From assembly GCA_016788865.1 (NCBI GenBank), contig JAEUSB010000050.1, positions 1 through 64,000 of the forward strand: 64,000 bases of DNA. The letters are read 5' to 3'. Source of the DNA: Leptospirales bacterium. GTDB taxonomy: Bacteria > Spirochaetota > Leptospiria > Leptospirales > Leptonemataceae. Positions 1-64,000 of this stretch are shown one piece after another (the first letter of the stretch is position 1; each line of letters begins with the position of its first letter). The notes below the pieces were generated by a model that searched no databases, had not been told where the DNA came from, and saw only the letters and a list, made by a program, of their open reading frames with translations. A program made the position numbers and the translations under genes.

Positions 1-760
1 GCCCATCGTCGAGCGCGATGGCTTGCCCTTCCATCCCCATGGCATCCACGTTGTAGTTTCCGGTGGGATTACGCTTCTCTACGCCATCAACCACGCCACG
101 CACGCTTCACACAGCATCGAAATTTTTGAACTCCGGGCGCGTGACCTCCGCTTCCTCAAGAGGCTTCGCAGTCCGCTACTCATCAGCCCCAATGACATTC
201 TTGCATTGCCGGATGGTCAATTCTACGTCAGCAACGACCACGGCCAATTGGGCTTCCGTCAGGTGATCGAGAATCTATTCGCCTTCGGCTGGTCCAATGT
301 CGTTCATTATAGAAATGGCTACTGGACCGTAGTGGCCGAGAAGATTGCCTTTGCAAATGGGCTAGCTATGTCGGATGCAGGCGACTTTCTCTACGTTGCC
401 GGTACACGAGACCGTGGGCTATTCAAGTATGCCCGCAATACGCTGACGGGCCAGCTTATTTATTCCACTTTTCTTCCATTGAACAGCGGCCCCGACAATC
501 TCATGTGGGAAAAATCCGGGCTATTAAACGTGGCGGCTCACCCCGACGTGCTGGCTTTCATTTCGCATATGCGAGATAAGCAAGCCCCATCACCATCTGA
601 TGTTTTTCGTGTGAACGTATTTGATGGAACAGTAACGCGAATCTACTCAAATGACGGTTCACAAATCAGTGCTTCGTCAACGGCACTTGTCACAGGCGGC
701 CGATTGTTTGTAAGCCAGGTATTCGAACCCGTTGTACTTTCGTGCGCGGCGCCCAACTGA
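1..760 (+). CDS. Paraoxonase/arylesterase-like six-bladed propeller hydrolase, 5' truncated
   Basis: The reading frame is open from base 2, so the gene starts upstream of the window and 252 residues are visible. It resembles the paraoxonase (PON)/arylesterase branch of the SMP-30/gluconolactonase superfamily. HPHGI and the following NHATHASHS correspond to the PON1 region that carries the catalytic His dyad. SPNDI, FANGLA and GPDNL match the calcium-binding Asn/Asp segments. By family it would be a calcium-dependent lactonase or esterase; the substrate cannot be told from sequence. The signal peptide, if any, lies outside the window. It is followed tail-to-tail by the minus-strand operon ending at 788. 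An alternative is another six-bladed propeller lactonase, but the ordered PON motifs make this unlikely. Confidence 0.8.
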   Translation, partial: PIVERDGLPFHPHGIHVVVSGGITLLYAINHATHASHSIEIFELRARDLRFLKRLRSPLLISPNDILALPDGQFYVSNDHGQLGFRQVIENLFAFGWSNVVHYRNGYWTVVAEKIAFANGLAMSDAGDFLYVAGTRDRGLFKYARNTLTGQLIYSTFLPLNSGPDNLMWEKSGLLNVAAHPDVLAFISHMRDKQAPSPSDVFRVNVFDGTVTRIYSNDGSQISASSTALVTGGRLFVSQVFEPVVLSCAAPN

Positions 761-787
761 ACGCGCGCTGTCCCGGATAGGTTTGGG

Positions 788-2533
788 CTAAGCCCCACCC
801 ATGTTCTTCACTACTTTCAGTGCCTTTCCAAACCAGATGTCATAGTTACAGGCGCCGTCATACAGTGCTTGGTACAACTTCCTGGCATTCTCCAGACCAT
901 CCGACTCGGACAATCCTTCCGTTATCCCAAGGATTGCTCGCTGCGCAGTCAAACCCAGACAGTCCAACATAGTGCTATGCCCACGCAAGCGTTCGTCTAT
1001 CCTATCCAGTTCCTCGGTCAGCCTTCTTGCGTTCTGTTCGCTCCCTTTCGACAAAGCTATTCCGTTGTCCAGAATTCCTTTCACTGCCACCAACTCGCTA
1101 ACAAACACCTCAAGCTGTGCTGCGATTTCAGCCCACGTCGGGCCCACAAACACAGGCTCGCTACTTCGCCTAACGTCCTCTCCTGAAATATTCAGTTCTG
1201 ATTTCTCCATTCCCCGGAATGCCGCGCCTCTCCTGGTCGCATTCAGAACCCTCAAGCCCTCAGACTTGTCCCGTTCGAACCGCCGCTCAAACCACCGATA
1301 GAAGATTGCCAGCTTCTCGTTCGTCTCTACAGCACGGCCATTTAGTCCGGGCAGCAAAAGAACGGGCAAGGCCGCTCGCTGCATCCGATTATGTCCTTCT
1401 CTTCTGAAGAGGCGGGTTTCCTTCCAGTTCAACCGTTCTTCTAGAATTGCTCCCCGCGCGTGTACCTGCCCGTCTGAAAAAGCAAGATCCTGCCCCACAA
1501 GATACACCGGATCGCAGCCAAGCTTTCTTGCGAGATCGTATGCGTTAGTTGAAACGGATCCTCCGAAAGCAATCTCTCCAGGCCCTCCTTGCCACAGGGA
1601 GAAGAACGTCTGCGGGAGCCTAAACGGAGACCAAAAAAAGTACAGCTTCTGGAGATGCCGGAGGGCTCCGGTTGATACAGTCGGATCGATTACGATCCGG
1701 GCATCCCCGGTATAGTCCTCAAGATACACTCGATTCACCGGCTGCGGATCAACCGAAACAATATAATCTGGATCAATGCCGGCTGACGTTAGAATCCGAA
1801 CTGCGGTATCAACGGCAATCAAGACGATCTGGTTCCGGACGCGTCGCAGGTCACCCAGAGAATCATTCAGGGATGGACCCGCACTGGCAACGACTGCAAC
1901 CTTGCCCTTTTCCAGGCCAAACAACAAGCGCACCGGCATCGCCCGCTTCAAATATACCAAATTCCGCGCAAAATTCCGAGCCCACAGTCGATCAAAACGC
2001 GAAAGCGTGGCCATGTTCACATTCTTCTTTCCCAGGAAATGCAGGACGCGATGCTCGAATGCTAGATGCTCCTCAAAAGAAAAATTCCTGTGTGAGAACA
2101 CCCTCACATCATTCATGGAAAGCCCTTGAAGCATCCTGGCCAATTCCGACTCGTCAGGAAGACGGACGAGTAGGACAAGATCGCCTGTTCCCAGCGCCCT
2201 GCTAAAGTCAATGTGCTCCAGCGCGGCGCGCAATATCTCTCGATTCGGTTCAAACCAGATCACCCTGGATTGCTGCCCCAGTAACACTTCAACTGCGAAA
2301 CCCAGACCAGCGCCGGCGCAAACTGTCAACGTGCCATGCCCACTATCCCCGATCTGCTGACGAGCTTCCTTTACGGGATCATATCTGCTGTGCAGAGTTC
2401 TTCCAGCAACGCTGAAGCGTGGTGGGCTGTCTTCGGAAACTTCCAGCGCGCGACCCGGTCCGCTGAATGTCTGGGTCTGCTCCAGTTTCTCGAGTAGTTT
2501 CTCTGCTCGCGCGAAGTTCAATCCTTGCCTCAA
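788..2533 (-). CDS. DUF115 / MptE-like protein (motility-associated factor type)
   Basis: A 581-residue protein starting at a TTG that overlaps the TGA stop of the upstream ABC gene (TTGA), so it is translationally coupled. Residues 211-223 (KVAVVASAGPSLN) and the following VDTAVRIL and VSVDPQP segments are typical of the DUF115/6-hydroxymethylpterin-pyrophosphokinase MptE-like domain. In spirochaetes and other flagellated bacteria this domain occurs in motility-accessory or flagellin-glycosylation (Maf) proteins. The N-terminal part has a Rossmann-like stretch (LTVCAGAGLGFAVEVLL, about 69-85), as in related Maf proteins. A role in sugar transfer or flagellar modification is inferred from the family only; no flagellar gene is adjacent. 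It is the third gene of the HDOD-ABC-DUF115 operon. Confidence 0.75.
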   Translation of the reverse strand: MRQGLNFARAEKLLEKLEQTQTFSGPGRALEVSEDSPPRFSVAGRTLHSRYDPVKEARQQIGDSGHGTLTVCAGAGLGFAVEVLLGQQSRVIWFEPNREILRAALEHIDFSRALGTGDLVLLVRLPDESELARMLQGLSMNDVRVFSHRNFSFEEHLAFEHRVLHFLGKKNVNMATLSRFDRLWARNFARNLVYLKRAMPVRLLFGLEKGKVAVVASAGPSLNDSLGDLRRVRNQIVLIAVDTAVRILTSAGIDPDYIVSVDPQPVNRVYLEDYTGDARIVIDPTVSTGALRHLQKLYFFWSPFRLPQTFFSLWQGGPGEIAFGGSVSTNAYDLARKLGCDPVYLVGQDLAFSDGQVHARGAILEERLNWKETRLFRREGHNRMQRAALPVLLLPGLNGRAVETNEKLAIFYRWFERRFERDKSEGLRVLNATRRGAAFRGMEKSELNISGEDVRRSSEPVFVGPTWAEIAAQLEVFVSELVAVKGILDNGIALSKGSEQNARRLTEELDRIDERLRGHSTMLDCLGLTAQRAILGITEGLSESDGLENARKLYQALYDGACNYDIWFGKALKVVKNMGGA

Positions 2534-3306
2534 ACGGGAAAACAGACGAAACGCCCGTCGATATTCCTGACTTCAAGCGATGTTTCGTACAATTCCGACA
2601 GATTTTGCGAACTCACCACGTCATTAACAAGCCCTGCCTTCGCAACGACTCCCTTCTTCAGGAGCAACGCATGCGTTGCGAACGGTGGTATCTCCTCAAT
2701 TCTATGAATAGCGAATAACGTTGAAACGGCGCCAGCTCCGACGCGCTCAACCAGCGTTCTCTCCAGCTCCACCCTGGCCTTTAGATCCAGGGATTCATAA
2801 GGCTCATCGAGTATCAGAAGTTGTGGTTCCCGAATCATGGCCCGGAGCAGCAATGTTCTGCGCTGCTCTCCGCTTGACATCAGGCTAAAGGGCTGGGTGC
2901 TGTTGAACCCCTGACCACGCACGAGATCCTGCGCCCGTTCTGCAATTCCGGGATCCGCTGGCTCATAATCGACAATGGCGTTGCGCGCGCCACTGGCCAC
3001 TACTTCCTCCGCCGTCATACCAGGATAGTGCACGGCAGCCTCTCCCTGAAGCGCCGGCTCGAACAGGCCAATTCCTTCCCGCAATTCTGCCACAGAATTC
3101 TCTCCCGTCCGCTTTCCACAAATTTCTACATGGCCCTGCGTAGGCCACTCATAACCGGATAGGATTTTAATCAACGTTGACTTGCCCGCACCATTGGGTC
3201 CGAGAAGAATCCAATGCTCATTCTCGCCAATGTTTAGGTTCACGCCGGAAAGGATTGTTTTCCCCTGACGCTGGTAGAAAATGTTACGGGCCGACGCTAT
3301 CATCAA
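2530..3306 (-). CDS. ABC transporter ATP-binding protein, stand-alone ATPase
   Basis: A 258-residue single ABC domain. It has Walker A GPNGAGKST (36-44), an ABC signature region SLMSSGEQRR (141-150), Walker B LLILDEP (163-169) and a switch His in AIHRIEE. No permease or binding-protein gene is adjacent. The sequence style (ILLGPNGAGKST, short single domain) is close to the ModF/YlmA-like cytoplasmic ABC ATPases, which often lack an obvious transporter partner. The start overlaps the upstream HDOD gene by 4 bp and the end overlaps the DUF115 gene by 4 bp, so the three are one transcription unit. Substrate and partner are unknown. Confidence 0.85.
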   Translation of the reverse strand: MMIASARNIFYQRQGKTILSGVNLNIGENEHWILLGPNGAGKSTLIKILSGYEWPTQGHVEICGKRTGENSVAELREGIGLFEPALQGEAAVHYPGMTAEEVVASGARNAIVDYEPADPGIAERAQDLVRGQGFNSTQPFSLMSSGEQRRTLLLRAMIREPQLLILDEPYESLDLKARVELERTLVERVGAGAVSTLFAIHRIEEIPPFATHALLLKKGVVAKAGLVNDVVSSQNLSELYETSLEVRNIDGRFVCFPV

Positions 3307-4790
3307 ACGATCTGACTTTCTTTGTAAGCCGCGGTCAATTGGATGGCCTTCTGATTGAACTCCTGCGCGGATTGAATGCGAAACGCCTCAAGGACCTCTG
3401 GCTCAACGCTGTAATAGTCAACGATTCCAGAAATACTTTCCTGCAATCGACCTGCAATATACACCGCACGTACCAGTTTTGCATGCTCCTCCGGGGCCAG
3501 CAGGGGTTTGTGTTGAAAACGAATTGCCGCAACAATCTCTTCAGGAAAATTCCACTTCTCGCCCAGGAGAGCTCCAATCTCCGGGTGCGCAATGCCAATC
3601 TCGCTCTCCTCGAGCACAGTAGAGTTTCTTACGCGGCCGGCACCCAGCATCCGCCAGACTTCGCTCGAAGTGTTTTGATTCAAACCCGCAAGCACAATCT
3701 TCCCTAGTTCAGAAAGCAAACCAGCAAGAATAGCATCGACTTGATTCAAATGAGCGGATTCCGCCAATCTTCCAGCAAAGTATGAAACTCTATGGCTGGC
3801 ATCCCAGATGTCGGTCATTTCTTGCAATTGAAAGTGATCAGTCAAGAGGCTACGCGACGCAGTCGCCAATACCAGTGAAGAAACCTCAGCGAGTCCAACA
3901 ATTGTGATTGCCCCTTCGAGATCGAGATGCTTTCGCCGGCTCATAAATCCTGCCGAATGCACCAGACGCAACACTTGTGCAGTGAGCGCTGGATCTTTTC
4001 CAATTGCCTGCGCTATAGTCGCAATTGAAGCTGTGGAATCTGTGCAAAGCGACATGATCCGAGTTACGCGCTCCGGAATGGATGGCAGCCCATCGATCTC
4101 GCTCAGAATCCGGTCTTTGATCACATAACGTCTGTTTCCAGTGGCCCGAGGGATAAGAAGCGTATGGCGCGTAATCCCTTTTTCCGATTCAATGCGAAAG
4201 TTCTGGTCTGAAATGCCAGCGTTGCGGAGGAGCAGGCAAATAAATACCAGTCCCAGCCCCGCACCCTCCGAATCGTCTTGAAACGCGGTGAACGCCTCGA
4301 GCATATCCCGAAATGAAGAGGCGCGCGCCCGCCTTGCCTTGATCCGCTCCCATTCTGTTGGAAGTATTTCCGCGTTATTCTCAACGTGAATTACAAGACC
4401 GTCAGGTTCCAACTCAAATACTATTTCGATGTAGTACTCGTTGTTATCATGCTCGGTGGTGAATTTCTCCCAGTGCGCCAGTACGTCCGTGTGGAAGTCG
4501 CGAATTCCCTGGGAATACTCACCAGAATCTGTAAGCGACAGACTCTTCTCTTTAAAGTAGATTCTCTTGGCGTGCGCTTTAGAGCAATTGGTCACTATTT
4601 CCTTCAGGATTGTTAGAACCAACTCGCATCGAAAAGAAAGATCTATCTCGCAGAGCAGGCGGTGCAAGAACCCGGAAACGAAGTTAAACCTGGCATTCAT
4701 GAGCCCTGAATAACGGAAGGCAAGTTCCGCCCCTTCCAGAATGGACGGGATGCTTAACGGATTCTCCTCACCAGGCCGAATGGAGCCCAC
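3303..4790 (-). CDS. Histidine-kinase-like ATPase domain fused to an HDOD domain
   Basis: A 495-residue signalling protein with a GTG start. Residues about 55-215 form a GHKL/HATPase-type fold, with an N-box-like EIVTNCSKAHAKR (64-76), ENNAE (137-141) and a G-box EGAGLGL (175-181), but no phosphoacceptor His domain. Residues about 228-430 are an HDOD domain (LPSIPERVTRIM and AIGKDPALTAQVLRLVHSAG), a degenerate relative of HD hydrolases found in regulatory proteins. The ATPase part is clearly paralogous to the free-standing protein at 56483-57130: both share KAxxKRxxF, YSxGIxxF, ENNAxxL and GxGLGL segments. It is the first gene of an operon with an ABC ATPase and a DUF115 protein. The domain assignment is firm; the cellular role is not known. 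Confidence 0.8.
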   Translation of the reverse strand: MGSIRPGEENPLSIPSILEGAELAFRYSGLMNARFNFVSGFLHRLLCEIDLSFRCELVLTILKEIVTNCSKAHAKRIYFKEKSLSLTDSGEYSQGIRDFHTDVLAHWEKFTTEHDNNEYYIEIVFELEPDGLVIHVENNAEILPTEWERIKARRARASSFRDMLEAFTAFQDDSEGAGLGLVFICLLLRNAGISDQNFRIESEKGITRHTLLIPRATGNRRYVIKDRILSEIDGLPSIPERVTRIMSLCTDSTASIATIAQAIGKDPALTAQVLRLVHSAGFMSRRKHLDLEGAITIVGLAEVSSLVLATASRSLLTDHFQLQEMTDIWDASHRVSYFAGRLAESAHLNQVDAILAGLLSELGKIVLAGLNQNTSSEVWRMLGAGRVRNSTVLEESEIGIAHPEIGALLGEKWNFPEEIVAAIRFQHKPLLAPEEHAKLVRAVYIAGRLQESISGIVDYYSVEPEVLEAFRIQSAQEFNQKAIQLTAAYKESQIV

Positions 4791-4863
4791 GCCCTAACTT
4801 CGGCGGTTGCTTCGGTCTCAGCCATCCCTTTTTTTGTCACACCCCTGGGCTATACTGACCACC

Positions 4864-5160
4864 ATGGACAGTCGATGGAGAGAGTTTCGCAAGATGCCAG
4901 GTCTTTTTTACCGTTTTGCGGCCGACGGGAGGCTGGAATTACTGGGCAAGCCAGCTTTGCATGGATCACCGGGTTGGGATGCCATTGCAGAGGAATTGCG
5001 CCTTGAGTGGAATATCCAGCAGGCCCAAAAGGCCAGAACGGTCCAACCAGCCATTCCAGAAGAACAAATGGAGCTCTTTGGGAATTCGGGCCTGAAATCA
5101 CTTCAGACCCGAATGGAGAAAATACCTGTACTAAAGCCTGAGAAGAAGAAGTCGGCTTGA
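4864..5160 (+). CDS. Hypothetical 98-residue protein
   Basis: A small soluble, basic-tailed protein. I chose ATG 4864 because sequence upstream of it reads as leader. A TATACT hexamer lies at 4851-4856, only 7 nt before the ATG, and no Shine-Dalgarno is visible; this fits a leaderless or very short leader transcript. The sequence contains GLFYRFAADGRLELLGKPAL and ends in a Lys-rich tail. No family is recognised. The stop codon directly abuts the stop of the convergent gene at 5161. Coding status is supported by lack of strand conflict and tight packing only. Confidence 0.55.
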   Translation: MDSRWREFRKMPGLFYRFAADGRLELLGKPALHGSPGWDAIAEELRLEWNIQQAQKARTVQPAIPEEQMELFGNSGLKSLQTRMEKIPVLKPEKKKSA

Positions 5161-6120
5161 TTACATGCGGAGAGGACGCGCAATCCGGAAGGTTTGCTTG
5201 TAAACCAGCGGATTGATCTTTGCTTCACCGGCCTTTGGGCCACCGGCCTTCTTCTGCTCTTCGTAAGCATCCGCTTGCTTTGCATCAAACAACACAATAG
5301 AGACCATGTTGAAGAAACGGAAATCCGCGCGATAGGCTGAGTAGTGATGTGACCGGAAGATCGTTGCACGACGATTGTTTTCAATCGTGAACTTATGCTG
5401 GGGCAAGGTGCGATGAACCTTCAATTTCTTTTCCTCAGCAGTTGGCGGAATGTAATTCGTCTGAATTGTCTCATGCTGCCCGGGACCTTTCTCACCATAG
5501 AGCTTGAACTTAAGTCCCTGCGCAGGTCTCTGGGAAATGTAGCTCAGATATTTCCAGTATGGCGGCCTTACGTCGGACACAGGTTCAGTGGTCGCAACCG
5601 AATCGCGCATCCGATCGATGATGTGGCTGTAATGCTTGAAGTCCGGATCCTTATCGCTCCAGATTTCCTTCTCTTCAATATCCTTGGGCGTTACGGTTAT
5701 GTAATGGACGAGATATTCCCCACGAGCCGGGTCGTTGACTCTCCAACTTGGATATGGAATCATACGTCGAGTATTGTTGTCGACTGAGTCTGTTTCCCAA
5801 AAGGCCAGAACATAGGCGTAGAATTCTACTGGTTCGCTGGTTAGATTCTTAAGATCAAAAACAACATCGAGAAATTCGCCAATGCCATTGGGTGCGTAAC
5901 GGCGGTCGAAGTTCACGTTGGTGACCACGAAACGAGGGTCTTTGACGGCGATCGGATCGAAATCCTGGAGCTGAATTGCCTGTGCATTGCCAGCTGGCTG
6001 AGTTGCGGGCTGCCCTTCCGGTTGGGTAGACACCGGTTGCGATGTTGGTGCCTGGCTGAAAACGGAAAATCCAGTCAGGATCAGCAAAGCCGTGAAAAGT
6101 AAAAACCTTGAAGCAGACAT
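5161..6120 (-). CDS. Exported protein of unknown function
   Basis: A 319-residue protein with an N-terminal signal peptide (basic start, hydrophobic 5-22, likely cleavage after FSVFSQA) and a Pro/Gln/Thr-rich linker at about 24-50 (APTSQPVSTQPEGQP). The mature part reads as a beta-rich domain with the strand-like segment GEFLDVVFDLKNLTSEPVEF, then many Tyr/His/Trp residues. There is no Cys in the signal region, so it is periplasmic or outer-membrane associated rather than a lipoprotein. I recognise no named family. It stands alone, convergent with the preceding gene (0 bp between stops) and divergent from the DUF900 lipoprotein. Confidence 0.7.
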   Translation of the reverse strand: MSASRFLLFTALLILTGFSVFSQAPTSQPVSTQPEGQPATQPAGNAQAIQLQDFDPIAVKDPRFVVTNVNFDRRYAPNGIGEFLDVVFDLKNLTSEPVEFYAYVLAFWETDSVDNNTRRMIPYPSWRVNDPARGEYLVHYITVTPKDIEEKEIWSDKDPDFKHYSHIIDRMRDSVATTEPVSDVRPPYWKYLSYISQRPAQGLKFKLYGEKGPGQHETIQTNYIPPTAEEKKLKVHRTLPQHKFTIENNRRATIFRSHHYSAYRADFRFFNMVSIVLFDAKQADAYEEQKKAGGPKAGEAKINPLVYKQTFRIARPLRM

Positions 6121-6206
6121 ATGACCCTCTGATCAGAATTATCGATCCAGAACCTCTCTGTAGTTAGTAGACATGCAGGTAATTTCACCAATAATTTGCT
6201 CAAAAC

Positions 6207-7277
6207 ATGAAAATTTCTCAAACAATCCTCCTGCTGACGCTGATTCCGGCCCTATCCTGCAAAATTACCCCTGATCAGCTGGCCCAGGCTCTCAACGAGC
6301 GGAGCGAGCCTCGCTTCTCAGATACCCAGATACTGCCGGTCTACATTGCCACAAATCGCAAGACCCAGGGCGCTGCCCGTTGCGGAGACGGCTACTTTGG
6401 CACAGCACTGGGTTCCCAGACCAATTATGGAGTCTGTGAGATTGGCGTCCCAAAAAAGCACTCGGTTGGGGCGCTTGACCAGAGTGATGACCGGGACCCT
6501 GATCCGAGCACTTACTTTGTCACCGGAAAGTGGCGCCAATTCTCTGAATCAGAATTGGGTCAGGCTCTCAATGGTCAAAAAGAGATCCTCGTCTTTGTGC
6601 ACGGCTTTAACGTAAAGTTTGAGGAGGCCGCGCTCCGCGCCGCACAGATGAAATACGATCTGAAATTCCCTGGGGCGGTTGTTCTGTTCACCTGGCCCGC
6701 CGGCGCTGACGAAAGCTTCTTTGAGAGCCTGCGAATCTCAAACACCTATGAAGGCAACTTAAGGCAAGCCCGTGCCTCCCGAGCTGCCTTTTCAAGTTTG
6801 ATCCAACAAATCTCTGGAACGGGAGCCCGCGTTAACGTTATTGCCCATTCCATGGGTCATCAGGTAGTCCTTCCCGGACTGGCCGCAGCTTCCGGCGTGA
6901 AACTAAATGAATTGATCTTGAATGCTCCGGACTTTGCCACACAGGAATTCAAAGAGCTTGCTCCCACACTTACTCGAATGGCTCGCCGCATAACGTTATA
7001 TTGTTCTCCGGGAGACAACGCCCTTGTAGCCTCAGAAAAGGTGAACAACACACAGCGAATTGGCCGCTGCAGTCGCGTCTCTGGCGTCGACGTAATTAAC
7101 GTCAATGAAGTGGATGCACCGGCTCTCGGGTTGGCGGGCCTTGGTCATGGTTACTATTCCGGACGATCCATCCTGACAGATGTGTACCAGGTTTTGCTGG
7201 GCATGGATGCACGAAACCGCCTTTTCATTCGCGTGAGTTCCGAAGGGGGCGGCGAAGACTACGTTCTGCGGCGCTGA
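6207..7277 (+). CDS. DUF900-type alpha/beta-hydrolase lipoprotein
   Basis: A 356-residue protein with a lipoprotein signal: hydrophobic 6-16 followed by PALSC, with Cys18 as the likely lipidated residue. VFVHGFNVKFEEA (oxyanion/strand region) and NVIAHSMGHQV (nucleophile elbow, Ser in AHSMG) identify an alpha/beta hydrolase of the DUF900 type. A late Asp and the GLGHGYY His are candidates for the rest of the triad. By family it would be an esterase-like hydrolase anchored in the envelope; its substrate is unknown. There is no clear Shine-Dalgarno before ATG 6207; an AATAAT hexamer lies at 6190-6195. The 3' end overlaps the convergent rsmG-spoU fusion by 19 bp. Confidence 0.8.
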   Translation: MKISQTILLLTLIPALSCKITPDQLAQALNERSEPRFSDTQILPVYIATNRKTQGAARCGDGYFGTALGSQTNYGVCEIGVPKKHSVGALDQSDDRDPDPSTYFVTGKWRQFSESELGQALNGQKEILVFVHGFNVKFEEAALRAAQMKYDLKFPGAVVLFTWPAGADESFFESLRISNTYEGNLRQARASRAAFSSLIQQISGTGARVNVIAHSMGHQVVLPGLAAASGVKLNELILNAPDFATQEFKELAPTLTRMARRITLYCSPGDNALVASEKVNNTQRIGRCSRVSGVDVINVNEVDAPALGLAGLGHGYYSGRSILTDVYQVLLGMDARNRLFIRVSSEGGGEDYVLRR

Positions 7278-8737
7278 TTCTGTCTGCGATATTCGTAGAG
7301 CGATACGGACAGAGCTGCAACAGCGTTCAGCGAATCAATTTCGTCGGATATTTCGATGAAAACGCGCTGACCCTTCAAGGTGGATGGAACTCCTGCTCCT
7401 TCGAGGCCCGCCACAACTATGCAGTCTTTCGGCAATTCTGTTTGCGTGAGCGAAACTGGCGCATCCCCGGTGAGCACAAACACCGGCAAATCGGCCATTT
7501 CCAGCTGGATTTCAGCCAATGCTGGTCCCTTCTTGATAGCGATCCTGAAACATGCGTTGGCTGATGCGCGAATGGCGCGGGGCAGAAAAGGATTGGCTGC
7601 TTCTTGAGTCAAAATTGCTTCCGCGACACCGAAGGCCAGGCAACTGCGCAACGCAGCACCCACGTTTTCCGGATCCTGAAATGGAATCACGACGCTTAGC
7701 CCCTGCACCGGAGATTCAAACTCTGGGAGGGAATTGACACGCACCACCGCAAGTGGCGCTCCTGTACCCTGAACATCAATTTCTTTAAATAGCTCATTCT
7801 CGAATGTCCAAACAGGAATCCTGGCAACAGGTTCCACATCTTCTACCAGCCAGTAGTTACGATTCACCAACAGAGCTGTAATCTTTGTCCCTTCCGATTC
7901 ATCCTCAAGCAACTCCTCGACCAGGCGTGAACCGCAAACGAGAGCGAGCCCTTGCTTCTTGATACCTTTCGATTGATTCAAAGAGACCAGATTCTTGAAT
8001 CGCTCATTGTCTCGCGAGCTGATTACTTCGACACCTTCCGGTAAGCCGCTGCGGATACTAACGAGAGCAGCGGGATTCTCAACTTGATAAACAACCAGCC
8101 GGCGTCGATCCTGCGATTCCGGAAGAACATACGGCTTGTTCATCAAAAGCCTGGCGTTATCGGTTAACGTTCGCATTTCCTCAATCTCGCCGTCGCAGTT
8201 GGGCCCCTTGAGAAAGATTGCAATGCCGCCGGGCTTCATTCCGGCAGCCACGCGCAACAGAATACTCCGCATTGAACCCACTGCTCGAACCACCACAGAA
8301 TCGACCTTAATCCCATCATCCTGCGCGAGCCGTTTGCCCAGTACCGTCACATTGGCGAGTTCACAGATTCGCTTGCACTCTTCGAGAAACTCAGCGCGGT
8401 TGCTCCGGCTCTCGTTTAATATGAATTTCCATCGCGGTAGAGCTATAGCAAGGGGAATACCGGGGAGTCCTGCCCCGCTCCCGAAATCCAGACAAGAGCC
8501 TGAGGCTCGAAACGCCGGCAGTTCTTCCAGCATCCGGAGGATGATGAGTGAGTCGACATAATGCTTGCGAACCATAGCCTCATAGCTGTGGATTCGCGTA
8601 AGATTGAGCCGGGGGTTCTCCTGGCGAAGGTGGTCATGGTACCTGGCCAGTTGATCCGCCTGCCCCGGATCCAGGTCGATGCCGGCCTCGCGCAAATCGG
8701 CACGCAGAATTTCAGGGCTGAGCCCGTTGGTTCTCAT
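7259..8737 (-). CDS. rsmG: Fusion of 16S rRNA m7G527 methyltransferase RsmG and a SpoU-type RNA 2'-O-methyltransferase
   Basis: A 492-residue protein with two complete enzyme halves. Residues 1 to about 220 are RsmG/GidB: NPRLNLTRI (41-49), SAM motif LDFGSGAGLPGIPLAIA (83-99), and the expected end with RRLVVYQ. From about 233 (EVISSRDNERFKNL) to the end is a SpoU/TrmH-family SPOUT methyltransferase with its substrate-binding N-terminal domain. In this half IPFQDPENVGAALRS is motif 1, VAGLEGAGVP motif 2 and SLNAVAALSVSLYEYR (469-484) motif 3. RsmG methylates 16S rRNA G527. The SpoU half is expected to 2'-O-methylate rRNA or tRNA, but its target cannot be read. Both active sites look intact and the frame is continuous, so this is a genuine fusion rather than two overlapping genes. 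Confidence 0.88.
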   Translation of the reverse strand: MRTNGLSPEILRADLREAGIDLDPGQADQLARYHDHLRQENPRLNLTRIHSYEAMVRKHYVDSLIILRMLEELPAFRASGSCLDFGSGAGLPGIPLAIALPRWKFILNESRSNRAEFLEECKRICELANVTVLGKRLAQDDGIKVDSVVVRAVGSMRSILLRVAAGMKPGGIAIFLKGPNCDGEIEEMRTLTDNARLLMNKPYVLPESQDRRRLVVYQVENPAALVSIRSGLPEGVEVISSRDNERFKNLVSLNQSKGIKKQGLALVCGSRLVEELLEDESEGTKITALLVNRNYWLVEDVEPVARIPVWTFENELFKEIDVQGTGAPLAVVRVNSLPEFESPVQGLSVVIPFQDPENVGAALRSCLAFGVAEAILTQEAANPFLPRAIRASANACFRIAIKKGPALAEIQLEMADLPVFVLTGDAPVSLTQTELPKDCIVVAGLEGAGVPSTLKGQRVFIEISDEIDSLNAVAALSVSLYEYRRQNQRRRT

Positions 8738-8848
8738 CTCAAAGACTAGATTTTACTGCTTCCGTGGACGTCCAATCTTCTGCAATGGCCGATAATCAGA
8801 TAGGCTCCCGTGTTACTTGCCGGGGCTTTCAAGGCGGCTTCGCAATAC

Positions 8849-10006
8849 ATGTTCGAATGGGTTCACTATCAGTTTCCGCCGCGTATCTTTATAGAGAAGA
8901 ACGCAACGCATAAGATTGGCACCCTGGTCAAGGAAGTGGGGAATCGCGTCCTGCTCGTAGCCCTCAAGAGCGAGCTTTCCAACCCGGATGAACTAGCTGT
9001 AATCAAGACCAGTCTGGACAAATACACAGCGGGCTGCATCCTGTACGATGATATGGCCACGAGACCTGGACACAAGGAACTCGATACGGCCGCACACTTT
9101 GCCAAACAATCGCGCGCAGACATTGTTGTGGCTTACGGAGGGCGAGACTCCTTTCATGCAGCAAAGGCAATTGCTCTGCTTTGCAAGAATGATGTTTTTA
9201 CGGAAGATCTCCCGCATTCCCCCATGCCTCTGAAAAAGAATCCGTTACCAGTGGCGCACGTACCCGCGGCTCCCTCCATGGGTGAAGAAAGCTCTCCTGT
9301 CTTTTCCGTTTACAATCCGGATACGCGAACCGTCTTCTTTAGCCAGGACTGGAGACTCTTTCCCTCCATCATCTTCGTTGATCCAAATATCACATCAGCT
9401 TTGAATGAAGGCGAACTGAGTCGCGCCGGTGCCGCCAACCTCGCAGCCTCCATCGAATCCATTCTCTCGAGAAAGGCAAATGATATCACTACATCCATTG
9501 CGTTGCGCTCTCTCGATCTGGTGCAGAAGAATCTGCAGGTGGTGATGAAGGAACCAAACAACATTGCGGCGCGGACAAACGTCAGTCTCGCCTCCGTGCT
9601 GTGTGGCATGGCTCATTCGAACAGTATGCTTGGAATTTGTTACAGCATTGCATCTGCAACCAATCTACTGACGGGATTGGAGTTTCACCTGGCGATGGCA
9701 CTTCTTCTGCCGCACGTAATGGAATACAACCTGACGACTTCTGCTGGCCGTTATGTGCAAATTGCGCGGGCCCTGGATGAAGACATCAAGGATATTACCG
9801 TCATTGAAGCTGCAATTAAAGCCGTGGAAGGTGTTCGCAAGAACTACCTCGAACTTAAAATTCCGCAGCGTCTCAGCGAGTTCGAAATTGCAAAAGAGGA
9901 CCTACCCGAAATCGCAGACCTTGCATACAGGATTCCAATGGTGAAGAACTCACCGAGGGATCTGGACAAGAACGAAATCGAAACAATTCTGATCGCTGCT
10001 TACTGA
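8849..10006 (+). CDS. Iron-containing alcohol dehydrogenase family protein with degenerate metal site
   Basis: A 385-residue protein starting at ATG 8849, with an AAGGCGG Shine-Dalgarno-like stretch upstream; N-terminus MFEWVHYQFPPRIFIEKN. The overall fold and block order match Fe-ADHs: a GGGS-like segment (YGGRDSFHAAKA), VDPNITSALNEGEL, and LLLPHVMEYN. Three of the four metal ligands are replaced. The GxDALxHAxE block reads GAANLAASIE (Asp and His both lost), and the LGxxH block reads LGICY (His to Tyr). Only the late His (EFHLAMALLLP) remains. The dinucleotide-binding GGGSxxD also reads GGRDSFH. It may be an inactive paralogue or work without metal. A strong terminator follows. Confidence 0.75.
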   Translation: MFEWVHYQFPPRIFIEKNATHKIGTLVKEVGNRVLLVALKSELSNPDELAVIKTSLDKYTAGCILYDDMATRPGHKELDTAAHFAKQSRADIVVAYGGRDSFHAAKAIALLCKNDVFTEDLPHSPMPLKKNPLPVAHVPAAPSMGEESSPVFSVYNPDTRTVFFSQDWRLFPSIIFVDPNITSALNEGELSRAGAANLAASIESILSRKANDITTSIALRSLDLVQKNLQVVMKEPNNIAARTNVSLASVLCGMAHSNSMLGICYSIASATNLLTGLEFHLAMALLLPHVMEYNLTTSAGRYVQIARALDEDIKDITVIEAAIKAVEGVRKNYLELKIPQRLSEFEIAKEDLPEIADLAYRIPMVKNSPRDLDKNEIETILIAAY

Positions 10007-10010
10007 CAAA

Positions 10011-10036
10011 AAAACCCGGCTATTTCGCCGGGTTTT
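10011..10036. terminator. Bidirectional rho-independent terminator
   Basis: The arms AAAACCCGGC (10011-10020) and GCCGGGTTTT (10027-10036) pair perfectly around a 6-nt TATTTC loop. The stem has A-runs on one side and T-runs on the other, so it can terminate the ADH-family gene ending at 10006 and the epimerase gene ending at 10059 on the opposite strand. Confidence 0.9.
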
Positions 10037-10058
10037 CGGGCTCAAGCTAGTTGTCTTC

Positions 10059-12187
<2,129 letters not shown>

Positions 12188-12192
12188 TGTTC

Positions 12193-12206
12193 GCGGCTTC
12201 GGCCGC
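12193..12206 (+). other. UUCG-tetraloop hairpin between ilvC and the glycosyltransferase gene
   Basis: GCGGC (12193-12197), TTCG loop, GCCGC (12202-12206). It is a very stable RNA hairpin in the 27-nt gap between two same-strand genes. No T-run follows, so it is more likely an mRNA stability or processing element than a strong terminator. It ends 8 nt before the next ATG and could also affect that gene's initiation. Confidence 0.55.
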
Positions 12207-12214
12207 AACGATTC

Positions 12215-13306
12215 ATGAGTCTTCTGTACGACGCTCGCCTGATTGAAAACTCCGGGATTGGCACAACCATCCGGGGCCAACTGCGCGAGCTGATCGCGAG
12301 AAAATTTGATCTGCGCCTGATTGGCAATCCAGAAGTGATTCATCGGTGCTTACCTGACTATTCGGGTGAAATCATTAATTTCACGGCACCTCTATATTCA
12401 TTGCGGGAGCAACTTCAGTTTCCCGCAACCGGCTCGCATCATTTGCATATCCCGCACTATAACATCCCTCTGAAATTTTCCGGTCGGGTGTCCGTTACGG
12501 TTCACGATCTGATACATCTGCAATCCGATGAATTCAAATCCCCCATCTATCGCACGTATGCGCGTGTCCTCCTTGGCACAATCGCAAGGCGAGCGCCCTG
12601 CATCTTTACAGTCTCTGAGACAACAAGGGGCCACTTTCTGAATATGTTTCCAGAGGCTCGTACGCGAACATTTGTGACGTTAAACGGCATTGAACACAAC
12701 ATCTTTCGCCGAGCCAAAGAATCCGCTATCAAGAGCTTTCGAAAACGATACGACCTTCCCGCGGAGTTTCTACTCGCCGTGGGTATCGCTAAGCGACACA
12801 AGAATCTTGACATGCTTCTGCGAGTCTTAACCCAGCTATGGAGAAACGACTTTCCTTTACCGTTGGTACTTGCCGGAACATCTGGCAAAATTCCAGACTA
12901 TGCGAAGCCTCTCTTTCAAGAGAACGTTGTACGAAAGAACGTCGTGCTCTTGCCTCACATTCCCGAGAATGATCTGCCCACATTGTACAGTTCCAGCACT
13001 GCCCTTGTAATTCCTTCCAAACTAGAGGGCTTTGGCCTTCCGGCACTTGAGGCGATGGCTTGCGGAACGCCGGTCATCGCTTCGACCGCTGGAAGTTTGA
13101 AGGAGGTTTGTGCGAACGCTGCGCTCTACTTCGATCCCGAGAGTGAATCCGAATTGAATAACGCCTTGCAAAAATTCTCCCAGACTAGAAGTCTGCGAAA
13201 AAAGCTGGCCAATCTCGGGCTCGTGCGTGCAAAGGGATTTACCTGGAAGCGCAACGTTGATGGAATGTTGCGCGGGTTTGCAGTCTCAGGCACCTCCCCG
13301 GCATAA
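12215..13306 (+). CDS. Glycosyltransferase family 4 (GT-B fold)
   Basis: A 363-residue retaining GT-B glycosyltransferase. The N-terminal domain starts YDARLIENSGIGTTIRGQL. The C-terminal Rossmann domain contains LAVGIAKRHKNLDMLL and the EX7E-type motif EGFGLPALEAMACG, followed by GTPVIAS and EALYFDP-like segments. By family it transfers a sugar from a nucleotide donor, probably in LPS/O-antigen or another surface glycan; donor and acceptor are not predictable. It lies 27 nt downstream of ilvC on the same strand, probably co-transcribed by read-through rather than functionally linked. Confidence 0.88.
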   Translation: MSLLYDARLIENSGIGTTIRGQLRELIARKFDLRLIGNPEVIHRCLPDYSGEIINFTAPLYSLREQLQFPATGSHHLHIPHYNIPLKFSGRVSVTVHDLIHLQSDEFKSPIYRTYARVLLGTIARRAPCIFTVSETTRGHFLNMFPEARTRTFVTLNGIEHNIFRRAKESAIKSFRKRYDLPAEFLLAVGIAKRHKNLDMLLRVLTQLWRNDFPLPLVLAGTSGKIPDYAKPLFQENVVRKNVVLLPHIPENDLPTLYSSSTALVIPSKLEGFGLPALEAMACGTPVIASTAGSLKEVCANAALYFDPESESELNNALQKFSQTRSLRKKLANLGLVRAKGFTWKRNVDGMLRGFAVSGTSPA

Positions 13307-13312
13307 AAATAC

Positions 13313-13341
13313 TTGCCTGTCGGGTCCATTTCCTCCATACT
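13313..13341 (+). promoter_or_regulatory. Candidate sigma-70 promoter for dps
   Basis: TTGCCT (13313-13318), a 17-bp spacer, and CATACT (13336-13341). The ATG of the Dps gene begins 7 nt after the -10 element and there is no Shine-Dalgarno, so the transcript would be leaderless or nearly so. Each hexamer matches consensus at 4 of 6 positions. Confidence 0.45.
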
Positions 13342-13348
13342 TTATCTG

Positions 13349-13816
13349 ATGAAGATTGACATTGGAATTCCGGACGCCGAGCGCGAAGAAATCGCCACGG
13401 GCCTTAAGAAAGTTCTGGCGGACACCTACACGTTATACCTCAAAACACATAATTATCACTGGAATGTAACCGGGCCAATGTTCCAGACTCTTCATCTGCT
13501 ATTCATGGAACAGTATACCGAGCTCTGGAACTCAGTGGATCTAATCGCCGAACGGATTCGTTCGCTCGGGGTCTACGCACCCGGTAGCTATGGCGAGTTT
13601 GCGAAACTCACAAACATCAAGGATGATGCAGGCGTTCCCAAAGACAAAGAAATGATCAAAAACCTGGTCGAGGGACATGAATCGGTAATTCGGACCGCAC
13701 GCTCTGTATTTCCAACAGCCGAGAAAGCTAGCGATGAGGCCACTGTGGATCTGCTAACTCAGCGCCTTCAAATACACGAGAAGACCGCCTGGATGCTCCG
13801 TTCGTTGCTGGATTAG
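13349..13816 (+). CDS. dps: Dps/ferritin-like DNA-protection protein
   Basis: A 155-residue Dps family protein with ferroxidase-site residues in the standard places: His37 in NYHWNV, His49 in MFQTLHLLF, Asp64 and Glu68 in [11 protein letters not shown]. It stores iron and protects DNA from hydrogen peroxide as a dodecamer. ATG 13349 is chosen because it gives the usual short N-terminal tail. There is no long Lys/Arg-rich N-terminal DNA-binding tail, so direct DNA binding is uncertain. The 3' end overlaps the convergent corA by 4 bp. Confidence 0.92.
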
Positions 13817-14871
13817 AGCCATCCGCGCTTCTTAAACATAAAGTACATCGACCCGCCAATACTGGCCATCACAGTCAGAATGGCGGGATATCCGTATTTC
13901 CAATCCAATTCCGGCATGTGATGAAAATTCATTCCGTAAAGCCCTGCAAGGAATGTCAGCGGCATGAAAATGGTCGTGATGACCGTGAGCGTCTTCATCA
14001 CGACGTTCAGTCTGTTGCTCATAGTCGAAAGGTAGATGTCCATAAGACCCGAGAGCATATCTCTGAAAGTTTCGAGCGTATCCACTACTTGAATTGTGTG
14101 GTCATACAGGTCCCGAAGAAAGTATTCCGTGCCGGCGCGAAGCAGACCCGATTCGCGACGCTCAAGCTTTACAACCACTTCGCGCATGGGCCATACGCTT
14201 TTGCGCATGAGCAGCAGAGTGCGTTTCAGATTCTGGATCTCCCGAGCGGAAGGATTGGCTGACACGTCTAGTAGCCTCTCTTCAAGAACCTCCAGGTCCT
14301 CTCCCAAATGCTCTAGAACGGCAAAATAGTTATCCACAACCATATCCAGAATGCAGTACGCCAGAAAGTCCGGACCCATTTTCCGCACTCTGCCACGGCC
14401 GAGTCGAATGCGCTCCCGCAAGCTGCGCAGGATCTCATTGTCTGATTCCATAAAAGAGATCAGAAAATCGGAACCGAGGATCAAGCTTATCTGCTCATAG
14501 TTGATCTGCCCGTCGCGAAGCGTAAGGTTTTTGAACACAATGTAGATATACTTTTCGTAATCTTCTAGCTTTGGGCGCTGATCGGTATTCAGAATGTCCT
14601 CAAGTACCAGCGGATGCAATTCAAAGCACTCGCCCATTCTACTAACGAGCTCGACTTGACCCAGACCGCTTACATTTATCCACGAAACGGCAGGGTCATC
14701 CTTGTAGACCTGAAAATCGCGAGGGTCCGTGATTTCACTTTCGACCGCTTTGCTTTCGTCATACTCGCAAACAGTAATGTGCGTTTTTACCTGGACGTTC
14801 CCGGTGTAAACGAGAGTGCCCGGAGGAGCGCCCTTCTTTTCTTTCAGGGTTCTCCTATACAGTCTGGCCAT
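13813..14871 (-). CDS. corA: CorA-type magnesium/cobalt channel
   Basis: A 352-residue CorA family protein. It has a long acidic, helical cytoplasmic N-terminal domain and two C-terminal membrane helices. The signature YGMNF lies at the end of the first helix, followed by the MPE-containing loop ([13 protein letters not shown]) and the final helix with a basic end (KKRGWL). It conducts Mg2+ (and Co2+) across the inner membrane as a pentamer. Length and motif order are typical. The start lies 4 nt after the stop of the upstream membrane protein gene, suggesting co-transcription with it. Confidence 0.93.
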
Positions 14872-14875
14872 TGGG

Positions 14876-15259
14876 TTACCGATTGAGGAGGGTCTCTAGA
14901 TATTTTGCGCGAGTATCAAGTGCTGCCACCGCAACGGGAGCGTTGCGAACTTCCTGAATGGCCAGATACGCACCAAGGCTCAAGTAAGCAAGACCGCCAA
15001 TGGACTTAAGAACAAAATTCACCATATCCAGGGCAAAGCTCACACTTAAGAATGATTTCAAGATCTCAAAACCGAGCAAGACGACGGCGTGGTATCCTAG
15101 GAAAGTCAGTAGCAACACCAGACCCCGGCCCGCAGCCACGCGGGTCCTTTCACCCTGCTCGATTGCGTACCCAAGAATCCACAGGACGAAGAACGGTCCG
15201 GAATAGATTGCGGCCCGATACTGAATTGGGATTTGTAAGAGTCTGTCAGTCAGGTTCAC
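14876..15259 (-). CDS. Small membrane protein, unknown function
   Basis: A 127-residue protein with two to three hydrophobic segments (about 17-32, 43-66 and 84-101). No family is recognised with confidence; it resembles the short Tic20/DUF4870-like membrane proteins in composition. It overlaps the upstream membrane-protein gene by 4 bp (ATGA) and precedes corA by 4 nt, so the three form one transcription unit. Confidence 0.65.
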   Translation of the reverse strand: MNLTDRLLQIPIQYRAAIYSGPFFVLWILGYAIEQGERTRVAAGRGLVLLLTFLGYHAVVLLGFEILKSFLSVSFALDMVNFVLKSIGGLAYLSLGAYLAIQEVRNAPVAVAALDTRAKYLETLLNR

Positions 15260-15681
15260 TTGTCTTTCATCTGCTTTTCAATTTTTTGAGCAAAGTCCGA
15301 GAGGAAAGGGATTTCCCACTTCTCTTCTGTAAAGGCTTTGTACGCCCCAACAACAGACAGAGCAAAATAGCCCAGCATAGTCAACCGCCAGGTTGCCTGG
15401 GTGATTGGATTCAAGAATGCATCCGGTCCAAAGAGCCACGATGTGATGGGGAAATGTTCCAGGATCCAAACGATAAAGTAGACAGCCACCATCAATCCGT
15501 TCAGCTGCATGGCCTGCTTGCCATGGAACTGGCAGAAGTCGTTGTCTTTCTTGAAAAACGTCGGATAGATCCAACCAAACAAAGGCACATAGCCAATCAC
15601 GGCAGGCAACGAATCACTGCCACCAGGATCCTTGAGATTCTTCGTGAAGCGCGACTGAATTTCTCTGATTTTATCTGCCAT
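15256..15681 (-). CDS. DUF4870/Tic20-like membrane protein
   Basis: A 141-residue protein with a soluble N-terminal stretch and about three membrane segments. The FFKKDNDFCQFHGKQAMQLN block is typical of DUF4870/Tic20-like proteins, in which a conserved HxxQA element precedes a helix. The function of this family is not known. It is the first gene of the small operon leading to corA, and lies just downstream of the two tRNA-Ser genes on the same strand. Confidence 0.65.
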   Translation of the reverse strand: MADKIREIQSRFTKNLKDPGGSDSLPAVIGYVPLFGWIYPTFFKKDNDFCQFHGKQAMQLNGLMVAVYFIVWILEHFPITSWLFGPDAFLNPITQATWRLTMLGYFALSVVGAYKAFTEEKWEIPFLSDFAQKIEKQMKDK

Positions 15682-15713
15682 GATTTACGTTTGCCTTCGT
15701 GCTCGGGAAAATT

Positions 15714-15801
<88 letters not shown>

Positions 15802-15806
15802 TTCCC

Positions 15807-15891
15807 CGGAGGGAGTGGGATTCGAACCCACGGTACATCACTGCACAACGGTTTTCAAGACCGCCGCCATCGACCACTCGGCCATCCCTCC
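15807..15891 (-). tRNA. tRNA-Ser (anticodon UGA)
   Basis: A second class II tRNA, on the minus strand and 5 nt upstream of the first. The acceptor stem is GGAGGGA/TCCCTCC, the D arm GGCCGAGTGGTCGATGGC, and the anticodon loop CTTGAAA (anticodon TGA). It has a long variable arm and T-loop TTCGAATC. The discriminator is G and CCA is not encoded. It reads UCA and probably other UCN codons. The two genes are likely one precursor transcript. Confidence 0.95.
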
Positions 15892-15985
15892 ACTTTCCAG
15901 GCTGGTACTTTTCAGGTAGGCGTCAATCAGAAAGACTTTCAAATTTACAGGCTGAACGCTGATTGTCCGTTCTGGCTAAAATTCG

Positions 15986-16717
15986 GTGAGCGTTAGCGAA
16001 GTCACAATCATTCTGCTGGTTGGCGTTGTCGGTGTTTCCGTCGTATCGTCAGCATTTCTCTTGCTCAATGAAAAGCTGAGAAAGTCCCTCCTGCCTATTC
16101 TGATCAGTTTTGCTACTGGAAGTCTACTGGCCACCGCCCTCCTGGTAACAATTCCGGACGCCGCACGCCAAATTGGTCCTACAAAAGCATTGCAATGGGT
16201 ACTCGTCGGAATTCTCTTCTTCTTCCTCCTCGAACGACTCGTCATCTTCCGCCATTGCCATGAGCATGACTGTGCAACCCACAAGGGTGCGGGATTCGTG
16301 ATTTTGTCCGGAGACGCAATCCACAGCTTCTTTGACGGCGTGATAATCGCTGCGGCTTTTCAATTTTCTCGCGAACTGGGAATCGCAACGACCATAGCCA
16401 TCTTGATCCATGAAATTCCTCAGGAGGTCAGTGATATTGCAATCCTCCTGGAGTCCGGATTTTCCCGACGCAAGACCTTTCTGTACAACTTTCTGGCGGC
16501 ATTGCCGGCCCTTCCGGGTGGTCTGTTGACTTTCTATTTCCTGTCCGAGCTGCGATACCTGACACCGTACTTTATGTCAATCTCAGCAGCCAGCTTGCTC
16601 TATGTGGCCATTTCAGACCTGGTTCCGGGACTACATAAATACGCGGGCTTGAAGCAAGGACTCTTGCACTTTGGGTTTGTCCTTCTTGGTGTGGCAGCAA
16701 TTTACCTGGTTCGATAG
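15986..16717 (+). CDS. ZIP family divalent metal transporter
   Basis: A 243-residue ZIP protein with a GTG start and about seven to eight membrane helices. The His-rich loop FRHCHEHDCATH lies between helices 3 and 4. The metal-pathway motifs GDAIHSFFDG (helix 4) and HEIPQEVSD (helix 5) are intact. ZIP proteins move Zn2+ or other divalent metals into the cytoplasm. A TAAAAT hexamer ends 3 nt before the GTG, so either the transcript is leaderless or the true promoter is elsewhere. A strong terminator follows the stop. Confidence 0.9.
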   Translation: MSVSEVTIILLVGVVGVSVVSSAFLLLNEKLRKSLLPILISFATGSLLATALLVTIPDAARQIGPTKALQWVLVGILFFFLLERLVIFRHCHEHDCATHKGAGFVILSGDAIHSFFDGVIIAAAFQFSRELGIATTIAILIHEIPQEVSDIAILLESGFSRRKTFLYNFLAALPALPGGLLTFYFLSELRYLTPYFMSISAASLLYVAISDLVPGLHKYAGLKQGLLHFGFVLLGVAAIYLVR

Positions 16718-16718
16718 T

Positions 16719-16752
16719 TCCGGGTCTACTAAGACCCGGAGTGGTTTTAGAT
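16719..16752 (+). terminator. Rho-independent terminator after the ZIP gene
   Basis: TCCGGGTCT (16719-16727) and AGACCCGGA (16732-16740) form a perfect 9-bp stem with an ACTA loop, followed by GTGGTTTTAGATTTT. It starts 2 nt after the ZIP stop codon. Confidence 0.8.
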
Positions 16753-16783
16753 TTTCCGAATTTGACAAACGTCAGTCGCTATT

Positions 16784-17137
16784 TCAATCGACATAGTTGC
16801 CAGCAAGCGTCAGGGCTCCACCAAGCAACGCCAGGTCCTTTAGAAGTGCGCCCACTGACAACTGGTTGGGTAGTCCGGGAATATCTACGAGGACAATGAA
16901 AATCAGGAGCAAGAGCGCCAGTAGCAGACATGCCGTGCGAACCTTTTTTCCTGAGATTATGCTGGCGCCCGCAAGAACCATTGCCGCGCCCGTGATGTAC
17001 ACCAATACCAGCGGAAAAGGAAGGTACCCGGGAACGGAGCTGACGAGAACGCCGGCGTTAATGAAGTGGAATAGCCCAAAGACAACAAATGGTATCCCGA
17101 AAAGAATTCTACCTACTACGTGCGTGAGTGTTTGCAT
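16784..17137 (-). CDS. DoxX-like membrane protein
   Basis: A 117-residue protein with four membrane helices and the DoxX-type first-helix pattern RILFGIPFVVFGLFHF. A strong Shine-Dalgarno (AAAGGAGATCGC before ATG) supports the start. DoxX proteins are small inner-membrane proteins of uncertain function, some tied to redox or thiol stress. It lies 72 bp downstream of the ferredoxin gene on the same strand. Confidence 0.75.
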   Translation of the reverse strand: MQTLTHVVGRILFGIPFVVFGLFHFINAGVLVSSVPGYLPFPLVLVYITGAAMVLAGASIISGKKVRTACLLLALLLLIFIVLVDIPGLPNQLSVGALLKDLALLGGALTLAGNYVD

Positions 17138-17209
17138 GCGATCTCCTTTGCCTCAAATTGACCATGAAGGTCAGGACTGAGCAAGGAAGATCAAGTCAAA
17201 TACCTGGAC

Positions 17210-17503
17210 TCAGCCGTTGTAGGTCTGACCGTAGTGCGCGTAATTCTTGCCGATGAACGATTTCCACTTCTCGGGAACTTCGTCCTCGGGGAAAATCGCC
17301 TGGACAGGACAAGCTGGCTCACAGGCCCCACAATCGATGCATTCCTGCGGGTCTATAAATAGCTGCTTACCTGCAAGGCTATCCTTGTTCATGCCCGCTT
17401 TATCCCATTCGTCCTTACGGGGATGAATGCAATCAACGGGACATACATCTACACAGGCTGTGTCGCACACGCCCACGCAAGGTTCAGTAATAATATACGG
17501 CAT
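17210..17503 (-). CDS. Seven- or eight-iron ferredoxin (FdxA type)
   Basis: A 97-residue ferredoxin. The second cluster motif CIDCGACEPACP is a complete 4Fe-4S site. The first motif is CVGVCDTACVDVCPVDC. It has the usual 7Fe pattern plus an extra Cys in the position that is often Lys in 3Fe-type homologues, so the cluster type (3Fe or 4Fe) is open. The C-terminal FPEDEVPEKWKSFIGKN extension is typical of the FdxA group. It is a soluble cytoplasmic electron carrier. The start is backed by AGAGGT about 5 nt upstream. Confidence 0.9.
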   Translation of the reverse strand: MPYIITEPCVGVCDTACVDVCPVDCIHPRKDEWDKAGMNKDSLAGKQLFIDPQECIDCGACEPACPVQAIFPEDEVPEKWKSFIGKNYAHYGQTYNG

Positions 17504-17589
17504 AGAACCTCTTTAAACTTCGCCACCGGTTATTCTACTTTTTTTTAATCGCATGAGGCTGTTTTTGCCACCTCACTTTCGAGAACGGG

Positions 17590-19290
17590 TCAATAGTCGA
17601 AGATAGCTTTTTTGTTTTGCAGAAAATCCACAAGAACCATGCGATTCATTTGACCGGGATGCGGGTAGAAGATGCGCCCCATTGATTGTTTCGCGAACTG
17701 CCGCATGAAAGGTTCCTCTCCAAAATAGCCCATCTCCCAGTCCGAAGTCAGAAGGAAGGTATTGATTACGATGCCGTCTTCTGTGCAATTTCTGACTTCG
17801 CGGAGCGCGAATTCGAAATCTGCCGGGGAGGGCGGATAGTTTACATGGAGATGTTGACCCTCATGATGCGCCGTTGGCACCCCATCCGTGATCAGAATTA
17901 TCTGCTTGTTTCGCGTCTCGCCGCTACCCAGCAAGGTCCGTGACAACTGCAGCCCCTTTTGCAGATTGGTAAAGTACCGAGGGATCCGCTCCATTGATGC
18001 CCGCGACTGCTTTGATAGATCGTAGCGAAGTCGAATATGCGGGTCGTATATGGTGACGGGATAGGGCTGAAGCGATGGGACCTGCGCCGGAGTGATCACC
18101 TCAGCAAGAGTTCCAAAACCAACAACCATCAACCTGTCGTCTTTGTAATCCTGACGTATCAACGCGTCCAGGGCCAGTACTACTTTCTTGGCATTGTAGA
18201 ATCGATCTGACCGCATCATGCTTCCAGACATGTCGAGTAACACAACTGTTGAGCTGCGGGCCGCACCGCGAGCTTCGAAAATCTCCATCTCAGAAAAGTC
18301 GGGCTTGCGGGATCTGCGTCTGATATAAGCGTTCAGCAAGCTCGAAGAGATGTCAAGGTTGGAAATTGGGTCACCAAACTCAATTGGTCTGGTGCGCGAA
18401 GAAACGTTCTCGCTGTCGCCCGCTTCATTGGCATCGTGCAAACCGCCAGCTGTATCAGCCTTTAACGTCGCGAAAATCTCTTCCAGCGCTCTTCGTCCAA
18501 TGCGCTTGATCGATTGAGGCGAAAGTCTCAGCTCACCACTTTCTTGATCTTGAACTACCTGGCCTTGCTTCTCAAGGAGTTCGCGCAACTTTTCGAAAAT
18601 TTGTTCGCGCCTTTCCAGGAACTCCTGGTACTGCTCAGGACCAAGATACTGCGCAAGTTTCTCAAGATTGAAATTGAATAGATCACCGTTCTCAGCGGCC
18701 TGCTGCAGAGATTGAAGGAGCTTTTCAAGGTCATCCAGTTCTTGTAATAGGCGGAGTGCCTCTGCACGACTGAGCGGCGCAGTCCCTGTAAACTTATGCT
18801 TCCTCTCACCAGTTTGAATCCGAGTTAAATCCTCAAGATCCGTCATTAGCTGGCTGAGTTCGCGAATGGTTTTTCCTTCCGCAAGAGCGTGGCGCTTCAA
18901 ACGGTAAAGACTGTCCATGCTCATATCGGCCATTGCCTTCTCAAGCATCTCGCGTAGCTCATCATCCTTCTTGAAACGCTTCTGCGAGTCTGCCCGACTG
19001 TTCGCCAGATCCTCCTCCACTTCTTTGCGGGCGGACTTTAGTTCAAACGTTTCGAGCGCACTCTGGATCTTCTCACGAAGCTGGGCTTCCAGGGCCTGGA
19101 CCAGGTCCTGCATACCGCCTTCTTTCAAAAACATGTTTACTGGTAGCCCTCTATCAATTAGCATCCGCAGGGCTTCTTCCAGTTGGATGTCATAGCGCAT
19201 GATCATGTCCGAGAGCACGCCCATAAGGCGATCAAGGTCCCATGGCCTGTCCTTGTCTGGTTCGTATGGTCCATAGCGATATGTTATCAT
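17590..19290 (-). CDS. Cytoplasmic VWA-domain protein
   Basis: About 566 residues from the preferred ATG at 19290 (MITYRYGPYEPDKDRPW), which has GGAAG upstream; an in-frame ATG at 19356 would add 22 residues. The N-terminal two thirds are charged and helical (DEEL/LRE-rich, likely coiled coil). The C-terminal third is a von Willebrand A domain with an intact MIDAS: DMSGSM, then a Thr and an ITDGVP Asp. Homologues usually work beside a MoxR- or ChlI-type AAA ATPase; none is encoded here. There is no signal peptide. A helical stem with an A-rich tract follows the stop. Confidence 0.75.
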   Translation of the reverse strand: MITYRYGPYEPDKDRPWDLDRLMGVLSDMIMRYDIQLEEALRMLIDRGLPVNMFLKEGGMQDLVQALEAQLREKIQSALETFELKSARKEVEEDLANSRADSQKRFKKDDELREMLEKAMADMSMDSLYRLKRHALAEGKTIRELSQLMTDLEDLTRIQTGERKHKFTGTAPLSRAEALRLLQELDDLEKLLQSLQQAAENGDLFNFNLEKLAQYLGPEQYQEFLERREQIFEKLRELLEKQGQVVQDQESGELRLSPQSIKRIGRRALEEIFATLKADTAGGLHDANEAGDSENVSSRTRPIEFGDPISNLDISSSLLNAYIRRRSRKPDFSEMEIFEARGAARSSTVVLLDMSGSMMRSDRFYNAKKVVLALDALIRQDYKDDRLMVVGFGTLAEVITPAQVPSLQPYPVTIYDPHIRLRYDLSKQSRASMERIPRYFTNLQKGLQLSRTLLGSGETRNKQIILITDGVPTAHHEGQHLHVNYPPSPADFEFALREVRNCTEDGIVINTFLLTSDWEMGYFGEEPFMRQFAKQSMGRIFYPHPGQMNRMVLVDFLQNKKAIFDY

Positions 19291-19382
19291 GTAAAATTGC
19301 TTCCAAAGGACAGGGCTGAACTCATTGATGCTCAGAATTTCGTGTCCGCAAGACATTTTTAGGATAAAGTTTCTTCGACCGA

Positions 19383-20105
19383 ATGGAACTCACTTTTCTC
19401 ACATACAACATTCATCGGGCCATCGGTTTTGACCGCAAATACCGGTTGGACCGGATCATCGATATCTGCAAGGAAGTGGGCGCAGATGTGGTCGCTTTGC
19501 AAGAAGTGGATCGATTCGTGCCTCGAAGCAAACGAGAAGACCTGGCCCATCTGATCTCGGACAGCCTGGGAATGAACTACGATCTTGGTCTAAATGTTAA
19601 GCTCAAGCATGGCCACTATGGCAATGCTACCTTTTCAAAACTCCCGATCAAATCCTCGGAGAACCTGAATATTACCTGGGGAATCAAGAAAAAGCGCGGC
19701 TGTTTGGTTACGTGCCTTGAATCGCCGGCAGGAGAAGTTGGAATCTTGAACTTTCATCTGGGGCTGGCTCGTATGGAACAGGTACGTCAAAAGAAGAAGA
19801 TCATTGAATCTCGCCCTATGCTTGAGCTGGGACAGAAGCCACTCGTTCTACTTGGCGACACAAACGATAGAACAAGCAGACTCTCAGCCTCATTTTTGGA
19901 CTCAGGTTTTAGAGACACTTCCTCGGGTTCCAAACGCAATACCTTCCCAGCCTACGCCCCGATGCTTCGATTGGATCGGATATTTGTAAACGATTGGTGG
20001 GAGATTAAGGAACACCATGTTATTCGGAACAAACAAACTCGCACTGCATCCGATCATCTGCCAGTCTTCGCTCGACTGCGTTTGCAACGCCAGTTAGAAT
20101 CGTGA
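19383..20105 (+). CDS. Endonuclease/exonuclease/phosphatase family protein
   Basis: A 240-residue EEP-fold protein. In order it shows LTYNIHRAIG (Asn), VALQEVD (metal Glu), ILNFHLGLARMEQ (His), LLGDTND (Asp/Asn) and TASDHLPVFARL (Asp-His). These are the residues of the DNase I-like active site, so it should be a Mg-dependent phosphodiesterase or phosphatase. No signal peptide is present. The substrate is not predictable; members act on nucleic acids, phospholipids or inositol phosphates. It diverges from the VWA gene and ends 2 bp before the convergent propeller gene. Confidence 0.82.
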   Translation: MELTFLTYNIHRAIGFDRKYRLDRIIDICKEVGADVVALQEVDRFVPRSKREDLAHLISDSLGMNYDLGLNVKLKHGHYGNATFSKLPIKSSENLNITWGIKKKRGCLVTCLESPAGEVGILNFHLGLARMEQVRQKKKIIESRPMLELGQKPLVLLGDTNDRTSRLSASFLDSGFRDTSSGSKRNTFPAYAPMLRLDRIFVNDWWEIKEHHVIRNKQTRTASDHLPVFARLRLQRQLES

Positions 20106-20107
20106 AA

Positions 20108-21322
20108 TTACAACTTATTGAAGTAAGCCGATTGTGCGATTCCCTGGCAGAGCCGTCCGCGTGAGCCCGTATCTATGACAGGGATGCTGGTCTCGCCATA
20201 CGGGATACCAAAGATCTTACCGTTAGGCGCCAAAACGGCTCCGCGCAAGCTGGTGGCTACGGTTCCAAAATTGGATGTAACTCCTGTGCTGGGTTCTAGC
20301 AACCCAAGCGTCCCCGCAACCGTTCCCACAAAATAGGTATTACCATTTGCGGCGTACGCGCCGCCCGTGAATCCGACCGATGCAGTCGCAGTATAACTGC
20401 TAACCGTTTCTGTCCAGGGATCTATTACCAGGACCGTGTTGTTGCTTCTTGCATAGATCCTTCCGTCCGATCCTAGCACGCCTCCCAGAAATCCTGTGGC
20501 CGGAGACGAAATTGTATAAGCTGAGCTACTGCCCGGATCGATCACGAGCACTGTTGAAACTGTGTAGGGAATTCCATAAATTTTACCGTTAGGCGCCAAT
20601 ACTCCACCTACCCATTTTGTTGCACCCGGGAAAGAGCCAAAAGTCGTTACCGAATTTGTTGTCGGATCAACCACGCCAATGCTTCCCCCGGAGTGTGGGA
20701 TAGAATAGATCTTGCCGTTTGGCGCTAACACCCCACCAAAGTAGTCATTGGCCGCAGCCGTTCCAAAAGTGGATGTGCTTCGAGTCGCCGTATCTATAAT
20801 GAGGAATGTCGTCTGTTGGTTAGGAATACCATAGATCTTACCGTTAGGCGCAAGTACACCACCAGCCCACATGAAAGTGCTTGCAAAACTCCCAAAGCTT
20901 GCTTGCGCATTGGTTTCCGGATCTATCTCCAGGAGGGTATTTGCCCCGTTCGGAATGGCATAGATCTTGCCATTGGGGCCTAAAACCCCCCCGTAATGAT
21001 CGCCTCCGGACACATTGGAATAGGCGAGACTACCAACCGAAGGTGGATGCGAAGAACCCAAACTTACTTGCTGCTGCAAGGAATGTTGCAAATTCCACCA
21101 GTTCCCTGGTTGAATCACGGTCAGGATGTCTTGTTTGCAGGGATTCAATGGATCCAACTCCAGAAATGCCAGCGGAAGAACCTCCATGCAGGACGGATCG
21201 CCCAGACGGCACTCAGCAGCTACTCTGCAATCCAGAAGGGTCAGGGCAGCAAGGTAAAAGAAGAAAAGACGGAACGGGGAAGAAAACGGCCGGCTTTCAC
21301 GGTAGCGCATTCGGGGCCTCAT
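20108..21322 (-). CDS. Secreted protein with seven-repeat beta-propeller
   Basis: About 404 residues from ATG 21322 (ATG 21310 is also possible). A basic N-terminus and hydrophobic stretch (FRLFFFYLAALTLL) form a signal. A Cys in LLDC could be a relaxed spirochaetal lipobox, though Asp at -1 is unusual; cleavage after VAA is the alternative. The rest contains seven repeats of roughly 43-46 residues built on GGVLAPNGKIYGIP, then a strand ending in VIDP and a Thr/Ser-rich turn with FG. This suggests one blade per repeat in a seven-bladed propeller. The repeats are also similar at nucleotide level. Its target is unknown. Confidence 0.75.
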   Translation of the reverse strand: MRPRMRYRESRPFSSPFRLFFFYLAALTLLDCRVAAECRLGDPSCMEVLPLAFLELDPLNPCKQDILTVIQPGNWWNLQHSLQQQVSLGSSHPPSVGSLAYSNVSGGDHYGGVLGPNGKIYAIPNGANTLLEIDPETNAQASFGSFASTFMWAGGVLAPNGKIYGIPNQQTTFLIIDTATRSTSTFGTAAANDYFGGVLAPNGKIYSIPHSGGSIGVVDPTTNSVTTFGSFPGATKWVGGVLAPNGKIYGIPYTVSTVLVIDPGSSSAYTISSPATGFLGGVLGSDGRIYARSNNTVLVIDPWTETVSSYTATASVGFTGGAYAANGNTYFVGTVAGTLGLLEPSTGVTSNFGTVATSLRGAVLAPNGKIFGIPYGETSIPVIDTGSRGRLCQGIAQSAYFNKL

Positions 21323-21459
21323 TTTGAACAATGTGGCCTTGTCTTTGAACCAGCTCGTTCATCATCACGTCGGGATTTCCTGAATATTCAGAAAGCGATC
21401 GCATCGATAACAAACCAGCCTGGGTTCCTTGCGTACTATTCTTAGGGCTAATCTAGAAA

Positions 21460-22350
21460 TTAGACAAATCGACTCAGTTCCGGGTCATTGTCGACCGTTT
21501 CTGCCAGCAGGGTGGACAGATGCGTGAGAAACTGCGCATAGCCCGCTGGAATGCCTTCCTGAATCTTGTGGCTCACTTCATCTCTCAATTTCCTGAGCGC
21601 ACCATGCACGTCAGCCAGACGAGCTTTGTGCTGATCCGGATGCTCTTTGCGGAGGATTACACGCACATTATACGGATACATGTCCCGAATAAGCTGCCCC
21701 ACGAATAACTTCTCTTTGTCTGGACGAATTACGATTTGCTCGTGTCTGGGTTGTTGATTGTAACGGGCATACGTCAGTCCAAAACCAAAAAGTTCTTTGA
21801 TATACTCCTGGATTGTTGAATCCTCAACCTCACTACGGCGGATTGCCTCCCACTTCTCGGTTACTCCAAACTGCGCGGGGGTCTTATGTTCTACTTTGTG
21901 CTCAATAGGCGATTCGTTAACGCCGAGGTGAACCGAGTAGAGCTCGACTTTCATTGTTCCGTTGGACTTGATAAGCTCGAGGTCTTGCTGCGAAGCCAGA
22001 AAAATACCGAACTCCCCTTCCTTTAACGAATGGTTGCTATCGATTGGCCGCCGAGCCGGATGCTTTCTAAAAGTAGCAAAGTCCATGATCACAAAGGGAG
22101 CGTTTGCGTCCCGCCGATTGGAAATAAATAAGTGGAGTTCCTTATGATCGCGGAGAATCGTAATCAACACATCACCGCGCTCCGGGTGAAGGAGAGATTG
22201 AATTACAATTTCCTCATCTTTAAGAAGATTTGACGCCTGGCCCGAAATCCCCATGCGCGCTTTCAGTGCATGTACAAGACCTTCAACGGTTCTTTTGACC
22301 TGGGTAACTTCGTGCGGCTCCAGCTTGCCGAGCTCAGGATGATCGGACAT
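21460..22350 (-). CDS. Conserved-looking hypothetical protein in the dnaA-recF cluster
   Basis: A 296-residue soluble protein with no signal peptide and no recognised domain. The N-terminal half has alternating strand-like segments (DVLITILRDHKELHLFIS and FVIMDFATFRKHP). The C-terminal half is helical and ends with charged segments. It overlaps the upstream zinc-ribbon gene by 17 bp, so the two are coupled. Position at the end of the dnaA-dnaN-recF-dciA series suggests co-expression with replication genes but says nothing certain about function. Confidence 0.65.
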   Translation of the reverse strand: MSDHPELGKLEPHEVTQVKRTVEGLVHALKARMGISGQASNLLKDEEIVIQSLLHPERGDVLITILRDHKELHLFISNRRDANAPFVIMDFATFRKHPARRPIDSNHSLKEGEFGIFLASQQDLELIKSNGTMKVELYSVHLGVNESPIEHKVEHKTPAQFGVTEKWEAIRRSEVEDSTIQEYIKELFGFGLTYARYNQQPRHEQIVIRPDKEKLFVGQLIRDMYPYNVRVILRKEHPDQHKARLADVHGALRKLRDEVSHKIQEGIPAGYAQFLTHLSTLLAETVDNDPELSRFV

Positions 22351-22702
22351 TTGCTTCCTTCTCCGAAATAAATTCCTCAGGACTCACTCGGGTGAGTCGC
22401 GTGGGATTTACTCCGCCAGTAAGGTAACAATGCGGGCAACCATAAATATGTGCCTGTCTTTTCTGCGTTGGACCGAGATCGGGAAATATAGCAGCGATCA
22501 AGTACTCTTCCTGGGTGAGCAGGGTTCCGCAAACCGGGCAAAGGCGTGGGCGTTCCGATGCTTTCATGTTCAAAGCCCTGGCAACATTCAGCCGCGGCGG
22601 CTCTGGTTTTGAGGGCATGGCCTTTCCTTTGGGCATGTTGATGACGTTCAAAAAGAATATCACCGCTACCGCAAGGGCCGCTATGGTTACGAATGTCATC
22701 AT
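22334..22702 (-). CDS. Membrane-anchored zinc-ribbon protein
   Basis: A 122-residue protein with one N-terminal membrane helix (MMTFVTIAALAVAVIFFLNV). A soluble domain follows with two Cys pairs: LCPVCG about 57-62 and GCPHC about 94-98. This is a plausible zinc ribbon facing the cytoplasm. GGAA lies upstream of the ATG. No named family is recognised. It overlaps the next gene by 17 bp and follows dciA after 109 bp; that gap shows only AT-rich sequence and no clear terminator. Confidence 0.65.
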   Translation of the reverse strand: MMTFVTIAALAVAVIFFLNVINMPKGKAMPSKPEPPRLNVARALNMKASERPRLCPVCGTLLTQEEYLIAAIFPDLGPTQKRQAHIYGCPHCYLTGGVNPTRLTRVSPEEFISEKEANVRSS

Positions 22703-22811
22703 ATGTAGTATTCCTAATCGGCCAGGGGAGCTACTCCTTTGAGGCCTATACCCCTGACATGGGCTCAGATGGATTTTAAATTGATAGAAAGTGGAAAAGC
22801 AACCTCAAAAT

Positions 22812-23240
22812 TCACTTTCCTGAACGGAATTCATTGAGCAGCATCTTCACGTCAGTCGGGATTGTGTTCGCCTGCTCCTGAGTTTGCTCCTCGCGGACTA
22901 CCTCCCTGCCTCCTGGTTCAAATCTGCCCTTTTGAACCACTATTTCCTTGATCGAAGGCGTAATTGACTTCAGGACCCGCAGAACCTGTGGGATTATCAA
23001 ATTGAAATCCTGGGCGTACACGGCCTTCTCAATCCTGACGTAGACACGATGCCCGCGCACTTCAGCAGGATAGGAATGCCTTGCAATTGGTCCGACAATG
23101 TCAGGCCAGCGTGACTGGAGACTGAGCAACGTAATATCCTGGACCTCGCTCTCTGAGGTAAAGGCGCTCAAAAATGTTTCCCTCAGTTTCGAAACTGGTA
23201 TTGCATCGGGAATTTTCTCGGGAAATTCCGGATCAGACAT
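22812..23240 (-). CDS. DUF721/DciA-like replicative helicase loader
   Basis: A 142-residue protein from ATG 23240 (MSDPEF), which has a GAGGGG Shine-Dalgarno and overlaps the recF stop by 8 bp. The central part matches the DUF721 (DciA) fold: RWPDIVGPIARHSYP, then VYVRIEKAVYAQDFNLIIPQVLRVL. DciA proteins help load DnaB helicase in bacteria that lack DnaC, and are commonly located after recF. The C-terminal tail is charged. gyrB, which often follows in this gene order, is absent here. Confidence 0.8.
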   Translation of the reverse strand: MSDPEFPEKIPDAIPVSKLRETFLSAFTSESEVQDITLLSLQSRWPDIVGPIARHSYPAEVRGHRVYVRIEKAVYAQDFNLIIPQVLRVLKSITPSIKEIVVQKGRFEPGGREVVREEQTQEQANTIPTDVKMLLNEFRSGK

Positions 23241-24351
23241 TTTTCCCCTCTCGGCGTTCCACATTCCCCCCTGGACTAACAGAATAGATCACGCTCTGCT
23301 TCAGGAGTGAATGCATATTGTCGTCGAGGCCATCGAGGTCTGGAGTAGTAAATATGGCCTGCCCGCTCTCTTCGAGTAGTTTGACAAATGCAGATCGCCG
23401 TAGCGCATCGAGCTCGCGAATTACGTCATCGATCAAAAGTACCGGCGTCACACCGGTGCTGGCCTTCAAATAATGAAACTGCGCGATTCGGAGACCCAGA
23501 GCAATGGACCGACGTTGGCCCTGACTTCCAAATTGTAAAATGTCTTTACCTTCTCGTTCAAACTGGGGGCTATCTCTATGTGGTCCGGCAGTAGTGTAAC
23601 CAACCCTGGTGTCCTTCATGGTTGAGCTTTCTAGATAACTCATCAAATCATTCCTATGATTCGCATGAATGGAGTAAGTAATCTTATCTCTGTCGCCCGA
23701 AATTTGACCGAGTGCTTGCGTGAATGCACCGTGGAATCGCTCCAGAAAATCTTCCCGGGCCTTCCAGATCAGTTCTGCAAAATGAGCGAGCCTTGTGTTC
23801 CAGATGGCAAGGTCCTGGGGCGAATTCTTGCGTTCACGAATCCTTTTGAGCAGAGCATTTCTCTGCCGAAGAGCCTTCTGGTATTGGATCAGATTTTGTA
23901 GATACACTGCATCCATGCTCGAAATGGTAGCGTCTATGAACTTGCGTCTTTCGCCCGGGCCACCTTCAACAATTTGCAAATCTGCCGGACTGAAAACAAC
24001 GCACATAAACTGTCCGACGATTGCACTTCGAGCCGTGACGGGCTTTTCATTCAGCTTTATGCGCCGCCGCATCTCGCCGGATGAGAAATCGACGGCCATT
24101 TCAATTTCATTCCTGGTTCCAGTCTTCTCGTACTTTGCCCTGATATAGTATCCGTTGGTTCCTTCACGGGTTAGGTCTGCGTCGCTTGAGCCTCTAAACG
24201 ATCTTCCGTGCGCCAGGAGCCCAATCGATTCAAGGAGATTCGTTTTTCCGGATGCGTTCTGCCCAACGAGGAACGTTAGGCGCGACGGAAAATCAATTAC
24301 CAGGTTCTGGTAGTTTCGGAAATCACGAAGCTGCGCTGAGATCAGTCGCAC
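23233..24351 (-). CDS. recF: DNA replication/repair protein RecF
   Basis: A 372-residue SMC-like ATPase with a GTG start. Walker A GQNASGKTNLLESI lies near residue 30. The signature region FGSQGQRRSIALGLRIAQF and Walker B-like PVLLIDDVIRELD follow in order. RecF acts with RecO and RecR at single-strand gaps to load RecA. An ATG 2 nt upstream is out of frame, so the GTG at 24351 is the usable start, 7 nt after the dnaN stop. The length is normal. Confidence 0.95.
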   Translation of the reverse strand: MRLISAQLRDFRNYQNLVIDFPSRLTFLVGQNASGKTNLLESIGLLAHGRSFRGSSDADLTREGTNGYYIRAKYEKTGTRNEIEMAVDFSSGEMRRRIKLNEKPVTARSAIVGQFMCVVFSPADLQIVEGGPGERRKFIDATISSMDAVYLQNLIQYQKALRQRNALLKRIRERKNSPQDLAIWNTRLAHFAELIWKAREDFLERFHGAFTQALGQISGDRDKITYSIHANHRNDLMSYLESSTMKDTRVGYTTAGPHRDSPQFEREGKDILQFGSQGQRRSIALGLRIAQFHYLKASTGVTPVLLIDDVIRELDALRRSAFVKLLEESGQAIFTTPDLDGLDDNMHSLLKQSVIYSVSPGGNVERREGKNV

Positions 24352-24358
24352 ATTATAT

Positions 24359-25471
24359 TTAGATTTTCATTGGCATCACAACTGCCAGAAAATCCGGATC
24401 AGCCGGGTCACTGACAACGGAAGGTGAACTCGGTGAAGAGAATCCAAGTTGAACGTCGTCTGAAGAGAGTACCTTCAGAACTTCCATGATATAGACAGAA
24501 TTGAATCCAATCACCATATCTGGACCGCCATACTCACAATCGAGACTGCTTTCACTGCCGCCAAGATCCGGGGTGCTTGCCTGGAATCCGACGGATCCAC
24601 TGGAGAAACTCAATCTTACCTGACGTGCTGGTTCTATTGCAACGGATGCGGCCTGACGCATTGCTTTCTCGAGTTCAATTCGATTGATTTTGATTTTATG
24701 ATCGAGCTTCTTTGGAATTACCTGCTCATAATCCGGAAAGTTGCCATCGATTAGTTTGCACACTAGATCAACTCGGCCCACGCGAATATGAACCCTTTTT
24801 TCTTTCTCATCAAACGAAAGTGATGCTTCCTCTGATGCGTCGAGTAGCCTCACCAGCTCTTTGACTGCCTTTGCAGGCAGAATGATTCCTTCTTTGAATG
24901 GCAGTGCATTTGGCAATTCGCGTTCTATTTTTGATAGTCTTCGACCATCTGTAGCAACAATTATCAATGAGTTCTTGCTTACCTTTAGGTACAATCCGTT
25001 GAATACGTAGCGGCTGTCATCCTGTGCCATTGCATAGAAGGTTTTCATGATCATTTCACGAAGGACTGCGGCCGGAAAAGAGACGAAACTATCTTCTGGA
25101 GCGCTACTTGACGCTGGATAGTCGGATGCGGGTGATGTGACCAGATGCACCCTAGGTTTTGTTTTTGCTTGCGGAGCAAAGATATTGATCTTATCGTCAA
25201 CTACGGAGATTTCAATGGATTCACCATCCATGGCTCCAATCACCTGGGTTAGTTTCTTGGCCGGAACGGTGGTGCTGCCCTTTTTTTCCATCTGGATGGC
25301 TATAGAAGTCTTAAGGCCAATCTCGAGGTCCGTGGTCGTAAGCACAGCGTTACCTTTGTCCGCTTCGATTAGGACATTTGAATATACGGACCGAATCTCC
25401 CTTGATGGGATAATTCCATCAACTGTTGTGATTGCCTTCAAGAATTGCTGTCGATCGACGGTGAACTTCAT
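24359..25471 (-). CDS. dnaN: DNA polymerase III beta clamp
   Basis: A 370-residue sliding clamp with the start MKFTVDRQQFLKAI. The three structural repeats are recognisable: SVYSNVLIEADKGNAVLTTTD, RYVFNGLYLKVSKNSLIIVATDGRRLSKIE, and the C-terminal end DPDFLAVVMPMKI, matching the family's VMPM(R/K) end. It tethers the polymerase to DNA. It is expressed between dnaA (235 bp upstream) and recF (7 bp downstream). A perfect TTGACA (minus strand, 25606-25611) lies upstream, but no convincing -10 sits at the right distance. Confidence 0.97.
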   Translation of the reverse strand: MKFTVDRQQFLKAITTVDGIIPSREIRSVYSNVLIEADKGNAVLTTTDLEIGLKTSIAIQMEKKGSTTVPAKKLTQVIGAMDGESIEISVVDDKINIFAPQAKTKPRVHLVTSPASDYPASSSAPEDSFVSFPAAVLREMIMKTFYAMAQDDSRYVFNGLYLKVSKNSLIIVATDGRRLSKIERELPNALPFKEGIILPAKAVKELVRLLDASEEASLSFDEKEKRVHIRVGRVDLVCKLIDGNFPDYEQVIPKKLDHKIKINRIELEKAMRQAASVAIEPARQVRLSFSSGSVGFQASTPDLGGSESSLDCEYGGPDMVIGFNSVYIMEVLKVLSSDDVQLGFSSPSSPSVVSDPADPDFLAVVMPMKI

Positions 25472-25706
25472 GGTCTTATTCCAATTATAAATATCTATTT
25501 ATGTACTTGTACTTTGTTGGTGGTGTGAATATGTCGGAACTCTCGGAATCCCTACAAAAGCCTACGATTTATGAACCATACCGGTTTCCGCTTTTGTCAC
25601 CCCTCTGTCAAAAATAAAAAGAAACTCGATTCGAACCTCTTTTCCCGGCAATGAATAGGCCAGTATGAAGCGGTGTCTGTCTGTAGCTCGACAGGTTACT
25701 CACGGG
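25472..25706. other. dnaA-dnaN intergenic region, possible unwinding element
   Basis: A 235-bp gap. It holds an AT-rich stretch at about 25475-25517 (TTATAAATATCTATTTATG-like). One near match to a DnaA box lies at 25524-25532 (TGTGAATAT, 8 of 9 against TGTGNATAA), and TGTCA occurs twice, at 25596-25600 and 25606-25610. No cluster of good boxes is visible. It may hold the dnaN promoter and part of the origin; neither can be fixed by eye. Confidence 0.35.
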
Positions 25707-26987
25707 TTACTGGGGTGATTTACACAGGTCTTCCACGGCCGAGGCATAAGTCTTCCGGAAGACGGCGCTGGCTTTGAGGCGTTCTTTGACCTTCTTTTGC
25801 GCGTGAATCACCGTTGTATGGTCACGCTTCTGAAATTGGCGCGCCACCGCTGATTTGCTGAGACCGGCGTGTTCAATGGCCAGGACCATGGCTACGTGCC
25901 TGGGTACAGCGTGCTCCGTCTTCCGCGAGTTTCCCAAGAGGTCCGCTTTACTCACGCCAAAGCGAGCGCAAACGATTCGCAACACATCCTCAAGCGATAT
26001 GCTTTTCAAGTTACTTCGGTAGGCACCCAGGTACTGTTCGACGGACGAAGCGGTGAGTTCTATGCCTTGATTCTGAATCAAATGCAATTTCCCCAGTGCC
26101 GATTCGAGTTCCCGGACCCCGCCACCGATCATTCCAGAAATCAACTCCATCAAATCCTTCGTAAGTCGAATCCCGAACTCGCTTGCGATCCGCTCGGTGA
26201 GTTCCAGCCGCAGCGCTTGATCCGGGGGATCAATGGCAAGTTGGAGGCCCGCGAGTATTCTACTTTCGAGCCTTGGCTCGAGTCTGAGCTCCGATGGCGC
26301 TGACTCACAGGTTACAACCACCTGCTTTCCCCGATCGAGATAATGACTGAGGGTGTGCGTCAATTCTTCGCGACTGTTTGGCGATGTTACGCGAATTGCG
26401 TGCAAGTCATCCAGGATAAATATGTCAGCACTTCGCATCTCTTTCTTAAATTCAATAGCCGATTTGGTTTGCAGGGACTGCAGATAGCGATCGCGGAACG
26501 TTTCACCGCTGATATACAGGATATTCAAATTTGGATTCTGTTCCAGACATCGTCTGGCGAAACCGTGCACCAAATGCGTTTTTCCCGAACCGGGTGGTCC
26601 GTAAATTACCAACGGATTGCTTCGACCTGGTGATTCGATCGTGGCGAGGATCCCGCGCAACAGGACGCGATTATTCGTACCGGCATAGAAGTTTTCCAGT
26701 GTATACCGTGGATGAAGCCATTCCCTGGCGGGAAGGGACTGCGATTCGTTGATTTCAAACTCAATCGCAACAGGGTGGCCCATCAGACTCTGCATTCTCG
26801 ATTGAATGGGCGCCGCGTAATTTGTCTTTATATGAGACAGAATTCGGGCATTGGGTACATTGAGGATCAGGCGATTCTGATCTGCGGCTCTTTTTGCAAA
26901 AACACCATGAAAAAAAGGGTCCAATGCCTTCGCGGCACTGTCTTTCTTTAGTTCAGAAAGTGTTCGTAACCAGGCCTCTTCCAGCAC
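25707..26987 (-). CDS. dnaA: Chromosomal replication initiator DnaA
   Basis: A 426-residue initiator with a GTG start; an upstream in-frame stop leaves no alternative. Domain I is short and divergent. The AAA+ domain has Walker A GPPGSGKT (130-137), Walker B IFILDDLHA (189-197) and GGGVRELESALGKL (sensor region). The C-terminal DNA-binding domain carries KSAVARQFQKRDHTTVIHA with the canonical RDHTTV recognition segment (388-393). It binds oriC and opens it. The Walker A is unusual: most DnaA proteins have GxxGxGKTHL with a GLGKT core, here it is GSGKT preceded by two Pro. It is divergent from rpmH. Confidence 0.95.
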   Translation of the reverse strand: MLEEAWLRTLSELKKDSAAKALDPFFHGVFAKRAADQNRLILNVPNARILSHIKTNYAAPIQSRMQSLMGHPVAIEFEINESQSLPAREWLHPRYTLENFYAGTNNRVLLRGILATIESPGRSNPLVIYGPPGSGKTHLVHGFARRCLEQNPNLNILYISGETFRDRYLQSLQTKSAIEFKKEMRSADIFILDDLHAIRVTSPNSREELTHTLSHYLDRGKQVVVTCESAPSELRLEPRLESRILAGLQLAIDPPDQALRLELTERIASEFGIRLTKDLMELISGMIGGGVRELESALGKLHLIQNQGIELTASSVEQYLGAYRSNLKSISLEDVLRIVCARFGVSKADLLGNSRKTEHAVPRHVAMVLAIEHAGLSKSAVARQFQKRDHTTVIHAQKKVKERLKASAVFRKTYASAVEDLCKSPQ

Positions 26988-27230
26988 AGATGAACCACCA
27001 GCTCAAAACGGATGCGGAAATAAACCGCCAACCAATAAATGAGCAAGCCAAAAAATGAACACCACGTCTGAAAATCCGCAAAGCCCGATCCTGGGCAAGG
27101 AACGGGGATTAAAAAATGTTGACCGTGGTGTCGCCAGGCCTTTTTTGAATTAAATTAACTAAGAAAGTCCGGTTCCAGCCAACCTTGGCGGTTGGCTCAC
27201 ACTTTCACCTGACACTTCCGGAAAAAACGT
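26988..27230. other. dnaA-rpmH intergenic region, candidate oriC
   Basis: A 243-bp gap between divergent dnaA and rpmH, the usual site of oriC in this gene order. It has A/T-rich runs (GGATTAAAAAATG near 27106-27118, and CCTTTTTTGAATTAAATTAACT at 27139-27160). I found no exact TTATNCACA box on either strand. A TTGACC hexamer at 27119-27124 has no good -10 partner. A hairpin of 8 bp lies at 27177-27197, in what would be the rpmH leader. Assignment as the origin rests on gene order. Confidence 0.4.
27177..27197 (+). promoter_or_regulatory. Hairpin in the rpmH 5' leader
   Basis: AGCCAACC (27177-27184), loop TTGGC, GGTTGGCT (27190-27197): a perfect 8-bp stem ending 33 nt before the rpmH ATG. No T-run follows. 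It could be an autoregulatory or stability element for the ribosomal-protein transcript; this is inference. Confidence 0.4.
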
Positions 27231-27386
27231 ATGAAAAGAACATTTCAGCCCAGCAAAAAGAGAAAAGCCAAAACGCACGGATTTAGAAAGCGCATGTCGA
27301 CCAAGAACGGTCGCAAAGTACTCTCCAGCAGAAGAAAGAAGGGCCGTAAGAGGCTCACTGCTTCCGATCAAAAGCACAGGAAGTAG
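27231..27386 (+). CDS. rpmH: 50S ribosomal protein L34
   Basis: A 51-residue, highly basic protein, [20 protein letters not shown]..., with the standard L34 signature ([26 protein letters not shown]). It is a component of the large ribosomal subunit. The C-terminal six to seven residues (ASDQKHRK) are slightly longer than the usual end. Its last codons carry the AGGAAG used as Shine-Dalgarno by rnpA. Confidence 0.97.
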
Positions 27387-27388
27387 TC

Positions 27389-27739
27389 CTGGCCATAACT
27401 GATTTCCGCGCGCGTACTCTGAAAGGTAAGCAGCGTTTCGAGCGCTTGTTTCGCGGCGGCCGCAGAATTCCGCAGCGGGGAATCACATTGATCATCAACA
27501 AAGACGAGAGCGGATTGGGCGGGCTTGCGGTGTGCGTCTCAAAGGCAAGAAACGCGGTCTTCAGGAATCGCATGCGCCGCGTCGCGCGTGAAGCGATCAA
27601 TCCCATCGTTCCACTCATTCGTCTGGGTTGGTCGGTTGCAATTTTTCCGGACAATCACTTTCTAAATGCCACGTTAGACGATCGGACGGAGCTCGCTAGA
27701 AGGGCGTTCAAGCAGGCCGATCTGCTGGAGTCTGCATGA
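27389..27739 (+). CDS. rnpA: Ribonuclease P protein component with a non-standard (CTG) start
   Basis: A 116-residue protein if read from CTG 27389. The RNR motif RNRMRRVAREA and the preceding GLAVCVSKARNAV are typical of RnpA, which assists the RNase P RNA in cleaving tRNA leaders. The conserved N-terminal part (FRARTLKGKQRFERLFRGGRR) lies in frame upstream of the first TTG at 27446, and no ATG, GTG or TTG exists there; the next upstream in-frame stop is at 27347. CTG 27389 is preceded by AGGAAG (27378-27383) at a 5-nt distance and begins 3 nt after the rpmH stop. ATA at 27395 is the other option. The downstream TTG would remove part of the fold. Confidence 0.85.
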   Translation: MAITDFRARTLKGKQRFERLFRGGRRIPQRGITLIINKDESGLGGLAVCVSKARNAVFRNRMRRVAREAINPIVPLIRLGWSVAIFPDNHFLNATLDDRTELARRAFKQADLLESA

Positions 27740-27975
27740 ATCCGGCCAATCGCGCAGCCATTGCCATGATTCGTGGGTACCGCGGGTCTGTCGGCCTGCT
27801 GATGCCGGGTCGGTGCCGCTTTTATCCATCATGCTCACATTACGGCGAAGAAGCATTTGCCACTTTTGGTTTCTGGAAGGCATTCGGAAAGACTGCTCTG
27901 AGGATTGCGCGATGCAATCCGCTTTCAGAAGGTTATTTTGATCCAGTCGTGCCTGAGGCACAGAAGAGGAGTTAG
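27736..27975 (+). CDS. yidD: Membrane protein insertion efficiency factor YidD
   Basis: A 79-residue protein of the YidD family. It has the typical IRGYRGSVGLLMPGRCRFYPSCSHYGEEAF segment (Cys-x-Phe-x-Pro-(S/T)-Cys-S-x-Y) and the RIARCNPLSEGYFDPV end. It sits at the cytoplasmic face of the inner membrane and aids YidC-dependent insertion. The start overlaps the rnpA stop by 4 bp (ATGA). Confidence 0.95.
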   Translation: MNPANRAAIAMIRGYRGSVGLLMPGRCRFYPSCSHYGEEAFATFGFWKAFGKTALRIARCNPLSEGYFDPVVPEAQKRS

Positions 27976-27983
27976 TCCAACGC

Positions 27984-29963
27984 ATGGAAAAGCAAGAAGA
28001 GCAACAAAAACCCGGCCTTGGATCCTTCCTGCCGATTCTCCTGATCGGCGGAGCCATGCTGCTATTTTTCCAGATGGGTGGAAGCGGAGACAAGCCCAGG
28101 GAAGTCCCGCTGCCGGATCAGACGCTCCAGGACGCCCCCAAGAAAGCGGACTTTGATTTTATCCAGGGTCCCGGTGAAACCACCACAATTGATACCGGAC
28201 ATTTCGTGGCAAAGCTGAACAGCCGTGGTGGTAGAATCGACGAGCTTTACTTGCGCAAATCAAAGGAACTCCCGCTTCCAGCTTCGGTTATTGCTGCGGA
28301 AGGGGAAGAAGCCAGACGTTACGAAGCATTCGAGGGCACGCGTGGAAATGGGATGGATTTCCAGTTTCACTTATATTTTCGCGGTGATTACTCTGAAAAG
28401 AATGGGGTCATAGGAAGATCGCCTATCGTTCCGGATTGGGGTAAGACCGAGCTGCAATTGGGAGAACCTGCTTTGAATCGCGCAGCTTTTAGAAAGGAAG
28501 GTCCATTCGTTGATGGCAATGTTCAAGAGATTCGTTTCCGGGCACCGGTGCGAATTCGCGGGAATGAGTTTGAAATTACCAAGATTTACCGCTTTATAAA
28601 GGGTGAGCATTTTTTCCGCCAAATCAGCATTCTGAGAAACCTGGATCGCAAAGAGTTCGTTTGGGGTGGCCCGCTGTTTTTCAGATCCATGGGGGACCTT
28701 GGCCCAGCACCCGACTCGCAGGAGACGTCCGTTCAGACTCTTTACGGGCGCTTTTACTATTATAACAACAAGCTCGAGCATCGCATGAATGTTCCTCCAT
28801 CAAATTCAATGTTTTCATTCATTGGATGCGGTGAGAACCTTGCCGATTCTCCGTATGGAGAATACCTGCAACATCCCAACACATTGCGCTTCATGGGAAC
28901 GCACTCGAAGTATTTCTTTGCTTATAACAAATTTTTCGACAATGGAAATCAGTTAAATCAACCCGATGGTCTTGCCATTAAGAATCAAATTGATCCAAAA
29001 GGTAAAGAAGCGTTCACCGCAGTCTTCTCTGATTTCCGCCTTTCCGGAAACACGGGCAAAGAGATAGAATACAAAACCCCTGGAAAAGAAACCACGGGTG
29101 ATCGCAAGCAAATCGCACTGGCTCAACAGCGTACGGACGCCCTGATATTGGATCAGGAAGTCTACTATGGAGTTCGCACCGACGAAAGTCATGCCTTTAA
29201 GGATGAAAAGACTGCGATCCAGGAATTTGGAAGCGCAGAGCCAGAAAAGGAAGCGCGCGGAATCATATACACTTCGAGCTTCCTTGCGCTCTTCTCAAAA
29301 GTGCGCGACGGGATCGTATGGGTTATGCGTTTCCTGTACCTCTATATTGGTAACTACGGTTGGGTAATTATCCTGATCGCCTCCGCCTTCAAACTGATCA
29401 CCTTTCCGTTGAATCAGATGCAGGCCAAGAGCATGAAGAAGATGTCTGCGCTCAAGCCGGAGCTCGAAAAAATCAACGAGAAGTACGCCGACAATCCAAC
29501 GGAAAAGCAGAAGAAAACAATGGAGATTTATAAGAAGCACAATATAAATCCTGCCAAAGGTTGTTTGCCAATCGTAATTCAGATCCCCATCTTCATCGCC
29601 CTCTATAGCGCATTCTCAGAATCAATTGAACTCTGGAGAAGTCCCTTCATACTATGGATGACGGATCTATCCAAACCTGATACCGTCTACGTTATCAAGG
29701 ACTTGCTCTTTCTGCATAACTTCCATATCAATATCCTTCCGCTGTGCATGGTCGCTTCGCAATTGCTCCAACAGCGACTCACAACTGTGATAATGGATCC
29801 CCAACAGAAGATCATGATGTATATGATGCCCGTGATCATGATCTTCTTCTTCTGGACAATGCCCAGTGGAGTAACACTCTATTGGACCATCCAGAATATT
29901 CTCGCTATCGTTTGGCAGCTGGTCAGCGACCGGTTCTCAAGTAGCGATGAAAAACCTGCCTGA
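27984..29963 (+). CDS. yidC: Membrane protein insertase YidC
   Basis: A 659-residue Gram-negative-type YidC. It has an N-terminal membrane helix (about 12-30), a large periplasmic beta domain (about 55-430), and the C-terminal five-helix Oxa1 core. The core includes FPLNQMQAKSMKKMSALKPE, the charged coiled hairpin with NINPAKGCLPIVIQIPIF, and the last helices. It inserts and folds inner-membrane proteins, alone or with Sec. GAGGAG lies 12 nt before the ATG. The long periplasmic domain points to a diderm organism. Confidence 0.96.
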   Translation: MEKQEEQQKPGLGSFLPILLIGGAMLLFFQMGGSGDKPREVPLPDQTLQDAPKKADFDFIQGPGETTTIDTGHFVAKLNSRGGRIDELYLRKSKELPLPASVIAAEGEEARRYEAFEGTRGNGMDFQFHLYFRGDYSEKNGVIGRSPIVPDWGKTELQLGEPALNRAAFRKEGPFVDGNVQEIRFRAPVRIRGNEFEITKIYRFIKGEHFFRQISILRNLDRKEFVWGGPLFFRSMGDLGPAPDSQETSVQTLYGRFYYYNNKLEHRMNVPPSNSMFSFIGCGENLADSPYGEYLQHPNTLRFMGTHSKYFFAYNKFFDNGNQLNQPDGLAIKNQIDPKGKEAFTAVFSDFRLSGNTGKEIEYKTPGKETTGDRKQIALAQQRTDALILDQEVYYGVRTDESHAFKDEKTAIQEFGSAEPEKEARGIIYTSSFLALFSKVRDGIVWVMRFLYLYIGNYGWVIILIASAFKLITFPLNQMQAKSMKKMSALKPELEKINEKYADNPTEKQKKTMEIYKKHNINPAKGCLPIVIQIPIFIALYSAFSESIELWRSPFILWMTDLSKPDTVYVIKDLLFLHNFHINILPLCMVASQLLQQRLTTVIMDPQQKIMMYMMPVIMIFFFWTMPSGVTLYWTIQNILAIVWQLVSDRFSSSDEKPA

Positions 29964-29981
29964 ACAAATTAGGAGATACCT

Positions 29982-30788
29982 ATGAATTATATCTACGAGG
30001 CAGAAGGAAAAACAAAGGGCGAAGCCGAGCAGATGGCGCTCGCCGCCCTCGATGTGAAAGAAGACGAAGTAACGTTTGAAGCCGTGTCGTCCGGCAAGGG
30101 ATTTCTGGGAATCGTAAGTCGCAAACCGACGGTCGTCAGAATGTTCTCTAAGACAGTTCCAATTGATAAAGTTATCAAAGGAACCATCATCACATTGATT
30201 CGGAAAATGGGTCTTTCTGTGGATCAGGTGACCGTACTTCCGGACGAAGAAAGCTACCTGGTCCAGATCGAAACCGAAGACTCGGCTATCCTGATTGGGA
30301 AACAGGGTCGGACTCTAGACTCCTTGCAATTCTTAATGAATTGCATGGTCGATTCAAGACTGAGAAACAACAAACGTGTTGTTCTTGATGTGGCGGAGTA
30401 TCGTGAACGCCGGAAGTTGCGCTTGACCAAACTTGCGAAGGCCGTTGCTGATCGCGTCGCTCGGACCGGGCAATCTGTGCTGCTCGAATGGATGAACCCG
30501 TATGAGCGCCGCATTGTGCATCTTTCACTTGAACCCGATGAGCGCGTTACTACGCGATCTGATGGGAACGGTGTCTACAAACGTGTCCGGGTTTTGCCCC
30601 AGAGAGGTCGTGGACCGGAACGCGAAAATGGCCGAGACCGCGGGGATAGAAACGATCGCGGAAACGGTGGAAATCGTGATGGCAATCGAGGCCGTTCATC
30701 GGAACGGGATGGAAATCGTCTACCACGTGACGTGAACGAAGAACAGGACATTGATTTTAATCGCAAAGAAAATTTTGATGACCAATGA
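29982..30788 (+). CDS. jag: Jag/KhpB RNA-binding protein
   Basis: A 268-residue protein with a Jag_N domain (1-50, YIYEAEGKTKGEAEQMAL and KGFLGIVSRKP) and a KH domain with the ILIGKQG loop near 105. An R3H domain follows (NPYERRIVHLSLE with Arg-x3-His). From about 208 a disordered Arg/Gly/Asp/Asn-rich tail begins (repeats of RD, RG and GN). Jag/KhpB binds RNA and is usually next to yidC. AGGAG precedes the ATG, and the stop overlaps the mnmE start by 4 bp. The RG-rich tail is not part of the core family and may add RNA contacts. Confidence 0.92.
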   Translation: MNYIYEAEGKTKGEAEQMALAALDVKEDEVTFEAVSSGKGFLGIVSRKPTVVRMFSKTVPIDKVIKGTIITLIRKMGLSVDQVTVLPDEESYLVQIETEDSAILIGKQGRTLDSLQFLMNCMVDSRLRNNKRVVLDVAEYRERRKLRLTKLAKAVADRVARTGQSVLLEWMNPYERRIVHLSLEPDERVTTRSDGNGVYKRVRVLPQRGRGPERENGRDRGDRNDRGNGGNRDGNRGRSSERDGNRLPRDVNEEQDIDFNRKENFDDQ

Positions 30789-32116
30789 CGATCGTTGCGA
30801 TCGGAACATACCCAGGGCGGTCTGCCCTGGGTACTGTTCGCCTGTCCGGACCTGAAACTCTCAGAATCCTGAACCAGTTACTGCGGCCTCGTAAGACGCC
30901 GTTCGACTTTGCCCGAAACCCGAGGGTCGTGACCTTGTGCGATCTTGTTGATGTTGCGAACCATCATATCGACGAGGCAATGGCGGTGTTCTACTTGGGT
31001 CCTGCTTCCTATACTGGCGAAGACTCTGCAGAAATAACGTTACACGGCAATCCTCTGATCTTGCGCGAAGCCGTCCAGGCTCTGTGTCAGGCGGGCGCTC
31101 GACCCGCTGAGCCGGGTGAATTCACCTCGCGTGCATTTAGAAACGGGAGGATGGATCTCACAAAAGCGGAATCGGTCGCCAGGCTAATCGAGGCGCGCAG
31201 CGAGTACGAACTGGGTGCTGCACGAAAGCTCATGAGCGGAGAACTTTCCACAACGATGTCAAAGTTTCGTTCTGCGGTAATCGGCTTAAGGGCAGAGACC
31301 GAGGCCGAAGTCGACTTTTCAACAGAGGATTTGACGTTTGAATCGCTGGAAGAGAGAAAGACTCGCGTCCAGAAGATGATCGGGGAGATCGATTCAATAC
31401 TCGCTCGGGCGCGCGCGGCGGGAAGAATTCGAGAAGGGATTTCTGTAGCACTCGTTGGGGCCCCCAACGCCGGCAAATCGTCATTACTCAATCGAATTGT
31501 AGGCTATGACCGCGCCATCGTCACAGAAATTCCTGGAACCACACGCGACACGCTATCCGAAGAGCTTCAGATTGGTGGAATCCCGGTGCGTTTTGTGGAT
31601 ACGGCGGGAATCCGAAGCACGGATGATCCGGTTGAGCGGGAAGGCGTTCGTCGATCGATTCGGGAAATGGAGGCCAGCACGATCGTTCTTCATATCGTTG
31701 ATGGTTCACGGCCATCATACGATTTGGAAGCGGACGTTAGCCGACGTAACATTATTCACATTCTCAATAAGATCGACGCCAGGCATCCGGAGGCGCGAAG
31801 CCAGGCCGACTGGATTGAGATATCATGTAAAACCGGACAAGGTCTTGGGGAACTCAATCAAGCCGTTCGCGAGATGGTCCTCAGGGAACCGGAAAGCCGC
31901 GACCCGATCCTCCTGGAAGACAGACATCGTTTTCATTTTGAAAAGATCAAAGGAGCCCTGGAGAGGATTCTTGAACTATGGGATAGACGCGCGCCAGATG
32001 AGATCGTTGCCGTGGAACTGGATGAGATTCTCGAGCATACGGGGAGAATGACCGGCAAGATCTCCACAGAGGAAGTTCTGGGGCGGATTTTCTCCACATT
32101 CTGCGTGGGAAAATAA
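30785..32116 (+). CDS. mnmE: tRNA uridine-5-carboxymethylaminomethyl modification GTPase MnmE
   Basis: A 443-residue MnmE/TrmE. The N-terminal folate-binding domain includes ALGTVRLSGPE and ARPAEPGEFTSRAF. The G domain has GAPNAGKSSLLN (G1), the DTAGIR switch and NKID (G4). The C-terminal end FCVGK matches the family's C(I/V)GK, including the essential Cys. With MnmG it makes cmnm5U34 in tRNAs. It is translationally coupled to jag. MnmG, often adjacent, is not in this window. Confidence 0.96.
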   Translation: MTIVAIGTYPGRSALGTVRLSGPETLRILNQLLRPRKTPFDFARNPRVVTLCDLVDVANHHIDEAMAVFYLGPASYTGEDSAEITLHGNPLILREAVQALCQAGARPAEPGEFTSRAFRNGRMDLTKAESVARLIEARSEYELGAARKLMSGELSTTMSKFRSAVIGLRAETEAEVDFSTEDLTFESLEERKTRVQKMIGEIDSILARARAAGRIREGISVALVGAPNAGKSSLLNRIVGYDRAIVTEIPGTTRDTLSEELQIGGIPVRFVDTAGIRSTDDPVEREGVRRSIREMEASTIVLHIVDGSRPSYDLEADVSRRNIIHILNKIDARHPEARSQADWIEISCKTGQGLGELNQAVREMVLREPESRDPILLEDRHRFHFEKIKGALERILELWDRRAPDEIVAVELDEILEHTGRMTGKISTEEVLGRIFSTFCVGK

Positions 32117-33175
<1,059 letters not shown>

Positions 33176-33193
33176 GTATCCAGAGACAGCTTC

Positions 33194-33224
33194 TTTCGTA
33201 GGCGTCCGTGCGGCGCCTACGAAA
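33194..33224 (+). other. Intercistronic hairpin between gap and pgk
   Basis: TTTCGTAGGCG (33194-33204) pairs perfectly with CGCCTACGAAA (33214-33224), an 11-bp stem with a 9-nt loop. No T-run follows, so it is likely an mRNA processing or stability element or a weak attenuator that lets gap and pgk levels differ. Confidence 0.6.
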
Positions 33225-33229
33225 TCCTG

Positions 33230-33257
33230 TTGACTCCGTAAGGGGTGTGCTCAGAAT
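33230..33257 (+). promoter_or_regulatory. Candidate internal promoter for pgk
   Basis: TTGACT (33230-33235), a 16-bp spacer and CAGAAT (33252-33257), 9 nt before the pgk ATG. The -35 has 5 of 6 consensus bases and the -10 has 4 of 6. The leader would be only a few nucleotides, with no Shine-Dalgarno. Confidence 0.4.
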
Positions 33258-33266
33258 TTCTGGGCA

Positions 33267-34463
33267 ATGAATAAGTTAAAAGTCACAGATCTTGATGTAT
33301 CCGGTAAACGCGTCCTGGTTCGCGTTGATTTCAATGTTCCTCTAAAAGACGGAACCGTTGAAAGTGACAAGCGCCTCCGTGCCAGCCTTCCTACTGTCCA
33401 ACATCTGATTAAGAACGGTGCCCGGGTAATATTAATGTCACACCTGGGGAGACCCAAGGGTAAACCCGTTGATTCAATGCGCATGTCTCCTGTTGGAGAC
33501 GCCTTTGGAAAACTACTGGGGCAATCAGTAAAGACACTCTCCGTCTGCGTGGGAGACGAAGCAAAGAAAGCTGCAGAATCATTGAAGAATGGGGAAGTTC
33601 TGTTGCTCGAGAATCTCCGTTTTCATCCGGAAGAAGAAGGGAATGATCCTGGCTTTTCAAAACAACTCGCCAGCCTGGGCGAGCTATATGTAAACGACGC
33701 GTTTGGAACAGCTCATAGAGCGCATGCGTCGACGGAAGGCATCACCCATTTTGTCCAGAAATCCGCTGCAGGGTTCCTCATGCAGAAAGAATTGGATTAT
33801 CTTGGCGGAGCGATTCAGAATCCGGCCCGGCCGTTCGTTGCAATCCTGGGTGGATCCAAAGTTTCAAGCAAAATTGATGTAATCAAATCGCTACTGCCCC
33901 AGGTGGATCATCTTATCATTGGCGGTGGAATGGCTTACACATTCTACAAGGCCCAGGGGCTTGAGATCGGCAAATCATTGTGCGAAGACGACAAAGTTCA
34001 GGTTGCGAAGGATTTGCTAGCGTCCGCGGGCAACAAGCTGATGCTTCCGGTGGACTGTGTGATTTCCGATGCTTTTGATTTTGATGCTCGCAAGGTTGGA
34101 ACCCTAAAAACCGTGAAGGCCAACGAAATTCCAGCGGGCTGGATCGGTTTGGACGCAGGACCTGCGACCGTACAGAAATATACGGAAGTGCTTTCAACAG
34201 CAAAAACAGTTCTCTGGAATGGACCGTTAGGCGTCTTTGAAATTGCAGAGACTGCTGTGGCAACCTTCAAGATAGCTGAAGCCCTGGCCAGTGCCACGAA
34301 GAACGGAGCAATCACAATTATCGGCGGCGGGGATTCCGCGGCCGCCATAGAGAAAGCCCGGCTCGAAGATCGGGTAAGTCACGTTTCTACCGGCGGTGGC
34401 GCGTCTCTGGAATTCCTGGAGGGTAAAGAACTTCCCGGAGTAACTGCACTCTCAAGTAAATGA
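33267..34463 (+). CDS. pgk: Phosphoglycerate kinase
   Basis: A 398-residue enzyme with the expected order of motifs. These are RVLVRVDFNVPLKDG (N-terminal signature), HLGRPKG, LLLENLRFHPEEE, the YVNDAFGTAHRAHAST substrate site, LGGSKVSSKI, and the C-terminal GGGDSAAAIEK and STGGGASLEFLEGKELPG. It transfers phosphate from 1,3-bisphosphoglycerate to ADP in glycolysis. It overlaps the next gene by 4 bp and follows gap as in many bacteria. Confidence 0.98.
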   Translation: MNKLKVTDLDVSGKRVLVRVDFNVPLKDGTVESDKRLRASLPTVQHLIKNGARVILMSHLGRPKGKPVDSMRMSPVGDAFGKLLGQSVKTLSVCVGDEAKKAAESLKNGEVLLLENLRFHPEEEGNDPGFSKQLASLGELYVNDAFGTAHRAHASTEGITHFVQKSAAGFLMQKELDYLGGAIQNPARPFVAILGGSKVSSKIDVIKSLLPQVDHLIIGGGMAYTFYKAQGLEIGKSLCEDDKVQVAKDLLASAGNKLMLPVDCVISDAFDFDARKVGTLKTVKANEIPAGWIGLDAGPATVQKYTEVLSTAKTVLWNGPLGVFEIAETAVATFKIAEALASATKNGAITIIGGGDSAAAIEKARLEDRVSHVSTGGGASLEFLEGKELPGVTALSSK

Positions 34464-35413
34464 TCAGCCTGCGCGGGCTTAAGCGTCTCAATCGGTACGA
34501 GAATCGGCTCTACAAGATTGCCCGGCTTGCGGGCGATCTGGGCCAGCTCAAACAGGTCGGTTACTCCAGGAAGAGCAAGAATGGATTTCGATTTCCGGTC
34601 TATGCTCTAACCCTTGGTAAGAAATCAGCTGTTCGAAAATATCCAGTGGGCCTTGTGGCGGGTGTGCATGGGCTTGAAACGGTTGGAGTGCGGGTACTAC
34701 TGGACTTCCTTGAGAGCATTTTCGCTGAACCCGGCCAGGTTCTTAAAGATCTGAAAAAGGGTAAGTTCGCAATCGTATGTATTCCCATCCTGAATCCAGG
34801 CGGTGTCGCAATGAAGCGCCGGTCCAACCCGGATGGTGTGGACCTGATGCGAAACTCGGGTGTCGATGGTGAATCGGCTATGGCGTTTTTCGGGGGCCAG
34901 AAGCTTTCGCCGCATCTGCCCTACTACCGTGGCAAGAGTCTTCAGCCGGAATCGCGGACGTTATTCGCTTTTATCAGGGAGCATCTATTTAGTGCACGCA
35001 GCAGTCTAATACCTGTCCTTGATATTCATTCTGGTTTTGGGATGCGCGACAGTCTCTGGTGGCCATACGCAGGAAAGACGGAGCCCTGCCCGGATCAAAA
35101 CCTGTACGAGCGCACGGCGCGAATCCTGTGTCAAGATCAGCCAGGCATCGTTCCAGAGTCCCAGAGCGATGCCTATACGATCCACGGGGATCTCTGGGAT
35201 TTTCTGTATTCGGAATTTCAGGCGCTGAATAGGAAACCCCGCTTCCTTCCCTTTACGCTTGAAATCGGAACCTGGGCAGAAATCAAGAAGGAGCCCGGCC
35301 GACTACTGAGCCGTCGAGGTCTATTCAATCCGCCCCCGGAAAGCAAGGCGGAAACTATCTTGCGTTACCGAGCTTTCCTGGAGCGATTCGTTCGGCTCAA
35401 TGAACTCTACTAG
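34460..35413 (+). CDS. M14-family zinc carboxypeptidase-like protein
   Basis: A 317-residue protein without a signal peptide. AGVHGLETVGV carries the HxxE zinc motif, NPDGVDLMRN is the substrate-carboxylate region, LDIHSGFG the third zinc His and FTLEIGTW the catalytic Glu. These are the M14 hallmarks. Many bacterial M14 members cleave peptidoglycan or small peptides. Coupling to pgk (ATGA) is probably only for expression. Substrate unknown. Confidence 0.82.
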   Translation: MISLRGLKRLNRYENRLYKIARLAGDLGQLKQVGYSRKSKNGFRFPVYALTLGKKSAVRKYPVGLVAGVHGLETVGVRVLLDFLESIFAEPGQVLKDLKKGKFAIVCIPILNPGGVAMKRRSNPDGVDLMRNSGVDGESAMAFFGGQKLSPHLPYYRGKSLQPESRTLFAFIREHLFSARSSLIPVLDIHSGFGMRDSLWWPYAGKTEPCPDQNLYERTARILCQDQPGIVPESQSDAYTIHGDLWDFLYSEFQALNRKPRFLPFTLEIGTWAEIKKEPGRLLSRRGLFNPPPESKAETILRYRAFLERFVRLNELY

Positions 35414-35438
35414 TTGATCGTTTGATCGTCAGCGCAGA

Positions 35439-36209
35439 CTAGGGTTCAAGGAAACGTTTGCCATAGCGCTGTGTCACGGATTCTGCATCGAAGAAGATGA
35501 ACAGATCCGTGGTCCCGAATTCTCGATCCAGCGCTGGTTTCCCTCCAATCCTTGCACCAATTCTCAGGTAACCTTTGATCAATGGTGGCAAGCGTTTGGT
35601 AACGGCTTTGATATCGCTGTTGAGCGAAATTTCGCGAAATTCCGGATGCACGTGAGACGAACGCGGTTGAACTCGTAGTGCTTCGTCGACCAGGTGATTC
35701 TGATCTCGGAGATAGGCGTAAACTTCGTTCACTTCATTTGCATCAGTGGAATGCAAAGATCCGCATCCCATGAGGTACCGAACATTGTTCTTGAGTATGT
35801 ATTCTGCCAGGCCATTCCATAGCAGCGTGATCACACTACCATCGCGATAGTCCGGGTGAACGCAGCTCCGTCCCACTTCAGCCATCTCATCACTAACGCG
35901 ATAGATATTTGTAAGGTCGAATTCGGTTTCGGAATAGAATCCAACGTGTTGTAGCGCACGAGATTTGGACAGGATTCGGTATGTTCCAACAACTTCGGAA
36001 GTTGCTTTGTCGATAACAATCAAGTGTTCGCAGTAGAGATCAAAGTCGTCTCTGTCTTTTCCGGTAGATTGCGACCGCGCCAGGCCTTCACCCAATTCTT
36101 TGTTGAAAACGTTATAACGAAGGGTGAGAGCTTGCTCAATCTCCAGCTGGTTCTGGGCGATTCGAACCTCGAGTTGTCTGGTCTTTCTAGAGTTCAATAC
36201 GTTTGGCAT
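35439..36209 (-). CDS. GNAT-fold acyltransferase, OlsB-like (ornithine/hemolysin-like group)
   Basis: 256 residues from ATG 36209 (MPNVLNSRKTRQLEVR); an in-frame Met 9 codons earlier is less likely. It has the acetyltransferase_5 pattern: LTLRYNVFNKELGEG, DDFDLYCEHLIVID, VVGTYRIL, AEVGRSCVHPDYRDG. OlsB members attach a 3-hydroxyacyl chain from ACP to ornithine, the first step of ornithine-lipid synthesis. No OlsA partner is adjacent, so the substrate could be another amine. It stands alone. Confidence 0.75.
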   Translation of the reverse strand: MPNVLNSRKTRQLEVRIAQNQLEIEQALTLRYNVFNKELGEGLARSQSTGKDRDDFDLYCEHLIVIDKATSEVVGTYRILSKSRALQHVGFYSETEFDLTNIYRVSDEMAEVGRSCVHPDYRDGSVITLLWNGLAEYILKNNVRYLMGCGSLHSTDANEVNEVYAYLRDQNHLVDEALRVQPRSSHVHPEFREISLNSDIKAVTKRLPPLIKGYLRIGARIGGKPALDREFGTTDLFIFFDAESVTQRYGKRFLEP

Positions 36210-36286
36210 GTTGCCTCCCTTGAATGGAGACAGCATGATCGTAAAGCGTTACGAACATGTGTCAAACTCTTTCCGGTTACGGGAAT

Positions 36287-36853
36287 TTACCGTGTGGCGA
36301 TCTTGAGGTCGTGGGCCAAATCTTTAGAAACAAAATCTTGTGAGATCCGTTTGGTGACTTTAGCATCCGGAGTGATCCAATAAATGGCCCCGGAATGCGA
36401 AATCTCGCCGTCGCGATTCGAGCTATGGACAGCGTAGCTCTTGATTACGGCCTTCACTTCCTGAGAGGACCCGCTGAGGCCCATCATTGCGGGATGAAAT
36501 TTCTTTGCGTACGCACGCGCAATATCCGGCGAATCGCGATCAGGATCCACCGTCACAAACAGGAAACGAACCTTCCCCAGCTCTCCAGGTTCCAGTCCTC
36601 TTAGGGCCTCGGCGGCCCTCTGCATGGTTGAGGGGCAAATATCAGGGCAATGAGTAAATCCAAAGAACAGCAGGGTCACAGACGGTCTATTCTCCTTGAG
36701 GTCCCGTGTCAGAGAATACGGCGTCGACCCGTGTTTGAGCTCAATCTCAGAAGCCGGCCATGGAGGATGGAACGTATCCGGGTAAATGTAATCCTGCTTA
36801 TTGCAGGCCAAGGCAAGAACGGGCAGGACCAATAAAAGCAGACGGTGCATCAA
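36287..36853 (-). CDS. SCO1/SenC-type copper chaperone lipoprotein
   Basis: A 188-residue protein with a lipoprotein signal (LLLVLPVLALAC). The thioredoxin-like SCO fold has the copper motif THCPDICPSTM (CxxxC) and the later His in EISHSGAIYW. SCO proteins deliver copper to the CuA site of cytochrome oxidase or serve in thiol redox. No oxidase gene is in the window. It is probably anchored on the periplasmic side. Confidence 0.9.
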   Translation of the reverse strand: MMHRLLLLVLPVLALACNKQDYIYPDTFHPPWPASEIELKHGSTPYSLTRDLKENRPSVTLLFFGFTHCPDICPSTMQRAAEALRGLEPGELGKVRFLFVTVDPDRDSPDIARAYAKKFHPAMMGLSGSSQEVKAVIKSYAVHSSNRDGEISHSGAIYWITPDAKVTKRISQDFVSKDLAHDLKIATR

Positions 36854-36928
36854 TCCAGCGTCTGAGGACCTTTGGGCCTTTCAAGGAAAATGCATTGAAT
36901 CCAGACCCTGATTCTTGAATCTCGATAG

Positions 36929-37786
36929 ATGCCAACTATTGCTATCATCGGCGCCGGAATCATGGGGCGGGGTATTGCGTTGAACCTGAAGAAGGCGGGA
37001 CACAACCTGCGAATCCAGGCCCGCAGCAGGGCTAAGATTGAAGACCTGCTCGGCGCCAACGTTTCACATTTCGAAAATGCCGCTGACGCGGCAGAAGGTG
37101 CAGAACTTACCCTTGTTTGTCTTACAGATGATGAAGTAATTCGTCAGAATATTCTCACCGACAAGTTTCTCGCAACAATCAAGGGAATTGTCATCGATGT
37201 GGGTACAACCTCGCCGGGGCTGACCATTGAAATGTATCAGAAGTTCACGGGGCGCGGAGTGCGGTTCTTTGACTCGCCGATGACAGGAAGTAAGACAGCC
37301 GCGAATGAGGGGCAGATCTTCTTCATAGTGGGCGGAACGGAGAAGGACATTGCGGACACAAAATACTTCTATGACGCCTGCAGCCGCGGTTATGTTCGCT
37401 GCGGCAATGTAGGTGACGGTCAGCGCGCAAAGATTGTACTCAATATGGTGCAGGCAGGAACCCTTCAGATGTTCATTGAAGGCTTGAGCCTGGCCAGCAA
37501 GATTGGGATCAAAGCCTCAGCAATGAAGTCAATTATTGAGAATTCAGCAGCGAGATCAGGTCTTTCCGATTTTAAAGCCCCCTTCATTCTCTCAAGGAAT
37601 TTCGAAACTCATTTCTCTGTGCGAAACATGAACAAGGATTTGAATCATGCCATGCACCTGGCTCTTGGTTGCAATGCGGAGCTTCCCCTCTCTTTCAGTC
37701 TGAAAGGAGTGTTTGATCGAGCTATGAATTCGGGTCATGCAGATTCGGACTTTTGCGCTATTGCGGCTAACGTTGAGATCCGGTAA
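36929..37786 (+). CDS. Beta-hydroxyacid dehydrogenase (3-hydroxyisobutyrate dehydrogenase-like)
   Basis: 285 residues: Rossmann GAGIMGRGIALNL, substrate-binding DSPMTGSKTAANEG and the catalytic Lys in GQRAKIVLNMV. The closing helices are typical of the 3-hydroxyisobutyrate/tartronate-semialdehyde reductase group. It oxidises a small beta-hydroxyacid or reduces a semialdehyde with NAD(P); the exact substrate is unknown. The end lies 11 bp from the convergent DMT transporter gene. Confidence 0.85.
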   Translation: MPTIAIIGAGIMGRGIALNLKKAGHNLRIQARSRAKIEDLLGANVSHFENAADAAEGAELTLVCLTDDEVIRQNILTDKFLATIKGIVIDVGTTSPGLTIEMYQKFTGRGVRFFDSPMTGSKTAANEGQIFFIVGGTEKDIADTKYFYDACSRGYVRCGNVGDGQRAKIVLNMVQAGTLQMFIEGLSLASKIGIKASAMKSIIENSAARSGLSDFKAPFILSRNFETHFSVRNMNKDLNHAMHLALGCNAELPLSFSLKGVFDRAMNSGHADSDFCAIAANVEIR

Positions 37787-37797
37787 TCACGCGCTGG

Positions 37798-38703
37798 CTA
37801 CGCATCGGTCGTCTTCTTGGTACTGACCATTAGAACACCGGCAAGAACCAGCGCGGTTCCAATCATATGGTAAACATCAATCGGTTCACCAAGCAAGAAA
37901 TACGCGAGAATGATTGTTGAGACGGGACCTACGCTCCCAATGATGGCCGCTGGTCCCGAGCCAATGCGCTTGATCCCGGCTGCAAGGAACATTGCCGGAA
38001 GTACTGTGCACACGATTGCCATGATAAAGGCATAGGAATGAATTTCTCGCGAAAGGTTAATCAGAAGTAGATAAGAACGTGTCATTAGAAAGTGAACGCA
38101 GATTGCAATGACAGAGACCATCATTGCGAGGGCAGTGAAACGCATTGAACCAATACGGTGGATCAGTTGGCCGCCGACGGCAAGATAGAGCGCGTATGTA
38201 ATGGCGCTGCCCATGATGAAAAGAGCACCGGTGATTGCGTCTTTCTCTAACCGCTGAAAATCGTGCAGAAAGGCAAAAAGTACACCGGCATAGCTCAGGA
38301 CGAGTGCGAGAACGATGCGCCTCGTGATGGGAACCTTGTAAAACAAGGCCATGAATAGCACTACCAGGGTAGGGTAAATGAACAGAATGAGCCGCTCCAG
38401 GCCCGCTGATATATATTGGAGACCAAGAAAGTCAAAAAGACTGGCCAGATAATACCCGACAATCCCGCAAAAAAGGATTAGAGCAACATCCCTTCCGGTG
38501 ATTGCTGTGCGCGTTGATTTCTTGCTCGAAAGAATGCCCAGCAGCAGGAAGAATGGAAAAGAATACGCCATGCGCAAAGTTAACAAAGACACTGGATCAA
38601 CCTGATGCGTCCCGAGCGCGAGCTTTACAATAACCGCTTTGGCAGAGAACGTGACAGCCGCCAGGAAAACGAGCATGGCGCCAATGACCGTTCGGCTATT
38701 CAT
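37798..38703 (-). CDS. EamA/DMT-family transporter
   Basis: A 301-residue protein from ATG 38703 (MNSRTVIGAMLVFLAAVTFSAKAVIVKLAL), with about ten membrane helices in two EamA repeats. The second repeat includes FLAAGIKRIGSGPAAIIGSVGPV. These drug/metabolite transporters export or import small molecules; the substrate is unknown. It is divergent from the small lipoprotein gene, with 33 bp between starts. Confidence 0.85.
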   Translation of the reverse strand: MNSRTVIGAMLVFLAAVTFSAKAVIVKLALGTHQVDPVSLLTLRMAYSFPFFLLLGILSSKKSTRTAITGRDVALILFCGIVGYYLASLFDFLGLQYISAGLERLILFIYPTLVVLFMALFYKVPITRRIVLALVLSYAGVLFAFLHDFQRLEKDAITGALFIMGSAITYALYLAVGGQLIHRIGSMRFTALAMMVSVIAICVHFLMTRSYLLLINLSREIHSYAFIMAIVCTVLPAMFLAAGIKRIGSGPAAIIGSVGPVSTIILAYFLLGEPIDVYHMIGTALVLAGVLMVSTKKTTDA

Positions 38704-38736
38704 AAACCAGAGTTCCCAAATGCAGTATACCCGTCC

Positions 38737-39060
38737 ATGAAACATATTTTCTGTCGGGTGCTCTTTGCAATGATGGTGATGATGACCGGGTGCACTACTG
38801 TTGCGGATCAGACAATCGACGCGTATGAGGCGAACACGAGAATCCTTGCAGCTGTCGGGATCAAGAACAGCGAATGCGGAGTGTTTCAGGCCGTGACATT
38901 TCCAGTTATCTTTCCATCAAAGGAGACGGCGATCGATCTTTGTACTTCTGCGATCCTGGCAACCAGTTGCACTGTCTGGTCAGGGTCGAATCCAATGCCA
39001 ACAGCCTGTTTTGGGATTCCGTTTAATCGGCGCGAAACGCGCGACAATTACGGGTTCTAG
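38737..39060 (+). CDS. Small TRL-like/unknown lipoprotein
   Basis: A 107-residue protein with a clear lipoprotein signal: MKHIFCRVLFAMMVMMTGC, Cys19 at the lipobox MMTGC. The mature part is about 89 residues and contains four further Cys, possibly in disulfides. ATG 38737 is preferred over upstream options because the signal begins there. A TATACC hexamer lies 8 nt before the ATG, and there is no Shine-Dalgarno. No family is recognised with confidence. It overlaps the next convergent gene by 4 bp (shared CTAG). Confidence 0.65.
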   Translation: MKHIFCRVLFAMMVMMTGCTTVADQTIDAYEANTRILAAVGIKNSECGVFQAVTFPVIFPSKETAIDLCTSAILATSCTVWSGSNPMPTACFGIPFNRRETRDNYGF

Positions 39061-40043
39061 CTTCCAATTAGAATGCGGTTGATCCAATGCATACCCTGAA
39101 CTGCATTGGAAAGGCTGGCCACCGGTTTTTGGGAAGTATGTCGTATAACGTTGTGAATATCCTTGTACAAACCCAGCCAGGGATTTCTCCAGACCTGATT
39201 AATCCGCTTCTCCTGTAATTCCTTAAATCCTTTGTACTTTCTGGACAATCTGGATTGAAATACCCGCAATCCATTGTTTCCGCAAAGGATCCTACCTTCC
39301 GAAAAATCGATCTGCATTTCAAACTCGAAATACTTTCTGCGTCCACCTGACTCAAGGATCGCTTCAAAGCCGGGATAGTGGAAACTTACGAAGGCACTGT
39401 GCTCAGCCCTGGTCTTTTCTCTGAAGAGTCGTGCCGATACGCCTTCTGGCTGACCTACGAACCATAACAAGACATCAATCCAATGCGAGGCATCGTGCAG
39501 GAGAGGCCCCGCTTCACCCGCGCCGGGAGAATGCCCCACAAGAACCTGGCCTCGGATGGATCTGACGTCTCCGAGTTTTCCTGATTCAATCAAGCGCTTG
39601 GTAAGGACATAGTTTGGATGATAGCGGCGTTCGTAGTTTACCCAGACTGGAATGTTTCCTGCCATCTTGAGCATAGTCTGTGCCGACTTGTAGTTGTCCG
39701 CCGGCGGTTTCTCGAGTAGAATGGCGCGGGGACTCGCTTTAACGGCCTGCGAGAAGAGTTCTTCATGGGCTGCCAGGCTTGCGGCGATTACAACAAAGTC
39801 GGGTCGCGTTTCTTCCAGAATTGTTCTACTCGATGTTGCTGCGTTGACCCCGAGCCGATCCCACCACTTCTGGAATCTCACGATGCGATCTTTGCCCGGA
39901 TCCGCAATACCAACTAATTGATAAAGTTTCTCAAATTTCCGCAGAGTTCCCGCATGCGTGCACGGGTGGTAGCGGAGCGTGTCCTGTTCAAGCATCCAGG
40001 CAATCCGACCGAGGCCGAGCAGGGCTGTCCGGACGGGTTTCAT
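39057..40043 (-). CDS. Gfo/Idh/MocA-family oxidoreductase
   Basis: 328 residues: N-terminal Rossmann ALLGLGRIAWMLE, the catalytic-site EKPPAD (family EKP motif) near residue 113, and the C-terminal alpha/beta domain including HDASHWIDVLLW, where the conserved His sits. Family members reduce or oxidise sugars or sugar nucleotides with NAD(P). It may act in surface glycan synthesis. It overlaps the upstream small membrane-protein gene by 4 bp. Confidence 0.85.
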   Translation of the reverse strand: MKPVRTALLGLGRIAWMLEQDTLRYHPCTHAGTLRKFEKLYQLVGIADPGKDRIVRFQKWWDRLGVNAATSSRTILEETRPDFVVIAASLAAHEELFSQAVKASPRAILLEKPPADNYKSAQTMLKMAGNIPVWVNYERRYHPNYVLTKRLIESGKLGDVRSIRGQVLVGHSPGAGEAGPLLHDASHWIDVLLWFVGQPEGVSARLFREKTRAEHSAFVSFHYPGFEAILESGGRRKYFEFEMQIDFSEGRILCGNNGLRVFQSRLSRKYKGFKELQEKRINQVWRNPWLGLYKDIHNVIRHTSQKPVASLSNAVQGMHWINRILIGS

Positions 40044-40318
40044 CTGGGAACGAAACGCGAAACCACAAGCCGAACGACTTTAAGAATGATAAAGAACCAG
40101 AACCCCCAGAGCACGGATCCCAGCAGAAGAGAAGAGATAATGAGCAGCCAGTCAGGGAATGCGAAATAAAGGATAGAAATTGGGATATCTGCAACGGTGA
40201 TTCCCCCGCAATCGGGCGTGCATTTCAGCCAGCTGATGCGCTGGAAAACAAACCAAATGTGCAGTAGGGCTCCCGTGAAAAAACCTATACGAAAATCCTT
40301 TTCCAGAAAGAAAGTCAT
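40040..40318 (-). CDS. Small membrane protein, unknown function
   Basis: A 92-residue protein from ATG 40318 (MTFFLEKDFRIGFFTG), with two or three hydrophobic segments and a basic C-terminus (KVVRLVVSRFVPR). Two Cys lie in the loop WLKCTPDCGG. It is divergent from mutL with 9 bp between starts and coupled to the Gfo/Idh gene (ATGA). No family is recognised. Confidence 0.6.
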   Translation of the reverse strand: MTFFLEKDFRIGFFTGALLHIWFVFQRISWLKCTPDCGGITVADIPISILYFAFPDWLLIISSLLLGSVLWGFWFFIILKVVRLVVSRFVPR

Positions 40319-40327
40319 GGGCGAGTC

Positions 40328-42187
40328 ATGACACAAAATCGCATCCACAGACTCCCGTCTATTGTAATCGATCGTATTGCGGCCGGAGAAGTTATTGAGG
40401 GACCGGCCTCAGTTGTCAAGGAGCTGGTAGAAAACGCAGTGGATGCCGGCTGTTCACAGGTTACCATAGAAACACGATCAGGGGGACTGGAAGAAATCCT
40501 GATCCAGGATAACGGTCGCGGTATGGTCTTTGAAGACCTACCGATAAGCATTGAGCGCCATGCCACGTCCAAGATTCAATCCGTCGAGGATATTGAGTCA
40601 ATTTTGAGTTTTGGATTCCGGGGCGAGGCGCTGGCTTCCATTGCTTCCGTGAGTCTTCTTACAATTCAAAGTAGATCTTCCGAGGACGAAATGGGCGGGA
40701 TACTGGAATGTCGAGGTGGCAAAATCCTAAAGCACGAACGTCGTGTTACCGCACCTGGAACCCTGATTCGCGTCCAGGACCTCTTCTATGCCGTACCAGC
40801 GCGTAAGAAATTCTTGAAATCAGAAAAATCGGAAAGTTTGAAGATACTGAAAGAAATTCGGAAAATTGCGCTCGCGAATCCTGCCATTGCGATCGATTAT
40901 CGCAGAGACGGACAGGAATACGTTTCCTATAATTCTACGTCCGATAGCCTCGAGCGCATTTTACAAATCTTCCCCTCTGAGGAACGGAGTCGCTGGATTC
41001 CGGTAAGCCAGACCCTGGAGGAGATCGAACTTACGGGATTTATAGGCGCGCCCGATTCTGCGCGAGCTAACCGAGACTCGCAGTTTGCATTTGTCAATTC
41101 GCGGGCGGTTGACGTCAAGTACCTGTCATTCCTGATCAAGCGGGCGTACGGTGACCTGGTTCCGCAGGGATTGCATCCCCCTGCCGTGCTGTTTTTCAAG
41201 ATCTCTCCGGCAATGGTCGATGTGAACGTGCATCCTGCAAAGAAGGAGATCCGCCTCCTTGATGAATCCAGGCTTCACACGGTGACGATTCGTGCAATTC
41301 AGCGGGCCCTGTCGAGCGGACCCGTCACTTTTTCGCAGCGGACACTCGATCGGAACTTCAAGGCAATTTCAGGTCAACAGACGGTCGAGCCCAGGCTGAT
41401 TGACTTGCCGTTGATCGAAAGGTCGCACACGAGCAATTCCGTCTCGTTCGCGGTTTCCGCCGTGCCGGCCTCTCAAGGCCGTATTTCGGATGAATCGAGT
41501 TCCAAACAGACGTTAGGCGTCGTATCAGAAACAATCGGCTACACCGAGAACCGCGCGGATGGGATTGCTTCAGGGAATCGGAATAGCGCGAAGGGTGAAG
41601 CCGGCCAAATAGGCATGCCAGCCCATCTGAGACAGATGGGGGTGGTCCTTGGTACTTACATCCTGGCTGAGGCTGAGGATGGTCTGTATCTGATAGATCA
41701 GCATACGGCGCATGAGCGGGTGAACTATGAGAAGAAGAAGCGTCAGCTAGGCGAGCTCCGTAATCAGCGGCAAGTGCTGTTGCATCCGACGCTCCTCAAG
41801 CTGCCGCTGGATGAAATGCAACTGATTCAAGCGCAGAATCAAATCCTCGTGGAGTCCGGGTTTCAAGTCGAGGCTATTTCCAATGATACGTGCGTGGTTC
41901 GGGAGATTCCTCTTTATATTGAACCCGGAACGGAAGCCGATACGCTCCGACACATCATTCAGAGAATACTCGACGGCGAGACAGCAATCAATATATTCGA
42001 CGAGTACGCAGCCATGAAGGCATGTAAAGCTTCAATAAAGAGAAACGACGTCGTAGCTCCTGAAGTTCTCGGGCATATCCTTGAGGATCTGATGAAGTGC
42101 GACGATCCAACTCGTTGTCCTCATGGACGCCCTACGATCGTAAGAATCTCACGTGAGGCACTGGACCGGCTATTTATGCGCAGCTGA
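40328..42187 (+). CDS. mutL: DNA mismatch repair protein MutL
   Basis: A 619-residue MutL. The N-terminal GHKL ATPase has VVKELVENAVDAG (motif I), DNGRGM (II) and GFRGEALASIASVS (III). The C-terminal dimerisation domain carries a nuclease-type DQHTAHERVNYE at about residue 457, an ACKASIK segment and CPHGRPT near the end. These match the DQHA(X2)E(X4)E, ACR and C(P)HGRP endonuclease motifs with Ala to Thr and Arg to Lys changes. It probably nicks DNA in mismatch repair. No mutS is in the window. Confidence 0.95.
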   Translation: MTQNRIHRLPSIVIDRIAAGEVIEGPASVVKELVENAVDAGCSQVTIETRSGGLEEILIQDNGRGMVFEDLPISIERHATSKIQSVEDIESILSFGFRGEALASIASVSLLTIQSRSSEDEMGGILECRGGKILKHERRVTAPGTLIRVQDLFYAVPARKKFLKSEKSESLKILKEIRKIALANPAIAIDYRRDGQEYVSYNSTSDSLERILQIFPSEERSRWIPVSQTLEEIELTGFIGAPDSARANRDSQFAFVNSRAVDVKYLSFLIKRAYGDLVPQGLHPPAVLFFKISPAMVDVNVHPAKKEIRLLDESRLHTVTIRAIQRALSSGPVTFSQRTLDRNFKAISGQQTVEPRLIDLPLIERSHTSNSVSFAVSAVPASQGRISDESSSKQTLGVVSETIGYTENRADGIASGNRNSAKGEAGQIGMPAHLRQMGVVLGTYILAEAEDGLYLIDQHTAHERVNYEKKKRQLGELRNQRQVLLHPTLLKLPLDEMQLIQAQNQILVESGFQVEAISNDTCVVREIPLYIEPGTEADTLRHIIQRILDGETAINIFDEYAAMKACKASIKRNDVVAPEVLGHILEDLMKCDDPTRCPHGRPTIVRISREALDRLFMRS

Positions 42188-42193
42188 GCCGAG

Positions 42194-42724
42194 ATGAAAC
42201 AAATGAAAGTCGTTATTGGAATTACTGGAAGCATTGCCGCCTATCGTACATGCGATTTGATTCGGAATCTTACCAGGAAGAACGTTGAAGTGACCGTGTG
42301 TATGACGGACGGTGCTGAACACTTTGTGACTAAAACTACTTTTGAGGCTCTCTCCGGACGCCAGGTGTACGGATCACAATGGGAATCGGGCATGCCTCAC
42401 ATTGAACTGAAACGATTCGCAAACCTGCTGGCTATCGTTCCTGCAAGCGCAAACTGCATTGGTAAACTTGCCGCCGGGATTGCAGACGACTTGCTCACAA
42501 GCACCTACCTGGCGCACACAGGCAAAGTCTTAATTGCGCCGTCCATGAATCCTGGTATGTATGCAAGTAAGGCAGTGCAGAGAAATCTTCGCCAACTCAG
42601 GGAAGACGGTGTGATTGTTGTCGATCCAGCGGAGGGCGAAGCGGTCTGCGGTGATGAAGGCCAGGGAAAATTGGCCGCAATTGATGTAATAGAATCCCGA
42701 ATTATCCAACTAATCTCAGGCTAA
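42194..42724 (+). CDS. coaC: Phosphopantothenoylcysteine decarboxylase (CoaC)
   Basis: A 176-residue HFCD flavoprotein: GITGSIAAYRTCDLIRNL, IELKRFANLLAIVPASANCIGKLAAGIADDLLTS and the active-site APSMNPGM. It decarboxylates 4'-phosphopantothenoylcysteine to phosphopantetheine in CoA synthesis. It lies 6 nt after mutL. In most bacteria it is the N-terminal half of a CoaBC fusion; here it is a separate gene followed by coaB. Confidence 0.93.
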   Translation: MKQMKVVIGITGSIAAYRTCDLIRNLTRKNVEVTVCMTDGAEHFVTKTTFEALSGRQVYGSQWESGMPHIELKRFANLLAIVPASANCIGKLAAGIADDLLTSTYLAHTGKVLIAPSMNPGMYASKAVQRNLRQLREDGVIVVDPAEGEAVCGDEGQGKLAAIDVIESRIIQLISG

Positions 42725-42728
42725 AGGC

Positions 42729-43388
42729 GTGCTCGAAAAACTCATTGTAACCTCCGGACCTACGCGCGAATGGTTGGACCCCGTACGCTTCATTTCAAAC
42801 CCATCCACAGGTCGGATGGGTTGGGCCATAGCCCGGGCAGGCCTCGGAAAATATTCGCAAGTGGTATACATCAGTGGACCTGGGAGCGAATCGTTTAGGA
42901 CCGTTGATGGAGCCATGAATTTCGCCGTCGATTCGACTCAAGAAATGTTGGAGCGCGTTCTCCAGCACGTTGAGGAAGATGCAACACTGGTTATGGCCGC
43001 AGCTCCCGCCGATTATGCTCCGGTGAATCCCGCGGAGACAAAGATCAAGAAGAATCCTTCAAATCTTGTGGTGGAGTTCCGACCAACCCCGGATATTCTG
43101 GTAGAAGTCGCAAAACGTCCGGCCAGAGGCATGGTGCGAGTTGCATTCGCTGCGGAAACTGATAACCTGAAGGAGAACGCGCGAATTAAAATGCAGAAGA
43201 AGGACGTGGATTTTATTTGTGCGAATGAGGTTTTCAAGGACGGCAAAGGGTTTGCCACAGCGGACGGAGCTCTGCTGATTCTGGATCGCGCCGGAAATGA
43301 AACTCGCCTGGGGCCAGCTCATAAGGATGCACTGGGAGAGTCTTTGATCTCATTCCTGCTTAGACATAGCAGCGTGGTGCGAGCATGA
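42729..43388 (+). CDS. coaB: Phosphopantothenate-cysteine ligase (CoaB)
   Basis: A 219-residue protein with a GTG start 4 nt after the coaC stop. VTSGPTREWLDPVRFISNPSTGRMG is the nucleotide/phosphopantothenate-binding start, AAAPADYAP the dimer/active-site loop, and KIKKNP the Lys-rich flap. It joins phosphopantothenate to cysteine using CTP. A stop codon, an intact start and the normal ends of both domains show this is a real split of coaBC, not a frameshift. Confidence 0.93.
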   Translation: MLEKLIVTSGPTREWLDPVRFISNPSTGRMGWAIARAGLGKYSQVVYISGPGSESFRTVDGAMNFAVDSTQEMLERVLQHVEEDATLVMAAAPADYAPVNPAETKIKKNPSNLVVEFRPTPDILVEVAKRPARGMVRVAFAAETDNLKENARIKMQKKDVDFICANEVFKDGKGFATADGALLILDRAGNETRLGPAHKDALGESLISFLLRHSSVVRA

Positions 43389-43603
43389 AAGTAAAAATGC
43401 ATTCGATTCGCTTCGGCTACAAAGAGGCTGATGCAAAGATTGAAAAGGATCCCAAGGGGCGCCCAATTCTTTTCGTGGAAGGAGTGGGCCAGATAACAGC
43501 GCTTGAGTACATCAAGCAGGGATTGAAACTCCTGCAGGCATCGGATGCGGAGTTTGAAATCCTGAAGGGTGCTGGATATCCAATGAAGAACGAGCTTCTC
43601 TAG
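43385..43603 (+). CDS. Small hypothetical protein coupled to coaB
   Basis: A 72-residue protein starting in the coaB stop (ATGA overlap). It reads as two or three strands and a helix (SIRFGYKEADAKIEKDPKG, then RPILFVEGVGQITALEYI). It is soluble, with no Cys or known motif. No family is recognised. Coupling makes it likely to be real. Confidence 0.6.
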   Translation: MKVKMHSIRFGYKEADAKIEKDPKGRPILFVEGVGQITALEYIKQGLKLLQASDAEFEILKGAGYPMKNELL

Positions 43604-43607
43604 TTGC

Positions 43608-43625
43608 TGGTTGAGCAATCAACCA
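43608..43625. terminator. Possible bidirectional hairpin between convergent genes
   Basis: TGGTTGA (43608-43614), GCAA loop, TCAACCA (43619-43625): a 7-bp stem overlapping the stop of the minus-strand cyclase gene. There is no long T-run on either side, so terminator function is uncertain. Confidence 0.35.
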
Positions 43626-44893
43626 AGACGGTAAATCTTAACCGGCGTCTCGCGTCCTCGAACGCTGACCTCACCGAGTGCTGCACCTTCAGGGTTATGC
43701 AGAGCGTTCCAGACATCCTCGGAGGCAAGTATCTCTGTGCCATACTCCTTATTTAACTGCTCAATCCGCGACGCAAGGTTTACCACATCGCCAATGATAG
43801 TATATTCTTTGCGAGTGTCGGTTCCGATATGTCCCGTCACGGCCACGCCCGCATGAAGTCCAATCCCAACCTTAGTATGAGGTACGAGACCCGCAGCAAT
43901 CTGAGATTTCAATGTGCTCACAATCTCAAGGGCTGCTCGAACTGCGTTGGCAACATCGTCTCCCGTCGAGATTGGAGCACCGAAGACGGCCATAAAGCCA
44001 TCTCCCAGGAATTTGTTTATGATTCCATTGTTGCGATTGATTGTGTTGATCATAGAATCGAACAACAAATTGAGATAATTCACGACTTCTTCAGGAGCCT
44101 TGTTGGAGGAAAAGCGCGTGAAGTCGCGAATATCGAGGAACATCATGCAAACATGCCGCGATTCACTCAAAAGTTCCGTCTGGTTCAGCAGCCGGTCAAC
44201 CACCTGCGGCGATACATGTTGTCCAAAAATGCTGGCTATGCGATCTCGTTCTTGATTTGCCGCGAATGATCGCGTGAGTTGTTTTCGGATTTGAAGTGTG
44301 ACGAGACCCGTTACAACGCCGCCTGCGAACAAGAAAAACGAGCGTGCCATGTAAGAACCGACTGAAGTAAGGGCCGGGTCCAGATCAGCGCCAGTTGGCT
44401 GCATCAGGTAGTAGAGGGCCATCGCGCCAAATTCAATTGCGGCTACGGCTCCGGTGAAGATGCAGAGCTTCAGATCCAGGCGCAACGCCGAAAGAATGAT
44501 GAAGATAAAATAGACAAAAGGAGGCGGTAGCAAAAGGACGTTAGCCGGCTCTCTGAATTGTGCAAGATAAAGAAGCGCAAACGTAGGCACGCTGGTCTCG
44601 ACCAGACTATTCATATATCGGCCCAGCGTGGGCATGGGCTTTCCAATCTTCAGGAAGTATCCGGCAAGCGAGCGCACGCCAAAACAATAGGTCGCAACGG
44701 TTCCAAAGAACACTGGCGGAACCCATAGCCTGAATTCCCCTCCAAAGACGCGGACCAATGCTTCCGGTGTGGAAAGGATGAGCACCAGAAAGAATAATGC
44801 GCTCAGCGAAAAGAAGGTCGCCAGAATGGTGGCACGAAGGCGCTCGCTCAGGAGCGTTTCGCGTTCCATGGTGGTGGGAATAGTTTGACTCAT
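43619..44893 (-). CDS. Membrane-bound class III adenylate cyclase
   Basis: 424 residues: about six membrane helices (30-215), then a class III cyclase domain. MMFLDIRDFTRFS and NKFLGDGFMAVFG carry the two metal Asp residues, and IIGDVVNLASRIE the transition-state Asn and Arg. The Lys in INKFLGD favours ATP over GTP as substrate. It makes cAMP in response to an unknown signal sensed by the membrane part. It starts 2 nt after the serS stop, so it is the last gene of an operon with LMW-PTP, TatD and SerS. Confidence 0.88.
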   Translation of the reverse strand: MSQTIPTTMERETLLSERLRATILATFFSLSALFFLVLILSTPEALVRVFGGEFRLWVPPVFFGTVATYCFGVRSLAGYFLKIGKPMPTLGRYMNSLVETSVPTFALLYLAQFREPANVLLLPPPFVYFIFIILSALRLDLKLCIFTGAVAAIEFGAMALYYLMQPTGADLDPALTSVGSYMARSFFLFAGGVVTGLVTLQIRKQLTRSFAANQERDRIASIFGQHVSPQVVDRLLNQTELLSESRHVCMMFLDIRDFTRFSSNKAPEEVVNYLNLLFDSMINTINRNNGIINKFLGDGFMAVFGAPISTGDDVANAVRAALEIVSTLKSQIAAGLVPHTKVGIGLHAGVAVTGHIGTDTRKEYTIIGDVVNLASRIEQLNKEYGTEILASEDVWNALHNPEGAALGEVSVRGRETPVKIYRLG

Positions 44894-44895
44894 GG

Positions 44896-46161
44896 TTATT
44901 TGATATATGGTTTCAGTACATCTGGAATTTCGAACGTGCCATCCTTTTTCTGATAATTCTCCATGATGGCGCTCATGGCGCGACCTGCGGCAACACCTGA
45001 TCCGTTCAAAGTGTGCGCGAGGCGTGGCTTTCCTTTGGCTCCGCCTTCCTTAAAACGGATCATGCCACGACGCGCCTGGAAATCAAGGCAGTTTGAAACA
45101 GATGAAATTTCAAGGTAGCGACCCATGCCGGGCATCCAGACTTCGAGATCGTACGTCTTTGCAGCGGTTGCCCCCATATCGCCGGATGAGAGCAATACGA
45201 TACGATACGGCAACTTCAATCGTTTGAGTACTTCTTCTGCATGTGTTACCATTTGTTCATGGATTTCACGCGACTTGTCCGGGTGAACGATTTGTATCAG
45301 TTCAACTTTCTGGAATTGGTGGACGCGGATTAGACCACGAGTGTCCTTTCCAGCCGCTCCAGCCTCGCGCCGAAAGCACGACGTGCTTGCTGTTACAGCG
45401 ATAGGCAGATCCTTTTCTTCAATAATTTCATCTCGATACAAGTTGATGAGCGGCACTTCTGAGGTTGGTATCAATGAAAGTTCATCGCGATCGAGTCTAT
45501 AGTATTCACCCTTGAATTTTGGGTACTGACCGGTTGTTGTCATGCAGGCATCGTTCACAAGAATTGGAACCCAGGTCTCTGTATAGCCAAACTCGGTTGT
45601 ATGCAAATCAAGCATAAAGTTCAAAAGCGCTCGCTCCAGTTTGGCCGCGAGTCCCCGGTAGGTATAGAAACGAGAACCGGCAAGTTTCACGCCGCGTTCA
45701 AAATCAAGAATCCCGAGATTTTCACCGATTTCAAAGTGAGTGAGTGGTTTGAAATCAAATTCTGGCTTCTTTCCCGATTCGCGGACAAGCTTGTTCGCGC
45801 TCTCGTCCTTTCCAATAGGTACTTCTGGTTCAAAGAAGTTTGGTAAACCCAGGACAATGTCGGCCAGTGCGGTCTCTTCCGTTTCACATTGCTTTTCTAG
45901 CTCAGCGATCTTGTCACCAAGATCCTTTACTTCCGACTTACGTTTTTCTGCTTCGTCCTTTTTTCCCTGACCAATCAAGGCACCAATCTCCTTGCTGGCC
46001 GAGTTGCGTTCGGCCCGGATCTTGTCCGCGTCCGCTTTGAGAAGTTTGACCTTCTTGATCAATTCCTTGAGGCCTGAAAGATCGCCGGCCTGATAGTTTC
46101 TGTGCGAGAGCATTTGCTCTAGTTCTTCGGGATTCTCCTGGATTCGTTTCAGATCTAACAT
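44896..46161 (-). CDS. serS: Seryl-tRNA synthetase
   Basis: A 421-residue class II synthetase. The N-terminal antiparallel coiled coil (about 30-100) contacts the long variable arm of tRNA-Ser. Motif 2 is in TSCFRREAGAAGKDTRGLIRVHQFQK, and motif 3 in LAHTLNGSGVAAGRAMSAIMENY. It charges both tRNA-Ser genes found at 15.7-15.9 kb. Length is normal. Confidence 0.97.
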   Translation of the reverse strand: MLDLKRIQENPEELEQMLSHRNYQAGDLSGLKELIKKVKLLKADADKIRAERNSASKEIGALIGQGKKDEAEKRKSEVKDLGDKIAELEKQCETEETALADIVLGLPNFFEPEVPIGKDESANKLVRESGKKPEFDFKPLTHFEIGENLGILDFERGVKLAGSRFYTYRGLAAKLERALLNFMLDLHTTEFGYTETWVPILVNDACMTTTGQYPKFKGEYYRLDRDELSLIPTSEVPLINLYRDEIIEEKDLPIAVTASTSCFRREAGAAGKDTRGLIRVHQFQKVELIQIVHPDKSREIHEQMVTHAEEVLKRLKLPYRIVLLSSGDMGATAAKTYDLEVWMPGMGRYLEISSVSNCLDFQARRGMIRFKEGGAKGKPRLAHTLNGSGVAAGRAMSAIMENYQKKDGTFEIPDVLKPYIK

Positions 46162-46170
46162 GTTTTTCCT

Positions 46171-47004
46171 CTATTTCTTCAGGGCGAGAAATCGCCTGGA
46201 GTTCTCCAGAATTGCATTGGCTATCTGTTGAGTCGATTCGCCGGTTTTTGCACTTCGAATTTGTGCAACAAAATCCAGTGTGTGCCGCACATATGCTGGT
46301 TGATTTGGCTTTCCACGAACAGCACCCGGAGTAAGAAACGGCGCATCCGTTTCGACAAGAATTCGATCGAGCGGCAAGCGAATGGCAGCGTCCTGGATCA
46401 CGTCTGCGTTTTTGTATGTCACAATGCCGCTAAAAGAAATGAACCAGCCCATCTCCACAAAACGCATGGCCTCTTCAAACCCGTACGTGAAACAATGAAT
46501 CACGCCTGTAGCGCCTGACTGGCGAATGAGACTTTCTGCATCTAGAATGGATTGAATTTTTCCCGGCTCAAATTTCTGCGAATCGCGCAAATGAACGACG
46601 GTTGGCACAGCCAGCTCTGCAGCAATGGCTAAATGACGTGAAAAGGATTCCTTCTGATTTGTTACGTGTTCAGTGGTGTGGTAGTAGTCCAGTCCGGTTT
46701 CACCAATCCCCAGAAAGTCAGGTCGATCTCTATTCGACCTGGCAAAGGCGAATAATTCCTCAATCCCGGAAATGTTATCTGCACCTTCAGGATGAAGCCC
46801 GGCAGTCCAGTAGAGACGAGGTGACGCACCGGGACTGGCTGTGGTACAAATTGCGAGATGCTCGCGCGCCGTTGCTTCATCAACGGCGATTAGCACCGCG
46901 GCCTCAAGATTGGCCTGTGACATGTTTGCCAGAGCTTCAGAAACTGAAATTCCCTTTTCCGCAACCATGTTCAAATGGCAGTGCGTGTCTATCACCGGTA
47001 TCAT
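46171..47004 (-). CDS. TatD-family metal-dependent hydrolase
   Basis: A 277-residue TIM-barrel hydrolase: DTHCHLN (HxH metal motif, residues 6-12), IGETGLDYY (Glu), VVHLRDS (His), IHCFTYG (His) and LVETDAPFLTP (Asp). These are the TatD signatures. Family members are 3'-5' DNases or D-aminoacyl-tRNA deacylase-like enzymes. It overlaps the upstream phosphatase gene by 4 bp and lies 9 nt before serS. Confidence 0.92.
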   Translation of the reverse strand: MIPVIDTHCHLNMVAEKGISVSEALANMSQANLEAAVLIAVDEATAREHLAICTTASPGASPRLYWTAGLHPEGADNISGIEELFAFARSNRDRPDFLGIGETGLDYYHTTEHVTNQKESFSRHLAIAAELAVPTVVHLRDSQKFEPGKIQSILDAESLIRQSGATGVIHCFTYGFEEAMRFVEMGWFISFSGIVTYKNADVIQDAAIRLPLDRILVETDAPFLTPGAVRGKPNQPAYVRHTLDFVAQIRSAKTGESTQQIANAILENSRRFLALKK

Positions 47005-47504
47005 CGGCGAGAATCCATCAGGTATTCCAGGATAAATGGACTTGTCCGTTCGAAAATGGCGTGGACCTGCTCAAAGCCTTCAATGCCACCATAGTAGGGA
47101 TCTGGAACCTCCGGGATGCGATTGAGCTCGGCGGAAGCCGGATCAAAGGATCGATACATCCTCAGTTTGGAGCGGTCGCTATCGTTTCTTGCCAGCGCGC
47201 TGACGTTTCGAAAATTCCAATTATCCATCAACAAGATGAGATGAAAAAGATCAAAATCCGCAGGGACAAAGACCCTGGATTTATGCGTTAGATTGATGCC
47301 ATGCTTTGAGGCAATTCTACGGGTAACGGCATGCGCCAGTTCGCCAGCGTGCTCATCGGAAGTTCCGGCGGAATCCGCAAAAACGGAATCCGAGACCTGG
47401 CGCTCCTGAATCAGGGTCTGAAAGACGCCTTCAGCGGCCGGGGAACGGCAGATATTGCCGTGGCAAACGAACAAGACTCCCTTCCTGGATTTCATATTAC
47501 CCAT
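47001..47504 (-). CDS. Low-molecular-weight protein tyrosine phosphatase
   Basis: 167 residues, with the P-loop VCHGNICRSP (Cys14-x5-Arg20) near the N-terminus and the acid loop VPDPYYGG near 130. These are the LMW-PTP active-site residues. It may remove phosphate from Tyr or Arg in proteins or act in surface polysaccharide control. It starts 43 bp from the divergent VWA gene and heads the operon with TatD, SerS and the cyclase. Confidence 0.92.
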   Translation of the reverse strand: MGNMKSRKGVLFVCHGNICRSPAAEGVFQTLIQERQVSDSVFADSAGTSDEHAGELAHAVTRRIASKHGINLTHKSRVFVPADFDLFHLILLMDNWNFRNVSALARNDSDRSKLRMYRSFDPASAELNRIPEVPDPYYGGIEGFEQVHAIFERTSPFILEYLMDSRR

Positions 47505-47547
47505 TGCCTAAAGATTTTTCCCGGCGCGACGATCCTAAGAAGGTCTT

Positions 47548-48600
47548 ATGCGAATCGCAGCTCTTTCCTGGATTCTATTCACCGCGCTATTGCCCCAGAT
47601 TACCTGGGCGGCCGGTGAGCCAATCCTTTTCATCTTCGATGCCTCCGGTTCGATGTCCGAACCTTTCCATGGTGTATCGAAAATGACCGCGGCACGCTTG
47701 ATGTTGTCGGAGCAGGTGGGACGACTGCCAATTGGAACGCGCGTAGGTCTCGTAGCATACGGCAATGGCATTGCTGGTTGTGAATCGTATCGTCTTTATA
47801 GTCCCATTGCCCGGTCCTCGACAGGGGCAATTCCAGAGGTGGTCAGAAAGCTAAAGCCTAGCGGTGAGACCCCGATCGCTTCAACGTTGCGCCAGGTGGG
47901 CAAAGTCATACTTGCAAAAGAGACAAATGCGCGTGTGGTTCTCATCTCAGACGGAAAGGAGTCCTGCCAGGGCGATCCCGCGATTGAAGCCGCGCTGCTC
48001 CGGGCTAAAGGTATCTCCGTTTTCGTAATTGGTCTGGGCGTTGACCCGCTCACAGCTGCGGAGTTGGAGCGAATCGCTGGTTCCGGTGGTGGCAAGTATT
48101 TCAATGTTCAGACCAACACGGACTTCGTCTATGCAATCGAACAGAGCACTCAGACTCCAGTAGCAGGTCCTGGTCGGAAAGGGGAATGGGATGATTCGGA
48201 TAGCCGGATCGTAACTGCCGAACCCAGGGACGAGAAGAAGACTGAGAATGTTCCCGAAGCCATAGCGCCAGGAAAGGACGGCCTGCTCCTAAAAGGGCAC
48301 CGCCTGTCGCGGACGGAAGAAGGACGAACAAAGCTGGAAATTGATTATGCCTTTAGGTGGGCACCGTCTGCCGATTACCTGGTGTCACTTCGAGTTGAGC
48401 GAATCTTTCCTGGCGGCAGCGTGCCGATTGGAGTTGGCCCGGAGACACACTTCCGCGCTCAGAATGGCAATGGGACAATCGTGATTGAACTTGACCCCGG
48501 CCAGGTGTCGGGCGAGTCTCTCTTCATTCAGGGAGAGCTGTGGGATATCCAACAAATGCCCGTTCGCGCATGTCAGTCAAACATACTTCGCGTCAAATAG
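47548..48600 (+). CDS. Secreted VWA-domain protein
   Basis: 350 residues: a signal peptide (MRIAALSWILFTALLPQITWA, cleavage after WAA or TWA), then a VWA domain with intact MIDAS DASGSMSE, Thr in GETPIAST and ISDGKES. A C-terminal beta domain of about 120 residues follows (ends GELWDIQQMPVRACQSN). It acts in the periplasm or at the surface, probably as a metal-dependent adhesion or assembly factor. It overlaps the giant exported protein gene by 31 bp, so the two are coupled. Confidence 0.82.
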   Translation: MRIAALSWILFTALLPQITWAAGEPILFIFDASGSMSEPFHGVSKMTAARLMLSEQVGRLPIGTRVGLVAYGNGIAGCESYRLYSPIARSSTGAIPEVVRKLKPSGETPIASTLRQVGKVILAKETNARVVLISDGKESCQGDPAIEAALLRAKGISVFVIGLGVDPLTAAELERIAGSGGGKYFNVQTNTDFVYAIEQSTQTPVAGPGRKGEWDDSDSRIVTAEPRDEKKTENVPEAIAPGKDGLLLKGHRLSRTEEGRTKLEIDYAFRWAPSADYLVSLRVERIFPGGSVPIGVGPETHFRAQNGNGTIVIELDPGQVSGESLFIQGELWDIQQMPVRACQSNILRVK

Positions 48601-51600
48601 TCCTCTGCGCAATCATTCTACTGACTTTACTCACGCTGCATTCGCTCCAGGCGCAACCTGATGCGCGCAGCAATGTCCAGACTGGTCCGCATGAAAGTTG
48701 GTCTGACCTTGATTCACAAGAATCCCGGGTCTATGGAAGCGAGAAAGAACGGAAATACCCGATCAACGCGTTCATTGTAGAAAAGGAAGAATGGGAGGAT
48801 CATTACTCATTTCACTTTCTCTGGCTATATCGCAATACAGACTACCCAAAGTACAGATCTCGCGCCTTGCTTCCGTTCTACTACCATCTGGAAAGCAAGA
48901 TAGATAATCGCGAACGTAGCGTATACTTTCCATTTTACCTCGGGCAGAAGGACGCCGATACAACGTTCCATCTGACACCATTAACGTTATTCGACGATTC
49001 AGAAAGTTCAGGCTGGTTTCATTTGTACGGCTGGCTTTTTCTAAGACGCGGGGACTCTCGCGCTTCACATACGGCGCTGTTGCCACTGTTCTTTACAGGC
49101 TCCGGAACTGACGAGTTTTACGCGTCTGTACTGCCCCTCTTCTACTATGAGAGATCGGCCTCCGACAGTTACAAATCTCGATCGCTAATCACGCCTGTTC
49201 TGTATGCAAGCGGCTCAGATTCCAGTGATCGATCGGAATCATTCTCGATATCTCCGCTACACATCCACAACTTCTCCTCCTATAAGGAGACCGGAAGTAC
49301 AATCAACGATGGATACATCGGTTTTCCATTTATTCCCCTGGCCTACTATTCCAGTTGGAATGGGGATACTTCCCACCACAAGATACTGACACTCATCGAC
49401 TGGAAGAGCAATTCAAACGGCTTGAGCCGATTCTATGTTTTTCCGCTGATTTTCTACGGCAGCGACTACTTAGTGGCTGCGCCAATCTATTTCCGGTTTG
49501 GTGATCCAGGATCAGAATCGATAACTCGATTTGTTCCTGGAATTTTCTACTGGGACAAGGAAGGCAAGGACCAACACGTGAACATCCTGGGTCTGGTCGA
49601 TCTTGGCTATGGCGAGAAGGGTTTGGAGCGAACCTGGGTCTTGCCCTTTGTATTTCGTGAGGCCGAGTATTTTCACCTTGCGCCCTTCTACTTCAGCAGC
49701 TGGAGCACTAACGATAAGCAAGAGACGACTGAGACCTACCGCATGGGTCCCGTCTACTACTGGCACACGTCTGAAACGGATCAAATCCGCGAGCGTCTAA
49801 TTGGTCCCGTCTGGTGGTCGTCTAACGGCAATAGATCCAGTTCGTTTCACATATTTCCGTTTTCCTTCTATTGGAAATCTCCGGCCCGAGATGAGGACCT
49901 TGGTCGATCATCCTTTGCGGCTAATCCGCTGTTCGTGCATTCCCAGGAATATGCTGGCATGAATGACCAGCTTGAATTCTCCGACTTGTTTTGGGCTCCA
50001 ATTCTGCCCCTTTACTATTCACATCAGACAGAGATAAAATCCAGACGGCATTTACTCCTTGCGAACTGGAGCACGGACGTTTCAGGAATCAGTCAATTCT
50101 GGTTTATCCCATTCTATTTCTGGCGTCAGGGCAAGGCAATGGGCTATCTGTATATACCTCCGTTCTATATCCGTCCATCGGGTCCCAATGTTGACGAGGG
50201 CTTCTCACTGGGTCTGATTCACTACCACAGCTGGTCGCCGGAGCATGACAAGCTCTGGCTTCTATTATACTACAAGGACATTCAAGCCAGTGAACAGTAT
50301 ATGCATGTGGTTCCGTTTTACTATTCGTGGCATACTCAGGAAACAACAGGTCAGTTGGCTTTCCCACTCTGGCTTGAGTATGAGGATAAGCAAAAGGCGT
50401 GGTCGATTAACCTGGCAGGTATTTCGAAAAGCAGGGCAGCCGGCGTGGTGGGAAGTCGGGTTGGGACAAAAGAGGGTCGTTGGTACCTGGACACAGAAGT
50501 TTCATGGCTCTACAATGCTTTCAGCGCATCCGCTCGGGTCTCAATGCCTGGAAAATCGACCAAGCCGGAAACGGAAGTAACGTTAGCCGACCTTAAGGAT
50601 ACAGGAATTAGAGACATTGCCGAACAAGAGCAAAAGAAGCCTTCCCTGGCCGGTGTTCCCAGACTTACAAGAAAGTTGAATGTTTCAAGGGACGAGACAT
50701 TCTACTACTGGGGATTCAGCGTTCTCTATGGCGTGCTTTCGTATCAGCACGCAGACTCCAATCGGCATTTTCGTTTGCTTCCATTCGCCTGGCTTTCGTG
50801 GGACACGCAGAGTGATGACAAAGTGACCGTCATTCCCGGCGCCTACCTTGACTATCACTCGGAAGACACCGATTACTTCGCACTTTTCCCGGCATTCATC
50901 CCAATCTATGGGAAGCAGCGAGTAGGAAAGAGCTACATCGAAGCGTACGGTGTTTTTCTGGGCATCAATGAGTACGACGATCAGACAAAAAGGAAAGAGC
51001 TCTCAGTGCTCTGGCCTCTGGCCAATTTCTATTCTTCACCAGAGGAAGAAGGGTCGCGCGTGATACCAGTCTACTGGAATCGGCTTACGCGTCGAGATGG
51101 GATTGTTGAGAAGACTACGTTCAGTCTCCTACACTTTCGAGGTAGCACGGAGTCAAAGTCCGCCAATGATTCTTTCTGGGTAGCTCCGCTATTTCTTCCG
51201 ATCTTCTTGAAATCAAACAACGAAACGCAGACGCAGAAAGGAATGTGGACAGCCTTACTCCCGTTCTTCTATTTCTCGTCCGATGAAACACCTGCTGATG
51301 GGAGAAGCGAACTTACGTTCGCGTCTCTGCCGGGAATCTACTACAATCGAGACAAAAAGGAAGACGGTGGCAAGGTTACCGGCAGGAGCACGCTTTTCGT
51401 ACTGGGATATTACTCATCCGGCAATCTTGAGGATTCTAGTTTGAGTGTTCTTTTTGGTCTTTACAAATCGCACTCGTCAAGCGACGAAGAATACAGGCAG
51501 CTCCTATGGGGATTGTACGCCAGCGACTCTACTTCGGAGTCCGCCCGCCGCTGGCTTATTCCGTTCTACTATCAGCGCAACAACAAGACCAACCCGAACG

Positions 51601-52409
51601 ATGGGACCTTCTACCTGTTCCCGTACTACTCCTCCACGTCCGGGGATGAAACGTCAATGCACCTGGTACCGTTTGTGTTTTCATGGCGCGACACCACGAG
51701 TTGGAGCGCATTCATAACTGGACTGTATCTTACTTCTTCGCCCACCTACAGTCGCCAGAACTTCATGTACCTTTTGGATCACGTTAGGTCCAATGACACG
51801 CATCATTACAGGGCTCTCCTGGGAGCTGTTCACCTGGAAAGTGCGCCACAATACTCGGAGTCTGATCTCCTTTATGGTTCGCTGGTGAATGTACGTTCGA
51901 ATCCAGCAGACTCTGAATTTGATCTGGATTACCTGCTCTATCTTGGCAGTGTTGAGAGGAACAAGACCTACCTCCATCATCGCCTATTGCCTGCGTACTG
52001 GTATGAGTCGGAACCGGGACTTACGTTTCTTGTTACCCCACTCGGGTATTACAAAAACGACACGAATAACAATATCTTCAGAACAATGCTCCCAATCGTC
52101 CCGGTGGTCTGGTATCACAGCGACGTCGGGCAGGATACCTTTCAGCTCGGTCTGCTGGGAACTGCCTGGTATCGGAACTTCGAATCGGCAGAAAGAAGCG
52201 ACCGATTCATGCTCCTGGGTGGAATTCTGTATAACGAAGTTCAGCGACCGGAGCGCGGTTACAGGTCCAGGGGAAGTCTCTGGGGACTCATCTGGGATTA
52301 CGAGACGGAATCGAATGGATTTTCCAAATTCTCGATCCTGAAATTTGTGTACAGCCGCACAAGCGATGAAGATGGAGTTAGAACAAGGATTCTTGGTATC
52401 TCCATCTAA
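48570..52409 (+). CDS. Giant exported protein made of aromatic beta repeats
   Basis: 1279 residues from ATG 48570 (MSVKHTSRQIVLC), with a signal peptide (hydrophobic 10-25, cleavage after LQAQ). The mature protein is repetitive. More than 25 times a short strand of the form (hydrophobic)-P-(hydrophobic)-(F/Y/W)-(Y/F) is followed by a Ser/Asp/Gly-rich turn. Examples are LLPFYYHLE, YFPFYLGQK, VLPLFYYERS, FIPFYFWRQG, VVPFYYSWH, LLPFFYFSSDE, LIPFYYQRNN and LVPFVFSWRD, at spacings of roughly 20-45 residues. Tyr, Trp, Phe and Ser are very frequent and Cys is almost absent. This looks like a large beta structure (barrel or solenoid) in the outer membrane or periplasm. No named family is recognised. 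Confidence 0.75.
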   Translation: MSVKHTSRQIVLCAIILLTLLTLHSLQAQPDARSNVQTGPHESWSDLDSQESRVYGSEKERKYPINAFIVEKEEWEDHYSFHFLWLYRNTDYPKYRSRALLPFYYHLESKIDNRERSVYFPFYLGQKDADTTFHLTPLTLFDDSESSGWFHLYGWLFLRRGDSRASHTALLPLFFTGSGTDEFYASVLPLFYYERSASDSYKSRSLITPVLYASGSDSSDRSESFSISPLHIHNFSSYKETGSTINDGYIGFPFIPLAYYSSWNGDTSHHKILTLIDWKSNSNGLSRFYVFPLIFYGSDYLVAAPIYFRFGDPGSESITRFVPGIFYWDKEGKDQHVNILGLVDLGYGEKGLERTWVLPFVFREAEYFHLAPFYFSSWSTNDKQETTETYRMGPVYYWHTSETDQIRERLIGPVWWSSNGNRSSSFHIFPFSFYWKSPARDEDLGRSSFAANPLFVHSQEYAGMNDQLEFSDLFWAPILPLYYSHQTEIKSRRHLLLANWSTDVSGISQFWFIPFYFWRQGKAMGYLYIPPFYIRPSGPNVDEGFSLGLIHYHSWSPEHDKLWLLLYYKDIQASEQYMHVVPFYYSWHTQETTGQLAFPLWLEYEDKQKAWSINLAGISKSRAAGVVGSRVGTKEGRWYLDTEVSWLYNAFSASARVSMPGKSTKPETEVTLADLKDTGIRDIAEQEQKKPSLAGVPRLTRKLNVSRDETFYYWGFSVLYGVLSYQHADSNRHFRLLPFAWLSWDTQSDDKVTVIPGAYLDYHSEDTDYFALFPAFIPIYGKQRVGKSYIEAYGVFLGINEYDDQTKRKELSVLWPLANFYSSPEEEGSRVIPVYWNRLTRRDGIVEKTTFSLLHFRGSTESKSANDSFWVAPLFLPIFLKSNNETQTQKGMWTALLPFFYFSSDETPADGRSELTFASLPGIYYNRDKKEDGGKVTGRSTLFVLGYYSSGNLEDSSLSVLFGLYKSHSSSDEEYRQLLWGLYASDSTSESARRWLIPFYYQRNNKTNPNDGTFYLFPYYSSTSGDETSMHLVPFVFSWRDTTSWSAFITGLYLTSSPTYSRQNFMYLLDHVRSNDTHHYRALLGAVHLESAPQYSESDLLYGSLVNVRSNPADSEFDLDYLLYLGSVERNKTYLHHRLLPAYWYESEPGLTFLVTPLGYYKNDTNNNIFRTMLPIVPVVWYHSDVGQDTFQLGLLGTAWYRNFESAERSDRFMLLGGILYNEVQRPERGYRSRGSLWGLIWDYETESNGFSKFSILKFVYSRTSDEDGVRTRILGISI

Positions 52410-54304
52410 TGCAACACCGTGTTCTATCGCTTTCGTCCGCGGCGTTGCTTCGCCTGAATCTGGCAATCCGACTCAGGCCTTTGCAAGAAAGCATCCTTGC
52501 CTCCGCCAGTGCCCTATTCGCGATTTTCCCGATTGAAATCATCAGGATTCTACGGTCCGGATTCTTTCTGGAGGATGTCCTTTTCGCCGCAGAAATATTT
52601 GTTGTTACAGCCCTGGTTGCCGGGCTCTGCCTCCAACTTGTGTTCTTCTTAATCAGACTGTTAAGCAGTCTCTTACTGCGATTCCAGCAAATGCTCCCGG
52701 GATTGTTGCCCGGGTTTGCAGTATTCTTTCTGCTGCAGCCACTAGCCGAAAGCGTTGTGATAAGTTTTTTCCATGCCAGCATTCATCCCGGCTTCGTCTG
52801 GGCCGCGACACTTGGGCTTGGGCTTGCCCTCGGTACACCTCTGCTCTTCCTGTTTCCTGACCTGCGGGGTGAAAATAGTCCACTGGTTCTTTTTGCTGTC
52901 ATTGGAGCGCGGCTGGTCGCCTACATTTACGAAGTTGGATCAAGTCTCGAGGATGAGATATTCTCTCTGTTGCGGGTGGTGTGCCTGGCTTCCATCCTGT
53001 ACTTGTGGCTGCAGATTCGTCGCCGGTCCTTCCGATCACCGCATTATTCACCGTTTTATGTAAGCGGGAAACTGCGCTTAGCCCTTGGGCTTATTGCAAC
53101 GCTGTTGTATTCGGCATTGATTGTGCTTTCTTTAGTTCCCGTTGTTAAGACCGAGTTTGTGATTTTCGTTGTATTGTTTCTGCTTATTGTCTGGCAAATA
53201 ACCGCGGCATTCATGGTCCGAGCCCTCCACGGAGCCTCAATGATCAGTTCGGGATTCCTCGCTTTGCTTACAATTGCGGCGATTGCAGGGAGCATTGACC
53301 TCTATCTGCGGTACCCCGAAGCTGCGCCATCAACATCGGCGCGGCTTCTTAACGTTAATTCTTTCGCCGGTCGGGTTGTATTGAACACCGGAGTGCTACT
53401 GGATAGAGACAACGACGGAAACTCGTCATGGCCGGGCGGCGATCCCAACGATTCTGATCCATGTGTGCGAAGAGATGGCCTGAACCCTTGTAAACGATCC
53501 ACGCAGGTCGACGTAGCCTCACCTCCGGGCCAGCGTTTTATGGTAATAACCTTGCAGGGTAATCTTTCGAATTTTCCAAAGTTGCCCGATGGTTATACGG
53601 AACGTGCAATTTTTATGGCTTCTGAGCAAGTGGACCAGGCTCTGGTAGCTTTATGGTCGGGAGTGGATGGATACGGTGCAGTCCACAGAAGGCCTGACAT
53701 TTCACTGCTCGCCAGTATTTCCGAATATGGTTTTCGAACTATTTGTGTCGATCTTTCCAATGCCGCCTATCTGCAGGCGGGTTCAGCCGTGGGTCTTGAT
53801 CACGGGTGTCAGGTGTTTTTACGCGCGCAAAATTTTTCTGAAGCTCAAAGTGCCATTGCAAAATACCAGGAAAAGCGTTCCACAGTCTGGATCCATGCCG
53901 ATTTGTCGCGCGGCGACTCGACACTGATGCAGGCGATTCTCAATCCGGCAAAAGACCGGCTCCTTGCGTTATACAACCCCGCAATGATTCTGATGAACCC
54001 GGAAACGCAGACGATTCTCTTGCGCGCGCCCCGAAAGATCGAAGGACCTCCATTTCAGAACGGAGCAATACCTGCACTTTACACCGGCGTAATACCTCCG
54101 GCCGATCCTGTTGATGTACGCGCCGTTCCGGAAATGGCTCCGCCAGCTATGATACGGATCCTTGGTCTCGATTCGCGCCGATTCTTTTTGAGCATTCGTT
54201 ACAAACGCAAAGAATCTCGGGATGAATACTTCCGCCAGACAAGCGAGAGTCTGAGCGGCGCTACCTGGATTTCAGACGCGTTTGAGAGCGTCTTGCAACG
54301 CTAA
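52409..54304 (+). CDS. Polytopic membrane protein with degenerate sulfatase-like periplasmic domain
   Basis: 631 residues; the ATG overlaps the previous stop by one base (TAATG). About eight to nine membrane helices fill residues 1-300. A stretch LLDRDNDGNSSWPGGDPNDS follows, then DPC and LNPC; this strongly resembles the DxDxDG linker that precedes the catalytic domain in some membrane sulfatases (where it reads roughly DRDGDGYS...GGDCDD). The following 280 residues are probably a periplasmic domain, but the sulfatase Cys/Ser nucleophile signature (CxPxR) and metal residues are not visible. I read it as an enzyme-like domain that has lost catalysis, or an unrelated domain behind the linker. 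It ends exactly at the stop of the convergent glgX. Confidence 0.6.
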   Translation: MQHRVLSLSSAALLRLNLAIRLRPLQESILASASALFAIFPIEIIRILRSGFFLEDVLFAAEIFVVTALVAGLCLQLVFFLIRLLSSLLLRFQQMLPGLLPGFAVFFLLQPLAESVVISFFHASIHPGFVWAATLGLGLALGTPLLFLFPDLRGENSPLVLFAVIGARLVAYIYEVGSSLEDEIFSLLRVVCLASILYLWLQIRRRSFRSPHYSPFYVSGKLRLALGLIATLLYSALIVLSLVPVVKTEFVIFVVLFLLIVWQITAAFMVRALHGASMISSGFLALLTIAAIAGSIDLYLRYPEAAPSTSARLLNVNSFAGRVVLNTGVLLDRDNDGNSSWPGGDPNDSDPCVRRDGLNPCKRSTQVDVASPPGQRFMVITLQGNLSNFPKLPDGYTERAIFMASEQVDQALVALWSGVDGYGAVHRRPDISLLASISEYGFRTICVDLSNAAYLQAGSAVGLDHGCQVFLRAQNFSEAQSAIAKYQEKRSTVWIHADLSRGDSTLMQAILNPAKDRLLALYNPAMILMNPETQTILLRAPRKIEGPPFQNGAIPALYTGVIPPADPVDVRAVPEMAPPAMIRILGLDSRRFFLSIRYKRKESRDEYFRQTSESLSGATWISDAFESVLQR

Positions 54305-56362
54305 TCAATAGGGGCGAGTGACGAAGACTGCGGAGCTTCGTGCCTGCGCCAGGAAGCTTCGGGAATGATACTGTCCCCGCTCCCGGTCCAGAATGCAATC
54401 AAGGCCAGAAGGCTGAGAGGTGTCAATAACCTTGAACCAGGCAAAGCCCGGCCCACAATCAGGAAGTTCGAAAGGCAGGTTTTCAGAATAGCAGTTCAGT
54501 ATTACAAACAATTGCTCTGCGCTTCCAGGTTCCTGCAATCGGTACGCGAGCGTGTGAGAGTCGTGCGTGAAATCAGGTTCCCACAATCGAACTCCAGACC
54601 AGCGCAGCACGGTCTGTCCCTCATGTAGCCAGAGCCGATCCACCCGAAAGACTCCGCAAGATTTCCGAAAACGGAAGATTGCCTTCGTAAACTCAAAGAT
54701 CTCACGATTGGACTCGAGATCGCTCCAGCAGAACCAGCTTCCGCGCGTATCGCGGCAATAGGCGTTGTTGTTTCCATTTTGAGTGCGACCGGCCTCGTCT
54801 CCCATTTGTATCATGGGTGTGCCCTGGGAAAAGCAGAGCATGGCAAGGAAGTTCTTGATCTGTCGAATCCGCAAGGCGTTGATCCGGGCGTCGGCACTCT
54901 GACCCTCTTCCCCGCAGTTCCAGCTATAGTTCTCATTCATTCCGTCCTGGTTTTGTTCACCGTTCTCTTCGTTATGCTTTCTGTTGTATGAAACCAGGTC
55001 CATGAGGGTGAACCCATCGTGGCAGGTCAGAAAGTTTATGCTGCGGTGAGCTTCCCAGTCAATTCCGGAAAACAAGTCCGGGCTTCCTCCAATTCGATTT
55101 GCAAGCGCCTGAACCATTCCGTTGTCCCCTCTAACAAAGCGCCTAACGTCATCTCTATAGAGGCCGTTCCATTCAGCCCATCGGTGACCTACAAACGATC
55201 CAACCTGATTCAGGCCAGACGCATCCCAGGCCTCGGCGATGATCCGGGTTCCTGCGAGCACAGGATCAGACTCAATTTCCCAGAGGATAGGCGGGCTCTT
55301 AAGGGGCTGTCCCCATTCGTCGCGCGAGAGGACCGTCGCAAGATCAAACCTGAAGCCATCCACGTGCATTTCGGAAACCCAGTATCGCAGGGCGTCCAGG
55401 ATCATCCTTCGGGCGATGGACTGATTTGCGTTGAAGGTATTTCCGCAGCCGCTGTAGTTTGCGTAGACTGCGCGATTATGTTCGAGCATGTAATAGGCGC
55501 GATTTTCGAAGCCGCGGAAAGACAAAGTTGGGCCTAGATGGTTGCCTTCAGTCGTATGATTGAAAACAACATCGAGGATCACTTCAATTCCGGCGCGATG
55601 CAATGCTTTGACCATGTCCCGAAATTCATTAACGGCTGCGAGGGGTGCATCTGAAGACGCGTAGCCAGAATGCGGAGCGAAAAATGATACCGGACAATAT
55701 CCCCAGTAGTTGGTTTTTCCGGCAGGCGCATCCTGTTCATCGAAATGTTGAACGGGAAGTAACTCAACTTCCGTGACTCCAAGTTCAACGAGGTGCGGAA
55801 TCTTCTTGATCAGTCCCAGATATGTTCCGCGCTCCCTGACATCGACACCACTGTCCGGGTCTTTTGTGAACCCGCTCAGGTGCATTTCGTAAATAAAGGA
55901 AGAGTTGCTTTCCCGGTGCAGGGGTAGGTCGCCTTCCCAGTCATACGCGCCAGGATCTACAACAACACTCTTCATACATGAGCGAACCGTATCCCCGGGT
56001 TCTATGGCAGCCTTGCGATCGTAGTTTTTTCCAACGGCGATCGCTTTGCTGTACGGGTCTACCAGGACTTTGTTGCCATCGAAGCGAAATCCAGCCTCCG
56101 GATCAAAAGGGCCGTGGACTCGATAGGCGTATAGTTGTCCAGGGCGGATTCCCTCAACAAATATATGCCAGTAATAGAATGTGCGATTCTTCACTCGATC
56201 TAAGCGGATAACGTCAGAAGGTTGTGGAGAGTCTACTGAGTCGAAAAAAAGGAGCTCAACGTAGTGGCAGTTCTTGGAGAATACGCAGAAATTCACACCA
56301 TCTGCGGAAACCGTGGCACCTGGCGGAAACGAACGGCCCCTTTTTAACCCGCTATAGCCCAT
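54305..56362 (-). CDS. glgX: Glycogen debranching enzyme / isoamylase (GlgX-type)
   Basis: A 685-residue GH13 enzyme. An N-terminal CBM48-like domain starts at GATVSADGVNFCVFSKN. The TIM barrel has DVVFNHTTEGN, HVDGFRFDLATVL (nucleophile Asp), IIAEAWDASG (acid Glu) and FLTCHDGFTLMDLVSYN (third Asp). A C-terminal beta domain follows. It cleaves alpha-1,6 branches of glycogen or limit dextrins. The start is ATG 56362. No other glycogen gene is adjacent. Confidence 0.94.
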   Translation of the reverse strand: MGYSGLKRGRSFPPGATVSADGVNFCVFSKNCHYVELLFFDSVDSPQPSDVIRLDRVKNRTFYYWHIFVEGIRPGQLYAYRVHGPFDPEAGFRFDGNKVLVDPYSKAIAVGKNYDRKAAIEPGDTVRSCMKSVVVDPGAYDWEGDLPLHRESNSSFIYEMHLSGFTKDPDSGVDVRERGTYLGLIKKIPHLVELGVTEVELLPVQHFDEQDAPAGKTNYWGYCPVSFFAPHSGYASSDAPLAAVNEFRDMVKALHRAGIEVILDVVFNHTTEGNHLGPTLSFRGFENRAYYMLEHNRAVYANYSGCGNTFNANQSIARRMILDALRYWVSEMHVDGFRFDLATVLSRDEWGQPLKSPPILWEIESDPVLAGTRIIAEAWDASGLNQVGSFVGHRWAEWNGLYRDDVRRFVRGDNGMVQALANRIGGSPDLFSGIDWEAHRSINFLTCHDGFTLMDLVSYNRKHNEENGEQNQDGMNENYSWNCGEEGQSADARINALRIRQIKNFLAMLCFSQGTPMIQMGDEAGRTQNGNNNAYCRDTRGSWFCWSDLESNREIFEFTKAIFRFRKSCGVFRVDRLWLHEGQTVLRWSGVRLWEPDFTHDSHTLAYRLQEPGSAEQLFVILNCYSENLPFELPDCGPGFAWFKVIDTSQPSGLDCILDRERGQYHSRSFLAQARSSAVFVTRPY

Positions 56363-56482
56363 TGTTTCCTAAGGAATTGCAATCAAAATAGAGGCCAACT
56401 CATTAACTGAAATCGGCCGCCTCCGACCCTGAAAAGCCAAAAAAGGAAGTGCAAAGAACCTGGGCCACTCGATGATAGGCCG

Positions 56483-57130
56483 ATGGCCGCTTCACAGCAA
56501 TTACTGGTACGCTGGATCGATCAGGATGCTCGCCATCGCCTCCGCACCGTCTTTGAGGACCTTGAAACCAGCCTCAAGATCGATGGGATCGGTGTGGTGC
56601 TAACAACTGCAGTTCTGGAACTGGTGGAGAACGCGGTGAAGGCAAATCTGAAACGGGCGTTCTTCAATCGAGAAGGCTTCAAGTTTGATGATCCTGATAG
56701 CTATTCCAAAGGTATCCAGCAGTTTGTGAAATCGTACGGTGACATTCAACAGGGTCACTACAGTGAGGCGCTGAGTCAGCTCGATCTACTTGTGTCCGTC
56801 CAGGTGGACTATGATGAAAATCGCCTTCTCGTTTTCGTTGAGAACAACGCAGTGCTGCTCTCACAAGAAGAAAGACGAATTCGAAATCAACTCGGCGCTG
56901 CAATGACTTCCGACAAGCTCTCTGAATTCTACGTTCAATACGGAGACGAAACTGAGGGCAGCGGTCTTGGACTTGCCATGATCGTAATCTTGATTCGCAA
57001 TCTGGGTTTCGAAGCCGAGAATTTTCGGGTCTTTCAGAAGGATGGCCGGACTGTTGCTCGCCTTGAGTTTCCGCTCAACGCGGACTATGTTCCGATCCGT
57101 GAACGCTGGCGTCGTGAACATCAGAGCTGA
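56483..57130 (+). CDS. Stand-alone histidine-kinase-like ATPase, possible partner-switch component
   Basis: A 215-residue GHKL/HATPase protein without a phosphoacceptor or sensor domain. ELVENAVKANLKR is the N-box, ENNAVLL the loop, and EGSGLGLAMIVILIRNLGF the G-box. It is paralogous to the N-terminal part of the HDOD protein at 3303-4790. Stand-alone ATPases of this fold often act as anti-sigma or Ser kinase factors in partner switching with SpoIIE phosphatases; the neighbouring gene encodes such a phosphatase. Its 3' end overlaps the giant's 3' end by 56 bp, tail-to-tail. Confidence 0.75.
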   Translation: MAASQQLLVRWIDQDARHRLRTVFEDLETSLKIDGIGVVLTTAVLELVENAVKANLKRAFFNREGFKFDDPDSYSKGIQQFVKSYGDIQQGHYSEALSQLDLLVSVQVDYDENRLLVFVENNAVLLSQEERRIRNQLGAAMTSDKLSEFYVQYGDETEGSGLGLAMIVILIRNLGFEAENFRVFQKDGRTVARLEFPLNADYVPIRERWRREHQS

Positions 57131-60100
57131 TTCTATTGGCAAACGGACTCACAGTCACAGAAATAATTGAAAAATCATCTGTAAGGCAATCAGCGGAATC
57201 CAGGAAGCGATAGATCGTTTCCGGATCGCCGTTACATTCTTCCACGATTTGCAAGAATCGATCCGGGTCTTCGTTCAAAGTTGTATGGCCCTGATCATCG
57301 GTCACAATAACGTCATCACGGCCATCGGATGCCGCGATGAGCCTGTCGTCCCTTTCCAGGATTATTTTGTGAACATCAATTCGCTCGGGTGTGCTGCGCA
57401 TGCCGATTCGCAGATGCACGGGCTGATTCAAGAAAGTGGCTCTACCATTGCGATACAGCACGCCTTGCGGATGATCGGCGTTAATTGAAAATAGAATCCC
57501 AGAGTGTTCCTCAATCAATCCAATGAAAGCGGATACCATCATGTAGCCGTTGAAACTGCGGAAGACCTCATTCAAGTCAACATAGCAGGAACGCAGCCAT
57601 TCTTCGGGATCTGTGGCTTCGTCGGTCGATGCAATGATGGATTCGAAAACGGCACCAAATACGAGCGCTCCGCCCGCGCCCTGCATCGATTTGCCCATGG
57701 CGTCCGCGTTTGTTACAGCCAGGTAATGCTGGCCACGAAGGCGAATACTTCGCGCAATGCAGATGTCTCCTCCGAGCTGTTCATCCCAACGCATATAGTG
57801 GAACTTCTTCTTCTGGGAAACGAAGTACTGAATAGAGAGTTTTGTTTCGGGCGCGCGGATCCCGCTGAGTGGTTGCAGCAGCAAAGAAGTGAGGTAGTAG
57901 TCCATGTCCTGAGACATTTTGAGTTCATGGATCTGTCCCAGGGATTTTTCCAGCTCGCGCGTGCGCTCAAGCACGCGGCTCTCTAGATTGGTGTAGAGGT
58001 TCGAGTTCTCGAGCGAAACTGCGAATTGAGCAGATAACACGGAAAGAATTTCCAACCGTTCTTCATTAAAAACGCCGGTTGCCAGATCGTTCTCAAGATA
58101 AATGATTCCGGCAATCCTGCCCTTAAGCAGGACGGGCGTGCAGAGCACCGAGCGTACTGGTCGCTCATCGGCTCCAATCTCAAAAAGTTCCTCCTTGCTG
58201 GCGTCTCCAATTACAACATTCTCGCGAGTTCGCATTACATGGCGAATAACGGACATGGGGGGGAAGGGTTTTGCCCCGGGCTGCTCATGAACTACATCGA
58301 TGATAATGGACGACTCGGTCCGGCCTGTTGCTGCAACGCATAGATGTCCGTCATGATCGTGAAGATAGGCGATCCGTCGTGCTCCTGCCTGAATCATCAT
58401 TAATTCCAGAACCCGTTCGATTAGCCTGACCTGTACGATCTCGCTTGAGATAGCGATTGCCGTCCGCGTGATGGCGCGCAAATCCATTGTACCCATTGCA
58501 TCTGAGCCCGGTGCGTTCATCTCGCTCAGAAATGGGAATTCGTTTCGGAGGATTTGAATCTTACGGTCCGCGCCCCACTGGCCATAGTAGTAATGCGCGT
58601 CCCGCATATATCGCTCTGAGGCTTCTGAAACTCCAATGCGCTGCGTTAGCCGTCCGGCGAGCTCGGATGCGATTGCTCTGGTCAGAGAATCATCCTCCTC
58701 GGTGGCTGCCCGAATGGCGCTGCTGTAGTGCGAAAGTGCCAGTCCACTCTCCTTGAGAGCCAATGTTTCGGCCAGAAGCAAATTGTAGCGGGCCTGAAAA
58801 TGCGTGCCGGGAGTCTTCGCGTACTTTGCATGCTGTTTCAGAATCCATTTCAGTCTGCGTTCATCGTAATCGGTACCCATATTCATTAACTGACACAGGG
58901 CCAGTCCTTCAAAGAATAGCGCAGCGGGTCCTATCACGAGGGGCAGTGCAGGTTTGATAATCCGTCTGAGGCTTTTTGCATGCAAGATTGCCTCATTTGG
59001 ATTTCTTAGCAAGTAGGCGTTCCTGATTTTCAGGAAGTAATACCAGCAAAGCGTCACTGGATTTCCGGTCTGCATTTGTTCGAAGTGACTATCCTCTCGG
59101 TACGACGAATCGGAAAAACTGGAATCGCTGAAAGTCTTCCCGCGCAACTGGCAGCTGGCCTGGATTGAAAGAATAAAATCTCCCTCGACGTCATGATCGC
59201 CTGTGCGCTCGGTAAATCTGAGGAAACTGGCTGCTTGCCGGTCACATTCTTGCAGCGAGTCGCCCCGAATTCCAGAGGCAAAGATGCGATTTGCAAGAGC
59301 GTAGCCGGCGTAAACGAGATCGCCGGTTTCTAAGCCGTCGCGAAAAGCCCGTCTCAAGTAGGTGACGTTTTTTGAAATGGATCCATCCCAGTGATTTATG
59401 AATGCACCAAACACTACCCCAAGCTTTGAACGCAGAGCGATGTTGTCGAATCGGTCATTCAACTCAAGGGCGGTCTTTCCAAATTGGGCGGCCTCGGAGT
59501 AATTGCCGAAAGCATCAATGAGGAGAACAGCATAGGTCATGAATGCGTAAGCGGAAACTTTGCTATTCCCGTACTTCAGCGACATTCCCGTCATCCTGAG
59601 TACAATAAGTCCAAATAGATTCTGGTTGATAAAGAAGGCGCACGGTGTAATGGCAAGCAACAGGTCCATTGCGGCTAAGAGACGTGGATCTTTCATTTGA
59701 GGTTTGTTCAAAATATCATGGATTTGCATGCCGCGGCGCTGAAGCTTCACGCGAACAATTTCGAACAGGACCCTGGGTAAGGAAGGTTTGAGTGGAAGGT
59801 TCACATCAATCATCTTGAGCCCTTGTAGGCCTATCTTGATTGCCTCTGCGTGACGGCCCATGTTGGTGTACAGGACCACCAGTTGTTCGTAGATACGGAC
59901 CAGCTCCAGGGTGTTCTTCGTTTCTTTGCGGAGAATCCGAAATAGTTCCTCGGCACGTTCATAATGACCGTTTAGATACTCGTTTTCAAGCGCTTCGCGG
60001 TAGATAGCGTATGTTAGATCGTATTCTTCCGCCCATGAGTTGGCTCCCAGGAACCCGATGGCGGCGAGGCTGTTCTCGAGGGCCACGTCCCAGGAGGCAT

Positions 60101-62324
60101 TCAAGCGTGCGGAGTGAGCGGCGCGAAGGCAGTAACTTGCTGCCTCGTACCGGTTTTTGTCGGACGTGATCAGGCTTTGGGCCTTGATAAGGTGCTCTAC
60201 AAGTGTAAATATAGAATCTGGAGTGGAAAAGGCGGCTGGCTTTAGAAACGTTGCGGCGTCGAGGTGGAATTGTGCGCGAACAGGCGGGCTGCTCAGTTGA
60301 TAGGATGTGTGTTGGACTCGATCGTGTATGAACGAATAACTCAAATCCTGAACGCTTCCGGGTCGTGCTTCCGCAATCAGGATGCCTTCATTGATGGCCG
60401 ACGACAGGCCCTCTTCAAGCAGTGCGGGGGAAAGCCTGGACACGTGGGCGAGAAGTTCAAAACCAAACTGATTTCCCAGACATCCTGCAGCAGCCAGCAC
60501 CGTTCTTGTATTTTCTCCCAGCGCGTCGATCTTCCTCGCGAGGAAGTCGGAGAGATTTACACTTTCGCTCAATTCGCGAAGCCGTGACTCGTTCCAGAGC
60601 CACCGAGCCGCGCCTTCATCGAAGTACAGGGTACCCTCATTGTGAAGCGAGTGCAACAGTTGGGTCACATAAAGGGGATTTCCCTCCGTCTGCAGATAGA
60701 TGCTTTCAGTGAGGGAGAGGACTCCCCTGGGCGAAAGCATCAGGCTATCGGCACACATGGCCGCAACGTCGTTTCTGTTCAAGGGTTGCAGCGTTATCTG
60801 CTCAAACGCCTTCTGTTTCCTCAAATCGCTTAAAGCAGCCGCGAAGCTGGACAGATCCTCGGACCCAGAGTCTCGGCTGGTCAGAAGAATCAACATGCCT
60901 TCTGTATCTGTAGCAATGGCCAGAGTTTTGATGAGATCAAGTGATGCCGTATCAGCCCATTGCAGGTCATCCAGAGACAGAATCAGCGGTCGGTCCTGAT
61001 TGGAGAAGACAGTCAGGAAACCCAGGAACGCTTCCATGAAACGGTTGCGAGACTCCACGGCCCCCAGTTCGACAACCGGTGTAGCCTGCCCGGTCCATTT
61101 CTGAAGTTCGGGTATCGCGGCTGCGATGAGAGGTAGATTTGATCCCAGTCTGTCTTTGAGCTTCTTAACCAGCTCAGGAATCTCGCCTGGGGCCTCCACC
61201 TCGGTTCGCGCAATCAGGGCTCGGCAAGTACTGATCCAGGCGCGAAACGGCGTATGACGTTCGAACTGTTCAAACTTTCCCCTCGCAAAGGCAGCGGAGG
61301 CTAGCGAAAGGGATTTCTGGAGTTCGTCAATTAGTGCGGTCTTGCCTATCCCTGGGGCACCTGATATAAGGACAATGCGAATGCTGCCGCGCGCTACATC
61401 CTCAAACGCGCTCCTGAGCAATGAGAGTTCCTTGTCACGACCGTAACACTTTTCCGAGATTTGCAGCCTCGCTGAAACGTCGCGTAGCCCTGGCTCAAAA
61501 TCCACGATGCTTGCTTTTCGCTCCATCTCGGAAAGGCATCGGTTGATATCTTCAAGAAGCCCTGCCGCAGACTGATAACGATCCTCAGCACTCTTTGCGC
61601 AGAGCTTACTCAAAATCTTCCCGACTACAACCGGAACGTCCGTCCTATCGAGTGGGGGAATTTGTCTGGCAATGTGATTGTGTGTCCAATCAGCAGGACT
61701 TTTCCCATGGAAGGGCTTTCTACCTGCGAGAAGTTCATACAAGAGTATCCCCAGGCTATAAAGGTCAGCCCGGTGGTCCACGCTTCGGTTCAAGCGACCG
61801 GTTTGCTCGGGCGCCATGTATGCATAGTTCTGCGAAACGGAACTCTTTTCAATTTCGCGATTCAATCGCGAAAGGCGCGAAGCCCAGGTCAGGTCCAGGA
61901 AGAGACATTTGCGAACCGACTCGTCGTAGACAATGGTTGCCGGGTTGATACAGCGATGAATTATGCTGGCATTGTGGAGCATGCTGATTGCGCGCGTAAG
62001 TGCAGCGGCAATTCTTAAAAAACGGACGGGAGCGAGCGGGGCGACTGCTATGTCGCTTAGAATCACGCCTTGAGGTTTTGCAAAAATCAAAACATTTCCA
62101 CGCCGATCCGACCTGGATTCAATGAAACGCGGAAAACAGTCCAATGGTGTTTTGAATAGTTGAAGTTCGACGTTCAGTCGGCGCTGCTCGGCGGGACCTG
62201 GATACTCGTGGCGCGGATATTTTACCAGGACCGGCGCGCGAGTTTCGACAAGAAATCCTTCTTGTATGATTGCGCTTTCCAGCTCCGCAAAAGTGGATCC
62301 AGTGATAATTCCTTCTAAATTCAG
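57075..62324 (-). CDS. Giant pseudokinase-AAA-TPR-GAF-SpoIIE phosphatase
   Basis: About 1749 residues if read from CTG 62324. Domain order: a Ser/Thr kinase-like domain (1-260), AAA_16 ATPase with Walker A GAPGIGKT (322-329), and a long helical TPR-like region (about 700-1200). A GAF domain (about 1265-1440), a short coiled coil (LESRVLERTRELEKSLGQI) and a SpoIIE/PP2C phosphatase end follow. The phosphatase has LGGDICIA, NADAMGKSM, AASDGRDD and LTDDFSI, with acidic metal residues present. The kinase N-lobe (VLVKYPRHEYP, Lys35) lies upstream of the first TTG (62144), so the start must be non-standard. CTG 62324 has GGGAG 7 nt before it. The kinase active site is degenerate: HRD is HRC, the catalytic Asn is Thr, DFG is DLT. 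It is probably a cytoplasmic signal integrator. Confidence 0.82.
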   Translation of the reverse strand: MNLEGIITGSTFAELESAIIQEGFLVETRAPVLVKYPRHEYPGPAEQRRLNVELQLFKTPLDCFPRFIESRSDRRGNVLIFAKPQGVILSDIAVAPLAPVRFLRIAAALTRAISMLHNASIIHRCINPATIVYDESVRKCLFLDLTWASRLSRLNREIEKSSVSQNYAYMAPEQTGRLNRSVDHRADLYSLGILLYELLAGRKPFHGKSPADWTHNHIARQIPPLDRTDVPVVVGKILSKLCAKSAEDRYQSAAGLLEDINRCLSEMERKASIVDFEPGLRDVSARLQISEKCYGRDKELSLLRSAFEDVARGSIRIVLISGAPGIGKTALIDELQKSLSLASAAFARGKFEQFERHTPFRAWISTCRALIARTEVEAPGEIPELVKKLKDRLGSNLPLIAAAIPELQKWTGQATPVVELGAVESRNRFMEAFLGFLTVFSNQDRPLILSLDDLQWADTASLDLIKTLAIATDTEGMLILLTSRDSGSEDLSSFAAALSDLRKQKAFEQITLQPLNRNDVAAMCADSLMLSPRGVLSLTESIYLQTEGNPLYVTQLLHSLHNEGTLYFDEGAARWLWNESRLRELSESVNLSDFLARKIDALGENTRTVLAAAGCLGNQFGFELLAHVSRLSPALLEEGLSSAINEGILIAEARPGSVQDLSYSFIHDRVQHTSYQLSSPPVRAQFHLDAATFLKPAAFSTPDSIFTLVEHLIKAQSLITSDKNRYEAASYCLRAAHSARLNASWDVALENSLAAIGFLGANSWAEEYDLTYAIYREALENEYLNGHYERAEELFRILRKETKNTLELVRIYEQLVVLYTNMGRHAEAIKIGLQGLKMIDVNLPLKPSLPRVLFEIVRVKLQRRGMQIHDILNKPQMKDPRLLAAMDLLLAITPCAFFINQNLFGLIVLRMTGMSLKYGNSKVSAYAFMTYAVLLIDAFGNYSEAAQFGKTALELNDRFDNIALRSKLGVVFGAFINHWDGSISKNVTYLRRAFRDGLETGDLVYAGYALANRIFASGIRGDSLQECDRQAASFLRFTERTGDHDVEGDFILSIQASCQLRGKTFSDSSFSDSSYREDSHFEQMQTGNPVTLCWYYFLKIRNAYLLRNPNEAILHAKSLRRIIKPALPLVIGPAALFFEGLALCQLMNMGTDYDERRLKWILKQHAKYAKTPGTHFQARYNLLLAETLALKESGLALSHYSSAIRAATEEDDSLTRAIASELAGRLTQRIGVSEASERYMRDAHYYYGQWGADRKIQILRNEFPFLSEMNAPGSDAMGTMDLRAITRTAIAISSEIVQVRLIERVLELMMIQAGARRIAYLHDHDGHLCVAATGRTESSIIIDVVHEQPGAKPFPPMSVIRHVMRTRENVVIGDASKEELFEIGADERPVRSVLCTPVLLKGRIAGIIYLENDLATGVFNEERLEILSVLSAQFAVSLENSNLYTNLESRVLERTRELEKSLGQIHELKMSQDMDYYLTSLLLQPLSGIRAPETKLSIQYFVSQKKKFHYMRWDEQLGGDICIARSIRLRGQHYLAVTNADAMGKSMQGAGGALVFGAVFESIIASTDEATDPEEWLRSCYVDLNEVFRSFNGYMMVSAFIGLIEEHSGILFSINADHPQGVLYRNGRATFLNQPVHLRIGMRSTPERIDVHKIILERDDRLIAASDGRDDVIVTDDQGHTTLNEDPDRFLQIVEECNGDPETIYRFLDSADCLTDDFSIISVTVSPFANRISSDVHDASVHGSEHSPR

Positions 62325-62396
62325 GCGGCAGCTCCCTCTCCGATCATAGCAGCGAGGGCTTTGGATTCACAAGCTGTTTTCGAGCGCGCATAGAGT

Positions 62397-62440
62397 TTCC
62401 TGGAGCACCCGCAATGCCCTGGGCATCGGGTGGCCAGGAA
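62397..62440. terminator. Long imperfect hairpin between tpiA and the giant gene
   Basis: TTCCTGG (62397-62403) pairs with CCAGGAA (62434-62440). Inside it CACCCG pairs with CGGGTG, and ATGC with GCAT around a CCTGG loop. On the minus strand it lies 20 nt after the tpiA stop. No T-run follows, so it may be a Rho-type or attenuating structure rather than a simple terminator. Confidence 0.45.
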
Positions 62441-62459
62441 CTCAAAACTCTACTGCAGG

Positions 62460-63218
62460 CTAGCTTGCAGCGGCGATGGCCAGGAAACTGTCTGCTTTGA
62501 GGGAAGCCCCGCCTATGAGTCCCCCGTCGATATCGGCCAGCGACAGAAGCGATTTGGCGTTCTCAGGTTTCATGCTTCCTCCGTAGAGAATCCGCATCCC
62601 GTCCGCCACGCCGGAGTCGTAGAGTCCTGATACAAGTTTGCGAATCATGGCATGCACTTCTTGCGCTTGCTCTGGCGTTGCATTCCTTCCTGTGCCAATC
62701 GCCCACACCGGTTCGTAAGCAATTACGCAGACTGCAGCATCTGCCTTCGGGATTCCTTCGAATGCCTTCCTGGTTTGATTTGAAACAATATCGAGCGTCT
62801 GATTCGCGTCGCGCTGTGCTAGAGTCTCCCCCACGCAGATAATCGGAACGAGTTTACCTTTCAGTGCGGTCCTGGTCTTTTTGTTCACAGTCTCATCTGT
62901 TTCGTGGAAATACGTGCGCTGCTCAGAGTGACCGATGATGACATAATCTGCTCCCGCGTCCTTGATCATATCCCACGAAATCTTTCCTGTAAATGCACCC
63001 TGTTCTTCCCAGTGGAGATCCTGCGCGCCAACCTTGACGGGACTGCCTTTCAATGTTTCTGCAACACTTGCGAGCGAAGTATATGTGGGACAAACGAGCA
63101 GTTCAACTTTCCCGTGAGATCCTGCGGCAGCTGCAATCTCGCGAGCCAGGGCCTGGGACTCACCCAGTTTCTTAAACATCTTCCAATTTCCGGCAATTAG
63201 CTTTTTTCTCATGGGCAT
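62460..63218 (-). CDS. tpiA: Triosephosphate isomerase
   Basis: A 252-residue TIM barrel: RKKLIAGNWKMFKK (Asn/Lys active site), IIGHSEQRTYF (catalytic His), CVIAYEPVWAIGTGRNATPEQ (catalytic Glu and loop 6), and LYGGSMKPENA / GGLIGGASLKADSF. It interconverts DHAP and glyceraldehyde-3-phosphate. ATG 63218 or 63212 can start it. It is separate from gap and pgk (30 kb away). secG, often downstream, is absent. A near-palindrome CTGCA-G-GCTAGC-T-TGCAG covers the stop (62453-62470). Confidence 0.97.
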   Translation of the reverse strand: MPMRKKLIAGNWKMFKKLGESQALAREIAAAAGSHGKVELLVCPTYTSLASVAETLKGSPVKVGAQDLHWEEQGAFTGKISWDMIKDAGADYVIIGHSEQRTYFHETDETVNKKTRTALKGKLVPIICVGETLAQRDANQTLDIVSNQTRKAFEGIPKADAAVCVIAYEPVWAIGTGRNATPEQAQEVHAMIRKLVSGLYDSGVADGMRILYGGSMKPENAKSLLSLADIDGGLIGGASLKADSFLAIAAAS

Positions 63219-63280
63219 ATCTACGTACCCCGTCCGGGTCAGGGGAGGTTTTTTTTCTCACGAATTTGAAAAAACACTGA

Positions 63281-63310
63281 TTGGTTCAGGGAAGAGGCCG
63301 ATAGTACAAT
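63281..63310 (+). promoter_or_regulatory. Candidate promoter for the 70-residue ORF
   Basis: TTGGTT (63281-63286), an 18-bp spacer and TACAAT (63305-63310, 5 of 6). The leader would be about 50 nt and carry the GGAGG at 63358. The -35 match is weak. Confidence 0.3.
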
Positions 63311-63368
63311 CAGGCGGAACCGGCAAGGATGCACTGACCGCTCATATAGATCTGCACGGAGGCAGACG

Positions 63369-63581
63369 ATGTTACACGAATACGAAGACATGTCCCAGGA
63401 CTACAAGTCCGCGCTTTTTCTTGAGCGCCCCAAACTAATCGGAACGGTTAAGAGTGACACCCTGCTACCAGAGAATGGTCTGCGCGCGCGTTCACTCCTG
63501 AGCGACAACCAGTTTGCCCGGATGCAACAAATCCGCCACCGCACACTCGGCAAAGTTATTCAGCGCTTCGAACAAGACTGA
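63369..63581 (+). CDS. Small hypothetical protein
   Basis: A 70-residue, charged, soluble protein (MLHEYEDMSQDYKSALFLE...). GGAGG (63358-63362) lies 6 nt before the ATG, a strong Shine-Dalgarno. No Cys, membrane segment or known motif is present. It stands alone between tpiA and the MarR gene. The RBS and candidate promoter support it, but homologues were not checked. Confidence 0.5.
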   Translation: MLHEYEDMSQDYKSALFLERPKLIGTVKSDTLLPENGLRARSLLSDNQFARMQQIRHRTLGKVIQRFEQD

Positions 63582-63619
63582 GATTGACGGACGGGTCGGC
63601 GCTTGCGTCGATCCGGTGC

Positions 63620-64000
63620 CTACGCTTTCGCAGGCTTCACAGCCGAAACTTTTCCAAGCACTCGGCGCGCGATTCCCCAATCATCCTCACCCAGGACTTT
63701 CAGCATTTGAAGCTGAGCTTGTTCCCAGACGGGCATAGCCTTCCTTAAGATCTTCTCACCGGCAGGCGAAAGTTGAACGAGGTGCTTTCTCTTGTCCTCG
63801 CAATCAATGGGTCGAATCAGTCCGTCGCGCTCAAGCAACGCCAGATTTCGCGTCAGCGTTGTGCGCTCCATCGAGGTGGCCTCGGCCAATTCGTTTACCG
63901 AGCATTGGTCGTAGTACCCCAGTGCAATTAGCACGCTGAGCTGAACGGAAGTTATTCCAACCGGTCTCAGTGCGCCGTCAAAGAATCGCGCCGACAGCCT
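63620..64000 (-). CDS. MarR-family transcriptional regulator, 5' truncated
   Basis: The frame is open from 64000, so the N-terminus lies outside the window; 126 residues are visible. RFFDGALRPVGITSVQLSVL is helix 1-2 of the MarR fold. SVNELAEATSMERTTLTRNLALLERDGLI is the winged helix-turn-helix recognition region. KRKHLVQLSPAGEKIL is the wing and following helix. MarR proteins are dimeric repressors of stress or efflux genes. A TTG at 63934 is not the start, since the upstream frame is plainly MarR sequence. Confidence 0.9.
   Translation of the reverse strand, partial: RLSARFFDGALRPVGITSVQLSVLIALGYYDQCSVNELAEATSMERTTLTRNLALLERDGLIRPIDCEDKRKHLVQLSPAGEKILRKAMPVWEQAQLQMLKVLGEDDWGIARRVLGKVSAVKPAKA

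Follow-up and report, generated by a model that had tools for sequence, protein, structure and literature searches.

Three overlapping genes lie on the forward strand between positions 47548 and 54304 of the window, the whole stretch of 64,000 nucleotides that we analysed, which comes from one contig of a 4.9 Mb draft genome (G000). The first gene (47548-48600) encodes a VWA protein of 350 amino acids (P0001) with a signal peptide, a VWA domain and a conserved C-terminal domain, and has a Shine-Dalgarno-like AAGAAGG (47538-47544) 3 bases ahead of its start codon. The second (48570-52409) encodes a giant repeat protein (P0002) of 1279 amino acids if translated from the ATG at 48570; an alternative candidate start, the GTG at 48540, has AGGGAGAG just upstream and would give 1289 amino acids, lengthening the overlap with the VWA gene from 31 bp to 61 bp. 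The third gene (52409-54304) encodes a polytopic membrane protein of 631 amino acids (P0003) and overlaps the giant gene by 1 bp (TAATG). Promoter and terminator scans of the locus did no better than shuffled sequences. The original prediction had placed these three open reading frames and both overlaps (31 bp and 1 bp) correctly, and the overlaps support the co-translation that it proposed. It had also held that all three products enter or cross the membrane; since each of them carries an export or membrane signal, a role at the envelope is likely.

A secreted VWA protein with its own C-terminal domain

The VWA domain of P0001 (47623-48123) was matched by PF00092 with 54 bits against a gathering score of 23.8 (Pfam, 3e-14). 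The MIDAS residues DxSxS...T...D are intact (DASGS, GETPI, ISDG), bearing out the secreted MIDAS-type VWA protein that had been predicted, and they are kept in the homologues, except in one that is truncated by a contig end. P0001 thus resembles other VWA domain proteins in its secretion and its MIDAS-type residues, but differs from them in a conserved C-terminal domain ending in GELWxIxxVP, which is common to seven more genomes of the same family and to one genome of a neighbouring family (G024). The model of the CglB gliding adhesin (NF033757) scored 14.6 bits against a cut-off of 200, NCBIfam's remaining named VWA models stayed far below their cut-offs, and a profile search of solved structures found nothing but a mussel thread matrix protein. 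The loci L198, L199, L200, L202, L203 and L204, mostly from the neighbouring family, encode secreted VWA proteins of another kind, which carry an Asp-rich calcium-type repeat at the N-terminus; at several of these loci the next gene encodes a four-helix membrane protein or a protein of ~1010 amino acids.

The giant protein is a member of the LA_1737 family

The C-terminus of P0002 (51945-52403) was matched by the NCBIfam model NF047486, which defines the LA_1737 family, with 107.1 bits (E 8e-31, cut-off 60); a Pfam search gave no match. Members of this family are ~800-2300 amino acids long and have a common motif near the start (WxDL...YGSEKExKY) and another near the end (GSLWGxLWxYETE...KFSILKF). 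P0002 is like them in the C-terminal model match, in the N-terminal WSDL...YGSEKE, in the GSLWGxLWxYETE of its conserved C-terminus and in a periodicity of 17-20 residues, and by these sequence features it is a member of an already named family of unknown function. It differs from them in sitting inside an operon with a VWA and a membrane gene, a context found at no other examined locus. The statement of the original prediction that the trio could be matched to no described system is therefore only partly right, as the family of the giant protein already has a name and the VWA protein is of an ordinary kind. A search of the available literature found no paper that names LA_1737 in spirochaetes; its hits dealt with tomato or mosquitoes.

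Of the 393 spirochaete genomes sampled, 49 contain the LA_1737 family, whereas the 14 control genomes do not. When 84,980 species were scanned by pattern, 13 loci were found, 12 of them titled as spirochaetes and the remaining one corresponding to G013, a genome of the same family as the window. No plasmid relatives of P0002 were found. The repetitiveness ascribed to the giant protein proved significant, the spacing of hydrophobic residues at 17-20 positions giving z ~31 over 24 family members and z 7.8 for P0002 alone. Each repeat unit consists of a short segment, hydrophobic and aromatic, that is centred on a proline, with polar ends and no clear alternation of hydrophobic and polar residues; these units were picked by pattern, which biases positions -2 to +2. 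Such a repeat fits a beta meander. P0002 has a signal-peptide-like N-terminus and no further hydrophobic helix. The C-termini of the family, in which we looked for the aromatic signal of outer-membrane beta-barrels, vary and are mostly aliphatic at the end. A profile search of solved structures with P0002 returned nothing credible, and the AlphaFold prediction (1200 amino acids, 14 alignment rows, pLDDT 31) was unusable as a model.

Tandem giant LA_1737 genes occur in G007 (L102, 5182-15903; 2266 and 1284 amino acids) and in G023 (L113, 3206-13800; 2026 and 1462 amino acids), where they are followed by a beta-propeller (lactonase-like) gene. In G022, the gene directly upstream of LA_1737 (L103, 13373-14995) encodes a caspase-domain (Peptidase_C14) protein with a carboxypeptidase-regulatory-like domain.

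A membrane protein confined to one spirochaete family

The predicted polytopic nature of the third protein was confirmed by its ~9 hydrophobic helices (52490-53311), and the distribution of hydrophobicity and positive charges would fit nine helices with the N-terminus inside and the C-terminal domain outside. An Asp-rich loop, DRDNDGNSSWPGGDPNDSDPCVR (53402-53470), is kept with small changes (DxDxDGNSxWPGxDPDD) in 15 of 16 homologues and is probably a calcium-binding loop. Eight such segments, searched against Pfam at E up to 10, found no family, the MopE-type metal-binding repeat included, although queries this short make a weak test. The invariant columns of the family are D345, R443, T444, C446, D464, G466, C467, Y486 and W494. 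P0003 had no Pfam match, no credible NCBIfam match and no credible counterpart in a profile search of solved structures.

By profile search, this single-copy family is present in 19 of the 22 genomes of its spirochaete family, which we take to be Leptonemataceae, and no credible match was found outside that family among the 393 spirochaete genomes. One match, in G028, was rejected as a symporter-like transporter, to judge from its sequence. Among the 19, the copy in G020 (L214, 5622-7602) is broken by many in-frame stops, in a lineage where the family is otherwise nearly universal.

Conservation and history of the arrangement

The order VWA, giant and membrane gene is found in all three sampled genomes of the genus, the trio proteins of the two other species being roughly 35-83% identical to those of the window. 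Both of these draft genomes (G001 and G002) have a contig break within the giant gene, and contiguity is deduced from the matching contig ends. Four further genera of this family (G006, G008, G009 and G013) have the VWA gene directly next to the membrane gene and lack the giant gene at this place; LA_1737, where these genomes carry it, is located elsewhere. In G014 the two genes occur away from each other, and other genomes of the family have the membrane gene alone. In several of the family's genomes, the VWA/membrane locus lies between thioredoxin/LMW-PTP and TIM. The window trio is also flanked by LMW-PTP and TIM, the latter at some distance, and these shared neighbours indicate that it occupies the same locus. 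At ~40 LA_1737 loci outside the genus, the stretches read contained neither a VWA nor a membrane gene, and no neighbour was constant. The synteny comparison thus ran against a conserved three-part system outside the genus: LA_1737 was never found near the other two genes, which are themselves adjacent without it. As read from these genomes, the trio is a real local operon of one genus of environmental, Leptospira-like spirochaetes and not a widely conserved three-part machine.

In a phylogenetic tree, the LA_1737 copies of the genus form one clade (support 100/99), in which the operon copies of the window genome and G001 pair together and the operon copy of G002 is basal. Both the window genome and G001 have a second copy elsewhere, placed next to this pair in the tree; that of the window genome (C76:3537-9131) encodes 1864 amino acids, longer than P0002, and lies near neither a VWA nor a membrane gene. 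The simplest reading of this tree would be a single insertion of LA_1737 into the VWA/membrane locus in the ancestor of the genus, from which a copy was later duplicated to another place; the events may also have run the other way round, with a loss in G002. Between the window genome and G001, pN is 0.11-0.19 and pS 0.66-0.83 for all three genes, indicating strong purifying selection on each of them. The arrangement is more than chance, as it is kept in two other species with pN far below a near-saturated pS.

Discussion

Our analysis leads us to propose that an LA_1737 gene entered a two-gene envelope unit a single time, in the ancestor of one genus, and that the products of the resulting three-gene operon act at the envelope. 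The ancestral unit of the family would have consisted of a secreted VWA protein and a nine-helix inner-membrane protein with an external Asp-rich, Cys-bearing domain, and the LA_1737 copy would have been inserted between their genes. All three products would then reside at the cell envelope, with P0003 as a putative inner-membrane anchor, the VWA domain as a module that binds protein in a metal-dependent manner, and the giant protein as a long exported beta meander in the periplasm or outer membrane, its assembly or anchoring presumably coupled to the other two. We are confident of the operon and its history, even though they are drawn from draft genomes in which the giant gene is split by a contig break in two of three cases. 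Taken as a whole, action of the products at the envelope included, this explanation has about an even chance of being correct, and a physical cooperation of the three products is distinctly more doubtful.

The main rival is that LA_1737 was inserted by chance into an expressed locus and shares its transcription only, the giant protein and the VWA/membrane pair having unrelated roles. We consider this a serious contender, with a probability somewhat short of even, and the confinement of the insertion to one genus makes such a chance event possible. It agrees with the behaviour of LA_1737 elsewhere, where the gene often stands alone between opposite-strand genes and has no constant neighbour, with the lack of a VWA or membrane gene near the paralogue in the window genome, and with the persistence of the VWA and membrane genes without LA_1737 in four genera. 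Against it, the overlapping trio persists throughout the genus even though synonymous divergence is close to saturation, which suggests either selection for togetherness or the lack of an easy escape from the overlap.

One further form of cooperation would be a hitherto undescribed trans-envelope complex in which P0003 as a lineage-specific inner-membrane anchor and the VWA protein assemble or tether a giant LA_1737 protein of variable length, the LA_1737 proteins of other spirochaetes having other partners. We regard it as unlikely, and the division of labour that it would entail, with the VWA protein binding the giant protein and P0003 anchoring both, is a guess from operon logic.

Less likely again is that P0003 is a degenerate sulfatase or LtaS-type phosphotransferase, with an envelope polymer or the giant protein as its substrate. 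The protein resembles the sulfatase/LtaS family (PF00884) in that an outside domain follows its N-terminal helices, and the predicted order of strands and helices after its linker recalls the first half of the sulfatase fold, albeit in an AlphaFold model of very low confidence (pLDDT 36, 3 alignment rows). In hhalign comparisons with 24-32 sulfatases, the expected segment around GYRTIC was aligned with P ~0.005, but at a probability of only 6-8%, and block-shuffled controls equalled the score in 2 of 30 cases. PF00884 matched neither P0003 (E up to 1) nor ten homologues (E up to 5), and no sulfatase was found in solved structures for the family members tested. The DHG of the window protein recurs in only 4 of 16 sequences, most homologues having LDxGC, and the family conserves no catalytic nucleophile or metal ligands; the three sulfatases of the window genome are, for their part, without the Asp-rich linker. 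The label of a sulfatase-linker protein given in the original prediction is thus reduced to the conserved Asp-rich loop. Kinship of fold with the sulfatases is unproven, and an enzyme activity of P0003 appears unlikely.

That the trio is an ancestral three-part machine lost in most lineages would accord with the wide distribution of LA_1737 in the phylum, but is highly improbable given that no examined LA_1737 locus outside the genus has a VWA or membrane gene, that the P0003 family is confined to one spirochaete family (its single outside match being the symporter-like transporter) and that four other genera have the two-gene form.

Returning to our proposal of a single insertion into a two-gene unit, the unusual part of this locus consists of two separate unknowns worthy of study and not of one three-part machine. 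The first is the single-copy P0003 family, which almost every genome of one spirochaete family carries and which is absent elsewhere in the sampled phylum; the second is the widespread group of LA_1737 repeat proteins, variable in length, that spirochaetes including the Leptospiraceae encode. The genus-specific operon provides a testable hint at possible partners of the latter. Elsewhere in the window, at 56483-62144, a small HATPase gene (weak Pfam match) is convergent and overlapping with an open reading frame of 1689 amino acids whose translation looks like that of a signalling protein of the protein kinase/ATPase/phosphatase type.
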